A DNA stretch of 64,000 nt, taken from Caldinitratiruptor microaerophilus (GTDB taxonomy: Bacteria; Bacillota; Sulfobacillia; Symbiobacteriales; ZC4RG38). The notes beneath the pieces are model-generated. The model searched no databases. It saw only the letters and a list, made by a program, of their open reading frames with translations, and had not been told where the DNA came from. The position numbers and the translations under genes were made by a program. This document shows, in pieces, positions 1 to 64,000 of the stretch. The stretch is taken from positions 2,356,001 to 2,420,000 of the forward strand of contig NZ_AP025628.1 in the NCBI RefSeq assembly GCF_025999835.1. Direction: 5' to 3'. Numbering within the stretch: position 1 is the first letter of the stretch; each line of letters opens with the position of its first letter.

Positions 1-156
1 GGCCAGGGCCACGCCCAGGAGGCTCACCCACCCCAGGCCCTGCTTCTCCCGGGCGTACAGGTCCCAGACCAGGACGACCAGGGTGAAGGCGAGGAGGACG
101 AGCTCGGGCAGGACCACGAGAAAGTTGGCGTTCACCGAGCTCAGGTCGATCGGCAT
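1..156 (-). CDS. nuoN: NADH-quinone oxidoreductase subunit N, N-terminal part only
   Basis: The first 52 codons of a gene that runs off the left edge, beginning with ATG at 156-154, three bases after the nuoM stop. The visible protein opens with a short polar segment (MPIDLSSVNANF) and continues into a hydrophobic helix, as NuoN proteins do. NuoN is one of three antiporter-like membrane subunits of complex I that pump protons. The identity rests mainly on its place as the last gene of an A-C-D-H-J-K-L-M-N series, because the diagnostic channel residues lie outside the window. Confidence 0.85.
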   Translation of the reverse strand, partial: MPIDLSSVNANFLVVLPELVLLAFTLVVLVWDLYAREKQGLGWVSLLGVALA

Positions 157-159
157 CCG

Positions 160-1626
160 TCACGCGCCTCCCAGGAGCCGCACCAGCGACTGGATCACGG
201 GGTCCAGCACCCGGAAGATCGGGGTCGGGTACACGCCGAGCAGGACGATCAGCACGGCCAGCGGGGCGAACACGATCCGCTCCTTGAGGGTGATGTCGGG
301 CAGCGACTCGTACTTCTTCTCGCCCATGAGCACCTGGCGCATCATGATGAGGTGGAACGCGGCGATGATCACCATGCCCGCGCCGGCCGCCAGCACCCAC
401 AGACCGAAGGTCTTGAACGAGCCGGTGAGCGTGTAGAACTCAGCGATGAACCCGGCCAGGCCCGGCAGGCCGAGGTTGGCGAAGGCGGTGAACGCAGCGA
501 CGAAGGACACCGCCGGCACCGTCAGGTACATGCCGCTCAGGCGGGCCAGCTCACGCGTGTGGGTCCGCTCGTAGTACATGCCGACGACGAAGAAGAAGAG
601 GGGCGAGATGAGGCCGTGGGCGATGGTCTCGTAGTACCCGCCCGCCAGGGCCTCCGGCGTCCCGGCGGCCAGGCCGAGGATGAAGAAGCCCATGTGCGCC
701 ACGGAGCTGTAGGCAACCATCTTCTTGAAGTCCTTCTGGGCCATGGCCGCCAGCGCCCCGTACACGATGCCGACGATCCCGATCACGGCCAGGAGCGTGG
801 TGTAGCGCACCGCCACCTGCGGCAGGAACGGGTGGCTGATCCGGACCATCGCGTACGTGCCCATCTTCAGGAGGATGCCGGCAAGCAGCATGGAGATCGG
901 GGTCGGCGCCTCGACGTGGGCGTCCGGAAGCCACGTGTGGAACGGGAACGCGGGCACCTTCACCATGAACCCGACCAGGAGGGCGAAGAAGGCGAACACC
1001 GTCAGGCCGCTCACCGGCAGGTTCCGGGTCTGCTCGGCGAGCCGGAGCAGGTCGAAGGTCTTCTCGGGCACGTTCAGGTAGAGGGCGATCGTGCCCACCA
1101 GCATGATGACCGAAGCGATGAACGTGTAGAGGAAGAACTTGATCGCCGCGTACTCCCGCCGCGGGCCGCCCCAGATGCCGATGAGGAAGTACATCGGCAG
1201 GAGGACGACCTCCCAGAACACGTAGAACAGGACGAAGTCCAGGGCGGCGAAGACGCCGTTCACGCCGGTCTCGAGGATCAGCAGCAGGACGAAGTAGTCC
1301 TTCACGCGGTGCTCGATGTACCCGAAGCTGGCGATCACCGCCAGGGGGAAGAGCAGCGCGGACAGCACGAGCATCGTCAGGCCCCAGCCGTCGACGCCCA
1401 GATGGTACTGGATGCCGAGGCTCGGGATCCACCGGTAGATCTCCTCGAACTGGATCGCGTCGGTGCCGAGCTGGAACCGGGGGATCAGGCTGATCGCCAG
1501 CGCCAGCGGCACCAGCGTCCCGACCAGGGCGATCCCCTTGATGGCCTTGTCCTGTTCACGCGGCACCAAGAGGGTCACGAGCGCCGCCAGGAGCGGGAAG
1601 AAGACGATGATGGTGAGCGCACCCAT
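160..1626 (-). CDS. nuoM: NADH-quinone oxidoreductase subunit M
   Basis: A 488-residue polytopic membrane protein and antiporter-like proton-pumping subunit of complex I. The channel residues expected of the family are visible: Glu139 in VFWEVVLLP, Lys223 followed by the broken-helix motif HTWLPDAH at 230-237, and Lys254 in LLKMGTY. The length is normal. It starts at ATG nine bases after nuoL and ends three bases before nuoN, so it is co-transcribed and probably translationally coupled. Family identity is secure; nothing is truncated. Confidence 0.97.
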   Translation of the reverse strand: MGALTIIVFFPLLAALVTLLVPREQDKAIKGIALVGTLVPLALAISLIPRFQLGTDAIQFEEIYRWIPSLGIQYHLGVDGWGLTMLVLSALLFPLAVIASFGYIEHRVKDYFVLLLILETGVNGVFAALDFVLFYVFWEVVLLPMYFLIGIWGGPRREYAAIKFFLYTFIASVIMLVGTIALYLNVPEKTFDLLRLAEQTRNLPVSGLTVFAFFALLVGFMVKVPAFPFHTWLPDAHVEAPTPISMLLAGILLKMGTYAMVRISHPFLPQVAVRYTTLLAVIGIVGIVYGALAAMAQKDFKKMVAYSSVAHMGFFILGLAAGTPEALAGGYYETIAHGLISPLFFFVVGMYYERTHTRELARLSGMYLTVPAVSFVAAFTAFANLGLPGLAGFIAEFYTLTGSFKTFGLWVLAAGAGMVIIAAFHLIMMRQVLMGEKKYESLPDITLKERIVFAPLAVLIVLLGVYPTPIFRVLDPVIQSLVRLLGGA

Positions 1627-1635
1627 GGCCGTCCG

Positions 1636-3723
1636 TTAGCCTCCTACACCCGAGAATGTCCACCAGGCAGCGATGGCACCGATGATCACCACGAGGGCGA
1701 AGGTCGTCATGTAGGCCTGGACCTGGCCGGTGGCCAGACGCCGGAACTGCCGGCCCGCGAGCATGGCGGCGTACCCGGCACCGTTCACCAGGCCGTCGAC
1801 GAACACCCGGTCGAACCAGCCGCCCACATCCGACAGGGCCACGCCGACGTCGCCGACCAGGTTGACGATGCCGTCCACGACCACCCGGTCGAACCAGCCG
1901 ACCAGCCGGCCCAGGGCCAGCGTGCCCCGGACGGCCGTGGCGTGGTAGAGCTCGTCGACGTAGTACTTGTTCTTCAGAACGGCGTACAGCGGGCGGAGCG
2001 CCGCGATCGCCCGCCGCCGGAACTCTGCCGAAGCCAGCTTGTACACCGCGATCCCGGTGGCGATGCCGAGCAGGCCGAGCGTGGTCGCCATGGCGGTCAC
2101 GAGTTCGGCGCCCTCGTGCGGCAGTTCCTGAGCCGGATGCTCGGTGAAGTGCTCCCAGAAGAGGAAGACTTCGTTGCCCGTCCACTTGTAGACGATCGCC
2201 GCCCACGCGTAGCCCGCCAGCAGGGCGAACACCGCCAGCACCACGAGCGGTACCGTGATGAGCGGCGGCGACTCGTGGGCGTGCTCGTACGCGTGGTGGT
2301 CACGCGGCTCGCCGAAGAAGGTGAGGTACGTGGCCCGGGTCATGTAGTAGGCGGTGAGGAACGCCGTCCCCATGCCGAACACGAACGGCAGCCACTTGAC
2401 CCACTCCGGCCAGGCCAGGTCGGCCGCCCCCATGTGCGGCCAGTTGTAGGCCGCCAGCAGGAGCTCGTCCTTGGAGAAGAAGCCGCTGAAGCCCGGGAAC
2501 CCGGCCAGGGCCAGGTAGCCCACCATCCACGTGAGGTACGTGACGGGCATCTTCCGGCGCAGGCCGCCCATCTGGTGCATCTCCTGCGTGTGGACGGCGT
2601 GGATCACGCTGCCGGAAGCCAGGAACAGCAAGGCCTTGAAGAAGGCGTGGGTCATGAGGTGGAAGGTGCCGGCGCTGAAGCTCCCGACGCCCAGGGCCAT
2701 GATCATGTACCCGAGCTGGGAGACCGTCGAGTACGCGAGCACCTGCTTGATGTCCGTGCGCAGCGTGGCGATGGACGCCGCGAAGATCGACGTGAAGGCG
2801 CCGACCAGGGCGATCACCGCCATCACGCCGGGGCCGGCGGCGGCGAAGATCGTGAAGCCCCGGGCCACCAGGTACACGCCGACGGCCACCATCGTGGCGG
2901 CGTGGATGAGGGCGGAGCCCGGCGTCGGGCCGGCCATGGCGTCCGGAAGCCACACGTGGAGCGGGAACTGGGCGCTCTTGCCGATCGGCCCGCCGAACAG
3001 GAGCAGCGCCGAGGCCGCCACCCACCACGGCTGTTCCCGCACCAACTCGGGCAGCTTCTCCGCCAGCTCGCCGAAGTCCAGGGTGCCCGAGAGCATGTAG
3101 AGGCCGAAGATGCCCAACAGCATGAACGTGTCGCCCACGCGGGTGGTCATGAACGCCTTCATGCTCGCCGCCTGAGGCACCTCGTTCTCGAACCAGTGCC
3201 CGATCAGGAGGTACGAGCAGAGGCCCATGATCTCCCAGCCGATCAGCAGGAACAACAGGTTGTCCGCCATCACGGCCAGGAGCATGCCGGTCGTGAAGAG
3301 GTTGACGGCGGCGAAGTACTTGGTGAACCGCTTGTCGCCGTGCATGTAGCTGATGGAGTAAACCTGCACGGCCAGGCTCACCAGCGTCACCATGAAGAGC
3401 GTGGCGGCCGACAGGTTGTCCACCATCAGCCCGAGGTTCAGGGAGTGACCGCCCAGCGGCCCCCCGACCGGAAGGCGCCACTGCCGCAGCGGCTCGAGCG
3501 CGTGCCCCTCCGCAGCAGCGCCGTAGATCGCTGCCTCGTGTCCGCCGTGCGTGATGGCGTAGCCGAACACGCCCACCGAGAGCAGGAACGAGACCGCCAT
3601 GACGGCGGACCCGAAGTACCCGGCCCCGGGCTCCCGCAGCTGCCTGGCGAAGGCCGCGATGATCAGGCTGCCCAGCAGAGGGAGCAGCGGGATGAGCCAG
3701 GCGTAGTCGATGGCGAACTCCAC
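1636..3723 (-). CDS. nuoL: NADH-quinone oxidoreductase subunit L
   Basis: A 695-residue membrane protein, the largest antiporter-like subunit of complex I. Typical residues are present: Glu164 in LIGWEIMG, Lys249 just before HVWLPDAM (256-262) and His274 in ALIHAATMVA. The long C-terminal part, which in the family forms the lateral helix along the membrane arm, is retained. It starts with GTG behind a G-rich ribosome site, 13 bases after nuoK. It works with NuoM and NuoN in proton translocation. Confidence 0.97.
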   Translation of the reverse strand: MEFAIDYAWLIPLLPLLGSLIIAAFARQLREPGAGYFGSAVMAVSFLLSVGVFGYAITHGGHEAAIYGAAAEGHALEPLRQWRLPVGGPLGGHSLNLGLMVDNLSAATLFMVTLVSLAVQVYSISYMHGDKRFTKYFAAVNLFTTGMLLAVMADNLLFLLIGWEIMGLCSYLLIGHWFENEVPQAASMKAFMTTRVGDTFMLLGIFGLYMLSGTLDFGELAEKLPELVREQPWWVAASALLLFGGPIGKSAQFPLHVWLPDAMAGPTPGSALIHAATMVAVGVYLVARGFTIFAAAGPGVMAVIALVGAFTSIFAASIATLRTDIKQVLAYSTVSQLGYMIMALGVGSFSAGTFHLMTHAFFKALLFLASGSVIHAVHTQEMHQMGGLRRKMPVTYLTWMVGYLALAGFPGFSGFFSKDELLLAAYNWPHMGAADLAWPEWVKWLPFVFGMGTAFLTAYYMTRATYLTFFGEPRDHHAYEHAHESPPLITVPLVVLAVFALLAGYAWAAIVYKWTGNEVFLFWEHFTEHPAQELPHEGAELVTAMATTLGLLGIATGIAVYKLASAEFRRRAIAALRPLYAVLKNKYYVDELYHATAVRGTLALGRLVGWFDRVVVDGIVNLVGDVGVALSDVGGWFDRVFVDGLVNGAGYAAMLAGRQFRRLATGQVQAYMTTFALVVIIGAIAAWWTFSGVGG

Positions 3724-3736
3724 GTCGTGCTCCCCC

Positions 3737-4048
3737 CTAACCCTTCAGCAGGTCGACCTTGTCGACGTCGACCGTGCCGCGGCTCCGCACGAGTTGCAGG
3801 ATGATGGCCAGGCCGATGGACGCCTCGGCGGCGGCGACTGTCATGACGAACAGGGTCAGGATGGGCCCGGCCGGCTGGTCCGGATAGTAGTACCGCGTGA
3901 ACGTCACCAGGTTGAGGTTCACACCGTTCAGCATGATCTCGATGAACATCAGGATCCGGACGGCGTTGGTCCGGGTGAGCGCCCCCCACAGCCCGAGGCC
4001 GAAGAGGAAGGCGCCAAGACCCAGCGGCAGGTAGATGGGCAGGGCCAT
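3737..4048 (-). CDS. nuoK: NADH-quinone oxidoreductase subunit K
   Basis: A 103-residue protein with three predicted membrane helices, the usual NuoK size. Two membrane glutamates typical of the family are visible, Glu37 in FIEIMLNGVN and Glu75 in AAAEASIGLA; they belong to the buried proton path. The open frame extends further upstream, but the ATG at 4048-4046 overlaps the nuoJ stop by one base (TGATG) and matches family N-termini, so I take that start. Confidence 0.95.
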   Translation of the reverse strand: MALPIYLPLGLGAFLFGLGLWGALTRTNAVRILMFIEIMLNGVNLNLVTFTRYYYPDQPAGPILTLFVMTVAAAEASIGLAIILQLVRSRGTVDVDKVDLLKG

Positions 4049-4566
4049 CACTCCGCCTCCTTTGCCGTGAGGATGATCGCCCCGATCATCGCCAGCAGGA
4101 GGAGCACGGACGCCAGCTCGAACGGGACGGTGAACCGGGTGAAGAGCTCCGCCCCGATCTGCCGGACCGTGAGCGGCACCGTGCCGGCCTGCGCGCCGGG
4201 CAGCCTGGCCCCGTAGTAGAGGTAGAGCATGAACGAGGCGAAGAGGAGCCCGACCACCAGGGCCAGGAGCGCGGAGCGCCGCCACCAGGACGCGCCGGCG
4301 CCCACGACCTTGACCTCCCGGATCTCCGAGAGCATGATGGCGAAGATCACCATCGTGGTGATGGCCCCGGTGTAGATGAGCAGCTGCAGGGCGGCGACGA
4401 ACTCCTGCTGGAGCATGAGGAAGACGCCCGAGACCGCGGTGAAGGACAGGGCCATCCACAGGGCGGCGTGGGTGATGAGACGCGTGGTGATCATCTTGTA
4501 GACCGACACCAGCGTCACCAGCGCCAGCGCGCCGAACGAGGCATACTCCATGACCACGACGCTCAC
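4048..4566 (-). CDS. nuoJ: NADH-quinone oxidoreductase subunit J
   Basis: A 172-residue protein with five predicted membrane helices. The helix containing LIYTGAITTMVIFAIML is the conserved NuoJ transmembrane segment. It lies seven bases after nuoH; in most loci nuoI would stand between H and J, and it is absent here. The start is either GTG at 4566 or the internal ATG five codons later (MEYASFG), which begins nearer the first helix. Confidence 0.94.
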   Translation of the reverse strand: MSVVVMEYASFGALALVTLVSVYKMITTRLITHAALWMALSFTAVSGVFLMLQQEFVAALQLLIYTGAITTMVIFAIMLSEIREVKVVGAGASWWRRSALLALVVGLLFASFMLYLYYGARLPGAQAGTVPLTVRQIGAELFTRFTVPFELASVLLLLAMIGAIILTAKEAE

Positions 4567-4573
4567 CCCCCGC

Positions 4574-5671
4574 CTACCGCCAGAGCCAGAAGAGGTACCG
4601 GAGCGGGCTCGAGCTCTCCGCCAGCGCCGCCCAGCCGTACTTCATGACCCCGGTCAGGAAGATGTTGAAGAGGGACACGGGCAGGAGGAACTTCCAGCCC
4701 AGGTCCATGAGCTGGTCGATGCGCACCCGGGGGAAGGTCCACCGGATCCACATGGCCAGGAAGATGAAGACGTAGGTCTTGAAGATGAACCAGAACAGGC
4801 CCCACAGGTACGGCCAGAAGCCCTCCCGCATGAAGCCGAAGAAGCGCTCGCCGATGAAGGGCAGGTCGGCGGGCGTGGGCCCCAGCCAGCCGCCCAGGAA
4901 GAGCGTGGCCGCGATCGCCGACCAGCCGATCAGGTGCACGTACTCGGTGAGGAGGAAGCTGGCGAAGCGGAATCCCGAGTACTCGGTGTGGTAGCCGCCC
5001 ACCAGCTCCGACTCGGCCTCGGTGAGGTCGAAGGGCGCCCGGTTCAGCTCCGCCAGGGAGGCGATCACGTACACCACGAAGCCGATCAGCTGGGGGAAGA
5101 GGTACCAGCCGAAGAGACCCCGCTCGGCCTGGGCGGCCACGATGTCGCTCAGCCGCAGGCTTCCGGCCATCATGGCCACCCCGATGACCGACATGACCAG
5201 GGTGACCTCGTAGGAGATCATCTGGGCGGCGCCCCGCATCGCGCCCAGGAGCGAGTACTTGTTGTTCGAGCCCCAGCCAGACATGAAGATGCCGATGACC
5301 GAGAAGCTGGAGACCGCCGCGATCAGGATGATGCCGATGTCGTAGTCGGCCACGACCATGTTCGGGCCGAAGGGCACCACCAGCCAGATGAGGATCGACG
5401 GGATGAAGGCCACGAAGGGGGCCAGCACGAAGACCAGCTTGTCCACGTTGCGGGGCACGAACTCTTCCTTGAGGAGCAGCTTGAAGAGGTCGGCCATCAC
5501 CTGCAAAAGGCCCCAGGGACCGGCCTGCATGGGCCCGAGGCGGTTCTGCATGAAGGCGGAGAGCTTGCGCTCGAGGTAGAGACAGATGTAGAAGTTCCCG
5601 AGGGCCCAGACCAGGACGAGCGAACCGGTGACAATCCCCCGGAACCACGGCTCAGCCCAGAGTTCGGCCAT
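4574..5671 (-). CDS. nuoH: NADH-quinone oxidoreductase subunit H
   Basis: A 365-residue membrane subunit that joins the peripheral arm to the membrane arm and helps form the quinone chamber. The acidic loop [19 protein letters not shown], characteristic of NuoH, is present, and the N-terminal [13 protein letters not shown] segment is also typical. ATG start, three bases after the nuoD stop. No anomaly was seen in the gene itself. Confidence 0.97.
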
Positions 5672-5674
5672 GGT

Positions 5675-6835
5675 TCAGCGGTCCACCTCCCCCAGCACGA
5701 TGTCGAGCGACCCGATGATGGCGATCATGTCGGCAACCTTGAAGCCGGGCGCCAGGAGCGGGATGAGCTGGAGGTGGGTGAACGCCGGGGAACGCCACTT
5801 GACCTTGTAGGGCTTCTGGGTCCCGTCCGAGACGAGGTGCACGCCCACCTCGCCCCGGGAGCCCTCGACCCGCACGTAGACCTCGCCCGGCGGGGGCTTG
5901 GGATAGCGCTGGAGCTTGGGCACCATGACCTCGCCCGGGTTCTCCGCCAGCCACTGGAGGGCCTGCTTGACGATCCGCGAGGACTGGCGCATCTCCTCGA
6001 CCCGCACCCACCAGCGGTCGAAGCAGTCGCCGTTCTCCTTGCCGACCGGAATGTCGAACTCGAAGCGGTCGTAGATGGAGTAGGGCACGTTCTTGCGCAG
6101 GTCCCACTTCACGCCGGAGGCGCGCAGCACCGGGCCTGAAGCGCCGTAGGCGATGGCGTCCTGGCTGGAGAGCGGGGCGACGCCCTGCGTGCGCCACTGG
6201 AAGATGCGGTTGCCGGTGAGGAGCACGTCCCACTCGGGGATCACGTAGCTGTCGAGGTAGTTGATGAAGCCCCAGAACGTCTTGTCCGCCTTGTCACGCC
6301 CGTCCTGGGGGGTGCCGATGATGCCCTCCGGCAGGTCGTTGCGCACCCCGCCGATGCGGAAGTAGTTGTAGAGCATCCGGCCGCCGGTGATGCGCTCGAA
6401 GATGGAGTACATCTTCTCCCGGTCCCGCCAGGCGTAGAGGAACGCGGAGACCGCTCCCAGGTCGAGCGCCATGGAACCCAGGCCCAGCAGGTGGGAGCAG
6501 ATGCGCTGGAACTCGGCCATGAGCACCCGGATGTACTCCGCGCGCTCCGGCGGCTGGATCCCCAGGAGCTTCTCCACGGCCAGCACGTACGCGTGCTCGT
6601 TGGTGATGGCCGAGAGGTAGTCGGTGCGGTCGGTGTAGGGGATGACCTGGGGATACATCTTGTTCTCCGAGAGCTTCTCGAAGCACCGGTGCAGATACCC
6701 GATGTCGGGCTGCGCCCAGGTCATGGTCTCCCCGTCGAGCTTGACCAGGATCCGCAGCACCCCGTGGGTGGACGGGTGCTGGGGTCCCATGTTGATCAAG
6801 AGCTCTTTCGTTTGCTCCATTGTTGTTACAGGCAT
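5675..6835 (-). CDS. nuoD: NADH-quinone oxidoreductase subunit D
   Basis: A 386-residue protein of the 49-kDa/NiFe-hydrogenase large-subunit fold, forming the quinone site with NuoB. Visible signatures are NMGPQHPSTHGVLR near the N-terminus, the region RICSHLLGLGSMALDLGA, and the C-terminal end DIVLGEVDR. I chose the ATG at 6835 because it follows AAAGGCGGTGATC, an almost perfect anti-16S match, at about eight bases. GTG at 6844 upstream and ATG at 6820 downstream are alternatives. Confidence 0.96.
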   Translation of the reverse strand: MPVTTMEQTKELLINMGPQHPSTHGVLRILVKLDGETMTWAQPDIGYLHRCFEKLSENKMYPQVIPYTDRTDYLSAITNEHAYVLAVEKLLGIQPPERAEYIRVLMAEFQRICSHLLGLGSMALDLGAVSAFLYAWRDREKMYSIFERITGGRMLYNYFRIGGVRNDLPEGIIGTPQDGRDKADKTFWGFINYLDSYVIPEWDVLLTGNRIFQWRTQGVAPLSSQDAIAYGASGPVLRASGVKWDLRKNVPYSIYDRFEFDIPVGKENGDCFDRWWVRVEEMRQSSRIVKQALQWLAENPGEVMVPKLQRYPKPPPGEVYVRVEGSRGEVGVHLVSDGTQKPYKVKWRSPAFTHLQLIPLLAPGFKVADMIAIIGSLDIVLGEVDR

Positions 6836-6865
6836 TCCGATCACCGCCTTTGTTCATGCCCGCGC

Positions 6866-7360
6866 CTAGACGCGCTGGCGGACAAGCCGCGGCCGCTGCG
6901 GCCGCCGGTCCACGAAGTCCTTCAGCAGCGGGTGACCGCCCTGCCAGTTGTCGGGGAGGAGGATCCGCCGCAGGTCCGGGTGGCCGTCGAAGCGGATGCC
7001 GTACATGTCGTACGTCTCCCGCTCGTGCCAGTTGAGGCCCGGGTAGAGGGGCGTGATCGACGGCACGACTGCCCCCTGGCGCGGAAGGCCGTCCACCTTG
7101 ACCTCCACCACCGGGGAACCGAGGTAGTCGGGGTGCAGCTTGTAGATCTGGGCCACCAGCTCGAGGCGGTCCTGCCAGTCGATGGCCGTGATGCACGACC
7201 CGTAGTTGAACCCTCGCTCCCTGAGGAAGCGCACCACGTCCAGGTAGTTCTCCAGCGAGCACTTGACCTCGTACCCGCCCGCCGGAATCGCTGCCACGGT
7301 CACGCCGGGGAAGCGCTCCGCCAGGAGATCCAGGTCGGCCTGGACGTTCACCGGCTCCAC
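6866..7360 (-). CDS. nuoC: NADH-quinone oxidoreductase subunit C
   Basis: The 30-kDa subunit of the complex I peripheral arm, about 164 residues. Recognisable features are [20 protein letters not shown], the family signature, and [11 protein letters not shown] near the C-terminus. I place the start at GTG 7360, five to eight bases after AGGGGGTGGAG; a TTG at 7381 would add seven residues. It is a separate gene from nuoD, not the C-D fusion of enterobacteria. The 150 bases before it, back to nuoA, hold nothing recognisable; nuoB would usually sit there. Confidence 0.93.
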
Positions 7361-7513
7361 GAAGGCTCCACCCCCTGACAAACGTCCGCCGCACGCCGGG
7401 CCGGTTCCGGACCCGGACGTGCGACCCCACCAGCGACCACGCCTTGCACCCGCGCGGCGCCAGGGCGGCCCGGCAGGACGCGCCGATGGCCCGGCTCCGC
7501 GCGGAACCCGGGC

Positions 7514-7870
7514 TCAATACCAGTGGAGAACCTGCTTCTTGTAGGCGTACAGGAGGCCGATGCCCAGAATGGCCAGGAACACGAACATCTCGATGAGGCC
7601 GAAGATCCCCAGGCCCTGGAACACCACGGCCCATGGATACAGGAAGATGGCCTCCATGTCGAAGACGAAGAACGTCAACGCGAAGATGTAATAGCGGATG
7701 TTAAAGTTGATGAGGGCATCGTCGAACGGGAGTTCGCCGCACTCGTACGTTTCGAGCTTCTCGCCGTAAGGGTTGTACGGGCCGAGCACGCGGGGAATTC
7801 CGATCATCAGACCGAGAAACCCCGCCGCGATCAACGTGAAGATGGGCAAGTACGCGTAGCTGATCGCCAT
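7514..7870 (-). CDS. nuoA: NADH-quinone oxidoreductase subunit A
   Basis: A 118-residue, three-helix subunit. The conserved loop KLETYECGELPFDD, with the reactive Cys of the TMH1-2 loop, and RYYIFALTFFVFDMEAIFLYPW are diagnostic. It is the first gene of the nuoACDHJKLMN transcript and has its own promoter at 7983-8011 with a leader of about 106 bases containing an inverted repeat. Starts with ATG. Confidence 0.96.
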   Translation of the reverse strand: MAISYAYLPIFTLIAAGFLGLMIGIPRVLGPYNPYGEKLETYECGELPFDDALINFNIRYYIFALTFFVFDMEAIFLYPWAVVFQGLGIFGLIEMFVFLAILGIGLLYAYKKQVLHWY

Positions 7871-7931
7871 CGAGGTGCCTGTACCCCTTTCACCGGCGTC
7901 CCTGCCGCCGTGAGCACCCTGACCCGAAAGG

Positions 7932-7973
7932 GCCCGGGGCCTGGCATGACACGACTTTCACAGGGCCCCGGGC
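7932..7973 (-). repeat. 10-bp inverted repeat in the nuoA leader
   Basis: The arms GCCCGGGGCC (7932-7941) and GGCCCCGGGC (7964-7973) are perfectly complementary, separated by 22 bases. They fall within the first 45 bases of the predicted nuoA transcript. There is no T-run after either arm, so this does not look like a simple terminator. It could be a stabilising 5' hairpin or a regulatory structure. Confidence 0.6.
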
Positions 7974-7982
7974 GCCGCCCCC

Positions 7983-8011
7983 ATTATACTCGAGCCCTGT
8001 AGGGGCGTCAA
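7983..8011 (-). promoter_or_regulatory. SigA-type promoter of nuoACDHJKLMN
   Basis: On the minus strand, TTGACG (8011-8006) and TATAAT (7988-7983) are separated by exactly 17 bases. The expected transcription start is near 7976. It lies between the nuoB terminator and nuoA, showing that nuoA begins a new transcription unit. Confidence 0.8.
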
Positions 8012-8040
8012 CTTGAATCACCGGTTGACATTTCCATGTC

Positions 8041-8071
8041 TAAACAAAAACGGCAGGGCTCGCGCCCTGCC
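8041..8071 (-). terminator. Rho-independent terminator after nuoB
   Basis: Stem GGCAGGGC (8052-8059) / GCCCTGCC (8064-8071) with a four-base loop. On the minus strand it is followed by GTTTTTGTTTA. It begins eight bases after the nuoB stop. This is the most canonical terminator in the window. Confidence 0.88.
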
Positions 8072-8078
8072 AGAAGAA

Positions 8079-8648
8079 TCATGCGCCGTTCGCGACGAGT
8101 TCCTTGGTGACCAGCCCCCGCTGGCCTTTCTTGAGCATCTCCTGGATCTCCATGAGGGCCTGCAGCAGCGCCTCCGGGCGGGGCGGGCAGCCGGGGACGT
8201 ACACGTCCACCGGTACCACCTTGTGAACGCCGTCGACGACGTTGTACGTGTCCCAGTACGGACCCCCGTTCGAGGCGCACGCGCCCATGGCGATCACGAA
8301 CTTGGGCTCCGCCATCTGGTCGTACAGGCGCCGGACCACCACGGCCATCTTCTCGTTCACCGTGCCGGCGACGATCATGAGATCGGCCTGGCGGGGCGAG
8401 AAGCGCATGGCCTCCGACCCGAACCGTGCGATGTCGAACTTGGAGGCGGACGCGGCCATCATCTCGATGGCGCAGCAGGCGATGCCGAACCCCAGCGGCC
8501 AGACGGACTGCCCCTGGCCCCATTGCAGCACCTTGCGCACGACCGCCGGCAGCTTCCCGACGACCACGTTCTGGTTGACTTCTACGTCCGACTCCACGAC
8601 GGGCTGGTTCAGCCACTCCAGTTCCCTGGGGTTGTTCTCGAGGGGCAC
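8079..8648 (-). CDS. nuoB: NADH-quinone oxidoreductase subunit B
   Basis: A 189-residue subunit carrying iron-sulfur cluster N2, the last electron donor to quinone. The four ligands are visible: Cys58-Cys59 in GIACCAIEM, Cys124 in MGACASNGG and Cys154 in [11 protein letters not shown]. It starts with GTG about nine bases after GGGGGAGGTG. Unusually it lies upstream of nuoA as a single-gene unit bounded by a promoter (8696-8725) and a terminator (8041-8071), rather than between nuoA and nuoC. Confidence 0.97.
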
Positions 8649-8695
8649 GCCGATGCACCTCCCCCTGGCCCGGGCACCGCTCAGAAATCAACGCC

Positions 8696-8725
8696 ATTAT
8701 AGCCGTCGCTCATTAAAACGGTCAA
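8696..8725 (-). promoter_or_regulatory. SigA-type promoter of nuoB
   Basis: TTGACC (8725-8720) and TATAAT (8701-8696) on the minus strand, 18 bases apart. The predicted start near 8689 gives a 40-base leader to the nuoB GTG. A GC hairpin (GGCCCGC 8738-8744 / GCGGGCC 8752-8758) just upstream may end the preceding transcript, but it lacks a T-run. Confidence 0.8.
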
Positions 8726-8805
8726 CGCCTTGCATTGGGCCCGCAAGGCCCGCGGGCCGCTTGCCAGGCGACATGCGCCACGGGAATGCGCGCCATTCCG
8801 ATTCC

Positions 8806-9519
8806 TCATCGGTCCCCGGGCAGCGGCGCCTCGGGCCGGTGCCGGTCGACCCAGCCTACGTGGACCCGGCCGCCCAGGATGCGTGGAGCCTGCTCCGCCA
8901 GCCAGTCACGGGCCCGCTCCGCCGCCTCTCGCGAGACCGGGGAGAGGCCGTCGACCGGGAAGAACAGCCAGGTGCTGGCCGGCGTCGCCTTGGCCCGCTC
9001 TCCCTGGCGCCAGATCCAGCGGCGGGTGCGCACCTCGGCGGCGTCGGCGTACACGATCTCCCCCGGGTCGACGGGCTCGGCCTCCTGCGCCCCCATCGGG
9101 GTGAACACGTCCCCCTGCCGGCTGGGGCGGACCTCCAGGTCGCCGCTCATGGCCCCCAGGTCGTGGCAGCCGACCGGCACCACGTGCCGGAGCGCCGCAG
9201 CATTCGCCAGGTCCACGGCGGCGTTGATCGAGGGCGGGCTGCCTCCCTTCGCCACCCGGGAGGCCAGGGCTTCGATCGAGTTCGGGAAACGGTTCGGGTT
9301 GATGCCCGCCTCCTGCATCGCCCCCCGCCACACAGCGATGCGGGGATGCTCCCGCACCGACGACACCTCCCCCAGCTCGCGGCGCAACACCTCCACCGCC
9401 TCCGCCAGGAGTCGCGCGGCATCGGGGCTGGCGCCGTTTCGGGCGCCTACCACCACCACGAACCCCACGTAGAGCCCCGGAAACCGCCGCAAGACGTCCG
9501 GGTGCAGCCGGAAGAACAC
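8806..9519 (-). CDS. Solo B3/B4 tRNA-binding-domain protein
   Basis: A 237-residue protein resembling COG3382, the stand-alone form of the B3/B4 domain found in the phenylalanyl-tRNA synthetase beta chain. Stretches such as NPNRFPNSIEAL, SINAAVDLANAAAL and GCHDLGAMSGDLEVR are typical. In the synthetase this domain edits mischarged tRNA; the role of the solo proteins is not established and I infer only amino-acid or tRNA binding. GTG start seven bases after AGGAGG. It follows the HAD gene by 12 bases. Confidence 0.8.
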   Translation of the reverse strand: MFFRLHPDVLRRFPGLYVGFVVVVGARNGASPDAARLLAEAVEVLRRELGEVSSVREHPRIAVWRGAMQEAGINPNRFPNSIEALASRVAKGGSPPSINAAVDLANAAALRHVVPVGCHDLGAMSGDLEVRPSRQGDVFTPMGAQEAEPVDPGEIVYADAAEVRTRRWIWRQGERAKATPASTWLFFPVDGLSPVSREAAERARDWLAEQAPRILGGRVHVGWVDRHRPEAPLPGDR

Positions 9520-9531
9520 GGCACCGCCTCC

Positions 9532-10245
9532 TCACGCCCCGAACCGGTTCTCGAGCCACCCGGGGAAGGCGGCCAGCGGGCCGCTGTCGGCAGGCGGCCC
9601 CGTGCCCCGCCGGTCGATGAGGAAGTCGGTGGCGATGTAGACGGGCATGCCGAGCCGGGCCGCCACCCCGTCCTCCTCGACGTCGTTGCCGACCATCACG
9701 CACTCCTCCGGCCGGAGGCCAAGGCGACCCAGAACCTCCTCGTAGTACTCCAGCCTGGGCTTGCAGGCGTGCATGTTCTCGATGGTCGTCACCACGGCCC
9801 AGGGGTAGTCCAGGACACCGGCCCACCGCATGCGCTCCCGGATGGCCTCCGCCGGGAAGAGGGGGTTGGTGGCCAGCACGATGGCGCACCCGCGCCGAGT
9901 CGCCGCCTCCACGGCGGCCCGGGACGCCGGCGCACGGTCGAGGTCGGCCGGCCGGAGCCGCGGATACTCCTGACGGTAGAACCGCAGGAAGTGTGGCTCG
10001 AGCTCTTCCCTCGGCCGGCCGAGCCGCCGGGAGAAGTGGGCCCAGAACACTTCCTCGTTGGTGAGGGCGGGGTCGGTGTTCCGGATCATCGCCATGGTCG
10101 ACTCCCAGAGCGCCTCGGTGAACGTCTCCGGGGCCACCAGGTGGGCCGAGAACTCGGCCAGCCGCTTCATGTAGCCCGCGATGAACGCATCCGTGTCGAC
10201 GGGGAAGAGGGTGCCGTCGAGGTCGAACAGCACGGCCCGGACCAC
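9532..10245 (-). CDS. HAD-superfamily hydrolase
   Basis: A 237-residue Mg-dependent phosphatase-like protein. Motif I is FDLDGT (Asp8 and Asp10), motif II is the Thr of LATNP, and the motif III lysine is in CKPRLEYY followed by the acidic motif VGNDVEEDG. A helical cap domain occupies roughly residues 15-85. The start GTG at 10245 follows GAGGTG by about six bases; the frame stays open upstream through the next gene, but that is a shadow. The substrate cannot be told from sequence. Confidence 0.85.
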   Translation of the reverse strand: MVRAVLFDLDGTLFPVDTDAFIAGYMKRLAEFSAHLVAPETFTEALWESTMAMIRNTDPALTNEEVFWAHFSRRLGRPREELEPHFLRFYRQEYPRLRPADLDRAPASRAAVEAATRRGCAIVLATNPLFPAEAIRERMRWAGVLDYPWAVVTTIENMHACKPRLEYYEEVLGRLGLRPEECVMVGNDVEEDGVAARLGMPVYIATDFLIDRRGTGPPADSGPLAAFPGWLENRFGA

Positions 10246-10262
10246 GGGACACACCTCGCTGT

Positions 10263-11114
10263 CTAGACCAGGCGCATGAACGCCTCCAGGAGGCTTGCGG
10301 CCACGGGCCCCGGCCGGCCGGCGCCGACCGGGTTGCCGTCGACGGACACGATCGGCATGACCTCGGCGGTGGTCGAGGTGACGAACAGCTCGCTGGCCCG
10401 CCCGAGGTCCGAGACCCGGATGGGCGCCTCCACGACGCGGTACCCCAGGTCGCGGGCAAGCCCGAGCACCACCGCCCGGGTGATCCCGCTCAGGATGTGG
10501 GGCCCCTCCGGGTGCGTCACGACGGCGCCGTCCAGAACAGCGAAGAAGTTCGAGCTCGACCCTTCGATGGCCACCCCGTCCCGGACGAGGATGGCCTCGT
10601 AGGCACCCGCCCGCACCGCCTTCTCCTTTGCAAGCACGTTGGGCAGCAGGTTCACGCTCTTGATGTCGCACCGCGCCCAGCGGAGGTCGGGATGCGTGAT
10701 GGCAGCCGCGCCGCGCTCCCGGTACTCCGGCGGCACGCCGGGGAATTCCCGCGCCAGGGCGAGCACCGTGGGCGGCGTTCCGGCTGGGGGGAAGTGGTGG
10801 GCGCGGGGGCCGCTGCCCCGGGAGACCTCGATGTAGACCGTGGCGTCCCGGTCGGCCAGGCCGCCGCCCCGGACCAGCCGGTCGACGACGCCTTCCCAGT
10901 CCACGTCCGGCAGTTCCAGGAGGATCTCCCGGGCGCTGCGCTGAAGGCGCGCCAGGTGCTCCCGGAGCCGGAAGGGCCGGCCCCGGTAGATCTTGACGAC
11001 CTCGTAGACACCGTCGCCGAAGAGGAAGCCCCGGTCCTCCACCGGGATGCGCGCCTCTGCGTACGGGACGTACTGTCCGTTCAGGAACACCTCGCCGCTC
11101 AAGCCGCCGGCCAC
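10263..11114 (-). CDS. dat: D-amino acid aminotransferase, class IV PLP
   Basis: A 283-residue fold-type IV aminotransferase. The PLP lysine is Lys152 in CDIKSVNLLPNVLAKEKA, a phrase typical of D-alanine transaminases, with DRGFLFGDGVYEV near the N-terminus and the phosphate-binding TSTTAEVMPI near the end. Such enzymes make D-Glu or D-Ala from keto acids for the cell wall. A branched-chain aminotransferase or aminodeoxychorismate lyase is less likely. The start is uncertain: GTG at 11114 has a poor ribosome site and lies in a small CCACCCC/GGGGTGG hairpin; a TTG five codons on is possible. Confidence 0.85.
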   Translation of the reverse strand: MAGGLSGEVFLNGQYVPYAEARIPVEDRGFLFGDGVYEVVKIYRGRPFRLREHLARLQRSAREILLELPDVDWEGVVDRLVRGGGLADRDATVYIEVSRGSGPRAHHFPPAGTPPTVLALAREFPGVPPEYRERGAAAITHPDLRWARCDIKSVNLLPNVLAKEKAVRAGAYEAILVRDGVAIEGSSSNFFAVLDGAVVTHPEGPHILSGITRAVVLGLARDLGYRVVEAPIRVSDLGRASELFVTSTTAEVMPIVSVDGNPVGAGRPGPVAASLLEAFMRLV

Positions 11115-11241
11115 CCCCGAGTGAGGGGTGGCCTGCCCTCCCTTCCGTCAGGCGGTCCGTCCTCCACGATACCACACCCGGGCGCCGCGCGGCACGCCGC
11201 GGCCGCCGGAAGGGCCCGCCACGGGCCCCCCGCACGCGCCC

Positions 11242-11697
11242 TCAGACCCGCAGGTCCAGGAGCAGCCCCTTGATCTCCCCGATTCGCTCCAGGAGCTTGA
11301 GGCGATCCTGCTCCCGGGCCATGACCTGGTGCGCCAGCTCCTCCAGGGCGGCGTCCACCCGGCGGACCACCGTGACCGTGCGGTGCTGCCACTCGCGGTA
11401 GTCCCACTCCACCTCGTTCTGGACGGTCACCGCCGCCTCCTGGGCTGCGGCCAGGAAGGCCCGCACCGCCTCCCGGTACGCCTTCAGGTTGGCGAGGGTG
11501 CGCTCCTCGACCAGACGGGCGGCGGCGGCGTCCACTTCGGCCAGCAGGATGTCCAGGTGGGCCCGGGCCCGGTCGCCCCGAGCCGCCCGCAGGTGGGTCG
11601 CGAAGGCCGGTCCCTCCGGGGTCCGCCCCGCCCGGGCAGCCTGCGCCCCGCCGGCCGTCACCCCTGCCCGATCCGTCGCTCCCCGCACCCGCGCCAT
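11242..11697 (-). CDS. yaaR: YaaR family protein (DUF327)
   Basis: A 151-residue, almost wholly helical protein. The region from about residue 50 to the end (LVEERTLANLKAYREAVRAF, then the basic-acidic helices ending LLLDLRV) matches the DUF327/YaaR pattern of Firmicutes. The first 40 residues are Ala/Arg/Gly-rich and disordered-looking. The function of the family is unknown. ATG start; it follows nth closely on the same strand. Confidence 0.75.
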   Translation of the reverse strand: MARVRGATDRAGVTAGGAQAARAGRTPEGPAFATHLRAARGDRARAHLDILLAEVDAAAARLVEERTLANLKAYREAVRAFLAAAQEAAVTVQNEVEWDYREWQHRTVTVVRRVDAALEELAHQVMAREQDRLKLLERIGEIKGLLLDLRV

Positions 11698-11733
11698 GCC
11701 CGCATCCCTCCCCGCCGGGAGCCCCCGGCCGCC

Positions 11734-12453
11734 CTAGGTCCGCTCCCGTGCGCCGGCGCCCGATCCGCCTGCCACCCTCTCTCCGGCCCAGGCCGCCGGC
11801 CCCGTTCCGGCGGCCTGGGCCCGTGCGTGGGCGCACTCCGGCCGGAGCGGGCAGGCCTCGCAGCGCGGCGAACGGGCGTGGCAGACGTTGCGCCCGTGGT
11901 AGATGAGCCAGTGATGGGCCGGGATCCACCTGTCCCGGGGGATCCGGGCCGTCAGCTGCCGCTCGACCTCCTCGGGCGTTCGCCCGCGGGCCAGGCCGAG
12001 GCGGTTGGCGACCCGGAACACGTGCGTGTCGACGGCCAGCGCCGGGATGCCGAAGGCGTTCGCCAGCACCACGTTCGCGGTCTTCCGCCCCACGCCGGGC
12101 AGGCGGACCAGGTCCTCGAAGCGCGCGGGCACCTCGCCGCCGTGGCGCTCGAGGAGGAGCCGGCACGTCTCCCGGATGTTCCGCGCCTTTTCCCGGTAGA
12201 GCCCGCAGTCCCGGATGAGGTCCTCGAGCGCCTCCTGGGGCAGCTTCAGGAAATCCTCGGGCCCCCCGAGACGCGGGAACAGCCGCTGCGTGATGATGTT
12301 CACCCGCTTGTCCGTGCACTGCGCCGACAGCATCGTCGCGATCAGGAGCTGAAACGGCGTCTCGAAGTGCAGGGCCGTGCGCGGGTTCGGGTACAGTTCG
12401 GCCAGGGTGGAAAGGATCCACTCGGTGTCCGGCTGCATCGGTTCGCCCGTCAA
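11734..12453 (-). CDS. nth: Endonuclease III
   Basis: A DNA glycosylase/AP lyase that removes oxidised pyrimidines. The helix-hairpin-helix LPGVGRKTANVV carries the catalytic Lys124, and Asp142 lies in VDTHVFRVANR. The [4Fe-4S] ligands Cys191, 198, 201 and 207 have the family spacing C-x6-C-x2-C-x5-C. The start is TTG at 12453 or ATG five codons later. A C-terminal tail of about 30 residues after the cluster is Ala/Gly-rich and longer than in E. coli. Confidence 0.95.
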   Translation of the reverse strand: MTGEPMQPDTEWILSTLAELYPNPRTALHFETPFQLLIATMLSAQCTDKRVNIITQRLFPRLGGPEDFLKLPQEALEDLIRDCGLYREKARNIRETCRLLLERHGGEVPARFEDLVRLPGVGRKTANVVLANAFGIPALAVDTHVFRVANRLGLARGRTPEEVERQLTARIPRDRWIPAHHWLIYHGRNVCHARSPRCEACPLRPECAHARAQAAGTGPAAWAGERVAGGSGAGARERT

Positions 12454-12457
12454 CGCA

Positions 12458-13393
12458 TCACACCCCGGAGGCCGCCGGGGGCGCCCCCGGCTCGTAAAGC
12501 TTGAGCAGGCCGTACATCGTCTCGGTCACCGGAACCGGCACCCCGTGCTGCCGGCCGAGGCGCACCACGGGGCCGTGGATCGCCTCGACCTCCAGCCGCC
12601 GCCCGCGCTCGCGGTCTCGCTGCATGGAGGTCTTCATGGTCGGGGGCAGCTCGTTCATGAACTGCGCGGTCCGGTCGGGGTAGTCGTCCGCCAGGCCCAC
12701 GCCCGCTGCCCGCCCCACCGACCACACCTCACGCAGCATCGCCTGCATGAGGGCCCACGTCTCGGGACAGGCGCGCAGCGGACCGATCGGCAGGCCGGTC
12801 ACCGTGGTGAACGCGCTCATCGTCGCCAGGAACCCGAGCTTCTCCCACAGCGCCCGGCGGATGTCGTCCACCAGGCGCACCTCCACACCGGCGGCGGCGA
12901 AGGCGTCCCGGATCCGGCGGGCACGGGGCGAGTCGGCACCGTCGAGTTCGCCGAGGGTCACCCTGGCGAGCCGGGACGGGTGCACCACGACCCCGGGCTC
13001 GGCGATGGCCGCCTCGATCTGGCACGAGCCGCCGAGCACGTGCTCCGGCCCCAGCACCGCCCCGATGCGGTCCGGGTTGTCAACCCCGTTCTGCAGGGTG
13101 AGCACCACGGTGTCGGGGCCGACGAGCGGCCGGGCGGCCTGAGCCGCCTGGTCCGTATCCTGGGACTTCACCGTGAACAACACGAGGTCGACCGGCCCCA
13201 CCTCGGCCGGGTCGTCGGTGGCGGGCAGCTGCGCCGCGATGTCCCCCAGCTCGCTTCGCACCACCAGCCCCCGCTCCCTGAGCGCCCGCAGGTGCTCGCC
13301 CCGGGCGATGAGGTGCACTTCGTGACCTGCCTGGGCGAGCCGGCCGCCGAAGTAGCAGCCGATGGCCCCGGCCCCCATCACCGCCACGCGCAC
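12458..13393 (-). CDS. panE: 2-dehydropantoate 2-reductase
   Basis: NADPH-dependent ketopantoate reductase of the pantothenate/CoA pathway, 311 residues. The dinucleotide-binding motif GAGAIG is at residues 7-12, VKSQDT and LQNGVDN follow, and the catalytic Lys185 lies in LWEKLGF. The length is normal. Other ApbA/PanE homologues reduce different 2-keto acids, so substrate assignment is by family. Stop and nth start are four bases apart. The 206 bases to hemL, transcribed divergently, contain no feature I can name. Confidence 0.9.
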   Translation of the reverse strand: MRVAVMGAGAIGCYFGGRLAQAGHEVHLIARGEHLRALRERGLVVRSELGDIAAQLPATDDPAEVGPVDLVLFTVKSQDTDQAAQAARPLVGPDTVVLTLQNGVDNPDRIGAVLGPEHVLGGSCQIEAAIAEPGVVVHPSRLARVTLGELDGADSPRARRIRDAFAAAGVEVRLVDDIRRALWEKLGFLATMSAFTTVTGLPIGPLRACPETWALMQAMLREVWSVGRAAGVGLADDYPDRTAQFMNELPPTMKTSMQRDRERGRRLEVEAIHGPVVRLGRQHGVPVPVTETMYGLLKLYEPGAPPAASGV

Positions 13394-13599
13394 GCCGTCA
13401 TCCGCTCCTTCACGCCGGGCGCCTTCCGTCGCTGGCCCGACCTGTCATCTGAGTTCCCGTCCGGGGGGCGCCGTTCCTGCCGGCGGGTCGTGCCGGGGCG
13501 CGGCGCTGCAGGGCGCCCTCCGGGGGTTGCCCGCGCCGGCGCCAGCCGGTAGTCTTGTGAGCGGGTCCTCGCAGGGCCCGTCGCGGAGGTGGCTGCCAC

Positions 13600-14919
13600 A
13601 TGGGCTATCCCGGACCGACCTCCCGCTCCGCCGAGCTGTACGAGCGGGCGCTGCGGCGCATCGTCGGGGCCGTCAACAGCCCGGCCCGGTCGTACGCAGC
13701 CGTGGGGCTGCCCTACCCGGTCTTCATCGCCCGGGGGCAGGGGGCGTACCTGTGGGACGTCGACGGGAACCGGTACATCGACTACCTGGCGGCGTTCGCC
13801 CCGGGCATCCTGGGGCACGCGCACCCGGAGATCGTGGAGACCATCGCCCGGGCGGCCGCCGACGGAACGCTCTTCGGCACCCCGACCCCCTACGAGGTGG
13901 AACTCGCCGAGCGGCTCCAGGCGGCGATCCCCTCCCTGGAGCGGGTGCGCCTCGTGTCCACGGGCACGGAGGCCGTCATGTCGGCCGTCCGGGTGGCACG
14001 GGCCTTCACCGGCCGGCCCAAGGTGGTGAAGTTCGAGGGCTGCTACCACGGCCACTCCGACTTCGCCCTCATCCGGGCCGGGTCCGGCCCCGCGACGCTG
14101 GGGCAGCCGGACAGCGCCGGCATCCCGGAGAGCACGGCGGCCGAGGTCATCGTGGTGCCGTACAACGACGCGGCCGCGCTCGAGGCCGCCCTCGAGCGGT
14201 GGGGCGACCAGGTGGCGGCCGTGCTGATCGAGCCCATCGTGGGCAACATGGGCATCGTGCTCCCGGAGCCGGGCTACCTCCAGGCGGTGCGTGACCTGAC
14301 CCACCGCCACGGGGCGCTGCTCATCTTCGACGAGGTGATCACCGCCTTCCGGGTCACCTACGGCGGCGCCCAGAACGTGCTCGGCGTGGAGCCGGACCTG
14401 ACGACGCTGGGAAAGGCGATCGGGGGCGGGCTGCCCCTCGGCGCGTACGGGGGGCGGGCCGACGTGATGGACCGCGTGGCGCCGCTCGGGCCGGCCTACC
14501 AGGCCGGCACCCTCGCCGGCAACCCCCTGAGCGTCCGGGTCGCCCTCAAGGCACTCGACATCCTCGGCCGGCCCGGGGTCTACGAAGAGCTGGACCGCAA
14601 GGGGCGCTACCTGGCCGAGGGGGTCCTGGCCGCCGCGCGCCGCCACGGCTTCGCCGCCCAGGTGAACCGGATGGCCTCCGGCTTCACGCTCTTCTTCACC
14701 GACCGGCCGGTGCGCGACTACGCGTCGGCCTCCACGGCCAGCAAGGAGCTGTTCGCCCGCTTCTTCCGGGAGATGCTGGGCCGTGGCGTCCTCCTGGCCC
14801 CGTCCCGGTTCGAGGCCTGGTTCGTCCAGATCCCCCACTCGCAGGCCGACCTCGACGAGACCCTCGCCGCCGCGGACGCGGCGCTCGCGGCCATGGCCGC
14901 AGACGGCCTGGCCGGCTGA
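13600..14919 (+). CDS. hemL: Glutamate-1-semialdehyde 2,1-aminomutase
   Basis: A PLP enzyme converting glutamate-1-semialdehyde to 5-aminolevulinate in the C5 tetrapyrrole pathway; 439 residues. The PLP lysine is Lys272 in LGKAIGGGLP, and NSPARSY, CYHGHSD and FDEVITAFR are the usual signatures. ATG start preceded by GGAGGTGG at about seven bases. It stands alone on the plus strand and ends one base from the convergent oapA stop. No other heme gene is nearby. Confidence 0.96.
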   Translation: MGYPGPTSRSAELYERALRRIVGAVNSPARSYAAVGLPYPVFIARGQGAYLWDVDGNRYIDYLAAFAPGILGHAHPEIVETIARAAADGTLFGTPTPYEVELAERLQAAIPSLERVRLVSTGTEAVMSAVRVARAFTGRPKVVKFEGCYHGHSDFALIRAGSGPATLGQPDSAGIPESTAAEVIVVPYNDAAALEAALERWGDQVAAVLIEPIVGNMGIVLPEPGYLQAVRDLTHRHGALLIFDEVITAFRVTYGGAQNVLGVEPDLTTLGKAIGGGLPLGAYGGRADVMDRVAPLGPAYQAGTLAGNPLSVRVALKALDILGRPGVYEELDRKGRYLAEGVLAAARRHGFAAQVNRMASGFTLFFTDRPVRDYASASTASKELFARFFREMLGRGVLLAPSRFEAWFVQIPHSQADLDETLAAADAALAAMAADGLAG

Positions 14920-14920
14920 G

Positions 14921-15523
14921 CTAGCGCCGCGACCGGTTCCTGGGGACCACGGTCAGGCCCGTCGTCCGTTCGAACCAGTCCAGGAGCCGCCCGACGAACC
15001 ACACCACGTCCCCCGGCCGCCTGAGGGCGATTTCCTTGCCGAGTGCCTTGCCGCCGATGGTCAGACTGGCCACCAGCCCCACCGCCACGATGGTGGACAG
15101 CTCCTGCCAGGCGCCCGGGCCACGGTCGCCCCCGAGCCACAGCGCGACCTGTACGGCGATGGTCGCTGCCGCGGCCCCGCCGATGGTCCCGGCGATGTCG
15201 CCCACGATGTCGTTCGAGAAGTTGGCGACGGCCGCAGCGTTGCGGATGAGCCAGAGCGAGTGCCGGGTGCCCGGCAGCTTCTTGGCCGCCCGCGCGTGAA
15301 AAGGCGGCTCCTCCGCCGCCGTGACGGCCGTCCCCAGCATGTCGAACGCCACCCCGACTCCCACGATCAGGAGCAGCAGGGGAAGCGCCAGGGCCACGTG
15401 CAGGTCGCTCATCGCCTTCTGGGACAGCCACGAGATCCCTGCGGCCGTGAAGAACACCAGCACGGCCACCCGGAGCCCGCGCGACCAGGGGTCGCTCCGT
15501 CTGCCGCCGTTGCCCGAGGCCAA
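14921..15523 (-). CDS. oapA: Putative OLE-associated membrane protein OapA
   Basis: A 200-residue (about 21 kDa) membrane protein with hydrophobic segments near residues 17-33, 42-60, 113-131 and 141-157. The conserved-looking segment VANFSNDIVGDIAGTI lies in the middle. I assign it to the OapA family, small membrane proteins that bind the OLE RNA and are distantly related to DUF21/CorB-type transporters, on size, topology and the long structured gene-free region directly upstream on the same strand. Start is TTG at 15523 with a weak ribosome site. Without a search this stays an inference; the alternative is an uncharacterised membrane protein. Confidence 0.68.
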   Translation of the reverse strand: MASGNGGRRSDPWSRGLRVAVLVFFTAAGISWLSQKAMSDLHVALALPLLLLIVGVGVAFDMLGTAVTAAEEPPFHARAAKKLPGTRHSLWLIRNAAAVANFSNDIVGDIAGTIGGAAAATIAVQVALWLGGDRGPGAWQELSTIVAVGLVASLTIGGKALGKEIALRRPGDVVWFVGRLLDWFERTTGLTVVPRNRSRR

Positions 15524-15545
15524 CTCACACCACCCACAGCAGCTA

Positions 15546-16263
15546 CGGGGGAGGGCTTTGAGGAACCCTCCCCCGGGGCGGAATCAGGGTGGCAGTCCGA
15601 CCGGGTAAACTTTGCGGCTTGAGGTCCAGCAGGATTTCCCCGCAGGCCACCCGGCATCGCTGCCCGGGCGGTTTCCCTTTCAGGCCTGCGCCGCCCCGTC
15701 GCCGGCGGCGGGGCTGGATTGCCACTGAGACCGCACTGTAATCCCCGGCGGACCTCCGGAGCGGAACAGCCTAGGAGCTTTCCTCGACAGCGATCGCTTC
15801 TCCTAGCCTCTTTTGCAGGGCCGGTTTCAGGGTTACTCCAGCCCGGTAGCCGGCCGGCCGAGCCGCCACCGGGCAGGGCCCGGAGGCCCACCACCCATCC
15901 GCCCGTCCCCGCTCAAGGCAGGCTACACTGCACACAGCGCCACGCCATGCCGGGCACCGCATGCAGGTGTTCACTCCGCCGTAGCCTCGCTGCGCTCTCG
16001 GTGCAGCCGCCACGCACGGAGGCCTCCGCAGGGGCAGGGTCTACGCCCGCATGCCGTTGCGGATCGCCCTACCCCCTAAGTCCCCCAGCACCAACCCCCG
16101 ATTGGGCATCGGCAGCCAGCACCAGGGGCTTCATCGACTGTGCCCTTGACGGATTTTTAGGCCCGTCTTCAGAGAAGCGGTTGCTGACTAGGATACTGCG
16201 CCACCCCAAATCCCCTGCGCGACGTCCCCGTCACGCAAGTCGGAACGCTGTATCGCGCATCCG
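15546..16263 (-). ncRNA. ole: Putative OLE (ornate, large, extremophilic) RNA
   Basis: An 880-base stretch (15524-16403) has no credible gene but has a good minus-strand promoter (16270-16298) and many inverted repeats: CTAGGAG 15771-15777 with CTCCTAG 15800-15806; a nested structure with CGCAGGCC and GGCCTGCG as outer arms (about 15641-15690); and a perfect 9-bp hairpin GGGGGAGGG 15547-15555 / CCCTCCCCC 15566-15574 at its end. From the promoter to that hairpin is about 715 bases, near the usual 600-700 of OLE RNA, and it lies immediately upstream of an OapA-like gene, as OLE does. I did not verify the covariance model, so ends are approximate. Confidence 0.65.
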
Positions 16264-16269
16264 GGGCGT

Positions 16270-16298
16270 AGTTTAACACATGCTCACAGTTCCGGCAA
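16270..16298 (-). promoter_or_regulatory. Promoter of the OLE-like RNA/oapA transcript
   Basis: TTGCCG (16298-16293) and TAAACT (16275-16270) on the minus strand are 17 bases apart, with an extended -10 (TGT before TAAACT). The predicted start is near 16263, more than 700 bases before oapA, implying a long untranslated RNA. Confidence 0.7.
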
Positions 16299-16403
16299 AA
16301 GCCGCACCCGCCGGGCTATCTCCTTGCCGGCGCCGCCCGATCGGGAGAAGCCCTCCAGGTTGGCGGCACGCATCGAAGCAAGCCCACGCAGGCCCGCTCT
16401 CCC

Positions 16404-17264
16404 CTACACGCCCGGCGGCTGGGCCAGCCCCCGCGCGACCAGCCAGCGCCAGAGCGTCTCCATGACCTCCTCGTATCCGGGGTCGTTGAACACCTCGTGG
16501 TAACGGTCCTCGTAAAGGTGCCACTCCTTCGGCCCCCGGGCCGCCTCGTACACGGCCCGGGTCGCCTCAGGCCACACGAGGGTGTCGCTGCCGGCCACCA
16601 GGAAGAGCACGGGCACCTCCAGGGCTCCGGCCCGCTCCATCACCCGGGCCTGCTCCTGCTCACAGGATACGAACCAGCGCGCGGTGACCGACCGGGCCAC
16701 GAGGGGGTCTTCCCGGTACTGCCGGACCACCTCCGTGTCCCGGGAGATCCCTGCACCCTGGTCGGCGATCGGAAACCGGAACCGGGGCCACACCCCGCTC
16801 AGCACCCGGGCGACGGCCCGGCGGAAGGTGGAGATGGGCACGCGGGTCCTCAGCCACGGCGAGGACAGGACCAGGCCGGCAAGCCGCTGCGGCCGCGCCA
16901 GCGCGTAGCTGAGCGCGATCAGCCCGCCCATGCTGTGGCCCAGGAGGACGGGCGTCTGCCCAGCGTCGGCCTGGACCCGGTCGAGGAACCGGTCCAGGTC
17001 CTCGAGGTAGTCGTCGAAGCGGTCCACGTGCACCCGCGGGCCGTCGGACCGGCCGTGTCCCCGGTGGTCGAACGCCCAGACCGGCACGCCGCGACCGGCC
17101 AGGAAACTGCCCAGCCGCTCGTACCGGCCGGAGTGCTCCGCCAGACCGTGGGCGATGACGACAGGGGCCCCGCCGCCCTCCGGCTCGGGGCGCCAGCGGC
17201 GGAAGAAGAGCCGGATACCCCCCCGGCCCCCGAAAGACCCCTCATCCATCCGGGCAACCGGCAC
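16404..17264 (-). CDS. Alpha/beta hydrolase, monoglyceride lipase-like
   Basis: A 286-residue serine hydrolase of the lysophospholipase/monoacylglycerol lipase group. The nucleophile is Ser111 in LLGHSMGGL, the acid is Asp in VAGSDTLVWPE and the base is His in DRYHEVFNDPG; HGLAEHSGRY and FDHRGHGRSDG are typical of the group. I start at GTG 17264, seven bases after GGGGGG; GTG 17279 and ATG 17249 are alternatives. No signal peptide, so likely cytoplasmic. The natural substrate is unknown. Confidence 0.88.
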   Translation of the reverse strand: MPVARMDEGSFGGRGGIRLFFRRWRPEPEGGGAPVVIAHGLAEHSGRYERLGSFLAGRGVPVWAFDHRGHGRSDGPRVHVDRFDDYLEDLDRFLDRVQADAGQTPVLLGHSMGGLIALSYALARPQRLAGLVLSSPWLRTRVPISTFRRAVARVLSGVWPRFRFPIADQGAGISRDTEVVRQYREDPLVARSVTARWFVSCEQEQARVMERAGALEVPVLFLVAGSDTLVWPEATRAVYEAARGPKEWHLYEDRYHEVFNDPGYEEVMETLWRWLVARGLAQPPGV

Positions 17265-17355
17265 GGGTGATCCCCCCACCCACGCCTCCGTACGGCAATC
17301 TACGGCAGTCGCCGGCGGTTCTCCTGCGGGTCCCGGGACCGCTCCGCGTGACGAA

Positions 17356-17387
17356 GCGGGCCCCCCTGCGCCTGCAGGGGGGCCCGC
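17356..17387 (-). terminator. Strong GC hairpin after the RRM gene
   Basis: A perfect 14-bp stem (17356-17369 with 17374-17387) around a GCCT loop, 14 bases after the stop of the minus-strand RRM gene. There is no proper T-run (TTCGT follows), so it may stop transcription imperfectly or protect the 3' end. Confidence 0.65.
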
Positions 17388-17400
17388 TGGCCTGGCCCGA

Positions 17401-17661
17401 TCAGAAGCGCCCGCCCCGACGGGGCTGAGCCTCGTTCACGGTAATGGGACGGCCGCCCAGGAGGGTGCCGTTCAGGGCCTGGATCGCGTTCTCCGCGTCG
17501 GCCTCGGCGACCTCCACGAAGCCGAAGCCGCGGGAGCGGCCGGTCTCCCGGTCGGTGATGATCCGGGCGGAGATCACCTGGGCATACTGGGAGAAGGCAG
17601 CCACCAAGTCGTCCTCGGTCGTGGCCCAGGGCAGGTTGCCGACATACAGGGTCTTGGTCAT
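17401..17661 (-). CDS. RRM-domain RNA-binding protein
   Basis: An 86-residue single-RRM protein of the bacterial/cyanobacterial Rbp type. RNP2 is LYVGNL (5-10) and RNP1 is RGFGFVEV (44-51), with a short basic Gly/Arg tail (RRGGRF). It presumably binds single-stranded RNA, perhaps as a chaperone under stress. ATG start behind GAGGAGGA. Its leader holds a 10-bp inverted repeat. It is bordered by a strong hairpin downstream, so it is probably transcribed alone. Confidence 0.93.
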   Translation of the reverse strand: MTKTLYVGNLPWATTEDDLVAAFSQYAQVISARIITDRETGRSRGFGFVEVAEADAENAIQALNGTLLGGRPITVNEAQPRRGGRF

Positions 17662-17722
17662 CGCGGGTCTGTCCTCCTCAGACGTGTGGATTGGCCCCGG
17701 GGCCCGATCGGGACATATACGA

Positions 17723-17755
17723 AACGGCACCCAGGGTCCGAGCCCGGGTGCCGTT
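17723..17755 (-). repeat. Hairpin in the RRM gene leader
   Basis: AACGGCACCC (17723-17732) and GGGTGCCGTT (17746-17755) pair perfectly, and GGG/CCC inside extends the stem past a one-base bulge. It lies about 60 bases before the RRM start codon. It could be an attenuator or autoregulatory target. The rest of the gene-free stretch 17662-18020 contains only the ribosome site of the next gene and no clear promoter. Confidence 0.5.
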
Positions 17756-18020
17756 CACGCTCGACCTCTCGACCGGAACCGTAGATGCGACCTTACGGAG
17801 CTCATCACCATGGAAGCCGTATTCGCTTGTCCCTGACCCCAGCGACAATCCGTTGCTTTCATCTTACCAGGCTTCGCACGGCATGACAAGAGCGGCCCCC
17901 CCACCGTGGCCTGCGTGTCAGCAGGAATCCCGGGCACCCTGTCAAACCTATGCGGGACGGCGGCAGGCGGCCGCAGGCCCGGCGGCCCCAGGAACACCCC
18001 CCCTGCAGGGAGGCCCGGCA

Positions 18021-18557
18021 TTGGCCCAGCGTGTCTACGCGTACGGAATCGTCGTGTTGCCCCCGCCACACGTGCGGCGGGAGATCGCGGCGCTCCGGCG
18101 CCGCCACCCTGTCCTGCACGCCAGCGTGCCGCCCCACATCACCGTCAAGGCCCCGTTCGTCCTCCGCAGCACCGGCGCCTGGGCGCTCGAGCGCCTCGAA
18201 GAGATCTGCGCCGCCCACGAGCCCTTCGAACTGGAACTCGACGGGCTGGACAGCTTCGGAACCGAGGTCCTGTACGTACGGGTTGCCGAATCCGAACCGC
18301 TCCGGCGACTCCACCAGGATCTGGTCGACGGCCTGGCGGGGTACGTGGAAACCCTGCGGGACCGCTACGAGGGCAAGGCCTACACCCCTCACCTGACCGT
18401 CGCCGACCACCTCACGCCGGAGGAGTTCGCCCTCGCCCGCCGCGAGCTGGCCGGCTGGCACCCGCGCGCCCGCTTCGAGGTGGACGCCGTCCACCTCCTC
18501 CGCGGGTGGAACCGCTGGGACGTCACCCGCAGCATCCCATTGAGTTGTGAGTTGTGA
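18021..18557 (+). CDS. 2'-5' RNA ligase family (2H phosphoesterase)
   Basis: A 178-residue protein with the two HxT motifs of the 2H fold, His39-Ile-Thr41 and His124-Leu-Thr126, spaced as in the YjcG/LigT-like family. Members cleave or join 2',3'-cyclic phosphate RNA ends; the cellular target is unknown. The start is TTG at 18021, seven bases after AGGGAGG; the frame is open further upstream, but nothing there looks coding. The last four residues (SCEL) and the TGA stop are encoded by a heptanucleotide repeat that has invaded the 3' end. Confidence 0.85.
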   Translation: MAQRVYAYGIVVLPPPHVRREIAALRRRHPVLHASVPPHITVKAPFVLRSTGAWALERLEEICAAHEPFELELDGLDSFGTEVLYVRVAESEPLRRLHQDLVDGLAGYVETLRDRYEGKAYTPHLTVADHLTPEEFALARRELAGWHPRARFEVDAVHLLRGWNRWDVTRSIPLSCEL

Positions 18558-18596
18558 GTGGTGAGTGGTGAGGTGTGAGTGGTGAGTGGTGAGGTG
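18541..18596 (+). repeat. Heptanucleotide tandem repeat, 8 units
   Basis: Eight consecutive 7-base units of the form TGAG(T/G)(T/G)G without interruption. The third unit supplies the stop codon of the 2'-5' RNA ligase-like gene. Because seven is not a multiple of three, TGA appears in all three plus-strand frames. A related array lies at 41851-41890. Confidence 0.9.
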
Positions 18597-18649
18597 TCCG
18601 TGGGGGGCCGGGAGCGGCGACCCGGCCGGCGCACGCGTCACGGCATCCG

Positions 18650-20041
18650 TCACCGGTGTTCTCTGTGCAGCAGCGTGACTGCCTCGATGTGGGCCGTGTG
18701 GGGGAACATGTCGACCGGCTGGACCTCCACCGTCCGGTAGCCCAGGCCCGCCAGGATGGCCAGGTCGCGGGCGAGGGTCGAGGGGTTGCAGGACACGTAG
18801 ACGATCCGCTCCGGCCCCATGGCGGCTGCCGCCTCCAGCACCGTCCGGGCGGCACCCTGGCGGGGCGGGTCCAGCACCACGGCGCGCGGCCGCAGCCCCT
18901 CCCGCCACAGACGTGGCAGGATTTCCTCGGCCTCGCCCGCGTGGAAGCGGACGTTCGTGACGCCATTGCGCCGGGCATTCTCCCAGGCGTCCTCAACCGC
19001 CTCGGGGACGGACTCCACCCCGTGCACGCTGCCCCAGTCGCGGGCGAGGAGGAGGGAGATGGTGCCCGTCCCCGCGTAGAGGTCGACCGCCACGTCCCGC
19101 GGGCCACGGCCGGCGTATGCCAGGGCCCGCTCGTAGAGAATCTCCGCCTGCGCGGGGTTAACCTGGAAGAAGGAAACCGGGGAGATCCGGAACTCGAGGC
19201 CGAGGATCCGCTCGGTGATCCGGGGACGGCCGGCGAGGTGCACGTTCTCGGGGCCCAGGATGACGTTCGTACGTGCGGGGTTCACGTTCTGCCAGACGCT
19301 GGCCACCCCGGGCACCCGCGCGATGAGGCCGGCGGCCATCTCCGCCAGGCCCGGGACCTCCCGCCGCGCGGTCACCAGCACCACCAGTGCCTCCCCCGTG
19401 GCGTGGGACACCCGGACCAGCACGTGACGGAGGTCGCCGCGGTGCGCGGCCTCGTCGTACACGCTCACGTCCCGCTCCCGGATGAGCTCGCGCGCCTCCG
19501 CCAGCACCCGGCTGGCAAGGGGGTGCTGGATGCGGCACTCCACCACGTCGACGATGTCGTGCGTACCGGGTGCGTAGAACCCGAGGACCGCCCGCCCGCC
19601 GGCCCAACCGACCGGGAAGGCGGCCTTGTGGCGGTACCACCAGGGGTCGGCCATGCCCAGGACGGGGTGCACCGTCACCCCCCTGAGCCCGCCGATCCGC
19701 TCCAGCGCGTCGCGGACCCGCTGGCGCTTCTCCCGGAGCTGCGCGGCGTAATCGAGGTGCTGCAGCTGGCACCCGCCGCAGCGGGCGTACACGCCGCACG
19801 GCGGTGGAACCCGTTCCGGGGACGGGTCGAGGACCCGCATCAGTTCCGCCCGCCCGTAGCGCGGGTGAACTTCCGTGACCCGGGCCTCCACCCGCTCCCC
19901 CGGAAGCGCCCCCGGCACGAACAGGGCGAATCCGCCGGCGCGGCCCACCCCCTCCCCGGCGTGCCCGAGGCCCGTCACCGTGACCGTGACGGTCTCGCCG
20001 GGGCGGACGGGCGGCGAGCGGTCGGCGCGGCGGCCCGGCAA
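18650..20041 (-). CDS. rlmD: 23S rRNA uridine C5-methyltransferase, RumA family
   Basis: A 463-residue SAM-dependent m5U methyltransferase. It has an N-terminal TRAM domain (about 13-72), iron-sulfur ligands Cys82, Cys88, Cys91 (CGGCQLQHL) and Cys169, a SAM motif VDLYAGTGTISLLLA, then LDPPRQGA and the catalytic cysteine in YVSCNPSTLARDL. Firmicute members often modify both U747 and U1939, so RlmCD is equally possible. TTG start seven bases after GAGGAAGGG. Confidence 0.93.
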   Translation of the reverse strand: MPGRRADRSPPVRPGETVTVTVTGLGHAGEGVGRAGGFALFVPGALPGERVEARVTEVHPRYGRAELMRVLDPSPERVPPPCGVYARCGGCQLQHLDYAAQLREKRQRVRDALERIGGLRGVTVHPVLGMADPWWYRHKAAFPVGWAGGRAVLGFYAPGTHDIVDVVECRIQHPLASRVLAEARELIRERDVSVYDEAAHRGDLRHVLVRVSHATGEALVVLVTARREVPGLAEMAAGLIARVPGVASVWQNVNPARTNVILGPENVHLAGRPRITERILGLEFRISPVSFFQVNPAQAEILYERALAYAGRGPRDVAVDLYAGTGTISLLLARDWGSVHGVESVPEAVEDAWENARRNGVTNVRFHAGEAEEILPRLWREGLRPRAVVLDPPRQGAARTVLEAAAAMGPERIVYVSCNPSTLARDLAILAGLGYRTVEVQPVDMFPHTAHIEAVTLLHREHR

Positions 20042-20066
20042 GCAGGTTCCCTTCCTCGGCGGTCGT

Positions 20067-21080
20067 TCAGGCTCCGGCCGGCGCGGTGGCCGGTTCGAGG
20101 ACGCGCAGCCGCCCGGCGCCGGCGTCCAGTTCGGCCATCGCCCCGATCGGCAGGGTGGCCCGGTAGCGGCTGTGGCCGCAGGGGAAGCCGTACAGCACCG
20201 GCACCCCCAGCGGCGCCAGGTGGTCCTCCAGCACCTCGAGGAGCGTCAGGGACGGCCGGCCCGCCGGCGCGGTCATGCAGGAGGGCGAGTCGCCGAACAC
20301 CACCCCGGCGACCCGGTCCAGGAGCCCGGCCAGCCGGAGGTGCACGAGCATCCGGTCCACCCGGTAGGGTGCCTCGTCGACGTCCTCCAGCACGAGGATG
20401 GCCCCCGCCGTACGGGGATGCCACGGGGTGCCGACCAGCCGCGTGAACACCTCCAGGTTGCCGCCCACCAGCCGGCCCCGGGCGACGCCGGGACGGATCG
20501 TCACCGGCTGCGGCGCGTCCGGCGCATCCGGCCAGGGAATCTCGCCGGGGAAGGCCTCGCCGAAGAGGGCCCGCCGCAGCCCCTCCCGGTTGTAGGCCGG
20601 CATGCCGGACGGGTCGCGGACCTCGAGCATGGGGCCGTGGAAGGTGACGAGCCCGACCTCCTCCCAGGCAGCCAGCAGCAGCGCGGTGAGATCGCTGAAG
20701 CCGGCCAGGATCTTCGGCTGCCGGCGCAGGACGGCCAGGTCGAGGGACCCCAGGATCCTCAGCGTGCCGTACCCGCCCCTGGCGGCCACCACCGCCTTCA
20801 CGCCCGGGTCACGGAGGAACCGGTTCACGTCCGCGGCCCGCACCGCGTCGGGCCCGGCCAGATAGCCGCGCGACGCGTGCACCGAATCCCCCGGCACCGG
20901 CCGGAGGCCCCATTCCTCCAGGAGCCTCAGCCCGCGCCCCAGGGCCTCCCGATCCACGGGGCCCGCCGGAGCGACCACCCCCACGACGTCGCCGGGGCGG
21001 AGGGCCGGAGCCCGGAGGGATTGCCGGTGGCCCGCCGTCGGGAAGGGCGGGCGCCCCCGCCCGCCCTCGTGCTCACTCAT
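20067..21080 (-). CDS. ldcA: Muramoyltetrapeptide (LD-) carboxypeptidase, S66 family
   Basis: A 337-residue serine peptidase of the LdcA/MccF family, which trims murein tetrapeptides to tripeptides or cleaves microcin C-like compounds. The likely triad is Ser129 in AGFSDLT, Glu232 in LVLEDVDE and His303 in GHSRYRATLPIG, with spacing like Pseudomonas LdcA. VVAARGGYGT and GVVAPAGPV are family marks. ATG start overlaps the gatB stop by eight bases. No secretion signal, consistent with a cytoplasmic recycling enzyme. Confidence 0.9.
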   Translation of the reverse strand: MSEHEGGRGRPPFPTAGHRQSLRAPALRPGDVVGVVAPAGPVDREALGRGLRLLEEWGLRPVPGDSVHASRGYLAGPDAVRAADVNRFLRDPGVKAVVAARGGYGTLRILGSLDLAVLRRQPKILAGFSDLTALLLAAWEEVGLVTFHGPMLEVRDPSGMPAYNREGLRRALFGEAFPGEIPWPDAPDAPQPVTIRPGVARGRLVGGNLEVFTRLVGTPWHPRTAGAILVLEDVDEAPYRVDRMLVHLRLAGLLDRVAGVVFGDSPSCMTAPAGRPSLTLLEVLEDHLAPLGVPVLYGFPCGHSRYRATLPIGAMAELDAGAGRLRVLEPATAPAGA

Positions 21081-22566
21081 TCGTGACCCCGGTGACCTCG
21101 GCCAGGGCCGCGCGCACCAGACGGCCCGCCAGCTGCGGGTTGGCCCGGCCCCGGGTGGCCTTCATCACCTGCCCGACCAGGAACTGGGCTGCCGCCGCCT
21201 TCCCCTTCCGCCAGTCCTCGACGACCTTCGGGTTGGCCTCGATCACCTGCCGGGCGATGGCCGCCAGCTCCGCCTCGTCGGTCACCTGGACGAGCCCCCG
21301 CTCCTTCACGATGGCCGCCGCCTCCTGGCCGGTCTCCACCATGGCCTCGAAGACTTCCTTGCCGATCTTCCCCGAGATCGTGCCCTCGTCGATCAGCTTC
21401 AGCATGCCGACCAGGTGCGCCGGGGTGAGCGGCGTCTGGCCGAGCTCCAGGCCGCGGTCGGCGAGGATCCGCTGCAGCTCGTTGATGACCCAGTTCGCGA
21501 GAGTCTTGGCCCCCGCCGGCCCCTTCGCGTACTGCCGGACGGATTCCTCGAAGAAGTCCGCCACCGCCTTGTCCCGGACGATCAGCCCGGCGTCGTAGGC
21601 GGAAAGCCCGTATTCGGTCACGTAGCGGGCCTTGCGGGCGTCCGGCAGCTCCGGCAGTCCGGCCCGGATCTTCTCGATCTGCTCGTCCGTGAGCACGACC
21701 GGGGGCAGGTCGGGCTCCGGGAAGTAGCGGTAGTCGTGCGCCTCTTCCTTCCCGCGCAGGGAGAGGGTGATCCCCCGCTCCTCGTCGAAGTGGCGGGTCT
21801 CCTGAACGACCTCGCCGCCGGCGCGGATGACCTCCCACTGCCGGCGCGCCTCGTACTCGATGCCCCGCATGACCGCCCGGAACGAGCTCAGGTTCTTGAG
21901 CTCGGTGCGTGTCCCGAACGCGGTGGAACCCACGGGCCGCACCGAGATGTTCACGTCGGCCCGCATCTGACCCATCTCCAGGCGGGCCTCCGACACTCCG
22001 GTGTAGATCATGATCGCGCGCAGCTTCTCGAGGTAGGCCCGCGCCTCCTCCGGGCTGCGGATGTCCGGGGCGGAGACGATCTCGATGAGCGGCACCCCGC
22101 AGCGGTTGAAGTCGACGTACGACGCCCCGGAGTCCACCACGCCCCCGGCGTGGAGGAGCTTGCCGGCGTCCTCCTCGAGGTGCACCCGGACGATGCCGAT
22201 GCGCCTGGTCTCCCCGCCGACCTCGATCTCCACCCAGCCGCTGTGGGCCAGAGGCTGGTCGTACTGGGAGATCTGGTACCCCTTCGGGAGGTCGGGGTAG
22301 AAGTACTGCTTGCGGTCGAACTTGGAGAACCGGGCGATCTCGCAGTTGAGGGCGAGCGCCGCCCGGATCGCGTACGCCAGCGCCTGCTCGTTGAGCACGG
22401 GCAGAACGCCCGGGTACCCCAGGCACACCGGGCAGGTCTGGGTGTTCGGCTCCGCTCCGGGGGCGGTCGAGCAGCCGCAGAAGATCTTGGAGCGCGTCCC
22501 GAGCTCCACGTGGACCTCGAGGCCCACGACCGTCTCGAATTCCAGTTCCTGAGCCGCTGTGTGCAC
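21073..22566 (-). CDS. gatB: Aspartyl/glutamyl-tRNA amidotransferase subunit B
   Basis: A 497-residue subunit that activates Glu-tRNA(Gln) or Asp-tRNA(Asn) with ATP and accepts ammonia from GatA. Seen are VVGLEVHVEL at the N-terminus, ALNCEIARFSKFDRKQYFYP, the zinc ligands in FCGCS and CPVCLG, and the C-terminal YqeY-like tail (NPQLAGRLVRAALAE). GTG start. Third gene of gatCAB. Confidence 0.97.
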   Translation of the reverse strand: MHTAAQELEFETVVGLEVHVELGTRSKIFCGCSTAPGAEPNTQTCPVCLGYPGVLPVLNEQALAYAIRAALALNCEIARFSKFDRKQYFYPDLPKGYQISQYDQPLAHSGWVEIEVGGETRRIGIVRVHLEEDAGKLLHAGGVVDSGASYVDFNRCGVPLIEIVSAPDIRSPEEARAYLEKLRAIMIYTGVSEARLEMGQMRADVNISVRPVGSTAFGTRTELKNLSSFRAVMRGIEYEARRQWEVIRAGGEVVQETRHFDEERGITLSLRGKEEAHDYRYFPEPDLPPVVLTDEQIEKIRAGLPELPDARKARYVTEYGLSAYDAGLIVRDKAVADFFEESVRQYAKGPAGAKTLANWVINELQRILADRGLELGQTPLTPAHLVGMLKLIDEGTISGKIGKEVFEAMVETGQEAAAIVKERGLVQVTDEAELAAIARQVIEANPKVVEDWRKGKAAAAQFLVGQVMKATRGRANPQLAGRLVRAALAEVTGVTNE

Positions 22567-22578
22567 TGCCGGTCCCCC

Positions 22579-24054
22579 CTACCCGTCCAGAGGCGGCCGC
22601 GCCTGCCCGTGGGTGGTGGTCTTCTCGAATGCGTGGGCCACCCGGAAGAGCAGGGGCTCCTCGAAGTGGCGCCCGATCAGCTGCAGCCCCACCGGCAGGC
22701 CGTCCACCCGACCGCAGGGGAGCGACAGGGCCGGCAGGCCGGCGAGGTTGACCGGGATCGTGTACACGTCGGCGAGGTACATGGCCAGCGGGTCGTCGGT
22801 CTTCTCCCCGATGCGGAACGCCGGGGTCGGCGTGGTCGGGGTGGCCAGGACGTCGACCTCCGCGAACGCCTGCTGGAAGTCCCGCACCACCAGGGTGCGC
22901 ACCTGCTGCGCCTTCTTGTAGTAGGCGTCGTAGTACCCGGCGCTGAGCGCGTAGGTGCCGATCATGATCCGGCGCTTGACCTCCGGCCCGAACCCGTCGC
23001 GCCGCGTGCGCAGGTACATGTCCAGAAGGGACTCGGCACCCGGGCTGCGGTAGCCGTACCGCACGCCGTCGTACCGGGCCAGGTTCGAGGACGCCTCGGC
23101 GGGGGCGATCACGTAGTACGCGTCCAGCGCGTACTCGACGTGCGGCAGGGAGACCTCCCGCACCTCGGCGCCGAGGGAGCCCAGGTGCTGGATCGCCGCT
23201 TCCACCGCCCGCCGGACGCCGTCGTCGAGCCCGGCCGCGAAGAACTCCCGCGGGACCCCGACGCGCACGCCCGCGAGGGAGGTGTCGGGTCCGGGCTGGA
23301 ATTGCGCGACCCGGTCCGCGTTCGGGGCCGAGGTGGAGTCGCGCCGGTCATGCCCGGCGATCACCGAGAAGAGCAGGGCCGCATCGGCCACGTCGTGGGC
23401 GATGGGGCCGATCTGGTCGAGCGAGGAGGCGAAGGCCACGAGCCCGAAGCGGCTCACCGCCCCGTAGGTCGGCTTGAGGCCGACCACTCCGCAGAAGGCG
23501 GCCGGCTGCCGGATCGACCCGCCGGTGTCCGACCCGAGGGCGACGGCACACTCGTCCGCCGCCACCGCGGCCGCCGACCCGCCGGACGAGCCCCCCGGCA
23601 CCCGCTCCAGGTCCCAGGGGTTGCGGGTGGGAAAGAAACCGGAGTTCTCGGTGGACGAGCCCATGGCGAACTCGTCCATGTTGGTCTTGCCGATGAGGAT
23701 CGCGCCCGCGCCCTGCAGGCGGCTGATGACCGTCGCGTCGTAGGGAGGGACGAACCCCTCGAGGATGCGCGAGCCGCAGGTGGTCGGGATCCCCTGCGTG
23801 ACGATGTTGTCCTTGACCGCCACCGGCACCCCGGCGAGGGGGCCGAGGTCGCGGCCGTCGGCCTTGCGGCGGCTGTCCAGGCGCTGGGCCCGTTCCCGGG
23901 CCTCGGCCGCTGTCACCGTGATGAAAGCCCGCACCTGGGGCTCCACCTGCCCGATGCGGGATAAGAACGCGTCCACGATCTCCGTGGCGGAGAGTTCGCC
24001 GGCCAGAAAGAGGCGGTTCAACCTGGCGGCGCTCAGTCGCGTCGTCGCACTCAA
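22579..24054 (-). CDS. gatA: Aspartyl/glutamyl-tRNA amidotransferase subunit A
   Basis: A 491-residue amidase-signature enzyme that releases ammonia from glutamine. The catalytic Ser-cisSer-Lys triad is Ser180 (GSDTGGSIR), Ser156 (VPGGSSGGS) and Lys81 (AVKDNI). TTG start three bases after the gatC stop; the gatB start follows 12 bases after its own stop, so the three subunits are made from one message. Confidence 0.97.
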
Positions 24055-24057
24055 CGT

Positions 24058-24348
24058 TCAGCCCTCCGTGATCTTGGGGACCCTGAACGTCCCCTCCCCC
24101 GTCTCCGGTGCGCGCGCCAGAGCCTCTTCGCGGGGAAGGGAAGGCAGGACCTCGTCTGCCCGGAGTACGTTCTGCAGCGGCAGCACGTGGAAAGTCGGCG
24201 GCACCCCCTCCGTGTCGAGGCGCTGGAGGGCGGCCACGTGCTCAAGAATGCGCCCCAGCTGCACCGTGAACCGGTCCTTCTCCTCCTCCGACAGCCCGAG
24301 CCGCGCCAGCCGCGCCACGTGCTCGACCTCTTCCCGGCTGATGGCCAA
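24058..24348 (-). CDS. gatC: Aspartyl/glutamyl-tRNA amidotransferase subunit C
   Basis: A 96-residue subunit that stabilises GatA-GatB. The N-terminal ISREEVEHVARLARLGLSEEE and the late LRADEV are characteristic. The true start is TTG at 24348 behind GGAGGGGGG, although the frame is open to 24492; the promoter -10 box at 24418-24423 rules out the longer form. First gene of gatCAB. Confidence 0.94.
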   Translation of the reverse strand: MAISREEVEHVARLARLGLSEEEKDRFTVQLGRILEHVAALQRLDTEGVPPTFHVLPLQNVLRADEVLPSLPREEALARAPETGEGTFRVPKITEG

Positions 24349-24417
24349 CCCCTTCCACCCCCCTCCGGAGCCGGAGTGCCCCGCAGGGAACCGCTCCCCC
24401 GGGGCAGGCACGGCGCT

Positions 24418-24446
24418 ATTGTAGCACGGTAGGAATTGCCGGGCAA
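24418..24446 (-). promoter_or_regulatory. SigA-type promoter of gatCAB
   Basis: TTGCCC (24446-24441) and TACAAT (24423-24418) on the minus strand, 17 bases apart. The predicted start near 24411 gives a leader of about 63 bases to the gatC TTG. Confidence 0.72.
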
Positions 24447-24580
24447 CGCCGCCTCCGGGCCGCCTCCGGCGCCCGAAACCGCGTGAAGGCACCCGCGCCC
24501 CGGGCGACGAAGAATGGAAAGGTCACGGCAACAAGGATTTCGGTTCGGCCGGGTGAAACGGGGGAGAGGAGGAGAACCTG

Positions 24581-24595
24581 GATAGTCGAACTATC
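24581..24595. promoter_or_regulatory. Palindromic operator candidate before the MarR gene
   Basis: GATAGT-CGA-ACTATC, a perfect 6+6 dyad, 37 bases upstream of the MarR-type start codon. MarR proteins commonly repress their own promoters through dyads of this size, so an autoregulatory operator is the natural reading; no promoter boxes could be assigned with confidence. Confidence 0.5.
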
Positions 24596-24632
24596 TCGGC
24601 AAGAAAGAATGCATGGTAAAGGGGGTGTCGGG

Positions 24633-25169
24633 ATGACCTTCCAGGAGGATCTGGAGATGGAGCAGATCATCCGGCTGATCGGGGCCATCCAGCGGGCGCA
24701 GGAGAACCAGATCGACCGGTTCGCCCAGGCCAACTGGAACCTCACTTCCGGGCAACTGCGCCTCATCCTGAGCCTGATCCCGGGCCGGGCCCACCGGACC
24801 CTCGAACTCGCGCGCCGGCTGTACACCGACCCGGGCACGGTGTCCGGCTTGCTCCACCGGCTGACACGCAAGGGCCTCGTCACCTGCCGGCAGTCGAACC
24901 GCGACCGGCGCGTCCAGCTCGTCTCCCTGACGCCGGCGGGGGAACGGATCCGGGCGGAGTACCAGCGCCGCTCGCGCAGGGAACTGGCCCCGTACCGGTA
25001 CGCGGCGATGCTTTCCCAGGAGGAGCGGCACCAGCTCCTCGACTGCCTGACCCGCTACGCCGCGCACCTCATGGGGGAGGAAGAGGCCCAGAGCTTCCTC
25101 CAGCTGGTGGAAGAGGTCACCCGCTTCGAGGGACCGGAGAGCAGCGAGAACGTAGAGAAGATCTCGTGA
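24633..25169 (+). CDS. MarR-family transcriptional regulator
   Basis: A 178-residue winged-helix protein. The DNA-recognition region spans TLELARRLYTDPGTVSGLLHRL, followed by the wing KGLVTCRQSNRDRRVQLVSLT, a typical MarR wing with the DRR turn. ATG start seven bases after AAAGGGGG; upstream extension is unlikely because it would overlap the operator. It is divergent from gatCAB and convergent with the peptide-transporter ATPase genes, so its target is probably itself or a distant gene. The 200 bases after it contain an 8-bp GC inverted repeat (25209-25237) but no clear terminator. Confidence 0.88.
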   Translation: MTFQEDLEMEQIIRLIGAIQRAQENQIDRFAQANWNLTSGQLRLILSLIPGRAHRTLELARRLYTDPGTVSGLLHRLTRKGLVTCRQSNRDRRVQLVSLTPAGERIRAEYQRRSRRELAPYRYAAMLSQEERHQLLDCLTRYAAHLMGEEEAQSFLQLVEEVTRFEGPESSENVEKIS

Positions 25170-25369
25170 CGCTGCCGGAGCCGCCTCCACCGTGAGCGGC
25201 CTGACGATCGGGGCCCGGGGGAGTGGGAAGGGCCCCGCGCCCGGGGCGGGAGAGCTGCCCGCGGGCTCTTCGGCGCGCCCGCCGTCTTGCGCCGAAAGGC
25301 GGCCGCCGGCCTCCGGCGCCAGGCCGGAAACCGGCGGACCCTCCACTGCACACTACCGCTGCGACCTGG

Positions 25370-26371
25370 CTATCCCGCCCGCACGTGGCAGGCCACCCAG
25401 TGGCCGCCGCCGACGTCCACCAGGGGCGGCTCCTTCTCCCGGCAGACGTCCTGCGCCAGCGGGCAGCGGGTGTGGAACCGGCACCCGCTCGGCGGGTGGA
25501 TGGGGCTCGGCACGTCGCCCTCCAGGATGATCCGCTCCCGCTTCACCGTCGGGTCCGGAATGGGGATGGCCGAGAGCAGCGCCTCCGTGTACGGGTGCCG
25601 GGGGCTCCGGTACAGCGCCTCCTTGTCCGCCAGCTCCACCAGCTTCCCCAGGTACATCACCCCGACCCGGTCGGAGATGTGCTTCACCACCGCCAGCCCG
25701 TGGGCGATGAAGAGGTAGGTCAGCCGGAACTCCTTCTGCAGGTCGGACAGGAGGTTCAGGATCTGCGACTGGATCGAGACGTCCAGGGCGGAGACCGGCT
25801 CGTCGCAGACGATCAGCTTCGGGTTCAGCGCCAGCGCCCGGGCGATCCCGATCCGCTGCCGCTGTCCCCCCGAGAACTCGTGCGGGTAGCGCCGGGCGTG
25901 GTAGGACGCCAGCCCCACCACCTCCAGCAGCTCGGCCACCCGCTTCTGCTTCGCCGCGCCCCGGGCCACCCCGTGGATCTCCAGCGGCTCGCCGATGATC
26001 TCCCCCACCGTCATCCGGGGGTTCAGCGAGGCGTACGGGTCCTGGAAGATGATCTGCATCTCCCGCCGGAGCCGGCGCAGCTCCTCCTTCCCCATCTTGA
26101 AGACGTCCCGGCCCTCGAAGCGCACCGACCCGCCCGTGGGCTCCTGCAGGCGCAGGATCACCTTCCCCAAGGTCGTCTTCCCGCAGCCCGACTCCCCCAC
26201 CAGGCCCAGCGTCTCGCCCCGGCGGATGTCAAAGCTCACCCCGTCCACGGCCTTCACGTGGCCCACGACGCGCGAGAATACCCCACCGCCGGTGACCGGG
26301 TACCACTTGCGCACGTCCCGGACCTCGACCAGCACCTCGTCCGGGCGGCCCAGGGGCGCCACCGCCGCCAT
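25370..26371 (-). CDS. Oligopeptide/dipeptide ABC transporter ATPase (DppF-like)
   Basis: A 333-residue ATP-binding subunit. Walker A is GESGCGKTT, the signature is [15 protein letters not shown], Walker B is [14 protein letters not shown], and the C-terminal oligopeptide-transporter cap with [18 protein letters not shown] is present, including the cysteines that bind a [4Fe-4S] cluster in DppD/DppF. It starts one base after the partner gene. No permease or binding-protein gene is adjacent. Confidence 0.92.
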
Positions 26372-26372
26372 C

Positions 26373-27383
26373 TCAGACCGTCACCTCCCGCGCCAGCCGC
26401 TCGGCCGCCACGTGGCAGGCCACGGCGCCGCCCTCCTCCACCCGCTCGAGCGGCGGCTCCACTTCCCGGCACGTGTCCGTGGCGTACGGGCAGCGGGGGT
26501 GGAAGCGGCAGCCCTTCGGCATGTGCATGGGGTTCGGCACCACGCCCTCGATCACGTGCAGCCGCTCCCGGGTCTCATCCAGGCGCGGGATCGACCGCAA
26601 GAGCCCCTCCGTGTACGGGTGCAGCGGGTTCCGGAAGATCGAGTAGACGTCCCCCTCCTCGACCACCTTGCCGGCGTACATCACCACCACCCGCTCGGCC
26701 ATCTCCGCCACCACCCCGAGGTCGTGGGTGATGAGCAGGATCGCCATGCCCAGCTCGGCCTTGAGCCGGCGCATGAGGTCCAGGATCTGCGCCTGGATGG
26801 TCACGTCCAGGGCCGTCGTCGGCTCGTCGGCGATCAGGAGCTTGGGGTTGCACGACAGCGCCATCGCGATCATCACGCGCTGCCGCATGCCGCCCGACAT
26901 CTGGTGCGGGTAGTCCCGGACCCGCTTCTCCGGCGCCGGGATGCCCACGTGCCGCAACATCTCCACCGCCCGGGCCATGGCGTCCCGCCGGCTCAGGCCC
27001 TGGTGGAGCATGATCGCCTCGGCGATCTGGTCCCCCACCGTGAAGACCGGGTTGAGCGAGGTCATCGGCTCCTGGAAGATCATGGAGATCTCGTTGCCCC
27101 GGATCCGCCGCATCTCGGCCTCGGACAGCTTCAGGAGGTCCCGGCCCTCGAAGAGGATCTCGCCCGCCTCGATCCTGCCGGGCGGAGACGGGATGAGCCG
27201 CATGATGGACAGCGAGGTCACGCTCTTGCCGCAGCCGGACTCCCCCACGACCGCCAGGGTCTCACCCCGGCGGACGTACAGGTCCACCCCGTCCACGGCC
27301 GGCACCACGCCCTCCTCGGTGTAGAAGGAGGTGCGCAGCCCCCGGACCTCGACCAGCACGTCCCCGCTCGCCATCCGCCTCAC
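26373..27383 (-). CDS. Oligopeptide/dipeptide ABC transporter ATPase (DppD-like)
   Basis: A 336-residue partner ATPase. Walker [10 protein letters not shown], signature [15 protein letters not shown], Walker [15 protein letters not shown] and the C-terminal [14 protein letters not shown] cluster motif are present. It energises uptake of peptides or nickel, depending on the missing permease. GTG start at 27383, or ATG three codons later. The 118 bases up to ligA hold nothing recognisable. Confidence 0.92.
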
Positions 27384-27501
27384 GCTCCTCCAGCCCTGTG
27401 CGCCCCGCCGGCAGCGGGCAGGCTCCTTGGTTCGTCATCCGGGAACCGAATCCTGCCTCCCGCCGGGCGCGAGTTTGCGGAAACGCAGCCAGGCGCTGCC
27501 G

Positions 27502-29571
<2,070 letters not shown>

Positions 29572-31770
29572 TCAGCCCTTCTGGAGGTAGCTGGCGATCA
29601 GCCGCTTCTCCCCCACGTCCCGGAACAGCACGGTCACCTCGTCCCCGTGCACCTGCTTGACCACCCCGTGGCCGAACTTCACGTGGCGCACGGAGTCGCC
29701 CGGGCGGAAATCGGGGGTCGCCTGGACCGGCCCAACCGGCACGCGCAGCCGCCGGCCCCACCCCGGGCTGCCGACGGCCGGCGAGAAGTCGCCGCCGCCA
29801 TCCGCCCAGGCGCCGGGCACCCGCGCCTCCCCCCGGACCTCCAGCACCTCCTCGGGCACCTCCTCGAGAAACCGCGACGGCGGGTTGCCCTGGGTGCTGC
29901 CGAAGAGCGTGCGAACGGCGGCGTGGGTGAGGTAGAGCTGCCGCCGGGCCCGCGTCATGCCGACGTAGCAGAGCCGGCGCTCCTCGGCCAGCTGTTCCTG
30001 GTCCGTCAGCGACCGGTTGTGGGGGAAGATGCCCTCCTCCATGCCGACCATGAACACCACCGGGAACTCCAGCCCCTTGGCGGTGTGCAGGGTCATCAGG
30101 ACCACCTTGTCCTGCCCCTCCTCGTACTGGTCGGCGTCGGCCACCAGCGCCACCCGGGCGAGAAAGTCCTCCAGGGGGGTGAGCGGCACGTCCGGGTCGG
30201 CCGGCAGCACGGACTCCTCCAGGGCGACCGACTTCAGTTCCTTCAGGTTCTCCAGGCGGCCCTGGGCCTCCAGGGTCTCCTCTGCGAGGAGCTCTTCCAC
30301 GATGCCGCTCGCCTGCAGGACCTCCTCGATCAGGTCCGCCACGCTCAGGAACTCCGCCTGACGGCGGAACCCGTCGACGAGGCGGGCAAACTGCGCGACC
30401 TTGGCGGCGTGGGCCTTGCTCAGCCCGGGGACGTTCGCGGCGTCCAGCGCCACCTCCAGGATCGGCCGGCCGGTGGCCGCGGCGTGCTCCTCCAGCCGGT
30501 CGACGGTGGACGGGCCGATCCCCCGCCGGGGCACCTGCGCCGCCCGGCGGAAGCTGAGGGCGTCGGCCGGGTTGGCGGCGAGACGCAGGTACGCCAGCAC
30601 GTCCTTGATCTCCTTGCGCTCGAAGAACTTCAGGCCGCCGACGATGCTGTACGGGATCCCCCGGCGCACGAAGGCTTCCTCGAGCGCGCGCGACTGGGCG
30701 TGGGTGCGGTAGAGGACAGCGAAGTCGCTGTACCGCATCCCTTCCCGCACGCCTTCCTCGATGCGGTCGGCGACGAACCAGGCCTCGTCCTGATCGTCGA
30801 GAGCCCGGTACCGGACCACCGGTGCGCCGGCGCCCGCGTTCGTCCACAGGCGCTTGTCACGCCGGCCCGGATTGCGGCGCACCACGTGCCAGGCGGCGGT
30901 GAGGATGTTCTGGGTGCTGCGGTAGTTCTGCTCCAGCTTGACGACGTGGGCGTCGGGGTAGTCGGCCTCGAACTCGAGGATGTTGCGGATGGTCGCACCT
31001 CGAAACTTGTAGATCGACTGGTCATCATCGCCAACGACGGTCAGGTTGCGGTGTTTTCCCGCCAGCAGGCGCACGAGCACGTACTGCGCGTGGTTCGTGT
31101 CCTGGTACTCGTCGACCAGGATGTGCTCGAACTTCTCCTGGTAGTACGCCAGCACGTGCGGGTACTCCTCGAGCAGCTTCACCGTGAGGCGGATGAGGTC
31201 GTCGAAGTCCAGCGCGCTGTTCGCCGTGAGCTTCTGCTGGTAGGCGCCGTACACCCGGGCCACGATCTCCTCCCGCCGGTCCCGGGCGCGCGCCTGGACC
31301 GCGGGCGGGTCCAGGAGTTCGTTCTTGGCGGCGGAGATCGCCGCCAGCATGGACCCGGGCGAGTACTGCTTCTCGCTCAGGTTGAGCTGCTTGAGGACTT
31401 CCTTCATGACCGCCTGCTGGTCGCCGCTGTCCAGGATGGCGAAGTTGCGGCTCAGCCCGAGCTTCTCGATGTCCCGGCGCAGGATCCGGACGCAGGCGGA
31501 GTGGAAGGTACTGACCCAGACGTCGCGGGCGGCGGGTCCGATCAGCCGCTCCACCCGTTCCTTCATCTCCCGCGCAGCCTTGTTCGTGAACGTGATGGCC
31601 AGGATCCGGAAGGGGCTGACCCCCCGGCTGAGCAGCACGGCGATGCGCGCCACCAGCACCCGGGTCTTCCCCGAGCCCGCCCCCGCGAGGATCAGGAGCG
31701 GCCCGCCCGGATGGGTGGCCGCCTCCCGCTGGGGCGGGTTGAGGGTGGCGAGCATGTCCTGCAAGTCCAC
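29572..31770 (-). CDS. pcrA: ATP-dependent DNA helicase PcrA/UvrD
   Basis: A 732-residue SF1A 3'-5' helicase for repair and plasmid replication. Walker A is AGAGSGKT (29-36), Walker B is LVDEYQDTN, and GDDDQSIYKFRGA, QNYRST and VGMTRAR are motifs III, IV and VI. The C-terminal end (VKFGHGVV) is the RNA-polymerase-binding Tudor-like segment of PcrA. GTG start ten bases after TAGGGGG. It heads pcrA-ligA, a usual Firmicute pair. Confidence 0.97.
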   Translation of the reverse strand: MDLQDMLATLNPPQREAATHPGGPLLILAGAGSGKTRVLVARIAVLLSRGVSPFRILAITFTNKAAREMKERVERLIGPAARDVWVSTFHSACVRILRRDIEKLGLSRNFAILDSGDQQAVMKEVLKQLNLSEKQYSPGSMLAAISAAKNELLDPPAVQARARDRREEIVARVYGAYQQKLTANSALDFDDLIRLTVKLLEEYPHVLAYYQEKFEHILVDEYQDTNHAQYVLVRLLAGKHRNLTVVGDDDQSIYKFRGATIRNILEFEADYPDAHVVKLEQNYRSTQNILTAAWHVVRRNPGRRDKRLWTNAGAGAPVVRYRALDDQDEAWFVADRIEEGVREGMRYSDFAVLYRTHAQSRALEEAFVRRGIPYSIVGGLKFFERKEIKDVLAYLRLAANPADALSFRRAAQVPRRGIGPSTVDRLEEHAAATGRPILEVALDAANVPGLSKAHAAKVAQFARLVDGFRRQAEFLSVADLIEEVLQASGIVEELLAEETLEAQGRLENLKELKSVALEESVLPADPDVPLTPLEDFLARVALVADADQYEEGQDKVVLMTLHTAKGLEFPVVFMVGMEEGIFPHNRSLTDQEQLAEERRLCYVGMTRARRQLYLTHAAVRTLFGSTQGNPPSRFLEEVPEEVLEVRGEARVPGAWADGGGDFSPAVGSPGWGRRLRVPVGPVQATPDFRPGDSVRHVKFGHGVVKQVHGDEVTVLFRDVGEKRLIASYLQKG

Positions 31771-31946
31771 GCTACCGGTGCCCCCTAACTTGCCGCCGGG
31801 GACGGCTCGGCGCCGGCCCCGGCTTCGAGACGTGGATTCGCCGCAGGAGCGGACCTGTCCTGCCGGTGACCCTGCCGGTGACGGGCATCACAACGGCCCC
31901 GCCCGCGCCCGCGGCACACTGTCGGAAAGGGAAGGAAGTGAACCGG

Positions 31947-32204
31947 ATGCCGCTCCTTCAGGTCACCTGCGCCTGCGGCACGCGCTGCCGCGAGGAGCTC
32001 TACCGGCCCTCTGCCGACCGCTCCCTCGACCCCGGCTGGCAGAGCCAGGCAGACTACCTCTGCCCCACGTGCAACCGCCTCGCCGCCCAGTTCCAGTGGC
32101 GGCGCGAGGGGAGCGCGTTCCGCCGGCGCATCTTCTGGGCCGGCCCGCCGGGGCGCGCTGAGGGGGTCGGCTGCCTGGCGGGGATCGTGGAAGGGGCCTC
32201 CTAG
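31947..32204 (+). CDS. Small putative zinc-binding protein
   Basis: An 85-residue protein I do not recognise. It has two cysteine knuckles, Cys8/Cys10/Cys14 (CACGTRC) and Cys39/Cys42 (CPTC), suggesting a zinc ribbon, and a basic middle. ATG at 31947 follows AAGGAAG by eight bases; an in-frame GTG three codons earlier is possible. It is divergent from pcrA and ends two bases from the convergent LysR gene. Codon use looks like that of its neighbours, which supports a real gene. Confidence 0.55.
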   Translation: MPLLQVTCACGTRCREELYRPSADRSLDPGWQSQADYLCPTCNRLAAQFQWRREGSAFRRRIFWAGPPGRAEGVGCLAGIVEGAS

Positions 32205-32206
32205 CC

Positions 32207-33169
32207 TCACTCGCTGCGGCGGCCGCGCGGGGCACGGGGGCGGGCCCTGCCTGCCGGCGCAGGAGCCGTCGGCCGCACCGGGGCGGCCGGGTACAGCTCG
32301 CGGAGCGTGTCCAGGAAAGCCCGGGTGGCTTCGGGGATGGGCCGGCGCGCCGGCAGCACCACGTAGGTCGCCGCCGTCGGCAGGGGCAGGTCGGGCACCG
32401 GCACCTCCATGAGCCGGCCTTCGGCCAGCTCCCGCGTGACCGTCGACTCCGGCAGGAACGAGACGCCCAGACCTTCCTCGATGAAGCGCTTGGCGATGTC
32501 GACCTGCGTCACCACCATGGTGCGCACCTTCAGGCCCCGGGCCCGGATGGCGAGCAGGAGGTCATCCCAGTAGAGCGGATGGTTGTGGGTGAGAAGCCGG
32601 TAGGACTGGAGCACCTGCGCGTAGTCCGGAGGGGCGGCGTTCGGATCGCGGCCGTCCCCCGGCATGACGAGCATCACCGGGTCCGAGTAGAGGATGAAGG
32701 TGCGGGTGTCCCGCTCGGCCGGCGGCATGCGGGAGATGCCGAGGTCGACGGCCGCCGAGGCCACCGCCTGTCCGATCTCCTGCGACTCCCCGATCCGCAC
32801 CTCGACCTCGACGTCGGGATGGGCCGCGGTGAACTGCTTGATCGCGTGCGGAAGGGTGGAGCGCGCCACCAGCGGCGAGGCCATCAGCACGAGCCGCGTC
32901 CGGTAGCCCTGCGACCACCGCAGGAGATCCTGGAGGCTCTCGTCGTAGGCGGCCAGGAGCGCTTCCGCGCGGGGAAGGAACCGCTCCCCGGCGGGGGTCA
33001 GGCGGAGACGGCGGCCGTCGCGCTCGAAGAGCTTGTGCCCCAGCTCGGCCTCCAGCTGGCGGATGTGCGCCGTGACCGTCGGCTGCGCCAGGTAGAGCTT
33101 CTCCGCCGTCCGGTGGAAGTTCAGGAGCCGGGCGGCCGTCTGGAACGTGCGCAGGACCCGCAGGTCCAC
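32207..33169 (-). CDS. LysR-family transcriptional regulator
   Basis: A 320-residue regulator. The N-terminal winged helix LRVLRTFQTAARLLNFHRTA then AQPTVTAHIRQLE is classic LysR; residues about 90-295 form the ligand-binding fold; the last 25 residues are an Arg/Pro-rich tail. GTG start seven bases after GAGGAGG, 22 bases after the pncB stop, so it may be read with the NAD-salvage genes. The effector is unknown. Confidence 0.92.
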   Translation of the reverse strand: MDLRVLRTFQTAARLLNFHRTAEKLYLAQPTVTAHIRQLEAELGHKLFERDGRRLRLTPAGERFLPRAEALLAAYDESLQDLLRWSQGYRTRLVLMASPLVARSTLPHAIKQFTAAHPDVEVEVRIGESQEIGQAVASAAVDLGISRMPPAERDTRTFILYSDPVMLVMPGDGRDPNAAPPDYAQVLQSYRLLTHNHPLYWDDLLLAIRARGLKVRTMVVTQVDIAKRFIEEGLGVSFLPESTVTRELAEGRLMEVPVPDLPLPTAATYVVLPARRPIPEATRAFLDTLRELYPAAPVRPTAPAPAGRARPRAPRGRRSE

Positions 33170-33191
33170 CCCGCCGCCTCCTCTCGCGGGG

Positions 33192-34652
33192 TCAGTCGTC
33201 CCCGAAGGGCGCCCGGACGCGCTCCACCATCTCGTTCTTGAGCCGCCACAGCTCGACGGAAAGGTCGACCGGGTAGGGCTCGGGGTTCACGAGCCGCTTG
33301 TACTCGTCCCAGAACGTGGAGAGCTCGTGCCGGGCGTAGTCCCGGATCTCGGTCAGGCTCGGCAGGTCGTAGACGAGCTGGCCCCCGCGGAAGACGGGAA
33401 CCAGGAGCTCGCGGCAGGAGAAGTTCTCCACGGTCTTGCGCTTCCACGGGTACACGGGGTCGAACAGGGTCACGCAGGAGCCCGCAGGGAGCGGTTCGTC
33501 CTGCAGCATGAGGAGGTCGCCGGCCGCCTTGCCGGTGGCGTTCTCGTAGATGCGCACGGCCTTCTTCACGCCGGGGTTCGTCACCTTCGCGGGGTTCTCC
33601 GACACCTTGATGCGTGGCACCATGACCCCGTCCTGCTCGACCGCGGCCAGCTTGTACACCGTCCCGAGGGCCGGGGTGTCCAGGGCGGTGATCAGCTTGG
33701 TGCCGACCCCCCACACGTCCACCTTGGCGCCCTGGGCCTTCAGGTCGCGGATGAGGTACTCGTCCAGGTCCGAACTGGCGACGATGATGGCGTCGGGGAA
33801 GCCGGCGGCGTCGAGCATGGCCCGGGCCTTCTTCGACAGGTAGGCGATGTCGCCGCTGTCGAGGCGCACGCCGAGGAACCGCCCGCCGGCCGCCTCGACC
33901 TCCCGGGCGACCTCGATGGCATGCGGAAGCCCGCTGCGCAGGGTGTCGTAGGTGTCGACGACGAAGAGCACCCCCGCCGGCATGGCCCGCGCCCAGGCCC
34001 GGAAGGCCTCGAGTTCGTCGTCGAAGAACTGGACCCAGGCGTGGGCGTTGGTGCCGGCAACGGGCACCTCGAAGTACTTCCCTGTCAGGACGTTGGACGT
34101 CGAGTGGCAGCCGCCGATGATGGCCGCGCGGGCCCCGTACGTGGCCGCATCGGGGCCGTGCGCCCGCCGGGCGCCGAACTCGAGCACGCGGTCGCCCTGG
34201 GCGGCCTGTACCACCCGGGAGGCCTTGGTGGCGATCAGCGTCTGGTGCCCGATGATATTGGTGAGCGCCGTCTCGATGAACTGCGCCTGGGCGATCGGCG
34301 CCTTCACCCGCACCAGCGGGATCCCGGGGAACACGACGGTCCCCTCCGGCACCGCGTCGATGTCGCCGGTGAACCGGAACTCCCGCAGCATCTCCAGGAA
34401 GGCGTCGTCGTAGGTGCCCAGGCTGCGCAGGTAGTCGATGTCGTCCGGTTCGAACCGCAGGCCCTGCAGGTACTCGACTGCGGTCTCCAGCCCTGCGGCC
34501 AGGGTGTACCCGCCCCGGAAGGGGTTCTCGCGGAAGTACAGGTCGAAGACCGCGACGCGGTCGTGGGTCCCGTTCCGGAAGTGGGCGTACATCATGTTGA
34601 GCTCGTAGTAGTCCGTCAGAAGCGTCCAGTCCCGCGGAGCCCGCCGTCGCAT
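33192..34652 (-). CDS. pncB: Nicotinate phosphoribosyltransferase
   Basis: A 486-residue enzyme making nicotinate mononucleotide from nicotinate and PRPP (Preiss-Handler pathway). LLTDYYELNMMYAHFRNG at the N-terminus, the PRPP-side VRLDSGDI and VDVWGVGTKL are family signatures. ATG at 34652 lies about nine bases after AGGGA; GTG at 34661 is an alternative. It follows the nicotinamidase-like gene by a few bases, so nicotinamide can be deamidated and recaptured by one operon. Confidence 0.95.
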   Translation of the reverse strand: MRRRAPRDWTLLTDYYELNMMYAHFRNGTHDRVAVFDLYFRENPFRGGYTLAAGLETAVEYLQGLRFEPDDIDYLRSLGTYDDAFLEMLREFRFTGDIDAVPEGTVVFPGIPLVRVKAPIAQAQFIETALTNIIGHQTLIATKASRVVQAAQGDRVLEFGARRAHGPDAATYGARAAIIGGCHSTSNVLTGKYFEVPVAGTNAHAWVQFFDDELEAFRAWARAMPAGVLFVVDTYDTLRSGLPHAIEVAREVEAAGGRFLGVRLDSGDIAYLSKKARAMLDAAGFPDAIIVASSDLDEYLIRDLKAQGAKVDVWGVGTKLITALDTPALGTVYKLAAVEQDGVMVPRIKVSENPAKVTNPGVKKAVRIYENATGKAAGDLLMLQDEPLPAGSCVTLFDPVYPWKRKTVENFSCRELLVPVFRGGQLVYDLPSLTEIRDYARHELSTFWDEYKRLVNPEPYPVDLSVELWRLKNEMVERVRAPFGDD

Positions 34653-34665
34653 GGGCCGCACTCCC

Positions 34666-35271
34666 TCACGCCGGAACGATCTCGCACCCCGCCGCCCGCA
34701 TCTCCTCCAGCCCCTGGCGGTGGCTCTCCGGGCTGAAGCTGGCCACCCCGGCCTCGTAGACGGCGACCTCGAGGCCCCGCCGACGCGCCGCCTGCGCGGT
34801 GTGGTTCACGCAGATCGGGGTCACGAGCCCGACCAGTTCGAGCCGGGTGATCCCGTGACGGAGCACGTACGCGTCCAGCGTGAGCCCGATGTCCCCGGCC
34901 GGGCCGTCGACGATGCGGCCGTGGAAGGCGTCGAATGTCGGTTTCTCGATGAGGATGACCGGCCGGCCTTCCCGGCGCTGCCGGTCGACGACCTGCTGCA
35001 CGCCGTCGACCAGTTGCCACCCCCAGGAGTACTTGACGCAGTGGGGCCCGAACTGCTCGAACTCCGCCCGGCCCCAGACCTCGAACTCCGGCGTGCCTTC
35101 CTGGTGGGTGTCGAGCGTGCACCCCACGAGGTGGCCTGCCGCCAGGGCCCGCTCCATGGCCCGCACCACGAACGGCGTGGTGGCCTGCGCGGCCGCGCCG
35201 GAGGTGAGGGCGCCGGCGTCGTCCTCAAAGTCCCGCTGCTTGTCGATCACCAGGAGCAGCGTCCTGCCCAT
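34666..35271 (-). CDS. pncA: Nicotinamidase-like cysteine hydrolase
   Basis: A 201-residue isochorismatase-fold enzyme. The catalytic triad is Asp10 (VIDKQRDF), Lys110 (LIEKPTFDAF) and Cys154 (VTPICVNHTA), and a metal-binding DTHQ (Asp54, His56) matches nicotinamidases. ATG start five bases after GGAGGG; the frame upstream is not used. Context (pncB downstream, nrtR and a palindrome upstream) makes nicotinamide the likely substrate, though related amidohydrolases exist. Confidence 0.85.
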   Translation of the reverse strand: MGRTLLLVIDKQRDFEDDAGALTSGAAAQATTPFVVRAMERALAAGHLVGCTLDTHQEGTPEFEVWGRAEFEQFGPHCVKYSWGWQLVDGVQQVVDRQRREGRPVILIEKPTFDAFHGRIVDGPAGDIGLTLDAYVLRHGITRLELVGLVTPICVNHTAQAARRRGLEVAVYEAGVASFSPESHRQGLEEMRAAGCEIVPA

Positions 35272-35343
35272 GGCTGTCCCTCCAGTCCGCTCGCGGGCCG
35301 CCTCGCCCTGTCCCCGGCGCCGGGAACCCCTCGCCGTGCGCAT

Positions 35344-35366
35344 AACCGTGTCATGATTACACGGTT
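35344..35366. promoter_or_regulatory. Perfect palindrome, likely NrtR operator
   Basis: AACCGTGT-CATGATT-ACACGGTT: eight perfect base pairs around a seven-base spacer, 73 bases upstream of pncA and 85 bases after nrtR. A -10-like TGTAAT overlaps it on the minus strand. NrtR repressors bind dyads at NAD-salvage promoters, so this is the expected operator of pncA-pncB. The rest of 35272-35450 holds nothing else. Confidence 0.65.
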
Positions 35367-35450
35367 TTGGGCCCGCGACAGCTTCAATCTCCATAGTAGC
35401 CCCGGGTGGAAGGGCTTGCAACCGCGTCCCGGAGCCCCGCCCGGGTGCGG

Positions 35451-36215
35451 TCACTTGGTGATCAGGGTGATGTCGCCGACGAACCGGTAGAGGTGCGCCG
35501 CCGGCCCGCGGGGCCCCTTGCGGGTGCGGCCGGTGCGGACGATCGGCGGCTGGAAGACGCCGGTGCGCGCCTCCATGAGCCGCCCCACCCGCTCGTTGAG
35601 GAGGCGGATGCTCCGCTCGAAGTTCGCCTTGCGGCGCTCGTCGGAGGTGCCCAGGTCTTCCCCGAGGATGGCCTCGTAGACCTGCCGCAGCTCGGACATC
35701 GTGAACTCCTCCGGCAGCATCTGGAATGCCAGGAGGGTGTAGTCGACCTTGTTCCGCAGTCGCTGCAGTGCCTCGGCCAGCACGCGGGCGTGCCCGGCAA
35801 CCAGCGGCAGCCGGCCGGGGGCGTGCAGCGGGGGCTCGTCGACCGGCACCCAGGTGGCCGGTGAGGACGGGCGCACCGCCTCCCGGACCGCCGGCGGTAC
35901 CAGGCCGATGTGCGCCACGACGATGGTCCGCGGCGGGCCCGGGTCCAGGTCGTCGTACGTGCGTAGCTGTTCCAGGTGGATGCCCGGGCCCACCCCCTCC
36001 CCCAGAGTGCGAAGCGCGGCTCGCACCAGGGTGTCCTGCCCCGTGACCGGCCCGCCGGGCAGGCGCCAGGCGCCGCTGTCCCCCTCCGGACCCAGCAGGA
36101 GCACCTTCAGCTCCTTCGGCGGCTGCCCGGGCGCCCGCCGGCCGGGCGGACGGTCATCGATGGTGAACAGCGCCACCAAGCTCTGCACGCACACGGCGTC
36201 CGGGGTCTGCGTCAA
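35451..36215 (-). CDS. nrtR: NrtR-type Nudix-related NAD regulator
   Basis: A 254-residue protein with a Nudix-like N-terminal domain and a C-terminal winged helix (MLPEEFTMSELRQVYEAILG, then FERSIRLLNERVGR and a basic end GPAAHLYRF). The Nudix box (about 53-76) is degenerate: the catalytic REUxEE is replaced by RTLGEG, as in NrtR repressors that sense ADP-ribose without hydrolysing it. The start is TTG at 36215, eight bases after GGAGG. Located just upstream of pncA-pncB, it probably represses NAD salvage. Confidence 0.88.
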   Translation of the reverse strand: MTQTPDAVCVQSLVALFTIDDRPPGRRAPGQPPKELKVLLLGPEGDSGAWRLPGGPVTGQDTLVRAALRTLGEGVGPGIHLEQLRTYDDLDPGPPRTIVVAHIGLVPPAVREAVRPSSPATWVPVDEPPLHAPGRLPLVAGHARVLAEALQRLRNKVDYTLLAFQMLPEEFTMSELRQVYEAILGEDLGTSDERRKANFERSIRLLNERVGRLMEARTGVFQPPIVRTGRTRKGPRGPAAHLYRFVGDITLITK

Positions 36216-36328
36216 GGATCCCCACCTCCGCCGCGCCTGCCGACGAGACGCTCCGCCGGCCGGTTCTCCTGCTCTCAGACTACCACGATCCGGAGCCGGG
36301 TGGCCCGCTGTGGGAACCTTCGACCCAC

Positions 36329-36361
36329 TTGACACGCAAATACGCCATGGGGTATATTTGC
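36329..36361 (+). promoter_or_regulatory. Promoter with embedded CsoR/CstR-like operator
   Basis: TTGACA (36329-36334), 17 bases, then GTATAT (36352-36357) on the plus strand. The spacer and -10 contain ATACGCC-AT-GGGGTAT (36340-36355), a near-perfect dyad of the ATACCCC/GGGGTAT kind used by CsoR/CstR repressors, nested in GCAAATA/TATTTGC. Further on, an AT-rich stretch with AGATTT/AAATCT (about 36386-36402) stands out from the GC-rich background. This fills the gap 36216-36532 between divergent genes. Confidence 0.68.
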
Positions 36362-36532
36362 AGCACAGTCGCCTTCGTCGATTAAGATTTAAAAGAAAAT
36401 CTAAAGCAGCGGGAGATCGCACCGGCCCGTTCCCCGCCGATGCGCGCGGCTGCTCCGGGCCGGAGTGACGATACCGCAGAGCGGGCCGGACACGGGTGGC
36501 AGGCCATCTCGCCGAACGGGGAGGTTCACGCC

Positions 36533-37738
36533 GTGAGCACGGAGGTCAGGGAGTTCACCGCCGGCGACCTGAAGCGGCTCCTGGACAGGGGCGACGACCT
36601 GTTCGTCGTCGACCTGCGGCTGCGCCCGGAGTTCGAGGCATGGCGCATCGAGGGCAGGAAGCCCGTTCCCACGATCAACGTCCCCTACGTCGAGATCCTG
36701 GGCGACGGGGACACCGACGACCCGGCGGAAGCTTTCACGGCCTACGCCCGGAAGGAGTGGGACGGCCAGCTTCCCCGCGACCGGCTGATCCTGGCCGTCT
36801 GTGCCAAGGGCGGCACGTCGGCGTTCCTGGCGCAAGCCCTGCGCGGGCTGGGTTACGACGCTGCCAACCTCGCGGGCGGCATGGTCGCCTGGGGCAACCA
36901 CTACGACGTCCAACCGGTCGTGGAGTCCGACGCGCTCGGCATCTACCAGGTCAACCGCCCCGCCCGGGGCTGCCTCAGCTACGTGCTGGTGTCGGGGGAG
37001 GAGGCGGTCGTCGTCGACCCCCTGCGCCACGTCGAGCACTACCTGGACTTCGTCCGGGATCGCCGGCTGCGGGTGACCGCGGTCCTGGACACCCACGTCC
37101 ACGCGGACCACATCAGCGGCGGCCGCCGGCTGGCCGACCTCCTCGGCGCACCTTACTGCTTCCACCCGTACGACGCCATCCACCCCATCGACGTGCTGCC
37201 GGCGGCGATCGCCTTCTCGTACCTGCACCCCGACCAGGAGTTCGCCTTCGGCAGCGCCCGCATCCGGGCCCTGCACATCCCCGGCCACACCCTGGGCAAC
37301 ACCGCCTACCTGGTGAACGACCGCTACCTGCTGACGGGGGACTCCATCTTCATCGAGTCCGTGGCCCGGCCGGACCTCGGCGGCCGGGGCGAGACCTGGG
37401 CTCCCATGCACTACCGGTCGCTCGCCCGGCTGCTGACCCTCCCGGACGACACCGTGGTGCTCCCGGGCCACTTCAGCAGCCCGGCCGAGGCCAACGCCGG
37501 CGGGGCCTACGTCGCCACCCTGGGAGAGCTGAGGGCAAAGAACGAGGGGCTGCGCATGGTTCTGGCGGGCGAAGAGGCCTTCGTGCGCTACATGCTCTCC
37601 AGCCTGCCCGTGTTCCCGCCGCAGTACGTGCACATCAAGCGCGTGAACACCGGCCTGCTCCAGCCTGACGAGGACAAGGCCTCCGAGCTCGAGCTCGGGC
37701 GCAACATCTGCGCGTTCGCCCAGGCTTACCGGCACTGA
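36533..37738 (+). CDS. Rhodanese/metallo-beta-lactamase fusion, probable persulfide dioxygenase
   Basis: A 401-residue two-domain protein. An N-terminal rhodanese domain (about 5-125) carries the active Cys90 in AVCAKGGTSA. A beta-lactamase-fold domain (about 135-400) has THVHADH (187-193), later His in IPGHTLGN, Asp in LTGDSIF and His in LPGHFSS, as in ETHE1-type persulfide dioxygenases, which need a mononuclear iron. Such fusions oxidise protein or glutathione persulfides to sulfite and shuttle sulfane sulfur. GTG start eight bases after GGGGAGG. The order rhodanese-MBL is the reverse of S. aureus CstB. Confidence 0.9.
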   Translation: MSTEVREFTAGDLKRLLDRGDDLFVVDLRLRPEFEAWRIEGRKPVPTINVPYVEILGDGDTDDPAEAFTAYARKEWDGQLPRDRLILAVCAKGGTSAFLAQALRGLGYDAANLAGGMVAWGNHYDVQPVVESDALGIYQVNRPARGCLSYVLVSGEEAVVVDPLRHVEHYLDFVRDRRLRVTAVLDTHVHADHISGGRRLADLLGAPYCFHPYDAIHPIDVLPAAIAFSYLHPDQEFAFGSARIRALHIPGHTLGNTAYLVNDRYLLTGDSIFIESVARPDLGGRGETWAPMHYRSLARLLTLPDDTVVLPGHFSSPAEANAGGAYVATLGELRAKNEGLRMVLAGEEAFVRYMLSSLPVFPPQYVHIKRVNTGLLQPDEDKASELELGRNICAFAQAYRH

Positions 37739-37876
37739 CCGGGCGCTGCGCGGACCGGATGCGGTCGCTCCACCCGGATTCCGGACGGGTGGGGCGACCC
37801 TTCTCGTCGCGTCCGGCGTTCTTGCCGGAGCCCGGCCCTCCCGAGCCGGGCGCGGTACGGCGGTTCCCCTGCGGTG

Positions 37877-37882
37877 TACAAT
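37877..37882 (+). promoter_or_regulatory. -10 box (TACAAT) before the GntR gene
   Basis: TACAAT preceded directly by TG, on the plus strand; no convincing -35 box. If used, transcription starts near 37889, so the GntR start codon must lie downstream of that. Confidence 0.4.
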
Positions 37883-37932
37883 GGGCTCGCGGCTTCAGCC
37901 ACACCGTCCAGGAAGGAAAGGGGGAAACCGCT

Positions 37933-38667
37933 CTGCCGCTCAACGCCAACAGCCCGATCCCGCTGTACCACCAGCTCAAGTCGGACCTGGCCGCGCGGAT
38001 CGCCGGCGGCGAGTGGCGCCCGGACGAGCCCATCCCCTCCGAGCGCGAGCTCATCGAGCGCTACGGGGTGAGCCGGACCACCGTCCGGCAGGCGATCAGC
38101 GACCTGGTCGCCGCGGGCCTGCTGTACCGGGTTCAGGGGAGGGGGACGTTCGTGGCACCGCCCCACATCGTCCAGACCCTGGCCGAGCTGACCGGGTTCG
38201 CCGAGGAATTGCGCCTGCGGGGGCTGGACCCGGACGTGCGGGTGCTCGACGCCCACGACGCCCCGCTGCCCCCGGAGCCGGCCCGGGCGCTCGGGATGGC
38301 GCCGGGCGAGCCGGCGTGGCGGGTTCGGCGCGTGGTGAGCGTGGACCGCTCGCCGCTCTTCGTGGACGACAGCTACTTCCACCCGGAACTGCGTGACGCG
38401 CTGTCCGGCCGGGACGTGGCCGGCACCTCGTTCTACGCACTCCTCGAATCGAAAGGGTGGGTCATCGTGCGGGGCGAGCAGCGGATCGCCGCCACCCTGC
38501 TCGATGAGGCGGCGGCCGGCCTGCTCCGCGTGCCGCCCGGCGCCCCCGCGCTGGCGATCACCCGCGTGACCTTCGCCGAGGGGGACCGCCCTGTGGAGTG
38601 GGCCCGGGCGCTGTACCGGGCCGACCGGTATCAGTACCTGGTCGAGCTGCGCCGCCGGGCACGCTAG
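37933..38667 (+). CDS. GntR-family regulator, HutC subfamily
   Basis: A regulator of about 244 residues. The winged helix begins PIPLYHQLKSDLAARIAGG and continues PIPSERELIERYGVSRTTVRQ; residues about 85-240 form a UTRA ligand domain (AELTGFAEELRLRGLDP). No ATG, GTG or TTG exists between the -10 box and the domain; the ribosome site GGAAGGAAAGGGG points to a CTG at 37933. The ATG at 37759 is the only standard alternative. Placed between the sulfur-oxidation gene and the TauE permease, it may control the latter; its ligand is unknown. Confidence 0.85.
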   Translation: MPLNANSPIPLYHQLKSDLAARIAGGEWRPDEPIPSERELIERYGVSRTTVRQAISDLVAAGLLYRVQGRGTFVAPPHIVQTLAELTGFAEELRLRGLDPDVRVLDAHDAPLPPEPARALGMAPGEPAWRVRRVVSVDRSPLFVDDSYFHPELRDALSGRDVAGTSFYALLESKGWVIVRGEQRIAATLLDEAAAGLLRVPPGAPALAITRVTFAEGDRPVEWARALYRADRYQYLVELRRRAR

Positions 38668-38685
38668 TCCGATCCCCGTTCGCGG

Positions 38686-38742
38686 TTGCCGCGGGTGCAG
38701 GTCGGTGGTAAACTGGTCATGATGAGATGACATCATGATGAC
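38686..38742 (+). promoter_or_regulatory. TauE promoter with overlapping dyad
   Basis: TTGCCG (38686-38691), 17 bases, TAAACT (38709-38714) with an extended -10 (TGG). A 27-base imperfect palindrome (38716-38742, 10 of 13 pairs) built from two copies of the palindromic TCATGATGA (38717-38725 and 38733-38741, 16 bases apart) covers the start site. Its position is that of a repressor operator, possibly for the adjacent GntR protein. Confidence 0.6.
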
Positions 38743-38815
38743 AGCAGAAGGGGGGAACCGCCGGGACACCGCCGGCCGGGCGCAGTGCGCGTCCAGGGCG
38801 GGTACCGGGCAGGAA

Positions 38816-39658
38816 GTGAGCCTGACCACGTTCACGTTGCTCAACTTTCTCGTATCCACAGTGGCGGGGTTCGTGGGGGCGCTTCTGGGGCTGGGAGGCG
38901 GCGTGTTCCTCGTCCCGGCCCTCACGCTCCTGTTCGGCGTCAGCATCGGCGAGGCCGTCGGTGCCAGCGCCGTCTCCGTGATCGCCACGTCCAGCGGGGC
39001 TGCCGTGGCGTACCTCCGGGATCACATCACGAACATTCGCATCGGCATGCTCCTGGAGGTGGGCACGACCACGGGAGCCCTCACGGGGGCGCTCATCGCC
39101 GGCCTGCTGAACCCTCGCTACCTGTATTTCTTCTTCGGCGTGCTGCTCCTGTACAACGCCTATCTCACATTCAGGGCCCGCCGTCAGGAGCTTCCGGAGG
39201 GTGTGGTCCCCGACCGGCTGGCGCTACGCCTGCGCCTTCAGGGCGCCTACCGGGACCGGGCCCTGGACCGCACCGTGGAGTACACGGCCACCCGCACCCT
39301 GCCGGGGCTCCTGGTGATGTACGCCTCAGGCATGGTGGCCGGACTCCTGGGCATCGGCGCCGGAGCCTTCAAGGTCCTCGCGATGGATCAGATCATGCGT
39401 TTGCCGATGAAGGTGTCCACCGCCACGTCGAACTTCATGATCGGGGTCACGGCAGCAGCGTCGGCGGCGATCTACTTCGCCCGGGGGCAGGTGAACCCGG
39501 CCATCGCCGCGCCCGTGGCCCTTGGGGTTCTGCTCGGGGCGTCCCTCGGGACGCGCGTCATGAACCGGATGCGCAGCCGTACCCTCCGGGTCCTGTTCGC
39601 GCCCGTGCTCGGCTGGATCGCCGTCCAGATGCTGTGGAAGGGGTGGGTCATGCCATGA
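38816..39658 (+). CDS. TauE/SafE family permease (putative sulfite/sulfonate exporter)
   Basis: A 280-residue membrane protein with about eight helices and the internally repeated TauE/SafE pattern: FVGALLGLGGGVFLVPAL in the first half and GLLGIGAGAFKVLAMD in the second. Family members export sulfite or sulfonates. I prefer GTG at 38816, near the first helix, because the ATG at 38735 lies inside the operator only about 14 bases from the expected transcript start and has no ribosome site; the GTG also has poor ribosome-site spacing, so the start is uncertain. Sulfite made by the neighbouring dioxygenase is a reasonable substrate. Confidence 0.85.
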   Translation: MSLTTFTLLNFLVSTVAGFVGALLGLGGGVFLVPALTLLFGVSIGEAVGASAVSVIATSSGAAVAYLRDHITNIRIGMLLEVGTTTGALTGALIAGLLNPRYLYFFFGVLLLYNAYLTFRARRQELPEGVVPDRLALRLRLQGAYRDRALDRTVEYTATRTLPGLLVMYASGMVAGLLGIGAGAFKVLAMDQIMRLPMKVSTATSNFMIGVTAAASAAIYFARGQVNPAIAAPVALGVLLGASLGTRVMNRMRSRTLRVLFAPVLGWIAVQMLWKGWVMP

Positions 39659-40101
39659 GCGCCGGGGCCGACCGGCCGGCGGTACGCCCGTTCTCGCCGG
39701 GTTCCACCCAGCCGGCGTTGCCCGTTCCGGGCGCCGGGCCAGCCGGCGAGCACATCGAACGTGTCGAGATCCTGGTCGGTCACCTGCTCCGCTACGGGGT
39801 GGCGCTCGCCGCGGTGATCATGGCGGCCGGCCTGGTTCTCCTCCTCATGCGGTCGGGGACCGCACCCCACCCGTCCGTGCCGGTGCCGACTTCCATCTCG
39901 GAGGTCCTGGGCGGCCTCCTGCGTCTAGACCCCACCGCGCTGATCGACCTGGGCCTTGTCGTCCTCATCCTGACCCCGGTCCTCCGGGTCGCGGCTTCGC
40001 TGGTCGCGTTCGCCATCGAGCGGGACCGGACCTACACCCTCATCACGCTGATCGTCCTGATCGTCCTGGTCGCCGGTTTCGCCCTCGGCGCGGCCGAGTG
40101 A
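39655..40101 (+). CDS. DUF1634 membrane protein
   Basis: A 148-residue protein with a 30-residue polar N-terminus and three membrane helices (about 47-67, 96-115 and 126-144). ERVEILVGHLLRYGVALAAVI and the late VAFAIERDRTYTLITLIVLIVLV fit DUF1634, a family regularly found next to TauE/SafE genes. Its ATG overlaps the permease stop (ATGA), so the two are translationally coupled and probably form a complex. Biochemical role unknown. Confidence 0.85.
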   Translation: MSAGADRPAVRPFSPGSTQPALPVPGAGPAGEHIERVEILVGHLLRYGVALAAVIMAAGLVLLLMRSGTAPHPSVPVPTSISEVLGGLLRLDPTALIDLGLVVLILTPVLRVAASLVAFAIERDRTYTLITLIVLIVLVAGFALGAAE

Positions 40102-40106
40102 GCGGC

Positions 40107-40604
40107 CTAGCTGCCGCCCCCTCCGCCGCCTCCGCCGCCGCTGCCTCCACCACCGCCTCCGCCTCCGCCGCCCTGCTGCTGGCCGCCCCCGCCCTGCTGC
40201 TGGCCGCCGCCGGCGCCGCGGGACATCAGCTCCAGGATGGCGTTCCGGGCGGCCTGCTGGACGGCCTGGCGGACCTCGGGCTTCTCGACGAGGCGCATGA
40301 TGGCCTCCTCGAGCTGTTCCCGGCCGGTGGCCGACTCGAGGTGCTTCTTGACGGCGTCGTTCAGGGCCTTCTTGCCGTCCTCGGTGTCCAGCGACTTCTC
40401 GAGCATCTCCGCCGCGGCCAGGTTCCGCACCTGGCTGGCGATGTAGTCCTTCATGTCCTCCGAGTGCAGTTCCTCGGCGACCTGCTTTCGGATCTGCTCC
40501 CGGTCCAGACCGCCTTCCGCGCCGCCGCGCCGCTGGGGGGCTGCGGCACAGCCGGCCACCCACAGCAGCGCGGCCGCCACGACGACGGGCAGCGAACGCC
40601 TCAT
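40107..40604 (-). CDS. gerD: GerD-like spore germination lipoprotein
   Basis: A 165-residue lipoprotein. The N-terminus is a basic-hydrophobic signal with lipobox VAGC (Cys19). The helical core (about 30-125), with LDTEDGKKALNDAVKKHLES and EKPEVRQAVQQAA, resembles GerD, the inner-membrane lipoprotein that gathers germinant receptors in spores. The last 38 residues are nearly all Gly and Gln, which is unusual. ATG start eight bases after GGAGGG. It ends five bases from the convergent DUF1634 gene. Identification rests on core pattern and lipobox only. Confidence 0.6.
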   Translation of the reverse strand: MRRSLPVVVAAALLWVAGCAAAPQRRGGAEGGLDREQIRKQVAEELHSEDMKDYIASQVRNLAAAEMLEKSLDTEDGKKALNDAVKKHLESATGREQLEEAIMRLVEKPEVRQAVQQAARNAILELMSRGAGGGQQQGGGGQQQGGGGGGGGGGSGGGGGGGGGS

Positions 40605-40684
40605 CCGCTCCGCCCTCCCGGTGCAAGTGTGGCTGAGCGAAACGTTCCCGCCCGGCTCGCCCGGTATGCAGGCGGCGCTCGCGG

Positions 40685-41782
40685 TCAGGCGTTCAGGACG
40701 TCCGTCAGCGCGCGGACGAACTCCCGGTTCTGCTCCTCGGTGCCGACGGTGACGCGCAGGGCGTTCGGCAGGTCGGCAGGGTCGGGGAGGCGCACGACCA
40801 CCCCGCGGCGCAAGAGGCCCTCGAAGACGGGCGCGGCGGGCCGGCCGAGGTCGACGAGGACGAAGTTCGCCTGGGTGGGCCAGGGCCGCAGGCCCATCTC
40901 CCGGAAGAAGGCCGTCAGGAACTGGCGCCCCGCCTGGTTCATGCGCCGGCTGGCCTCGAGATGGTCGTGGTCGTCGAGCGCGGCGAGCCCGGCCGCCTGG
41001 GCGAGGCGGTTCACGCTGAACGGTTCCCGCACGGTGTAGAGGGGCTGCCAGATCCCCGGGCGCCCGACCCCGTACCCGAGCCGCAGCCCGGCCAGCCCGT
41101 AGATCTTCGAGAAGGTCCGGGTCACGATCAGGTTCGGGTACTCCGCCAGGAAGGCCCTGCTGTCGAAGAGCGTGTCGTCGTACTCGCGGTAGGCCTCGTC
41201 GAGCACGACGAGGGTGTCGGGATCGACTGCCCGGAGAAAGGCGTCGAACGCCTCCGCGGCGAAGACGCCGCCGGTCGGGTTGTTCGGCCGGCACAGGAAG
41301 ACGATCCGGGCCCCCCGGGCTCGCGCCGCCATCGCCGGGAGATCCATCGCGCCGTCCTTCAGCGGGACGGCGTCCACCTGCGCCCCCATGAGCGCCGACG
41401 CACCGGCGTACACGGGGAAGCTGGGGCGCGGCACCACCACCCGGTCCCCCCGGCGCAGGTACGTGGTGGCCAGGAGGCGGAAGATCTCGTCCGAGCCGTT
41501 GCCCACGAAGATCCAGTCCGGGCCGACCCCCCAGCGGGCACCTAGCGCCTCCCGGAGCGCGGTGGACGGCCCCTCGGGGTAGATGTTCACCCCCTCCGCC
41601 GCCTCGCGCAGGGCCTGCAGGGCCCGCGGCGACGGGCCCAGCGGGTTCTCGTTCGACGCCAGCTTGATGATCCGGGTGAGGCCGTACTCCCGCCGTACCT
41701 CCTCGATGGACTTGCCGGCCGAGTACGGCTTCAGCGCGGCCACTTCGGGGCGGACGAAGAACGTGCTCACGGCCCTGGTCAC
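40685..41782 (-). CDS. hisC: Histidinol-phosphate aminotransferase
   Basis: A 365-residue PLP aminotransferase (fold type I). ASNENPLGPSP near the N-terminus, VLDEAYREY and the PLP-lysine segment TFSKIYGLAGLRLGYG are diagnostic. It converts imidazole acetol phosphate to histidinol phosphate. GTG start at 41782 with a weak ribosome site. It is the last gene of the his operon and is separated from hisIE by about 96 bases, largely heptanucleotide repeat. Confidence 0.93.
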   Translation of the reverse strand: MTRAVSTFFVRPEVAALKPYSAGKSIEEVRREYGLTRIIKLASNENPLGPSPRALQALREAAEGVNIYPEGPSTALREALGARWGVGPDWIFVGNGSDEIFRLLATTYLRRGDRVVVPRPSFPVYAGASALMGAQVDAVPLKDGAMDLPAMAARARGARIVFLCRPNNPTGGVFAAEAFDAFLRAVDPDTLVVLDEAYREYDDTLFDSRAFLAEYPNLIVTRTFSKIYGLAGLRLGYGVGRPGIWQPLYTVREPFSVNRLAQAAGLAALDDHDHLEASRRMNQAGRQFLTAFFREMGLRPWPTQANFVLVDLGRPAAPVFEGLLRRGVVVRLPDPADLPNALRVTVGTEEQNREFVRALTDVLNA

Positions 41783-41850
41783 CCGCCGCCGTGCCCTCAG
41801 GCCGGCCTCCCGGGCCGACCTGAGGGCCGCGGGTGACTTCCCCCTTTCCT

Positions 41851-41890
41851 TGACTCACAACTCACAACTCACTACTCACTACTCACCACT
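41851..41890 (-). repeat. Heptanucleotide tandem repeat at the hisIE 3' end
   Basis: On the minus strand, four full units TGAGTAG, TGAGTAG, TGAGTTG, TGAGTTG (41885-41858) flanked by partial units. The first unit gives the TAG stop of hisIE, so the last codons (Ser-Gly-Glu) are repeat-derived. It belongs to the same family and has the same orientation to its gene as 18541-18596. Confidence 0.88.
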
Positions 41891-42658
41891 TCTTCGCTTC
41901 CCCCGCCGCCGCGCCAGCTCGGCGGCGATCTCGTCCAGGGAGATGCCCGCCTGCTCCAGCACGACCAGCGTGTGGAACCACAGGTCGGCGACCTCCCAGA
42001 CCAGGCCCGCCCGATCCGCGCCCTTGGCCGCCAGGAGCACCTCGCCGGCCTCCTCGGCCACCTTCTTCAGCGCGGCGTCCGGCGCCCTGGCAAAGAGGCG
42101 CGAGGTGTACGAGCCGGGATCGGGGTGCCGGCGGCGGTCGGCGAGCACCGCCGCCAGCTCGGACAGCACGTCGCCGAGGCGGGCGGCGGAGGCTGGCGCA
42201 CCCGGCCACCAGGAGGGCACGTGGACGGCCTCCGGGGCATCCGCGTGGTCGCCGGAGCCGGCCGGGGCCGCGGCCGGACCGTCCGCCAGCCGGGGCCACT
42301 CTGCCCGGCGGTGCATGAAGCAGGAGTACGTGCCGAGGTGGCAGGCCACCCCTTCCTGCTCGACGAGCACGAGGAGCGTGTCGCCATCGCAGTCGGTGCG
42401 GATCTCCCGGACGTGCTGGACGTGCCCGGACGTCTCCCCCTTGTGCCACAGGGCCTGGCGCGACCGGCTCCAGAACCAGGTCTGGCCGGTCTCCAGCGTC
42501 CGGCGCAGGGCTTCCCGGTTCATGTAGGCGAGCATGAGCACCTGCCCCGTGCGGGCATCCTGCACCACGGCCGGCAGGAGGCCGTCCGGGCCCCAGCGCA
42601 GGTCCTCCTCCCGCAGGCTCGCGGCGGTGCCCGCCGCGGTGTTGGCAGCGCGGTTCAC
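41879..42658 (-). CDS. hisIE: Bifunctional phosphoribosyl-AMP cyclohydrolase / phosphoribosyl-ATP pyrophosphatase
   Basis: A 259-residue fusion. The HisI domain (about 18-125) has the zinc/magnesium residues Cys90, Asp91 and Asp93 (TDCDGD), Cys106 and Cys113 (ACHLGTYSC). The HisE domain (about 165-250) has [14 protein letters not shown] and [13 protein letters not shown]. The linker of about 40 residues is Ala/Pro-rich. GTG start overlaps the hisF stop by four bases. Stop and last residues come from the heptanucleotide repeat, so the natural C-terminus may have been altered slightly. Confidence 0.95.
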
Positions 42659-43416
42659 GGCCGTACCGGCACCCCCCGGGCGGCCAGGTACGCCTTGGCG
42701 TCGGCCACGGTGTACTGGCCGGAGTGGAAGATCGAGGCGGCGAGGGCGGCGTCGGCCCGGCCCGCGGTCAGCACCTCGGCGAGGTGCTCGAGGCTGCCGG
42801 CCCCCCCGGAGGCGATGACGGGGATGCCGACCACCTCGGCCAGCCGGCGGTGGAGCTCGAGGTCGAAGCCCTCCCGGGTGCCGTCGGCGTCCATGCTGGT
42901 CACGAGGAGCTCGCCGGCGCCCCGCCGGGCCGCCTCTTCCGCCCAGGACAGGGCGTCGATCCCCGTCGGCGTTCGCCCGCCGTGGAGGTACACCTCCCAG
43001 CCCCCGGGCCGCCGGCGGCAGTCGATGGCGACGACGACGCACTGGCTCCCGAAGGCGGCCGCGCCCCGCTCGATGAGGGTCGGATCCTTCACGGCCGCCG
43101 TGTTGATGCTGACCTTGTCCGCCCCCGCCAGGAGGGCGGCGCGCATGTCCTCCACGGACGTGATCCCGCCACCCACCGTGAGGGGAATGAACACCTGCTC
43201 GGCGGCCCGGGCGATGACGTCGAGGAGCGTGCGGCGACCCTCGGCGGAGGCGGAGATGTCGAGGAAGACGACCTCGTCCGCCCCCTGGGCGTCGTAGCGG
43301 GCGGCGAGCTCCACCGGGTCGCCGGCGTCCCAGCGGCCCGTGTGGAACTTCACGTTCTTGACGACGCGCCCGTGGTCGATGTCGAGGCACGGGATGATGC
43401 GCTTGGCGAGCGGCAT
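42655..43416 (-). CDS. hisF: Imidazole glycerol phosphate synthase, cyclase subunit
   Basis: A 253-residue (beta/alpha)8 barrel that joins PRFAR with ammonia from HisH to give imidazole glycerol phosphate and [21 protein letters not shown] contains the catalytic Asp11, and [18 protein letters not shown] contains the second catalytic Asp. It begins directly after the hisH-hisA stop. It is a free protein here, while its usual partner HisH is attached to HisA. Confidence 0.96.
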
Positions 43417-44793
43417 TCAGGTCACCGCCTCCAGGGCTTCCGCCAGGTCGAGGGCCCCTGTGTACAGGGCCTTGCCCACGATGGCCCCCGACACGCCGGG
43501 GATCTCGCGCAGCCGGCGCAGGTCGGCTGCCGACGCAATCCCTCCCGACGCCACCACCAGGAGCCCGGTCGCGGCGAGCTCCCGGACCCCCTCCAGCGAC
43601 GGGCCCTCGAGCATCCCGTCGCGGCGGATGTCCGTGTAGACGGCGTGCCGCACGCCGGCCCGGCGCAGCGACCGGGCCAGCTCGACGGCCGACACCCCGG
43701 CGGCGCGGGTCCAGCCGGCCACCGCCACCATCCCGTCCCGGGCGTCGATGCCCGCGACGACGCGCTCCGGGCCGAACCGGGCCACCGCCTCCCGGACGAG
43801 GTCCGGGTCGAGAGCGGCCGAGCCCAGGACGATGCGGTCGGCGCCCATCTCGATGGCGGCCGCCATGTCGGCCAGCGTGCGCAGGCCGCCGCCGAGCTGG
43901 ACCGCCGCCCCGGCGCGGCGCGCGGCCTCGACGATGGCCCGCACGGCGGGGGCGTTCACCGGACGGCCGGCAGCCGCGCCGTCCAGGTCGACCACGTGCA
44001 GGGCCCGGGCCCCCGCCGCCAGCCAGCGCGCGGCGGCCGCGGCCGGGTCGCCGTAGTCGGTGGCGGTGGCGAAGTCGCCCTGGCGCAGGCGCACGGCCCG
44101 GCCGCCCTTGAGGTCGATCGCCGGGAAGACCGTGAACCCCCGCCAGGCGGCCACGAGCCGCAGCCAGTTGGCGTAGATGCGGATCCCGGCCGCCGAGGAC
44201 TTCTCCGGGTGGAACTGCGCCCCCATCACGTTGCCGCGGGCGACCATGCTGGGGAAGACCCGCCCGTACTCGGTGAGGGCCAGCGCGTCGGCGGGATCGG
44301 CGGCCTCGGCCGCGTAGGAGTGGACGAAGTACCCCCAGAGGCCCTTCTCCAGGCCTTCCAGGAGCGGGTGGGGGTACTGCGGCGTCACCTCGTTCCAGCC
44401 GATGTGCGGGAGCTTCACCCCCCCGGGCAACCGGGTGACCCGGCCGGGGACCAGGCCCAGGCCCGGGGTCCGCTCCCACTCCTTGGACTCCTCGAACAGG
44501 AGCTGCTGGCCGAGGCAGATCCCGAGCACCGGCCGCCCCGCCCGGGCGGCGGCCTGCACGGCCCCGCCGAGGCCGGTGCGCCCCAGCGTCGCCATCGCCG
44601 CCGGGAAGGCGCCCACGCCGGGGAGGATGACGGCGTCGGCGGCGGCCACGTCCTCGGGCCGGTCGGTGATGACCGCATCCCAGACGGCGCCCGCCGGGCC
44701 CGCCTTCACGTCCCGGGCGGCCCGCAGCACGGCCTTGCGCACGTTGGGCAGGTTCCCCATGCCGTAGTCGACGATGGCGATCCGCCGCATCAC
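43417..44793 (-). CDS. hisHA: HisH-HisA fusion: IGP synthase glutaminase + ProFAR isomerase
   Basis: One uninterrupted 458-codon frame encoding two enzymes. Residues 1-213 are HisH, a class I glutamine amidotransferase with Cys93 (GICLGQQLL), His195 and Glu197 (QFHPEKSS). Residues about 220-458 are HisA, with catalytic Asp227 (FPAIDLKGG) and Asp350 (AGIDARDG). Only about six residues (AAWRGF) separate them. No stop codon lies between; an internal GTG (codon 214, at 44154) has no ribosome site. HisH normally pairs with HisF. A base error that removed a stop, or internal initiation, are the alternatives. Confidence 0.88.
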
Positions 44794-45383
44794 AGGAGAC
44801 TCCCCTTGCTGCTCGGGACGTCCCGGACCCGGGGGTCGAGCGCCGTGGCGGCGTCCAGCGCCCGGGCGAAGGCCTTGAACAGGGCTTCGACCATGTGGTG
44901 GGCGTTCTCGCCGTACTCCACCCGCAGGTGCAGCGTCATCCCGGCCCGGGCGGCGACGGCCTGGAAGAACTCGCGCACGAGCTCGGTGTCCATCTCCCCG
45001 ACCCGCTCCCGGGGGAACGACGCCTGGAAGACCAGGAAGGGCCGGCCGCTCAGGTCGACCACGGCGCGGGCCAGCGCCTCGTCCATCGGCACGGTGGCCT
45101 CGCCGTAGCGGCGGATGCCCCGGCCGTCCCCGAGGGCCTGCCGCAGGGCCGTGCCCAGGGCGAGCCCCGTGTCCTCGACCGTGTGGTGGGGGTCGACGTG
45201 GAGGTCGCCGTCCACGTCCACCTCCAGGTCGACGAGGCCGTGGCGGGCGATCTGGACGAGCATGTGGTCGAAGAACCCGATCCCGGTGCGGACCCGGCAG
45301 CGCCCGCTGCCGTCGAGGTCCAGGGCGAGCCGCACCTTCGTCTCGGCGGTCTGGCGGCTCACCTCCGCGCTACGGCCGGCCAC
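44790..45383 (-). CDS. hisB: Imidazoleglycerol-phosphate dehydratase
   Basis: A 197-residue monofunctional manganese enzyme. The two metal-binding repeats are visible: [13 protein letters not shown] with [10 protein letters not shown], and later [16 protein letters not shown]. There is no phosphatase domain, as usual in Firmicutes. Its stop overlaps the hisH-hisA start by four bases, and its start overlaps hisD by 14 bases. Confidence 0.96.
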
Positions 45384-46704
45384 GGCCGTTCACCTCCCCC
45401 TTCGCCAGCGCCTCCAGGCGAACCTCCAGGGAGGCGGCGTGGGCCGGCAGCCCCTCGCCGTGCGCGAGCCGGACGGCGGCGGGGGCGTTCTCCCGGAAGG
45501 CCCGCTCGGAGTAGGCGGTGATGGCGCTTCGCTTGATGAAGGTCTCCACGTTCACCGGCGACGTGTACCGGGGCGCGCCGCCGGTCGGGATCACGTTGGA
45601 CGGCCCGGCGATGTAGTCGCCCACGGGCTCCGGGGTGTACGGGCCCAGGAAGATCGAGCCCGCGTGGCGGATGGCCGGCAGGAGCGCCCACGGATCGGCG
45701 ACCGCCAGCTCGAGGTGCTCGGGCGCGATCGTGCTGGCCAGGTCGGCGGCCACCTCCAGGTCCGGCACCGCGATGGCGCAGCTCCCCCGCTCGAGGCTGG
45801 CCGCGATGGTCTCGCGCCGGGGAAGGCCGGCGGCCTGCCGGGCGATCTCGGCTCCCACCGCGTCTACCCGGGCGGGGTCCAGGGTGACGAGGATCACCGT
45901 GCCGCCGGGATGCTCGGCCTGGGAGAGGAGGTCGGCCGCCAGCCAGGCGGCGGGCACGGACCCGTCGTCGATCACCAGCAGTTCGGTCGGGCCGGCCAGC
46001 ATGTCGATCCCGACCTCACCGAAGACGAGCCGCTTCGCCGCCGTGACGTAGGGGTTGCCCGGCCCGACGACGAGGTCCACCCTGGGAACGGTCTCCGTCC
46101 CGTACGCCAGGGCCGCGATCGCCTGGGCGCCGCCGATCCGGAAGATGCGGTCCACCCCGCAGAGACGCGCCGCCGCCAGCATGGCGGGGTGAAGGCGACC
46201 GTCGGGCCCCGGCGGGGTCGCCAGGTACACCTCTCGCACCCCCGCCACCCGGGCCGGGATCGCGGTCATGAGGAGGCAGGAGTACAGCGGAGCGGATCCG
46301 CCCGGCACGTAGATCCCGACCCGGTCCACGGGGCGGACGAGCTGGCCCAGCACGGAGCCGTCCGGCCGGGTTTCCAGCCACGAGCGCGGCACCTGGGGCC
46401 GGTGGAAGTCCTCGATGTTGCGGGCCGCCCGCTCCAGGGCCTCCAGGAGGTCGGGCGGGACGGCGGCGGCGCCCTCGTCCCGCTCGGCGGTGGAGACCTC
46501 GAGGCCGGCCGGGGCGGAGCCCCGGTCCGGGCGCAGGTCCACGCCGTCGAAGCGGAGCGTGAGCTCGTAGAGCGCCGCATCCCCCCGGGCGCGCACGGCG
46601 TCGAGGATCGCACGGACCGCTTCCTCGACCCGGGTCCGTTCCTGCAGCCGGTACCTCTCGACGTGGGTCAGGAAGTCGACCGGATGCTCAAACCGCCGGA
46701 GCAC
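45370..46704 (-). CDS. hisD: Histidinol dehydrogenase
   Basis: A 444-residue zinc enzyme oxidising histidinol to histidine in two NAD-dependent steps. Seen are [24 protein letters not shown] (split here by its known conserved Gly-Gly and Ser), [14 protein letters not shown], and IAPEHLEL with the catalytic Glu-His. GTG start. It overlaps hisG by 17 bases upstream and hisB by 14 downstream, showing a compact operon. Confidence 0.96.
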
Positions 46705-47347
46705 CGCTCACCGCCTCCCGCAGCGCCTGGATGAAGGGGGCGATGCGCTCGCCCCGGAGCCGGTACGACGCCCGGTTGGCGATCAGCCGGGCGGTCGACT
46801 CCATGACCGTGTCCAGCACCACCAGCCCGTTCTCGGCCAGGGTGCGGCCGGTCTCGGAGATGTCCACGATGAGGTCGGCCAGCCCCACCTGCGGCGCCAC
46901 TTCGACCGAACCGGCCAGGTAGATGACCTCCGCCTGGATGCCCCGGCGGCGGAAGTACTCCTCCGCCACCCGGGGGTACTTCGTGGCCACCCGCAGGTGG
47001 CCGGCGCCGTCCAGCAGCCGGGTCGGGTCGGTCCCGGCCGGGCCGGCGACCACGAACCGGCACCGCAGGTAACCCAGGTCCAGGAGCTCGTACACCTGAT
47101 GCCGGCCCTCGGCGAGCACGTCCTTGCCGACGATGCCCAGGTCGGCGGCGCCGTGCTCGACGTACGTCGGCACGTCGGAGGGGCGGGCGAGGATGAAGCG
47201 CATCCCGGCCTCCGGCAGGACCGCGACCAGGCTGCGGGACTCCGCCAGGGAGCGCGCGGAACCGATCCCGGCACGGGCCAGGAGGTCCAGGGTCGGCCCG
47301 AGCGGGCGGCCTTTCGGAACGGCCAGGGTGAGGAGAGCGGCATTCAT
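46688..47347 (-). CDS. hisG: ATP phosphoribosyltransferase, short form
   Basis: The 219-residue short HisG, the first step of histidine synthesis, which lacks the C-terminal regulatory domain and needs HisZ. LAVPKGRPLGPTLDLL, GAADLGIVGKD and the PRPP loop VDISETGRTLAENGL are present. ATG at 47347; the frame is open much further upstream through hisZ, but that is a shadow. It lies 28 bases after hisZ. Confidence 0.95.
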   Translation of the reverse strand: MNAALLTLAVPKGRPLGPTLDLLARAGIGSARSLAESRSLVAVLPEAGMRFILARPSDVPTYVEHGAADLGIVGKDVLAEGRHQVYELLDLGYLRCRFVVAGPAGTDPTRLLDGAGHLRVATKYPRVAEEYFRRRGIQAEVIYLAGSVEVAPQVGLADLIVDISETGRTLAENGLVVLDTVMESTARLIANRASYRLRGERIAPFIQALREAVSGAPAV

Positions 47348-47375
47348 CGGGATCCTTCCTTCGCATCGACCGGTG

Positions 47376-48716
47376 TCAGTGGATCGGCGTGACGCCGCCG
47401 CCCGGCCGCGGCGCCCCGCGCCGGTCCCGGTCCCCCGGTGCGGCACCGGGGCGGCCCGGGCGCGACGGTCCCGCCGCAGCCGACCCCCCCGGACCGGACG
47501 CCGGGCCGGCGGCACCCGCGGCTTCGACGCGCACGACCTCCGCGACCCCGCGCGCCCGGACGTAGGCCTCGAGCGCCTCGCCTTCCAGCCCGTCGAGCTC
47601 CACTTCCACGACCCGGCCCGCGGCCCGCAGCTCCCTCGCCCGGGCGTGGGCGAGCGCCTCGGCCCCCGGCGCCGGCACCAGCAGGATCGGGGCCTCATCC
47701 TCCGGCTCCGGCCCGCCCTGCCGCTCCAGGGCCTGCAGCACCCGGTCGAGGTCGAGGGCGAAGCCCGTCGCCGGGGTCCCGGCGCCGTCGCCGGCGAAGG
47801 CGGCCAGCAGCCGGTCGTAGCGGCCGCCGCCGAGGACGGGCGCGCCCACGCCGGGTGCGTAGGCTTCGAAGACGATTCCCGTGTAGTAGCCGAAGTGCCG
47901 GGCCAGCCCGAGGTCCAGGCAGACCTGCGCCTCCACCCCGTAGCCGGCGAGGAGCCGGAGCGTCCCGTCGATCTCCTCCAGGGCCGCCCGGACGGGATCC
48001 CCGGGCTCGCCGCCGAACCGGCCCAGCGCCTCCCGGGCGCTGCCCGTGAACGACGCCATGTCGACCAAGAGGTCGGCCCCCGCCGGGGCGGCTTCCCGGG
48101 CCAGCCGCTCGAAGGCGACCAGGTCACGGGCCGCCAGCGCCTCCTTCAGGTCGGCCGCGGCCGACCCGGGGACGCCGGCCCGGGCCAGGAGCCCCTCCAC
48201 GACGGCCACGTGCCCGACGCCGACCTTGTATCCCTGCAGGCCGGCGCGGGCCAGCGCGTCGCAGGCCAGGGCGATGATCTCGGCGTCCGCGCGCATCCCG
48301 CGCGCCCCGATGAGCTCCACGCCCGCCTGCCACACCTCGTGGAGTTCCCCGTAACGGTGACCCCGACGGCGGAACACCGGCCCCCGGTAGCTGTAGCGCA
48401 GGGGCAGGGGCTCGACCGCGGCCCGGCTGGCGGCGAGCCGCGCGATGGGGGCCGTCATGTCGGGGCGCAGCACCAGCGTCCGGCCGCGGCGGTCGAACAG
48501 CTGGTAGTAGTCCTCCCGGCGGGCTCGCGCCTCCTGGCCGGCCAGCGCCGTCTCGAGAAACTCGAAGGCCGGGGTCATCACCTCCCGGTAGCCCCAGAGC
48601 CGGAAGACCTCCAGGAGGCGGTCCTCCAGGCGCCGGAGCCGGGCGGTCTCCCGCGGCAGGCGGTCCTTGACTCCGTCCGGCACCGGGAAGCCCCCGGTGA
48701 GCGTTTCCGGCAGCAC
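47376..48716 (-). CDS. hisZ: ATP phosphoribosyltransferase regulatory subunit
   Basis: A 446-residue histidyl-tRNA-synthetase-like protein. The class II core shows motif 2 (RYSYRGPVFRRRG) and GGGRYDRLLAAF; lack of the tRNA-binding features and the adjacent short hisG make HisZ the better call than HisS. The last 45 residues are a Gly/Pro/Ala-rich tail. GTG at 48716 follows GGAAGGAGG by eight bases; longer forms would run into the T-box leader. Confidence 0.93.
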   Translation of the reverse strand: MLPETLTGGFPVPDGVKDRLPRETARLRRLEDRLLEVFRLWGYREVMTPAFEFLETALAGQEARARREDYYQLFDRRGRTLVLRPDMTAPIARLAASRAAVEPLPLRYSYRGPVFRRRGHRYGELHEVWQAGVELIGARGMRADAEIIALACDALARAGLQGYKVGVGHVAVVEGLLARAGVPGSAAADLKEALAARDLVAFERLAREAAPAGADLLVDMASFTGSAREALGRFGGEPGDPVRAALEEIDGTLRLLAGYGVEAQVCLDLGLARHFGYYTGIVFEAYAPGVGAPVLGGGRYDRLLAAFAGDGAGTPATGFALDLDRVLQALERQGGPEPEDEAPILLVPAPGAEALAHARARELRAAGRVVEVELDGLEGEALEAYVRARGVAEVVRVEAAGAAGPASGPGGSAAAGPSRPGRPGAAPGDRDRRGAPRPGGGVTPIH

Positions 48717-49048
48717 GGCCGCAGCCTCCTTCCGAATGGCTCCCAACGTAAGAAGGCACCTCGCCCCGGTGTGGGACGAGATGCCTTTTCTCGCGGTACC
48801 ACCCACATTGGTGCGCACCCGGAAGCACGCACCCACTCGGCAGGGCACGGGCCACAGGGCCGATGCCCTCCCCCTCCGCTAACGGCGGGGGTCTCCGTCC
48901 GCACCTACTCGGCACGCTGCCTTTCGAACGGCGGCTCCAGGGTGTGTTCGCCGGACCCGTCCCGCCGCCTCGCACCGGCCGGCGGCTCTCTGGAGGGCGT
49001 GGCCCGGTTACTCTTCCCCTTCATGGCCTTTGCGAACCCGATTCAGTT
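48717..49048 (-). promoter_or_regulatory. T-box riboswitch (histidine) of the his operon
   Basis: The antiterminator core TGGGTGGTACCGCG lies at 48805-48792 on the minus strand. It is followed by a terminator hairpin AAGGCATCTCG / CGAGGTGCCTT (48787-48777 with 48763-48753). In the Stem I region GAACACA (48949-48943) gives CAC, a histidine codon, as specifier (48946-48944). Uncharged tRNA-His should therefore favour read-through into hisZ. The leader is about 330 bases and accounts for the gene-free stretch before the operon. Confidence 0.9.
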
Positions 49049-49054
49049 GGCCCC

Positions 49055-49083
49055 ATTTTAGAACGGACAGCCCCGGCCGTCAA
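49055..49083 (-). promoter_or_regulatory. SigA-type promoter of the his operon
   Basis: TTGACG (49083-49078) and TAAAAT (49060-49055) on the minus strand, 17 bases apart; start expected near 49048. Its -35 box lies in the loop of the hairpin that follows the SigH-like gene. Confidence 0.78.
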
Positions 49084-49093
49084 GCGGCCGGGG
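49071..49093 (-). terminator. Terminator-like hairpin after the SigH-like gene
   Basis: CCCCGGCCG (49071-49079) pairs with CGGCCGGGG (49085-49093), nine perfect pairs around a five-base loop, about 25 bases after the stop. There is no T-run. The hairpin overlaps the his promoter -35 box. Confidence 0.6.
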
Positions 49094-49117
49094 CGACGTT
49101 GCGACCCGGGCCCAGGT

Positions 49118-49876
49118 TCAGCCCGTGCGGTGGGCGATCTCCGCCCGGCTCAGCGCCCCCAGGGGCAACTCCTGCACGACGTGGTTCCAGCGGCTGTCCG
49201 CGGCCATCGCCGTCGCCCGCGTCCAGGCCTTGCGGCGGGCACGCTGCACCGCGTTGTCCACCGCCTTCGTGCGGCGCCCCAGGGCCCGGGCGGCCGCCTT
49301 GTAGCTCCAGCCCTCGCCCAGGACGAGCCAGGCGGCCTGCCACTCGAGGTCGGTCAGGCGGCCCCGCAGGTCGCCCAGAAAGGTGTGCACGGCGGCGCGG
49401 GTCTCCTCCTCAAGCAGGCTGTTCTCCGGGTCGCCCGCGTCCGGGTCGGCCACCCGGCCGAGGCGCGGCTTCCCGGCCCCGGCCGGGAGCGTGGCCTCGG
49501 CGTCGAGCGAGGCCGTGAGGGCGTCGGTCAGGAGCCGGTGCTTGCGCCGGCCGTGGTCCCGCAGGCTGGCGGCCACCTGGCGGCGCACGCAGAAGAAGGC
49601 GAACGACAGGAAGCGGCGGCGTTCGGGCTTCCAGGTCGAGACCGCCCGGATGAGCCCCAGGCGGGCCTCCTGCATCAGGTCCTCCCGGTCACCCCCGGCC
49701 ATGAGCCAGTAGCCGCGGGTCGCGAGCTTGACCACACCCTCGAGGCGGGTCACCAGTTCGGCCAGGGCGTCCGAATCCCCGGCTCGCGCCCTCAGGGCGA
49801 GTTCTTCCACCAGCCGGACAGACTCGCTCGCAGGGGCCTCGGCAGCCGGGCGTGGCGGATCCAGTGTAGCCTGCAC
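49118..49876 (-). CDS. SigH-like RNA polymerase sigma factor
   Basis: A 252-residue sigma-70-family factor. Region 2 is visible (LATRGYWLMAGGDREDLMQEARLG and the helix with RRRFLSFAFFCVRRQ) and region 4 ends LTDLEWQAAWLVLGEGWSYK then KAVDNAVQRARRKA, close to the SigH form. SigH drives early sporulation and competence genes. About 35 residues follow the recognition helix, longer than usual, and the linker (120-165) is extended. GTG start behind GGAGGTGACG. Assignment to SigH rather than another group is moderately sure. Confidence 0.75.
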   Translation of the reverse strand: MQATLDPPRPAAEAPASESVRLVEELALRARAGDSDALAELVTRLEGVVKLATRGYWLMAGGDREDLMQEARLGLIRAVSTWKPERRRFLSFAFFCVRRQVAASLRDHGRRKHRLLTDALTASLDAEATLPAGAGKPRLGRVADPDAGDPENSLLEEETRAAVHTFLGDLRGRLTDLEWQAAWLVLGEGWSYKAAARALGRRTKAVDNAVQRARRKAWTRATAMAADSRWNHVVQELPLGALSRAEIAHRTG

Positions 49877-50062
49877 GGTGCGTCACCTCCGGCGGTCCGG
49901 CGCCGGGGGCCTGTCCAGCCCCGCAGGGACGGTCTCCGCCCCTTCATTGCAGCACGGGCTGTCCTGGGCCGGTATCCGCCGAAGTCGTCATTTTGTGCCG
50001 TTGCAAGCGTAGCCCTTAAGGTCTAGCGGAGCCGGCGCCAGAGGCCGCCGGGGGCAGGCCGG

Positions 50063-50743
50063 TCAGGAGCCGCCGCTCTTCTTCTGCGCCACCCTCTCCT
50101 TCAGCGCGGCCAGGTCCTCCTCCAGCTCGTCGTCCTCGCCGAGCCGCGCCAGGCGCTCCTCCAGGGAGTCGCGCTGGACCTGGGCCGCCGCCTGGGCCTG
50201 GGCCTCGAGGGACTCGATCTTCTCCTCCATCTTCTCGAACGTCTCGAACGCGCTCTGCGCCCGGGTGAGGCCGGCCAGCTGTTCGTGCACCTTCTTCGCG
50301 GCCTCCGCACGCTTCTTCCGGGCGATGAGGAGGTCCTTCCGTGCCTTGGCGTCCGCCACCCGGCTCTCGAGCGTCTCCAGGTTCTCCCGCAGCTGGGCGC
50401 AGACCCTGCGCTGCTCCTCCCACTGCGCCTTGGCCGCCTCGGCGTTCTGCTCCGCCGTCTTGCGCCGGCGGAGGGCCTCCCGGGCCAGGTCCTCCTCGCC
50501 CTTCTCCACGGCCAGCTCGGCCTTCTCGAGCCACTCCTGCGCCTTCTTGAGGTTCTCCTCGTAGGCGGCCTTGAGTTTCGTCTCCTCGGCGATGGCCGCA
50601 GCCAGGGCGATCTTGCCCTCGCGCACGGACTCCTCCATGTCGAGGATCATCTGCTTGAGGACCTTCTCCGGGTCCTCCGCCCGGTCGAGCAGGTCGTTGA
50701 GGTTGGCCCGGATGAGGGTCGATATCCGCTGCAGGATGCCCAC
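50063..50743 (-). CDS. pspA: PspA/IM30 family protein
   Basis: A 226-residue, almost entirely coiled-coil membrane-repair protein. ILQRISTLIRANLNDLLDRA EDPEK begins the amphipathic helix and hairpin, and KVLKQMILDMEES is the signature. Such proteins polymerise on the membrane under envelope stress. GTG at 50743 follows GGGGAG; the longer frame upstream is not used. It lies 127 bases after a small membrane-protein gene, which may be a partner. The gap 49877-50062 shows nothing but the next gene's ribosome site. Confidence 0.92.
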   Translation of the reverse strand: MGILQRISTLIRANLNDLLDRAEDPEKVLKQMILDMEESVREGKIALAAAIAEETKLKAAYEENLKKAQEWLEKAELAVEKGEEDLAREALRRRKTAEQNAEAAKAQWEEQRRVCAQLRENLETLESRVADAKARKDLLIARKKRAEAAKKVHEQLAGLTRAQSAFETFEKMEEKIESLEAQAQAAAQVQRDSLEERLARLGEDDELEEDLAALKERVAQKKSGGS

Positions 50744-50870
50744 GGCTTTCCCCACTCCCCTTCGCAGTCTCCGCCCCATAAGAGCGGTGCGGGGAGGCCA
50801 AAGGTTCGCGCCGGCGCGCGAAGGCGCCCCCGACCCAGGGAATCGGGAGCGCCGGGTACCCAGCACGGCC

Positions 50871-51272
50871 TCACGAGCGGCGTGGTGCCTGATCCTCGTT
50901 GCCGGGCAGCGGCGTCACGGGTGGGCCACCGGCGCCGGTGGCGGTACCCGCTGCCAGGTGCCCCGGGTCCGGAGCCGGGGCGGCGCTGCCCTCCGGGCGG
51001 GCGTCCGCAGCACGGGCCTCGCGGCCGGCCGGCCCGGCACCGCCGGTCACCCGGGCGTCCGTCCGCCCGGTGCCGCCCAGGCGGGGGAAGAACTCCGGGA
51101 TGAAGCTGGTGTGCCGATCTCCCTTGCCGTTCGGACCGGCGTCCCCGACCCCCGCGGCGTCCCGGCGCCCCTCGCCGCCGGGCGACCGCCTCACCACCGG
51201 CGTGCGCGAGTAGGCGTACCACAGCGCCAGGGCCGCGGCGACGATGATGACGAGCCACCAGAAGAAGGTCAC
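50871..51272 (-). CDS. Small single-pass membrane protein of unknown function
   Basis: A 133-residue protein with one N-terminal membrane helix (TFFWWLVIIVAAALALWYAY) followed by a Gly/Pro/Ala/Arg-rich, disordered tail. GTG start eight bases after GAGGGGG. I recognise no domain. Being upstream of pspA on the same strand, it may take part in the same envelope response, but this is inference from position only. Confidence 0.6.
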   Translation of the reverse strand: MTFFWWLVIIVAAALALWYAYSRTPVVRRSPGGEGRRDAAGVGDAGPNGKGDRHTSFIPEFFPRLGGTGRTDARVTGGAGPAGREARAADARPEGSAAPAPDPGHLAAGTATGAGGPPVTPLPGNEDQAPRRS

Positions 51273-51362
51273 GCGGGCAGCCCCCTCGTGGGTGAGTCCA
51301 GCCTCAGGTTGCCCACGGAGAGGGCGAATGATGCGGACGGGGCGGCGGGGCCGGCAGGGCGC

Positions 51363-52631
51363 TCAGCTCAGCGAGCGCCAGCCGATGTCCCGGCGGAAGT
51401 GCGCCCCCTCGAAGCGGATGGCGGCCACGCCGGCGTACGCGCGGTCCACGGCGGTCCGCAGGTCGGGGCCTTGCCCGACCACCCCCAGCACCCGCCCGCC
51501 GGCAGTCACGAGGCGGCCGTCCTGCCGGGCGGTCCCGGCGTGGAACACCAGGGTGCCCAGGCGCTCCGCCTCGTCGAGCCCCTCGATCGGCTTCCCCTTC
51601 TCGTACGGGCCGGGGTAGCCCGCAGACGCCATGACCACGCAGGCCGCCGCGCCGGGCCGCCAGCGCAGGCGGGCGCCCGCCAGGCCGCCGGGCTCGGTGG
51701 CGGCCAGGGCCACCTCTGCCAGGTCCATGTCGAGCATGGGGAGCGCGACCTGCGCCTCCGGGTCCCCGAAGCGGGCGTTGAACTCCAGCACCCGGGGCCC
51801 GGTGGCGGTGAGCATGAGCCCGACGAAGAGGCATCCCCGGAAGGGCTGGCCCTCCTCCCGCAGGGCGGCCAGCGTGGGAGCGATGACGCGCTCGGCGACC
51901 TCCCGGGCGACCTCGGCGGTGTAGGACCGCACGGGCGTGTACGTGCCCATGCCGCCGGTGTTGGGGCCGCTGTCGCCGTCCCCCACCCGCTTGTGGTCCT
52001 GGATGGCCGGCAGGGCGAGGAAGTTCTCGCCGTCGGTCAGGGCCAGCACGGAACACTCCTCGCCCTCGAGTCGCTCCTCCACCACCACCCGGCTCCCCGC
52101 CTCGCCGAAGGCGCGCTCGACCATGGCCCGGTGCAGGGCCGCCTCGGCCTCTTCCACCGACGTGCACACGGTCACGCCCTTGCCCAGCGCCAGCCCGTCG
52201 GCCTTGACGACCACGTCCCCACCCCGTTCCCGGACGTAGGCCCGGGCCGCCTCGAAGTCATCGAACACGGCAGCCGCGGCCGTGGGCACCCCGGCGCGGG
52301 CCATCACCGCCTTGGCGTAGCTCTTCGATGCCTCGAGGCGGGCGGCGCCCGCCGTCGGACCGAAGGCGCGGATGCCGGCCGCCTGCAGCCGGTCCACGAG
52401 CCCGAGGGCGAGCGGGTCGTCGGGGCCGACGACCACGAGGTCCACCCCGAGGTCCCGGGCCAGGCGCACCTGCCCCTCGAGGTCGGTGGCGGCGATCGGG
52501 TGGCACGTGGCCAGGGCGGCGATCCCGGCGTTGCCCGGCGCGGCGTGCACCTCCCGCACCCGAGGGCTCTGCCGCAGCTTCCACGCCAGGGCGTGCTCCC
52601 GGCCGCCCCCGCCGACGACGAGCACCTTCAT
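51363..52631 (-). CDS. purD: Phosphoribosylamine-glycine ligase
   Basis: A 422-residue ATP-grasp enzyme (GAR synthetase), the second step of purine synthesis. VLVVGGGGREHALAWKL opens the protein, and RFGDPEAQ is the conserved GARS signature (in LEFNARFGDPEAQVALP). ATG start, 29 bases after purH. Last gene of the purine operon in this window. Confidence 0.97.
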   Translation of the reverse strand: MKVLVVGGGGREHALAWKLRQSPRVREVHAAPGNAGIAALATCHPIAATDLEGQVRLARDLGVDLVVVGPDDPLALGLVDRLQAAGIRAFGPTAGAARLEASKSYAKAVMARAGVPTAAAAVFDDFEAARAYVRERGGDVVVKADGLALGKGVTVCTSVEEAEAALHRAMVERAFGEAGSRVVVEERLEGEECSVLALTDGENFLALPAIQDHKRVGDGDSGPNTGGMGTYTPVRSYTAEVAREVAERVIAPTLAALREEGQPFRGCLFVGLMLTATGPRVLEFNARFGDPEAQVALPMLDMDLAEVALAATEPGGLAGARLRWRPGAAACVVMASAGYPGPYEKGKPIEGLDEAERLGTLVFHAGTARQDGRLVTAGGRVLGVVGQGPDLRTAVDRAYAGVAAIRFEGAHFRRDIGWRSLS

Positions 52632-52660
52632 GTCCCTTCACCCCCTCCGGGCTGCGCGGA

Positions 52661-54244
52661 TCAGTGCCGGAAGTGCCGCACCCCCGTGAACACCATGGCC
52701 ACCCCGAGGGCGTTCGCCCGGTCGATCGACTCCTGGTCCCGGATGGAGCCTCCCGGCTGCACGATGGCGGCGATGCCCGCCTCGGCCGCGGCCTCGACCA
52801 CGTCCGGGAAGGGGAAGAAGGCGTCGGACGCCAGCACGGCCCCCCGGGCTGCCTGGCCGGCGCGGGAGAGGGCGAAGCGGGCGGCGTCGATCCGGTTCGT
52901 CTGGCCGGCGCCGACCCCGAGCGTGCGGCCCCCGCCGGCCACCACGATGGCGTTGGACTTCACGTGCTTGACCACTTTCCACGCGAAGAGAAGGTCCTCG
53001 AGGAGCCCTTCCGGGACGGCGTGGGTCGTGACCGTGCGCCAGGTGGCCGGATCGTCCCCGGCGGTATCCCACTCCTGCACCAGCACGCCGCCGCCCACGC
53101 GGCGGAGGTCGAAGCCGGGGAGACCCGGCCCGCCCAGCGGACCGGTGGCCAGGAGCCGCAGGTCCTTCTTGCGGGTGAGGATCGCCAGCGCCTCGTCGGT
53201 GAAGCCGGGGGCGATGACGATCTCGAGGAAGATCTTGCGGAGCTCGGCGGCCGTCTCGGCGTCGCAGTCCCGGTTCAGGGCCACGATGCCCCCGAAGATG
53301 GACACCGGATCGGCGTCGTGGGCCCGTTGGTAGGCCTCGGCAATGCGCTGCGCCACGGCCACCCCGCACGGGTTGGTGTGCTTCACGGCCACCGCCGCGG
53401 GCCGGTCGAACTCCTTCACGAGCTCCAGGGCGGCATGGGCATCTTGGATGTTGTTGTAGGACAGCTCCTTGCCGTGCAGCTGCACGGCCCCGGCGATGCC
53501 CGCGCCCGCCGGCTCCCCCTCCATCCGGTAGAAGGCGGCCTTCTGGTGGGGGTTCTCCCCGTAGCGCAGGTCCTGCGCCTTGTGCAGGACGACCGTGATC
53601 GTGGCGGGCAGCCCCGGCGCCTCACCCCCGGCCGCCGGCCGCGCGGCCGCCGGCGCGAGGGCCTCTGCGGGTCCCTCCAGCCACCGGCTGATGGCCGCGT
53701 CGTAGGCGGCGGTGTGGGCGAACGCCTCCCGCATGAGGGCGAAGCGGGTCGCCGGTGACAGATCGCCGGTCCGGCGCAGCTCGTCGAGCACCTGCGGGTA
53801 GCGCTCCGGGGAGACCACCACACCCACGTCCTGCCAGTTCTTGGCGGCCGCCCGGATCATCGTCGGGCCGCCGATGTCGATCTGCTCCACGGCCTCCTCG
53901 AAGGTCACCCCGGGGCGGGCGACCGTCTCCCGGAACGGGTAGAGGTTCACGACCACGAGGTCGATGGGGCGGATCCCGTGCTGCTCGAGCTGGGCCATGT
54001 GCTCGGGATTGCGGCGGACGGCCAGGATCCCCGCGTGGATCTGGGGCTGCAGGGTCTTCACCCGGCCCCCCAGGATCTCCGGGAACCCGGCGACCTCGGC
54101 CACCTCCCGCACAGGCACCCCCGCGCCGGCCAGGGTCCGGTGGGTACCGCCGGTGGAGAGGATCTCCCAGCCGAGGTCCGCCAGACCCCGGGCGAACTCC
54201 ACGACGCCGGTCTTGTCGTAGACGCTGATGAGTGCTCGCTTCAT
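52661..54244 (-). CDS. purH: Bifunctional AICAR formyltransferase / IMP cyclohydrolase
   Basis: A 527-residue enzyme doing the last two steps to IMP. The IMP cyclohydrolase domain (1-about 195) starts KRALISVYDKTGVVEFA with STGGT; the formyltransferase domain has KELSYNNIQDAHAA, VKHTNPCGVA and the catalytic Lys-His. ATG at 54244 is chosen because the preceding 27 codons of open frame are Arg/Pro-rich and lie before the ribosome site. Confidence 0.97.
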   Translation of the reverse strand: MKRALISVYDKTGVVEFARGLADLGWEILSTGGTHRTLAGAGVPVREVAEVAGFPEILGGRVKTLQPQIHAGILAVRRNPEHMAQLEQHGIRPIDLVVVNLYPFRETVARPGVTFEEAVEQIDIGGPTMIRAAAKNWQDVGVVVSPERYPQVLDELRRTGDLSPATRFALMREAFAHTAAYDAAISRWLEGPAEALAPAAARPAAGGEAPGLPATITVVLHKAQDLRYGENPHQKAAFYRMEGEPAGAGIAGAVQLHGKELSYNNIQDAHAALELVKEFDRPAAVAVKHTNPCGVAVAQRIAEAYQRAHDADPVSIFGGIVALNRDCDAETAAELRKIFLEIVIAPGFTDEALAILTRKKDLRLLATGPLGGPGLPGFDLRRVGGGVLVQEWDTAGDDPATWRTVTTHAVPEGLLEDLLFAWKVVKHVKSNAIVVAGGGRTLGVGAGQTNRIDAARFALSRAGQAARGAVLASDAFFPFPDVVEAAAEAGIAAIVQPGGSIRDQESIDRANALGVAMVFTGVRHFRH

Positions 54245-54330
54245 GCCTTCCGGCCTCCCTCGCCGCGCCGGCGGCGGGGCCGGCCGTTCCTCCCTTCTGC
54301 GCGTCGGATGCGGACGACGCGGCAAGTCTC

Positions 54331-54780
54331 CTACTGCGGGGGCTTCAGGCCGGCATCCCGGTTCAGCCGGTACCGGCGGCCGTCGCCGCCGAGGTACTGC
54401 AGGAGCGTGTCCCGGTAGACCGGCCAGGTCATGTAGCGCGGGATCTCGTCCACCGGGACCCAGCGGGCGTCCACGGTGAACTCGTCCGCCTCCGGCGCCC
54501 GGAGGGCACCGCCCTCCACCTGGGCGGGAAACACGAGGTACAGGAACTGGTAGTTCAGCTCCCGGTTGAAGGTCTCGAGGACGTAGGCCAGGTCACCGGG
54601 CCGCACCTGGAGCCCGGTCTCCTCCCGAACCTCCCGGACCACGGCGTCGACCGCCGCCTCGCCCGGCTCGATCCGGCCGCCGGGGAGGGACCAGAAGGTG
54701 CCGATCGCCCACCGGTTCTGGACCAGGACCACGCGGTCCCCGTCCCGGATCACGGCGGCCGCCATGAGAAACCGCTCCAC
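54331..54780 (-). CDS. Nudix hydrolase
   Basis: A 149-residue protein with an intact Nudix box at 34-57 (GGRIEPGE ... REVREETGL), so catalytically competent, unlike the nrtR product. The substrate is unknown; its place inside the purine operon suggests a nucleotide or a damaged purine. GTG start at 54780 about nine bases after GAGGAGG; ATG five codons later is possible. Confidence 0.9.
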
Positions 54781-54796
54781 CTCGCGCTCGACCTCC

Positions 54797-55039
54797 TCAG
54801 GGCCGGAGGGCCAGCAGCACCAGCACGGTCCCCGCCGCCACGTGTAGCCACGCCACCCGCCGCTGTCCCACCAGCTCCAGGCGCCAGCCCGCCGTCAGCT
54901 GGCTCGCTCCGAGGACCAGGAGCACGCCTCGCAGCCACGGGCGCGGGTCCTGCGCCCGGGAAGCCGCCAGCAGGAGGGCCAGGCCCACCGCCGCCAGGGC
55001 GAACGTGAGGCCACGGAGCACCGCCGGGCTCGGGCGCAT
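54797..55039 (-). CDS. Small membrane protein in the purine operon
   Basis: An 80-residue hydrophobic protein with three probable helices (about 8-25, 36-52 and 61-78). ATG start seven bases after GGGAGGAGG, a strong ribosome site. No family recognised. It is sandwiched between purN and the Nudix gene with short gaps, so it is co-transcribed with the purine genes. Confidence 0.65.
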
Positions 55040-55069
55040 GGGATCGACCTCCTCCCGAGAGCGCCGGGT

Positions 55070-55774
55070 TCAGTCCGGCCGGGACGAACGGTCGCGGGGC
55101 GGCGGGAGGATCCGCACCCGCCGGCCCTCCAGCACAAGCCGCCCCTCCGCGTAAAGCTGCACGGCCGCCGGGTAGAGACGGTGCTCGGCCACGAGGATCC
55201 GGGCGGCCAGGGTCTCCTCCGTGTCGTCCTCGAGCACCGGCACGGCAGCCTGGAGCACGATCGGCCCCATGTCCGTTCCGGCGTCGACGAAGTGCACGGT
55301 GCACCCGGCGACCTTCGCCCCGTGGTCGAGGGCCTGGCGCTGCGCATGGAGGCCGGGGAAGGCGGGCAGGAGGGCGGGGTGGATGTTGAGGATGCGGCCC
55401 GGGTACGCGGCGAGCAGGGGTCCGCGCAGGAGCCGCATGTACCCGGCCAGGAGGACCAGCTCGACCCCCCGGACCATGAGTGCCGAGGCCACCGCGCCCT
55501 CCTGGGCCGTCCGGTCGGGATAGGCGCGGCGGTCGGCCACCACCGTCTCGACGCCGTAGCGCCGGGCCTTCCCGAGGGCCGGAGCCTCCGGGTTGTCACT
55601 CACCACCACCGCGACGTGCGCGCTGAGGCAGCCGGCCGCCACCGCGCGCAGGAGCGCCTCCATGTTGCTCCCGCGGCCGGACACCAGGATGCCGGCGGTC
55701 ACGGGCCGTGCCGCCCGGGCCCGCTCCCGCGTGAGCGGCTCGAGGGCGGCCGGGGGGAAGACGATGTCGTTCAC
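55070..55774 (-). CDS. purN: Phosphoribosylglycinamide formyltransferase
   Basis: A 234-residue GAR transformylase using 10-formyl-THF. AGILVSGRGSNMEAL near the N-terminus, and the active-site Asn-His-Asp in ILNIHPALLPAF and VHFVDAGTDMGPI. An extra 25-30 residues precede the usual N-terminus. GTG start overlaps the purM stop by four bases (GTGA). Confidence 0.96.
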   Translation of the reverse strand: MNDIVFPPAALEPLTRERARAARPVTAGILVSGRGSNMEALLRAVAAGCLSAHVAVVVSDNPEAPALGKARRYGVETVVADRRAYPDRTAQEGAVASALMVRGVELVLLAGYMRLLRGPLLAAYPGRILNIHPALLPAFPGLHAQRQALDHGAKVAGCTVHFVDAGTDMGPIVLQAAVPVLEDDTEETLAARILVAEHRLYPAAVQLYAEGRLVLEGRRVRILPPPRDRSSRPD

Positions 55775-56823
55775 CGCCGGATCACCACCCCGGGGCGGTC
55801 GGTCACGGTGCCGATGCGCCAGGCGGCGAGCCCGAGCTCTGCCAGCGCCGCCACCGCCGCCTCGGCGTCCTCGGGCGGGACGATGATCGCCATGCCGATC
55901 CCGAGGTTGAAGGTCCGCTCCATCTCCTCGGGGGCGACGCGCCCCAGGCGCTGGATGAGCCCGAACACCGGCGGCTCCGGCCAGGTCCCCCGGCGAAGCT
56001 CGACCCCGAGCCCGGCCGGGAGCACGCGGGGCAGGTTCTTGGCGAAGCTGCCGCCGGTGATGTGCGCCGCGGCGGCCAGGCGCACCCGCCCCCGCAGGGC
56101 CAGGAGCGCCGGCGCGTAGATGCGGGTCGGAACGAGGAGCTCCTCGGCGACGGTCCGGCCGCCCAGCTCGGGCGGGCGGTCGTCCAGGTCGAAGGCGCCG
56201 CCCCAGGGGCGCAGGAGGACCCGGCGGGCGAGGCTGTACCCGTTGGAGTGGAGCCCGCTGGACGCCAGCCCGACCACGGCGTGCCCCGGACGGACGTCGC
56301 GCCCGTCCAGGAGGCGGTCCCGGTTCACCACCCCGACGCAGAAGCCGGCCAGATCGTATTCCCCAGGCGCATAGAAGTCGGGCATCTCCGCCGTCTCCCC
56401 GCCCACGAGCGCGCACCCGGCCTGGCGGCACCCCTCGGCCACTCCGCGGACGAGCGCGTCGAGGGTCGCCTCGTCGAGGCTCCCCATGGCCACGTAGTCG
56501 AGGAAGAACAGCGGCTCGGCGCCCTGGACGGCCACGTCGTCCACGTTCATGGCCACGAGGTCGATCCCCACCGTGTCGTGCCGGCCCGCCGCCTGGGCCA
56601 CCTTGAGCTTGGTGCCGACCCCGTCGGCGGAGGACACCAGCACCGGCTCGGGGTAGCGCGACACGTCGAGGGCGAACAGCCCGCCGAACCCCCCGATGTC
56701 CCCGAGCACGCCGGGCCGGTGCGTCCGCCGGGTGTGCGCCGACAGCCGGGCGATGGCACCGGCCTTGCGGGCCACGTCCACCCCGGCGGCGCGGTAGGTG
56801 AGTCCGCCCTCGTCAGGGCGCAT
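55771..56823 (-). CDS. purM: Phosphoribosylformylglycinamidine cyclo-ligase
   Basis: A 350-residue AIR synthetase. GFGGLFALD, VSSADGVGTKLKVA, and the late GGSFAKNLPRVLP are signatures of the PurM fold. ATG start overlaps the purF end by 11 bases. Normal length. Confidence 0.97.
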   Translation of the reverse strand: MRPDEGGLTYRAAGVDVARKAGAIARLSAHTRRTHRPGVLGDIGGFGGLFALDVSRYPEPVLVSSADGVGTKLKVAQAAGRHDTVGIDLVAMNVDDVAVQGAEPLFFLDYVAMGSLDEATLDALVRGVAEGCRQAGCALVGGETAEMPDFYAPGEYDLAGFCVGVVNRDRLLDGRDVRPGHAVVGLASSGLHSNGYSLARRVLLRPWGGAFDLDDRPPELGGRTVAEELLVPTRIYAPALLALRGRVRLAAAAHITGGSFAKNLPRVLPAGLGVELRRGTWPEPPVFGLIQRLGRVAPEEMERTFNLGIGMAIIVPPEDAEAAVAALAELGLAAWRIGTVTDRPGVVIRR

Positions 56824-58275
56824 GCCGCCTCGCCTCCAGCGCGAACTTCCCGGCCTTCTCGTCGACCGGCACGGGGTACTCGCCGGTGAAGCAGGCCATG
56901 CAGAAGCCGCTCCCGGGGTAGCCGGCCGTGCCGACCGCCCGCGCGAGCCCTTCCACCGAGAGGTAGTGCAGGCTGTCCGCCCCCACGGCCTCCCGGATGG
57001 CCTCCACGTCCCGGCCCCGGGCCACGAGGTCCCGGATGTCGGCGGTGTCGATCCCGTAGTGGCAGCCGAACCGGTACGGAGGGGAGGCGATCCGCAGGTG
57101 CACCTCCCGGGCCCCGGCCTCCCGGAGGAGGGAGATCAGGTGCCGGATGGTGGTGCCCCGCACGATCGAGTCGTCCACCAGCACCACCCGCTTGCCCTCC
57201 AGGATCAGGCGCAGCGGGTTGTGCTTGATCTTCACCCCCTGGGCCCGCAGGCCCTGCTGGGGCTGGATGAACGTGCGGCCGATGTACCGGTTCTTGATCA
57301 GGCCCATCTCGTACGGGATGCCGCTCGCCTCGGCGAACCCGGTGGCGGCGGAGATCGAGGAGTCCGGCACGCCGATCACCAGGTCGGCCTCGACCGGCGC
57401 CTCCCGCCACAGCTCCCGGCCCATCTCCTTGCGGGCCGCGTGGACGTTGCGGCCCTGGAGGTTCGAGTCGGGCCGGGCGAAGTACACGTACTCGAACACG
57501 CAGATCCGGCTGGGGCTGGCAGCCGGAAGGGCCTGGCGCGAGCGGAGGTGCCCGTCCCGGATCATCACCAGCTCGCCCGGGGCCACGTCCCGCACGAACT
57601 CGGCGCCCACCGTGTCGAAGGCGCAGGTCTCGGAGGCCACCAGCCAGGCGTCCCCGAGCCGCCCCAGGCTCAGCGGGCGGATGCCGTGCGGGTCGCGCAC
57701 CGCCAGGAGCCGGTCCTCGGTGAGCAGCACCAGGGCGTAGCCACCGGTGAGCTCCTGCAGGGCCACCACCAGCGCCTCCTCGATCCCGCCGCCCCCCCGG
57801 TGGCGGGCGATCAGGTGGGCGAGCACCTCCGTGTCGCTGGTGGTGCTGAAGATCGCCCCCTCGTCCTCCAGCCGGGCCCGGACGGCCCTGGCGGTGACGA
57901 AGTTGCCGTTGTGCGCGACCGCCAGGCTGCCGCGGCGGGTCTCGACGACGATGGGCTGCGCGTTGGCCAGCGTCGACGAGCCGGTCGTCGAGTAGCGCAC
58001 GTGGCCGACGGCGTGCGGGCCCTGCAGGCGGGCCAGGTCCTCGTCCCGGAACACGTCGGTGACGAGGCCCATGCCCCGGTGGCTCAGGAGCCGGTCGCCG
58101 GTCGAGACCGCGATGCCCGCCGACTCCTCCCCGCGGTGCTGGAGGGCATACAGGCCGTAGTACGTGAGGCGGGCGGCCTCCGGGTGCCCGTAGACCCCGA
58201 AGACGCCGCACTCGTCGCGGGGGCCCTTGCCGGGCACGGGCCGGAACGCCCCCACGGCGAGCCGGAGGTCGGGGG

Positions 58276-58291
<16 letters not shown>
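56813..58291 (-). CDS. purF: Amidophosphoribosyltransferase
   Basis: A 492-residue first enzyme of purine synthesis. The mature N-terminal cysteine is expected at [10 protein letters not shown] (Cys28) after removal of a propeptide, as in Bacillus. The PRPP site is [13 protein letters not shown]. Two C-terminal cysteines of the [4Fe-4S] type are seen in [15 protein letters not shown] at 58291 lies nine bases after AAGGAGGG inside purL; ATG at 58312 lacks a ribosome site. The frame is open far upstream, which is a shadow of purL. Confidence 0.95.
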
Positions 58292-60514
<2,223 letters not shown>

Positions 60515-60522
<8 letters not shown>

Positions 60523-61231
60523 GGACGGCCCTCCCCTCGGACAGGTAGCGGATCACGGAGAGGAAGACGAGCCGGCCGTCCTCGGAACCGAGCACGGCCT
60601 CCGCCGCCCGCTCCGGGTGCGGCATGATCCCCAGCACGTTCCCCTGCTCGTTCGTGATGCCGGCGATGTTCGCCACGGAGCCGTTCGGATTCGACTCCGG
60701 GGTGATCTCCCCGTCTGGCGTCGCGTAGCGGAACAGGACCTGCCCCCGCGCCTCGAGGCGCGCCAGCGTCTCCGGGTCCACGTAGTAGTTCCCCTCGCCG
60801 TGGCTGACCGGGATCCGGAGAACCTGCCCCGGCGCGCAGGCGGCCGTGAAGGGGGTGTCCGCGCGCTCGACCCGCACGTGGGTCCACCCGCACACGAAGC
60901 GCAGGGACCGGTTGCGCTGGAAGGCGCCGGGGAGCAGGCCCGCCTCGCAGAGGATCTGGAACCCGTTGCAGATGCCGAGCACCAGGCCGCCCCGCGCCGC
61001 GTGCTCCGCCACGCGCTCCATGACCGGCGCGAAGCGGGCGATCGCCCCCGTCCGCAGGTAGTCCCCGTAGGAGAAACCTCCGGGGAGGATCAGGCAGTCG
61101 TACGGATCCGGAGCCCGGTCCTGGTGCCATACATAGGCAGCGTCCTGGCCCAGCACGCGGGTGAGGACGTGGTAGGTGTCCATCTCGCAGTTGGTGCCCG
61201 GGAACACGACAATGCCGAAGCGCGCCTTCAC
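60515..61231 (-). CDS. purQ: Phosphoribosylformylglycinamidine synthase subunit PurQ
   Basis: A 238-residue class I glutaminase feeding ammonia to Pur[14 protein letters not shown] opens it; [12 protein letters not shown] carries the nucleophile Cys; MPHPERAAE carries His and Glu of the triad. GTG start overlaps the purS stop (GTGA). Confidence 0.97.
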
Positions 61232-61539
61232 GGCCCCCCGGCCTCCCCTGGCCCGGCCGGCCGGCCCGGGACCGGCGCGCGGGCGGCGGGAGCGGGGGCG
61301 ACCTGCACCGTGAACGTCTCGAGGACGGGGTTGGCGAGCAGCCGCTCCCCCACCTCCCGGACCCGCTCCCGGGCCGCCTCCTCCGACGGCGCCTCCAGCC
61401 AGAGCTCGATCAGCTTGCCGACGCGGACCTCCTCGAAGCCCTCGTAGCCGAGCGCCGCCAGGGCGGACCGGACGGTCGCGCCCTGCGGGTCGAGCACGCC
61501 ATGCTTCAGCGTCACCCGCACCTCGGCCTTGTACCGCAC
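61228..61539 (-). CDS. purS: Phosphoribosylformylglycinamidine synthase subunit PurS
   Basis: A 103-residue protein whose first 80 residues match PurS ([18 protein letters not shown] and then [13 protein letters not shown]). The last 22 residues are Pro/Ala-rich, an extension not usual for the family. GTG at 61539 is preferred because it begins the conserved strand; an open frame continues to 61605. Confidence 0.93.
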
Positions 61540-61570
61540 CCCTCCGGCCCCTCCCTTCCGTCCGGAGCTC

Positions 61571-62458
61571 TCAGGACAGCACCGGGCGCAGCCGCTCCAG
61601 GACACTCCGGTAGCGGGCCGCCGTCTCGGCCACCCGATCCGGCGGCAGCGGCGGGGCCGGCGGCTCCTTGTTCCACCCGCTCGCCTCCGCCCAGTCCCGG
61701 ATCGGCTGCTTGTCCAGGCTGTCGATCGGCTCGCCCACCCGGTACCGCTCCACCGGCCAGTACCGGGAGGAGTCCGGGGTGAACGCCTCGTCGATGAGGA
61801 TCAGACGATCGCCGTCCCACCCGAACTCCAGCTTCGTGTCGGCCAGCAAGATCCCGGCCCGCTCGGCCCGCTCGGCGGCGAACCGGTAGAGGGCCAGGCT
61901 CAGGTCCCTGAGCCGGAAGGCCGTCTCCTGGCCGAAGCGGCGGGCCACCTCGTCCAGCGTCACGTTCTCGTCGTGTCCGACGTCGTTCTTGAGGGCAGGC
62001 GTGAAGATGGGCTCGGGCAGCCGGGCGTTGAGGGAGAGCCCGGCCGGGAGCTTCACGCCGCAGACGGCGCCCGTCTGGCGGTACTCCTTCCACCCGGAGC
62101 CCGCCAGGTAGCCGCGCACGACGCACTCCACGTCGATCCGCCGCGCCCGCCGCACGACCACGGACCGGCCGGCCAGGAGGGCCTCGTGTTCCGGACGCAG
62201 GCCAAGGCCGGCCACCGAGGTCGTCACGACATGGTTGGGGACGATCGACTCCGTCGCGCGGAACCACAGCACGCTGAGCTCGGTCAGCACCCGGCCCTTG
62301 CCGGGGATGCCGGTGGGAAAGACCACGTCAAAGGCAGAGAGGCGGTCGGTCGCCACCATGAGGAGGCGGTCGCCCAGGTCGAACATCTCCCGGACCTTGC
62401 CGCGGTGCACGAGGGGCAGCCCGAGGTCCGGGCACGTGAGAAGGACATCGCCGTTCAC
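61571..62458 (-). CDS. purC: Phosphoribosylaminoimidazole-succinocarboxamide synthase
   Basis: A 295-residue SAICAR synthetase. GKVREMFDLGDRLLMVATDRLSAFDV and the signatures RRIDVECVVRGYLAGS and LIDEAFTPDSSRYWP are clear. It is of the longer type (about 290 residues) rather than the 235-residue Bacillus type. GTG start seven bases after AGGAGGTG. Confidence 0.96.
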   Translation of the reverse strand: MNGDVLLTCPDLGLPLVHRGKVREMFDLGDRLLMVATDRLSAFDVVFPTGIPGKGRVLTELSVLWFRATESIVPNHVVTTSVAGLGLRPEHEALLAGRSVVVRRARRIDVECVVRGYLAGSGWKEYRQTGAVCGVKLPAGLSLNARLPEPIFTPALKNDVGHDENVTLDEVARRFGQETAFRLRDLSLALYRFAAERAERAGILLADTKLEFGWDGDRLILIDEAFTPDSSRYWPVERYRVGEPIDSLDKQPIRDWAEASGWNKEPPAPPLPPDRVAETAARYRSVLERLRPVLS

Positions 62459-62481
62459 CGAGACACCTCCTGGAGGACGGA

Positions 62482-62637
62482 TCAGGAAAGGTAGGTGGAG
62501 AGCAGCAGGGCGACCCCGAAGCCGGCCAGGGCCGCGAGGACGGCCCGCAGGTGGACCGGCCAGCGCCGGGGCCAGACGAACATCAGGAGGACCGTGGCCA
62601 GAAGCCCGGCCAGAGCGCCGACGAGGAGACCGACCAA
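62482..62637 (-). CDS. 51-residue membrane protein between purB and purC
   Basis: A very short gene. TTG at 62637 follows GGAGG by about eight bases; an in-frame GTG four codons earlier is less well placed. The product is two hydrophobic helices (about 2-21 and 31-48) joined by a basic turn (WPRRWPVH). It lies 28 bases after purB and 23 before purC, so it is in the purine transcript. I recognise no family; regular hydrophobic patterning and a ribosome site support it being real. Confidence 0.55.
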   Translation of the reverse strand: MVGLLVGALAGLLATVLLMFVWPRRWPVHLRAVLAALAGFGVALLLSTYLS

Positions 62638-62665
62638 CGGGTACACCTCCGGGGACCGGCGCGGC

Positions 62666-63973
62666 CTAGATGAGACCCAGCCGGCGGAAGATCGTGTCCA
62701 CGTGCCGGAGGTTCCTGCGGTCGTCGAAGCAGGCCGCGATCTCCTCCGGGGTCAGGCGCGCGGTCACCTCCGGGTCCCGGGCGACCCGCTCGCGGAAGCT
62801 GACCGGGCTACCCCAGGCCTCCATGGCCAGGCGCTGCACCCGCGCGTAGGCCTCATCCCGCGACATCCCCTTCTCGACCAGGGCGAGGAGCACCCGGCCG
62901 GAGTGCACCAGTCCGCCCGTGAGGCCGGCCACGGCCTCCATGCGTTCCGGGTAGACGTGCATGTTCTCCACGAGCCAGACGGTGCGGTCCAGCAGGTAGT
63001 CGGCGAGGATGGTGCTGTCCGGAAGGATGATCCGCTCCACCGAGGAGTGGGAGATGTCCCGCTCGTGCCAGAGCGCGATGTCCTCCAGCGCCGCCACGGC
63101 GTTTGCCCGCAGCACGCGGGCGAGCCCGCAGATCTGCTCCGCACCCACAGGGTTGCGCTTGTGGGGCATGGCGGACGAGCCCTTCTGACCGGCCGCGAAG
63201 GGCTCTTCCACCTCCCGGCCCTCGGTCCGCTGAAGGAGCCGCACCTCGAGGGCGATCTTCTCGAGGGTGCCGCCGAGGATGGCCAGGGCAGTCATCAGCT
63301 CGGCGTGGCGGTCCCGCTGCAGCACCTGGGTGCTGATGGGCGCGGGGGCCAGCCCCATCTTCTCGCACACGTACTGCTCGACGAAGGGGTCGATGTTGCC
63401 GTAGTTCCCCACGGCCCCGGAGATCTTGCCGACGGCGATGCCGCGGCGGGCCCGCTCGAGGCGCTCCCGGTTCCGCTGCATCTCGGCGTACCACAGGGCG
63501 AGCTTGAGACCGAAGGTGGTGGGCTCGGCGTGCACGCCGTGCGTGCGGCCCATGATCAGGGTGTCCTTGAACTCCACCGCGCGGCGCGCGAGCACCGCCA
63601 GGAGGCGATCGGCGCCCGCCAGGATCTCGTCCATCGCCTCCACGAGGAGGGCGGACAGGGCCGTGTCCACGACGTCGCTCGATGTGAGCCCGTAGTGGAC
63701 GAAGCGCGCGGCCGGGCCCATGCGCTCGGCAACGGCCTGCACGAAGGCGATCACGTCGTGCCGCGTCTCCCGCTCGATCTCGGCGACCCGCTCCACGAAC
63801 CGGGCGTCGACGGGGAAGCGCCTCTGCCGGATCTCCTCCACGGCCTCCCGGGGGATCCGGCCGAGCTCCGCCCACGCCTCGCAGGCGTACAGCTCGACGT
63901 CGAGCCAGCGCTCGAAGCGGTGCTCCGGGGACCAGATGCGGCGCATCGCCGGTCGGGTATAGCGCTCGATCAC
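62666..63973 (-). CDS. purB: Adenylosuccinate lyase
   Basis: A 435-residue lyase acting twice in purine synthesis. IERYTRPAMRRIWSPEHRFERWL at the start, the signature GSSAMPHKRNPV with the catalytic serine, and GRTHGVHAEPTTFG with the catalytic His are visible. GTG start at 63973. Upstream genes of the operon (purE is the usual one) would lie beyond the right edge. Confidence 0.97.
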   Translation of the reverse strand: MIERYTRPAMRRIWSPEHRFERWLDVELYACEAWAELGRIPREAVEEIRQRRFPVDARFVERVAEIERETRHDVIAFVQAVAERMGPAARFVHYGLTSSDVVDTALSALLVEAMDEILAGADRLLAVLARRAVEFKDTLIMGRTHGVHAEPTTFGLKLALWYAEMQRNRERLERARRGIAVGKISGAVGNYGNIDPFVEQYVCEKMGLAPAPISTQVLQRDRHAELMTALAILGGTLEKIALEVRLLQRTEGREVEEPFAAGQKGSSAMPHKRNPVGAEQICGLARVLRANAVAALEDIALWHERDISHSSVERIILPDSTILADYLLDRTVWLVENMHVYPERMEAVAGLTGGLVHSGRVLLALVEKGMSRDEAYARVQRLAMEAWGSPVSFRERVARDPEVTARLTPEEIAACFDDRRNLRHVDTIFRRLGLI

Positions 63974-64000
63974 AGGCCATCGCCCCCATCACGGCAATCC

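Follow-up and report, generated by a model that had tools for sequence, protein, structure and literature searches.

A full-length OLE RNA and its partner gene oapA lie together outside their usual operon in Caldinitratiruptor microaerophilus

What occupies 880 bases between two genes read from the same strand when no protein is encoded there? We addressed this question in a 64,000-nucleotide stretch of the Caldinitratiruptor microaerophilus genome (the window), in which the interval from 15524 to 16403 contained no credible protein gene, just short overlapping open reading frames (ORFs), and in which a simple coding-score caller called no gene between 15523 and 16404. A sequence-only reading had described this interval as gene-free and as holding several inverted repeats, and had interpreted it as a probable OLE RNA accompanied by its membrane partner OapA. 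These points held up: the inverted repeats exceeded chance (folding z = −3.7 relative to shuffled sequence), the Rfam family for OLE RNA (RF01071) matched the interval, and the adjoining protein had the traits of OapA. OLE RNA is a large bacterial RNA located at the cell membrane; few bacterial RNAs to which, to our knowledge, no biochemical role has been assigned are as large or as well conserved. Beyond what had been proposed, we found a strong hairpin at 15575–15546, homologues of partner proteins, no MpfA, and an apparent relocation of the ole-oapA pair.

The whole window was compared with all 4227 Rfam families. Positions 16220–15573 of the minus strand (648 nt of model match) aligned with RF01071 over its entire length (model 1–616 of 616) with a score of 431 bits, relative to a gathering cut-off of 50 (E = 3.2e-123); this covariance-model search had been named as the check on the OLE proposal, which passed it. 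No second copy of the RNA turned up in the genome, a single contig of 3.6 Mb. Its score lies within the range reported for full-length OLE RNAs (at least 390 with the model used by PMC11332333), and its architecture is that of the full-length type rather than of variant 1 or 2, as the P7–P8 and P13 arms are present at RNA positions 199–248, 255–293 and 552–572 with no truncation. When the model structure was projected on the sequence, 146 of 158 pairs were canonical and 12 were not, cf. approximately 40% canonical pairs expected from composition alone. Covariation was examined in an alignment of 22 OLE RNAs from relatives, in which 85.1% of cells were paired as the structure requires, compared to 41–47% with the partners slid by 1–3 columns. 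Since structures taken from a model of these RNAs tend to outperform their own slid copies, more weight attaches to the compensatory changes than to this percentage: 99 of the 158 pairs changed on both sides among the 22 sequences. None of 500 shuffles came out as high.

The closing helix and the dimer-contact loops were also identified. The closing helix P1, which is left unpaired in the Rfam structure, is formed by GGGUGGC (16200–16206, −) and GCCACCC (15587–15593, −), and 20 of the 22 sequences keep all 7 of its pairs canonical, compensatory changes included. Cryo-EM studies have reported loops that join two OLE RNAs (PMC12286853, PMC12265935), and all of these dimer-contact loops were found here, with helix names (P4, P5.1, P6.1, P9) given by analogy. 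A stem at 16148–16167 (−) carries the A-rich loop CCUAAAAA and is a candidate for the P4 contact by analogy with the dimer in PMC12265935. The P5.1/P6.1 kissing partners described in the same study correspond, in the projected structure, to a long stem at 16082–16128 (−) with the loop UGCCCA, of which GCCCA was kept in 22/22 relatives, and to a stem at 16047–16062 (−) whose loop, ACGGCA, is complementary to the UGCC of the former. The P9 arm (15806–15919, −) ends in the palindromic apical loop CGGCCG, the P9 kissing loop of PMC12265935. The model match also spans the regions where the kink-turn (the OapC site) and P12.2–P13 (the OapB site) would lie, coverage that applies at the level of the model. 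Compared to full-length members of RF01071, the window RNA is thus the same in model coverage, loops, closing helix, single copy and place before oapA, and the class of its host genome commonly carries OLE RNA (in 100 of the 151 genomes sampled); it differs in its high GC content (68%), in having a predicted promoter of its own and a predicted hairpin between RNA and oapA, and in its location.

The protein encoded directly after the RNA (14921–15523, −; 200 aa, TTG start, 21.0 kDa) fits OapA in size, DxxxD motif, membrane regions, fold and orthology, which supports the identification made from sequence. It has four hydrophobic, predicted membrane-spanning regions and the DxxxD motif (DIVGD) at residues 105–109. 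Its sole Pfam match was CNNM, at 20.7 bits relative to a cut-off of 28.4, and OapA has been described as the next closest match to the CNNM model after MpfA (PMC11332333). With the window protein as the basis of a profile, 44 homologous ORFs were retrieved (some loci counted twice), nearly all adjoining OLE RNAs and all 44 with DxxxD. Invariant columns among 35 aligned OapA sequences included D61, D105, G108, D109, K159, A160 and K163. An AlphaFold2 model was helical (pLDDT 88.7), and the best six matches in a Foldseek search of the PDB were all CNNM/CorB/CorC structures, with weak E-values (0.0055 at best); the same kind of fold match, to CorB 7M1U, was reported for OapA of Halalkalibacterium halodurans (PMC11332333). 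A sequence search of solved structures with the window protein gave no match, nor did an NCBIfam scan of the window match an OapA model. The protein therefore shares with OapA of H. halodurans and relatives a mass of ~21 kDa, four predicted membrane regions, DxxxD, a CNNM-like fold and a gene directly after ole; it differs in its TTG start and in its sequence, being 52–53% identical to OapA of two same-family genomes and 35–46% identical to others, and its binding to OLE RNA is a prediction. One copy was found in the genome.

Three OapA-like loci with no OLE RNA nearby (L003, L004 and L005) were considered as cases of OapA without the RNA, a reading that was dropped, as OLE RNA is present elsewhere in all three genomes. 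In Paradesulfitobacterium ferrireducens (L003/L060) and in the MAG SKS3.bin19 (L004/L059) ole and oapA lie on separate contigs, the MAG matching OLE RNA twice and oapA once. Caenibacillus caldisaponilyticus encodes an OLE-linked OapA (L057) and, standing alone, a further OapA-like protein (191 aa, with DxxxD; L005:5833–6408), so that OapA paralogues also occur away from the RNA.

CNNM searches normally give MpfA proteins high scores. A genome-wide CNNM search returned no CNNM/MpfA protein here, cf. 12 of 14 control genomes in which one was found; as the same search missed OapA itself and would let very divergent CNNM proteins escape, this result means that the genome has no ordinary MpfA, not that every CNNM-like protein is absent. 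It agrees with the published anticorrelation between MpfA and OLE RNA (PMC11332333). The other known partners of OLE RNA are OapB (KOW domain) and OapC (YbxF) (PMC9723947, PMC11332333), to which bS21 has been added (PMC12265935), and homologues of all three were present: a KOW-type protein encoded beside infA that matched PDB 7k9b ('OLE-associated protein B') at 9e-11, a 92-residue protein encoded just upstream of rpsL that matched YbxF structures at 4e-17, and bS21. A small RRM-domain RNA-binding protein is encoded two genes upstream of the OLE RNA (17401–17730, −); it is 89% identical in same-family relatives and its gene is kept in the OLE neighbourhood among relatives; it is a possible further partner.

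The signals flanking the RNA were also examined. A minus-strand promoter that had been called good, TTGCCG-17-TAAACT at 16298–16270, is indeed present, with a TG before the −10 hexamer (TGTTAAACT) and a predicted start near 16263; the OLE model starts at 16220, 49 bases past the −10 hexamer. On a weighted scale the site scored 12.4 bits, a value reached by 4 of 300 stretches drawn at random from the sequence, and no site passed a strict 9-of-12 consensus filter; the promoter is thus plausible, only modestly above chance, and suggestive rather than proof. In same-family relatives TTGTGC-17-TACACT stands about as far from the RNA and is weak too (15/300 and 22/300), the sister family has TTGACC-18-TAT[CG]AT, and most of the aligned OLE RNAs had promoter-like sites in the ~70 bases before them, several of these sites being no better than that of the window. 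At the other end, the RNA had been placed as ending about 25 bases before the protein; the distance from the last position of the OLE model (15573) to the OapA start (15523) is 49 bases. Between the two lies a GC-rich hairpin, CGGGGGAGGG-loop-CCCTCCCCCG (15546–15575, −), with a folding energy of −28.4 kcal/mol over 45 nt (z = −5.3). Relatives have hairpins at the equivalent position, and in two Symbiobacterium-like genomes a U-tract comes after the hairpin. We infer that this hairpin may be a 3′-end or attenuation element, and that the OLE transcript would be free-standing with partial read-through into oapA.

The place of the pair in the genome was unusual. Longer loci outside the window's family had the order ispA-OLE-oapA-dxs, mostly with xseA and xseB (often also folD) upstream, which is the usual folD-xseA-xseB-ispA-ole-oapA-dxs cluster. 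Linkage was examined in 30 loci of the class with flanks of up to 1.5 kb, and ispA and/or dxs adjoined OLE or oapA in 28 of them; the 2 exceptions were same-family relatives of the window. In all three genomes of this family, OLE-oapA lies in the same order between an alpha/beta-hydrolase gene (serine aminopeptidase S33 type, Pfam Hydrolase_4; 16404–17279, −, in the window) and the convergent hemL (13600–14919, +; NCBIfam hemL models above cut-off), which marks the new site, while ispA and dxs are adjacent with no OLE RNA between them (gap of 4 bases in the window's genome and ~80 in the others). The pair is thus now outside the isoprenoid/DNA-repair operon. As ispA and dxs abut without OLE and the family shares the hydrolase/hemL site, a single transfer is the simplest reading, in which ole and oapA apparently left the ispA-dxs junction together, once, in the family ancestor. 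Five other class loci (L009, L012, L015, L022 and L027) had OLE between ispA and dxs with oapA elsewhere in the genome. Joint relocation of ole and oapA is new relative to the literature as far as this could be surveyed, and the literature searched yielded nothing on OLE RNA together with Symbiobacterium; the RNA itself may well be included in the GTDB-based catalogue of PMC11332333.

Overall, the computations establish the identity of the RNA, its single copy, its conserved fold and dimer-contact loops, and the signature and fold of OapA, and they place homologues of OapB, OapC and bS21 in the same genome. We assign a probability of about 96% to the reading that the locus encodes OLE RNA in full length together with OapA, its obligate membrane partner. 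By analogy with other species, the RNA would be made from its own promoter near 16263, would fold into two domains and would dimerise via the A-rich, UGCC/GGCA and GGCC loops, with an OapA dimer holding it at the membrane, OapC on the kink-turn and OapB on the P12–P13 arm. Whether the particle would tune Mg2+ homeostasis and stress tolerance and replace a CNNM/MpfA Mg2+ exporter is a part of this scheme to which we give even odds. The pair of this family would have shifted as a unit, apparently, from the ispA-dxs junction to the site beside hemL.

Other interpretations of the same data were weighed. The ole sequence could be a decayed relic rather than a working OLE RNA, given that its score falls slightly under those of the order's other sampled OLE RNAs (437–466 bits) and that 12 model pairs are non-canonical. 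However, the match is full-length with conserved loops and closing helix intact, oapA is intact and conserved, two other family genomes share the layout, no MpfA was found that might take over, and the apparently defective OLE genes on record come from organisms without OapA (PMC11332333), which together make decay very improbable. The position of the structured region directly upstream of oapA, in the same orientation and followed by a hairpin that could attenuate transcription, would suit a long regulatory 5′ leader rather than a free-standing RNA. Conservation of the RNA without a downstream oapA in the five split loci among the 30 of the class argues strongly against a mere leader function, and in H. 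halodurans OLE is an abundant RNA with a processed 3′ end (PMC11332333, PMC12265935); we find this interpretation scarcely credible.

An MpfA/CNNM-type Mg2+ transporter whose adjacency to OLE is incidental would explain why CNNM was the only Pfam match and why the fold search returned CNNM structures, and the membrane domain does show weak sequence and fold similarity to MpfA, CorB and CorC. Proteins of that type are recognised by a CNNM domain above cut-off followed by a CBS pair and an HlyC/CorC domain, whereas the window protein gave a sub-threshold CNNM match and, at 200 aa in all, has neither CBS nor HlyC/CorC domains. It also has four hydrophobic segments rather than three, contains the DxxxD motif that CNNM domains lack (PMC11332333), and is tied to the RNA, its orthologues adjoining OLE RNA in most related genomes, so that a transporter of this kind is extremely unlikely.

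A genuine, ordinary member of the OLE family, paired with OapA, thus accounts for the locus, the one unusual trait being the joint move of RNA and partner; the molecule is already known, widespread and studied, and it is its position in the genome that is out of the ordinary. While the kind of molecule is not new, the instance does contribute a genome that has homologues of the complete set of OLE partners and in which no MpfA-type transporter was found, and a clear case in which ole and oapA left the usual operon together, both of which help to separate what the RNA needs (OapA) from mere travelling companions (ispA, dxs, xseAB). Taken with the genomes in which ole stayed and oapA left, the move of the intact pair, with a predicted promoter of its own and a hairpin ahead of oapA, might tentatively be read as a sign that OLE function does not need the cluster and that selection acts only on the RNA-OapA partnership, a view we hold to be somewhat less probable than its opposite; if true, this lineage offers a natural experiment on the importance of each classical neighbour.

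Elsewhere in the window, a 458-residue ORF (43417–44793, −) combined HisH (residues 5–212) with a HisA-type isomerase (222–452), an apparent HisH-HisA fusion unless a sequencing frameshift has joined the two, and a separate hisF followed downstream at 42655–43416. A T-box leader (48769–49033, −; 98.7 bits), presumably histidine-responsive, was located directly upstream of hisZ (47376–48848) and his genes.

Follow-up and report, generated by a model that had tools for sequence, protein, structure and literature searches.

TGAGTKR heptanucleotide arrays at gene edges in Caldinitratiruptor microaerophilus and a possible neutral route to stop codon replacement

The window array and the gene that it terminates

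The stretch of Caldinitratiruptor microaerophilus DNA analyzed here (the window) comprises 64 kb of a 3.6-Mb contig; the pattern search described below covered the genome. The window contains two arrays of a TGAG-initial heptamer, and in both the stop codon of a protein-coding gene lies inside the array. The features of the two loci are as follows.

18021..18557, plus strand: 2'-5' RNA ligase-like gene ending in the first array (PF13563, residues 14-161 of 178, E 1.3e-34)
18541..18596, plus strand: heptanucleotide array of eight units (unit reading, TRF)
18555..18557, plus strand: TGA stop codon of the ligase-like gene, bases 1-3 of the third unit (sequence reading)
18650..20041, minus strand: convergent RNA uracil-5-methyltransferase-like gene with a TRAM domain (start uncertain)
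about 41854..41892, minus strand: second heptamer array, TGAGTAG/TGAGTTG units (TRF, pattern search)
41879..42658, minus strand: hisIE-like gene (PRA-CH and PRA-PH domains) with its TAG stop inside the second array (domains, gene calling)

Read base by base, positions 18541-18596 of the plus strand form eight units of TGAG(T/G)(T/G)G in unbroken register, in the order TGAGTTG (twice), TGAGTGG (twice), TGAGGTG, TGAGTGG (twice) and TGAGGTG. TRF reported a period of 7 and 7.6 copies over the same interval, and the eight in-register units of the preliminary description are thus confirmed by both methods. Its statement that TGA occurs in all three frames of this strand while the other strand is free of stops was likewise borne out by a frame count, with three, three and two TGA codons in the plus frames and zero stops in the minus frames, so that minus-strand ORFs are open across the array. 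Its wording "first copy" was also apt, given the second array on the minus strand. Two-unit near-matches numbered 11 in the 64-kb window, a count that includes both window arrays, against a shuffle mean of 0.73, and first-order Markov sequence totalling 5.12 Mb, counting both strands, contained no run of at least three units. The array is therefore a heptanucleotide simple-sequence repeat, with head-to-tail 7-bp units beyond chance. G-quadruplex repeats have a run of at least three G in each unit; no G run in TGAGTTG or TGAGTGG exceeds two, which places these units outside that class. No terminator-like site was found at 18450-18700, around the array.

The ligase-like gene was taken to start at the TTG at 18021, a start chosen by the analyst; the gene-calling script gave 18072-18557. 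As had been proposed, the array provides its last four codons and stop: the frame runs through TRSIPL into AGT TGT GAG TTG and TGA, giving SCEL and the stop. Orthologues were found in two genomes of the same family (G001 and G002) and end in RSFPLGDP or RSFALGDP, compared with RSIPLSCEL here. The orthologue C-termini are near identical in extent, indicating that only a three-residue tail has been replaced; the expectation of a lost C-terminus at this gene is not supported. The 3' end of the convergent methyltransferase-like gene lies 53 bp beyond the array. The second array is located between the hisIE-like gene and an aminotransferase gene. Elsewhere in the window, a GCC-rich tract at 40113-40219 has TRF periods of 3 and 21 and lies partly within a called gene.

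TGAGTKR arrays in this genome and in other bacteria

A search of the genome with an 18-base pattern returned 83 places, of which 18 clear arrays were kept, a clear array having at least one place with no more than one mismatch. Places with only two-mismatch matches (524848 and 2922497) or only three-mismatch matches (among them 98883, 1930598, 2510111, 2621686, 2650060 and 2922318) were left out because, by the analyst's own estimate, so many are expected by chance. One of the dropped places, 524848, contradicts the orientation rule described below, as it reads inward with a gene start 10 bp away. The backward control for this search was high (61 places against 83; 2 against 27 in another search) because TGAGTGG reversed is its own rotation and because three mismatches is a lax threshold. 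Genes were called in about 6 kb around each of 20 places by a codon-usage script of our own rather than taken from annotation.

Of the 18 clear arrays, 14 extend over a gene's 3' end; each of the 14 contains that gene's stop codon and reads TGAG in sense with the gene. Another (L028) starts directly after the TAG of a longer ORF; the script's gene was 353 bp off and was replaced by this ORF, which ends at the array. The remaining three are each directed away from a nearby gene start, at distances of 9, 44 and 64 bp. The nearer gene is on the TGAG 5' side in 17 of 18 cases, or 16 of 18 if the L028 gene call is left uncorrected. No called gene contains one of the 18 within its body, so that genome-wide this is a repeat of DNA outside gene bodies. 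The proposal that such arrays are nonrandom with respect to gene ends and strand therefore holds, with 14 of 18 overlapping 3' ends, all in sense. One array (L033) overlaps genes at both edges, by 4 and 5 bases; the stop it holds is a TAG in a degenerate first unit, and this TAG may be native because orthologues end at the same residue. At a gene that we take to be rpoD from its sequence (L038), the array stop coincides with the orthologue ends. The outward gene-edge rule reported for GGGNATC repeats, as set out in the relevant parts of PMC4692102, is followed by the clear arrays here.

The last 85 residues of the 14 array-ended proteins were compared with the two same-family genomes. Matches were obtained for 13 (none for L032, and a weak one for L047), and in 12 of these 13 the alignment reaches to within 0-9 residues of the end of the array-ended protein and 0-7 of the orthologue end. 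The exception is hisIE (L037), where orthologues extend 14-21 residues further. Since the alignments come close to both protein ends, the arrays sit at natural gene ends and replace short tails. At 22 orthologue loci of G001 and G002 no excess of seed-like sequence was seen, the best matches being 13.7 against 14.2 in shuffles.

Arrays of the same unit are present in distant bacteria, and their distribution is sporadic. Matches to a 25-base pattern were found in three of 398 genomes in a phylum sample and matches to the 18-base pattern in two of 61 genomes in a search of relatives, this genome counted in both. The L048 locus, from a genome of the same order (G003), has one 18-base match within a longer degenerate stretch with more TGAG-like units, and its genus may contain decayed arrays. 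A 25-base pattern scan of bacterial contigs gave at least 118 stretches, 80 of them as loci; by record title, the matches listed include Bacteroidetes, Cyanobacteria, Chloroflexi, Planctomycetes and other groups. From the 89 arrays listed, 67 were usable after exclusion of four at ends, seven inside ORFs and 11 without a neighbour. Among these the nearer gene is on the TGAG 5' side in 53, on the other side in 13 and tied in one (p 7e-7), and a gene within 25 bp is on the 5' side in 41 and on the other side in eight. All seven of the listed arrays that the script placed inside ORFs are antisense, the stop-free orientation. Arrays among the matches listed also stand outward at gene starts. Their 5' edge tends to start with AGTKR: with one mismatch tolerated, 31 of 88 listed arrays have their first mismatch at position 2 of the unit, and without tolerance 29 of 98 do. 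No age gradient (fresh units on the gene side, decayed units far from it) was detected along the listed arrays, as flanking units 2-4 match alike on both sides.

Copy number changes and the role of the stop codon

Orthologous sites were read within the genus of Chryseobacterium oleae, the species of the L080 locus. There the TGAGTTA/TGAGTAA arrays differ in copy number by whole 7-bp units (2 to 10) at fixed sites. The unit count at one gene end is 10, 6, 5, 4, 4, 8 and 2 across seven species, of which two carry TGAGTTA and five carry TGAGTAA, and the far edge is alike. In five of the seven species this gene stops at a TAA before the TGAG units; in the other two the TAA falls within a unit of the array (TGAGTAA and the degenerate GGAGTAA). 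The comparison is unrooted. At another site, three close species have no unit, one seed-like unit and five units, respectively. At a third, an array occurs where sister species show degenerate GGTTATGGATTGTG, and further species have other heptamers (AAAGATA, GCTTATT, GCTAGTT) in the same gap. These differences in unit and stop are as expected from in-place gain and loss of units together with an ability of the array to take over a stop. The gap of the L080 site begins with a palindrome-like stretch, about ATAACT-N4-AGTTAT, which is conserved beside the array in nearly all of 30 loci (L228-L257); several unrelated heptamer arrays start directly after this stretch.

The orientation of the arrays at gene ends, sense in 14 of 14, and their TGA codons in three frames would fit a cassette under selection, in which all-frame stops halt read-through or frameshifted ribosomes. 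The part of this idea that concerns gene ends and strand holds up, both here (14 of 18) and in the stop-free orientation of all seven in-ORF arrays among the matches listed elsewhere. The supply of stops as the reason for placement is not supported. The parts of PMC4692102 on GGGNATC-type heptamers report that these lie nearer their 5' neighbouring ORF whatever its orientation, and such units are stop-free on both strands. This was partly borne out for GGGGAYT arrays in one Nostoc genome (L111), where 28 of 44 were usable and 14 were placed inside ORFs, placements that are perhaps partly false because these arrays are open on both strands. Within 50 bp of a gene, 13 GGGGAYT arrays are on the 5' side and one is on the 3' side (p 0.002), while the plain nearest-gene count, 17 against 11, is not significant (p 0.34). 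The eight TGAGTKR arrays read from the same genome are all nearer the 5'-side gene. Ten GGGGAYT arrays come after a gene's 3' end, and five of these are 5-9 bp past the native stop; none of the ten covers a stop, which carries little weight since this is largely by construction, the unit being unable to supply one. Because stop-free heptamers are reported to follow the same rule, placement does not seem to need stops; arrays are also directed outward at gene starts. The later replacement of a stop is open only to arrays that contain stops themselves. Within the text seen of PMC6764699, a survey of spare stop codons reports no evidence that eubacteria select for them. A selected, spreading, gene-truncating stop cassette is thus the less likely interpretation, and we regard selection for stops as an improbable basis for these arrays.

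Possible origins of the arrays

The reading that we favor, and consider somewhat better than even, is that of a heptanucleotide simple repeat of the TGAGTKR family that changes in place by slippage and is followed by neutral "stop capture". It would begin with a short seed of two near-copies 7 bp apart at a gene edge, which would gain and lose whole units in place, most simply through replication slippage. A TGAG array directed outward in sense from a 3' end would bring each frame to a stop within some 21 bases. This would make the original stop and final few codons of the gene dispensable, and small deletions, frameshifts and stop mutations there would be harmless, so that the array could become the gene terminus by a neutral ratchet. 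From the comparisons above we infer slippage as the step, its neutrality, the direction in which the Chryseobacterium stop changed and the same course of events in this genome. In-place slippage accounts neither for one heptamer at 18 places nor for arrays that start in the final codons of genes instead of being scattered through the intergenic gap. Also counted against it are the lack of a seed excess at the G001 and G002 orthologue loci, the missing age gradient, which had been predicted, and the AGTKR edge preference (31 of 88 among the matches listed), because random seeds would not give it.

A rival reading is dispersal through copying, in which gene edges would receive whole arrays or individual units by way of ectopic copying, break repair or an enzyme that uses a template. 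In its favor, one heptamer family occupies 18 places in one genome, is absent at such length from 59 of the 61 genomes in the search of relatives and 395 of the 398 in the phylum sample, prefers an AGTKR edge among the matches listed, and recurs as the same unit in distant phyla. The change by whole units at the same sites in Chryseobacterium argues against this, as does the failure to notice by eye any common flank beyond the repeat in the 20 regions, a visual comparison and not an alignment test. Templating by a reverse transcriptase was rejected with a single Pfam model: PF00078, the only enzyme model searched, gave no match in the genome, and its control was positive in three of 14 named genomes. 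Overall, dispersal is considered unlikely. Slightly less likely still is a single directional process that would lay heptamer arrays of any unit outward from either gene end, often from AGTTR, with stops captured neutrally afterwards; it would be carried out by an enzyme or by a form of repair linked to gene boundaries.

A role in RNA, with the arrays acting as hairpins, protein-binding leaders or 3' structures, appears as improbable as selection for stops. Inverted array pairs face each other across intergenic gaps at 1054470-1054636 (L031), 3217575-3217809 (L046) and 2621686-2621880 (L041, one partner degenerate), and all three fold better than mononucleotide shuffles (z -6.0, -4.9 and -5.9), so that long hairpins could form; translational roles have also been proposed for TAACTGA arrays in the portions of PMC4679880 on that repeat. 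Inverted repeats fold well by construction, however, 14 of the 18 clear arrays have no clear partner nearby, and the window array lacks a terminator-like site.

The cyanobacterial STRR sequences are comparable heptanucleotide repeats. The GGGAATC and GGGGA(C/T)T repeats of Xanthomonas and Nostoc are described, in the parts of PMC4692102 on them, as genome-wide and mostly non-coding, with some overlapping stops, as single arrays or inverted pairs, and as varying in length among relatives. They share with the TGAGTKG arrays the heptamer unit, genome-wide occurrence, gene-edge placement, stop overlap and inverted pairs; their units are quadruplex-capable and stop-free, whereas the window unit has no GGG run and has stops in three frames. 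According to the sections of PMC4679880 on the TAACTGA repeats of Beggiatoaceae, Cyanobacteria and Bacteroidetes, these lie at gene edges, some over stop codons, and the three-frame stops on one strand, with ORF-end placement as a consequence, are already stated there. The reverse complement, TCAGTTA, has AGTTA in common with TGAGTTA. The TAACTGA unit differs from that of the window, and in the main genome examined there it is found mainly immediately 5' of start codons; those sections contain no stop-capture comparison. Mrazek et al. 2007, as cited in the same parts of PMC4679880 and PMC4692102, found heptanucleotides to be the most abundant class of long repeats and proposed slippage. The window array fits among these long simple sequence repeats, of which the parts seen make no mention of the TGAGTKR family in the present lineage. 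Heptamer arrays, gene-edge placement, stop overlap and three-frame stops are thus already in print (PMC4692102, PMC4679880, in the sections concerned). Neither the TGAGTKG family nor stop capture appeared as the subject of any listed literature title, a weak negative, as subscription literature lay mostly outside the search.

The stop-capture step is a modest new point. It suggests that a repeat holding stops in every frame can take over as the end of a gene, which loses its own stop harmlessly. The outward gene-edge rule gains another unit and another lineage, which helps to separate the rule from coding content. Should a process, rather than selection alone, underlie the rule, heptamer arrays would point to a new step in the growth of intergenic DNA.
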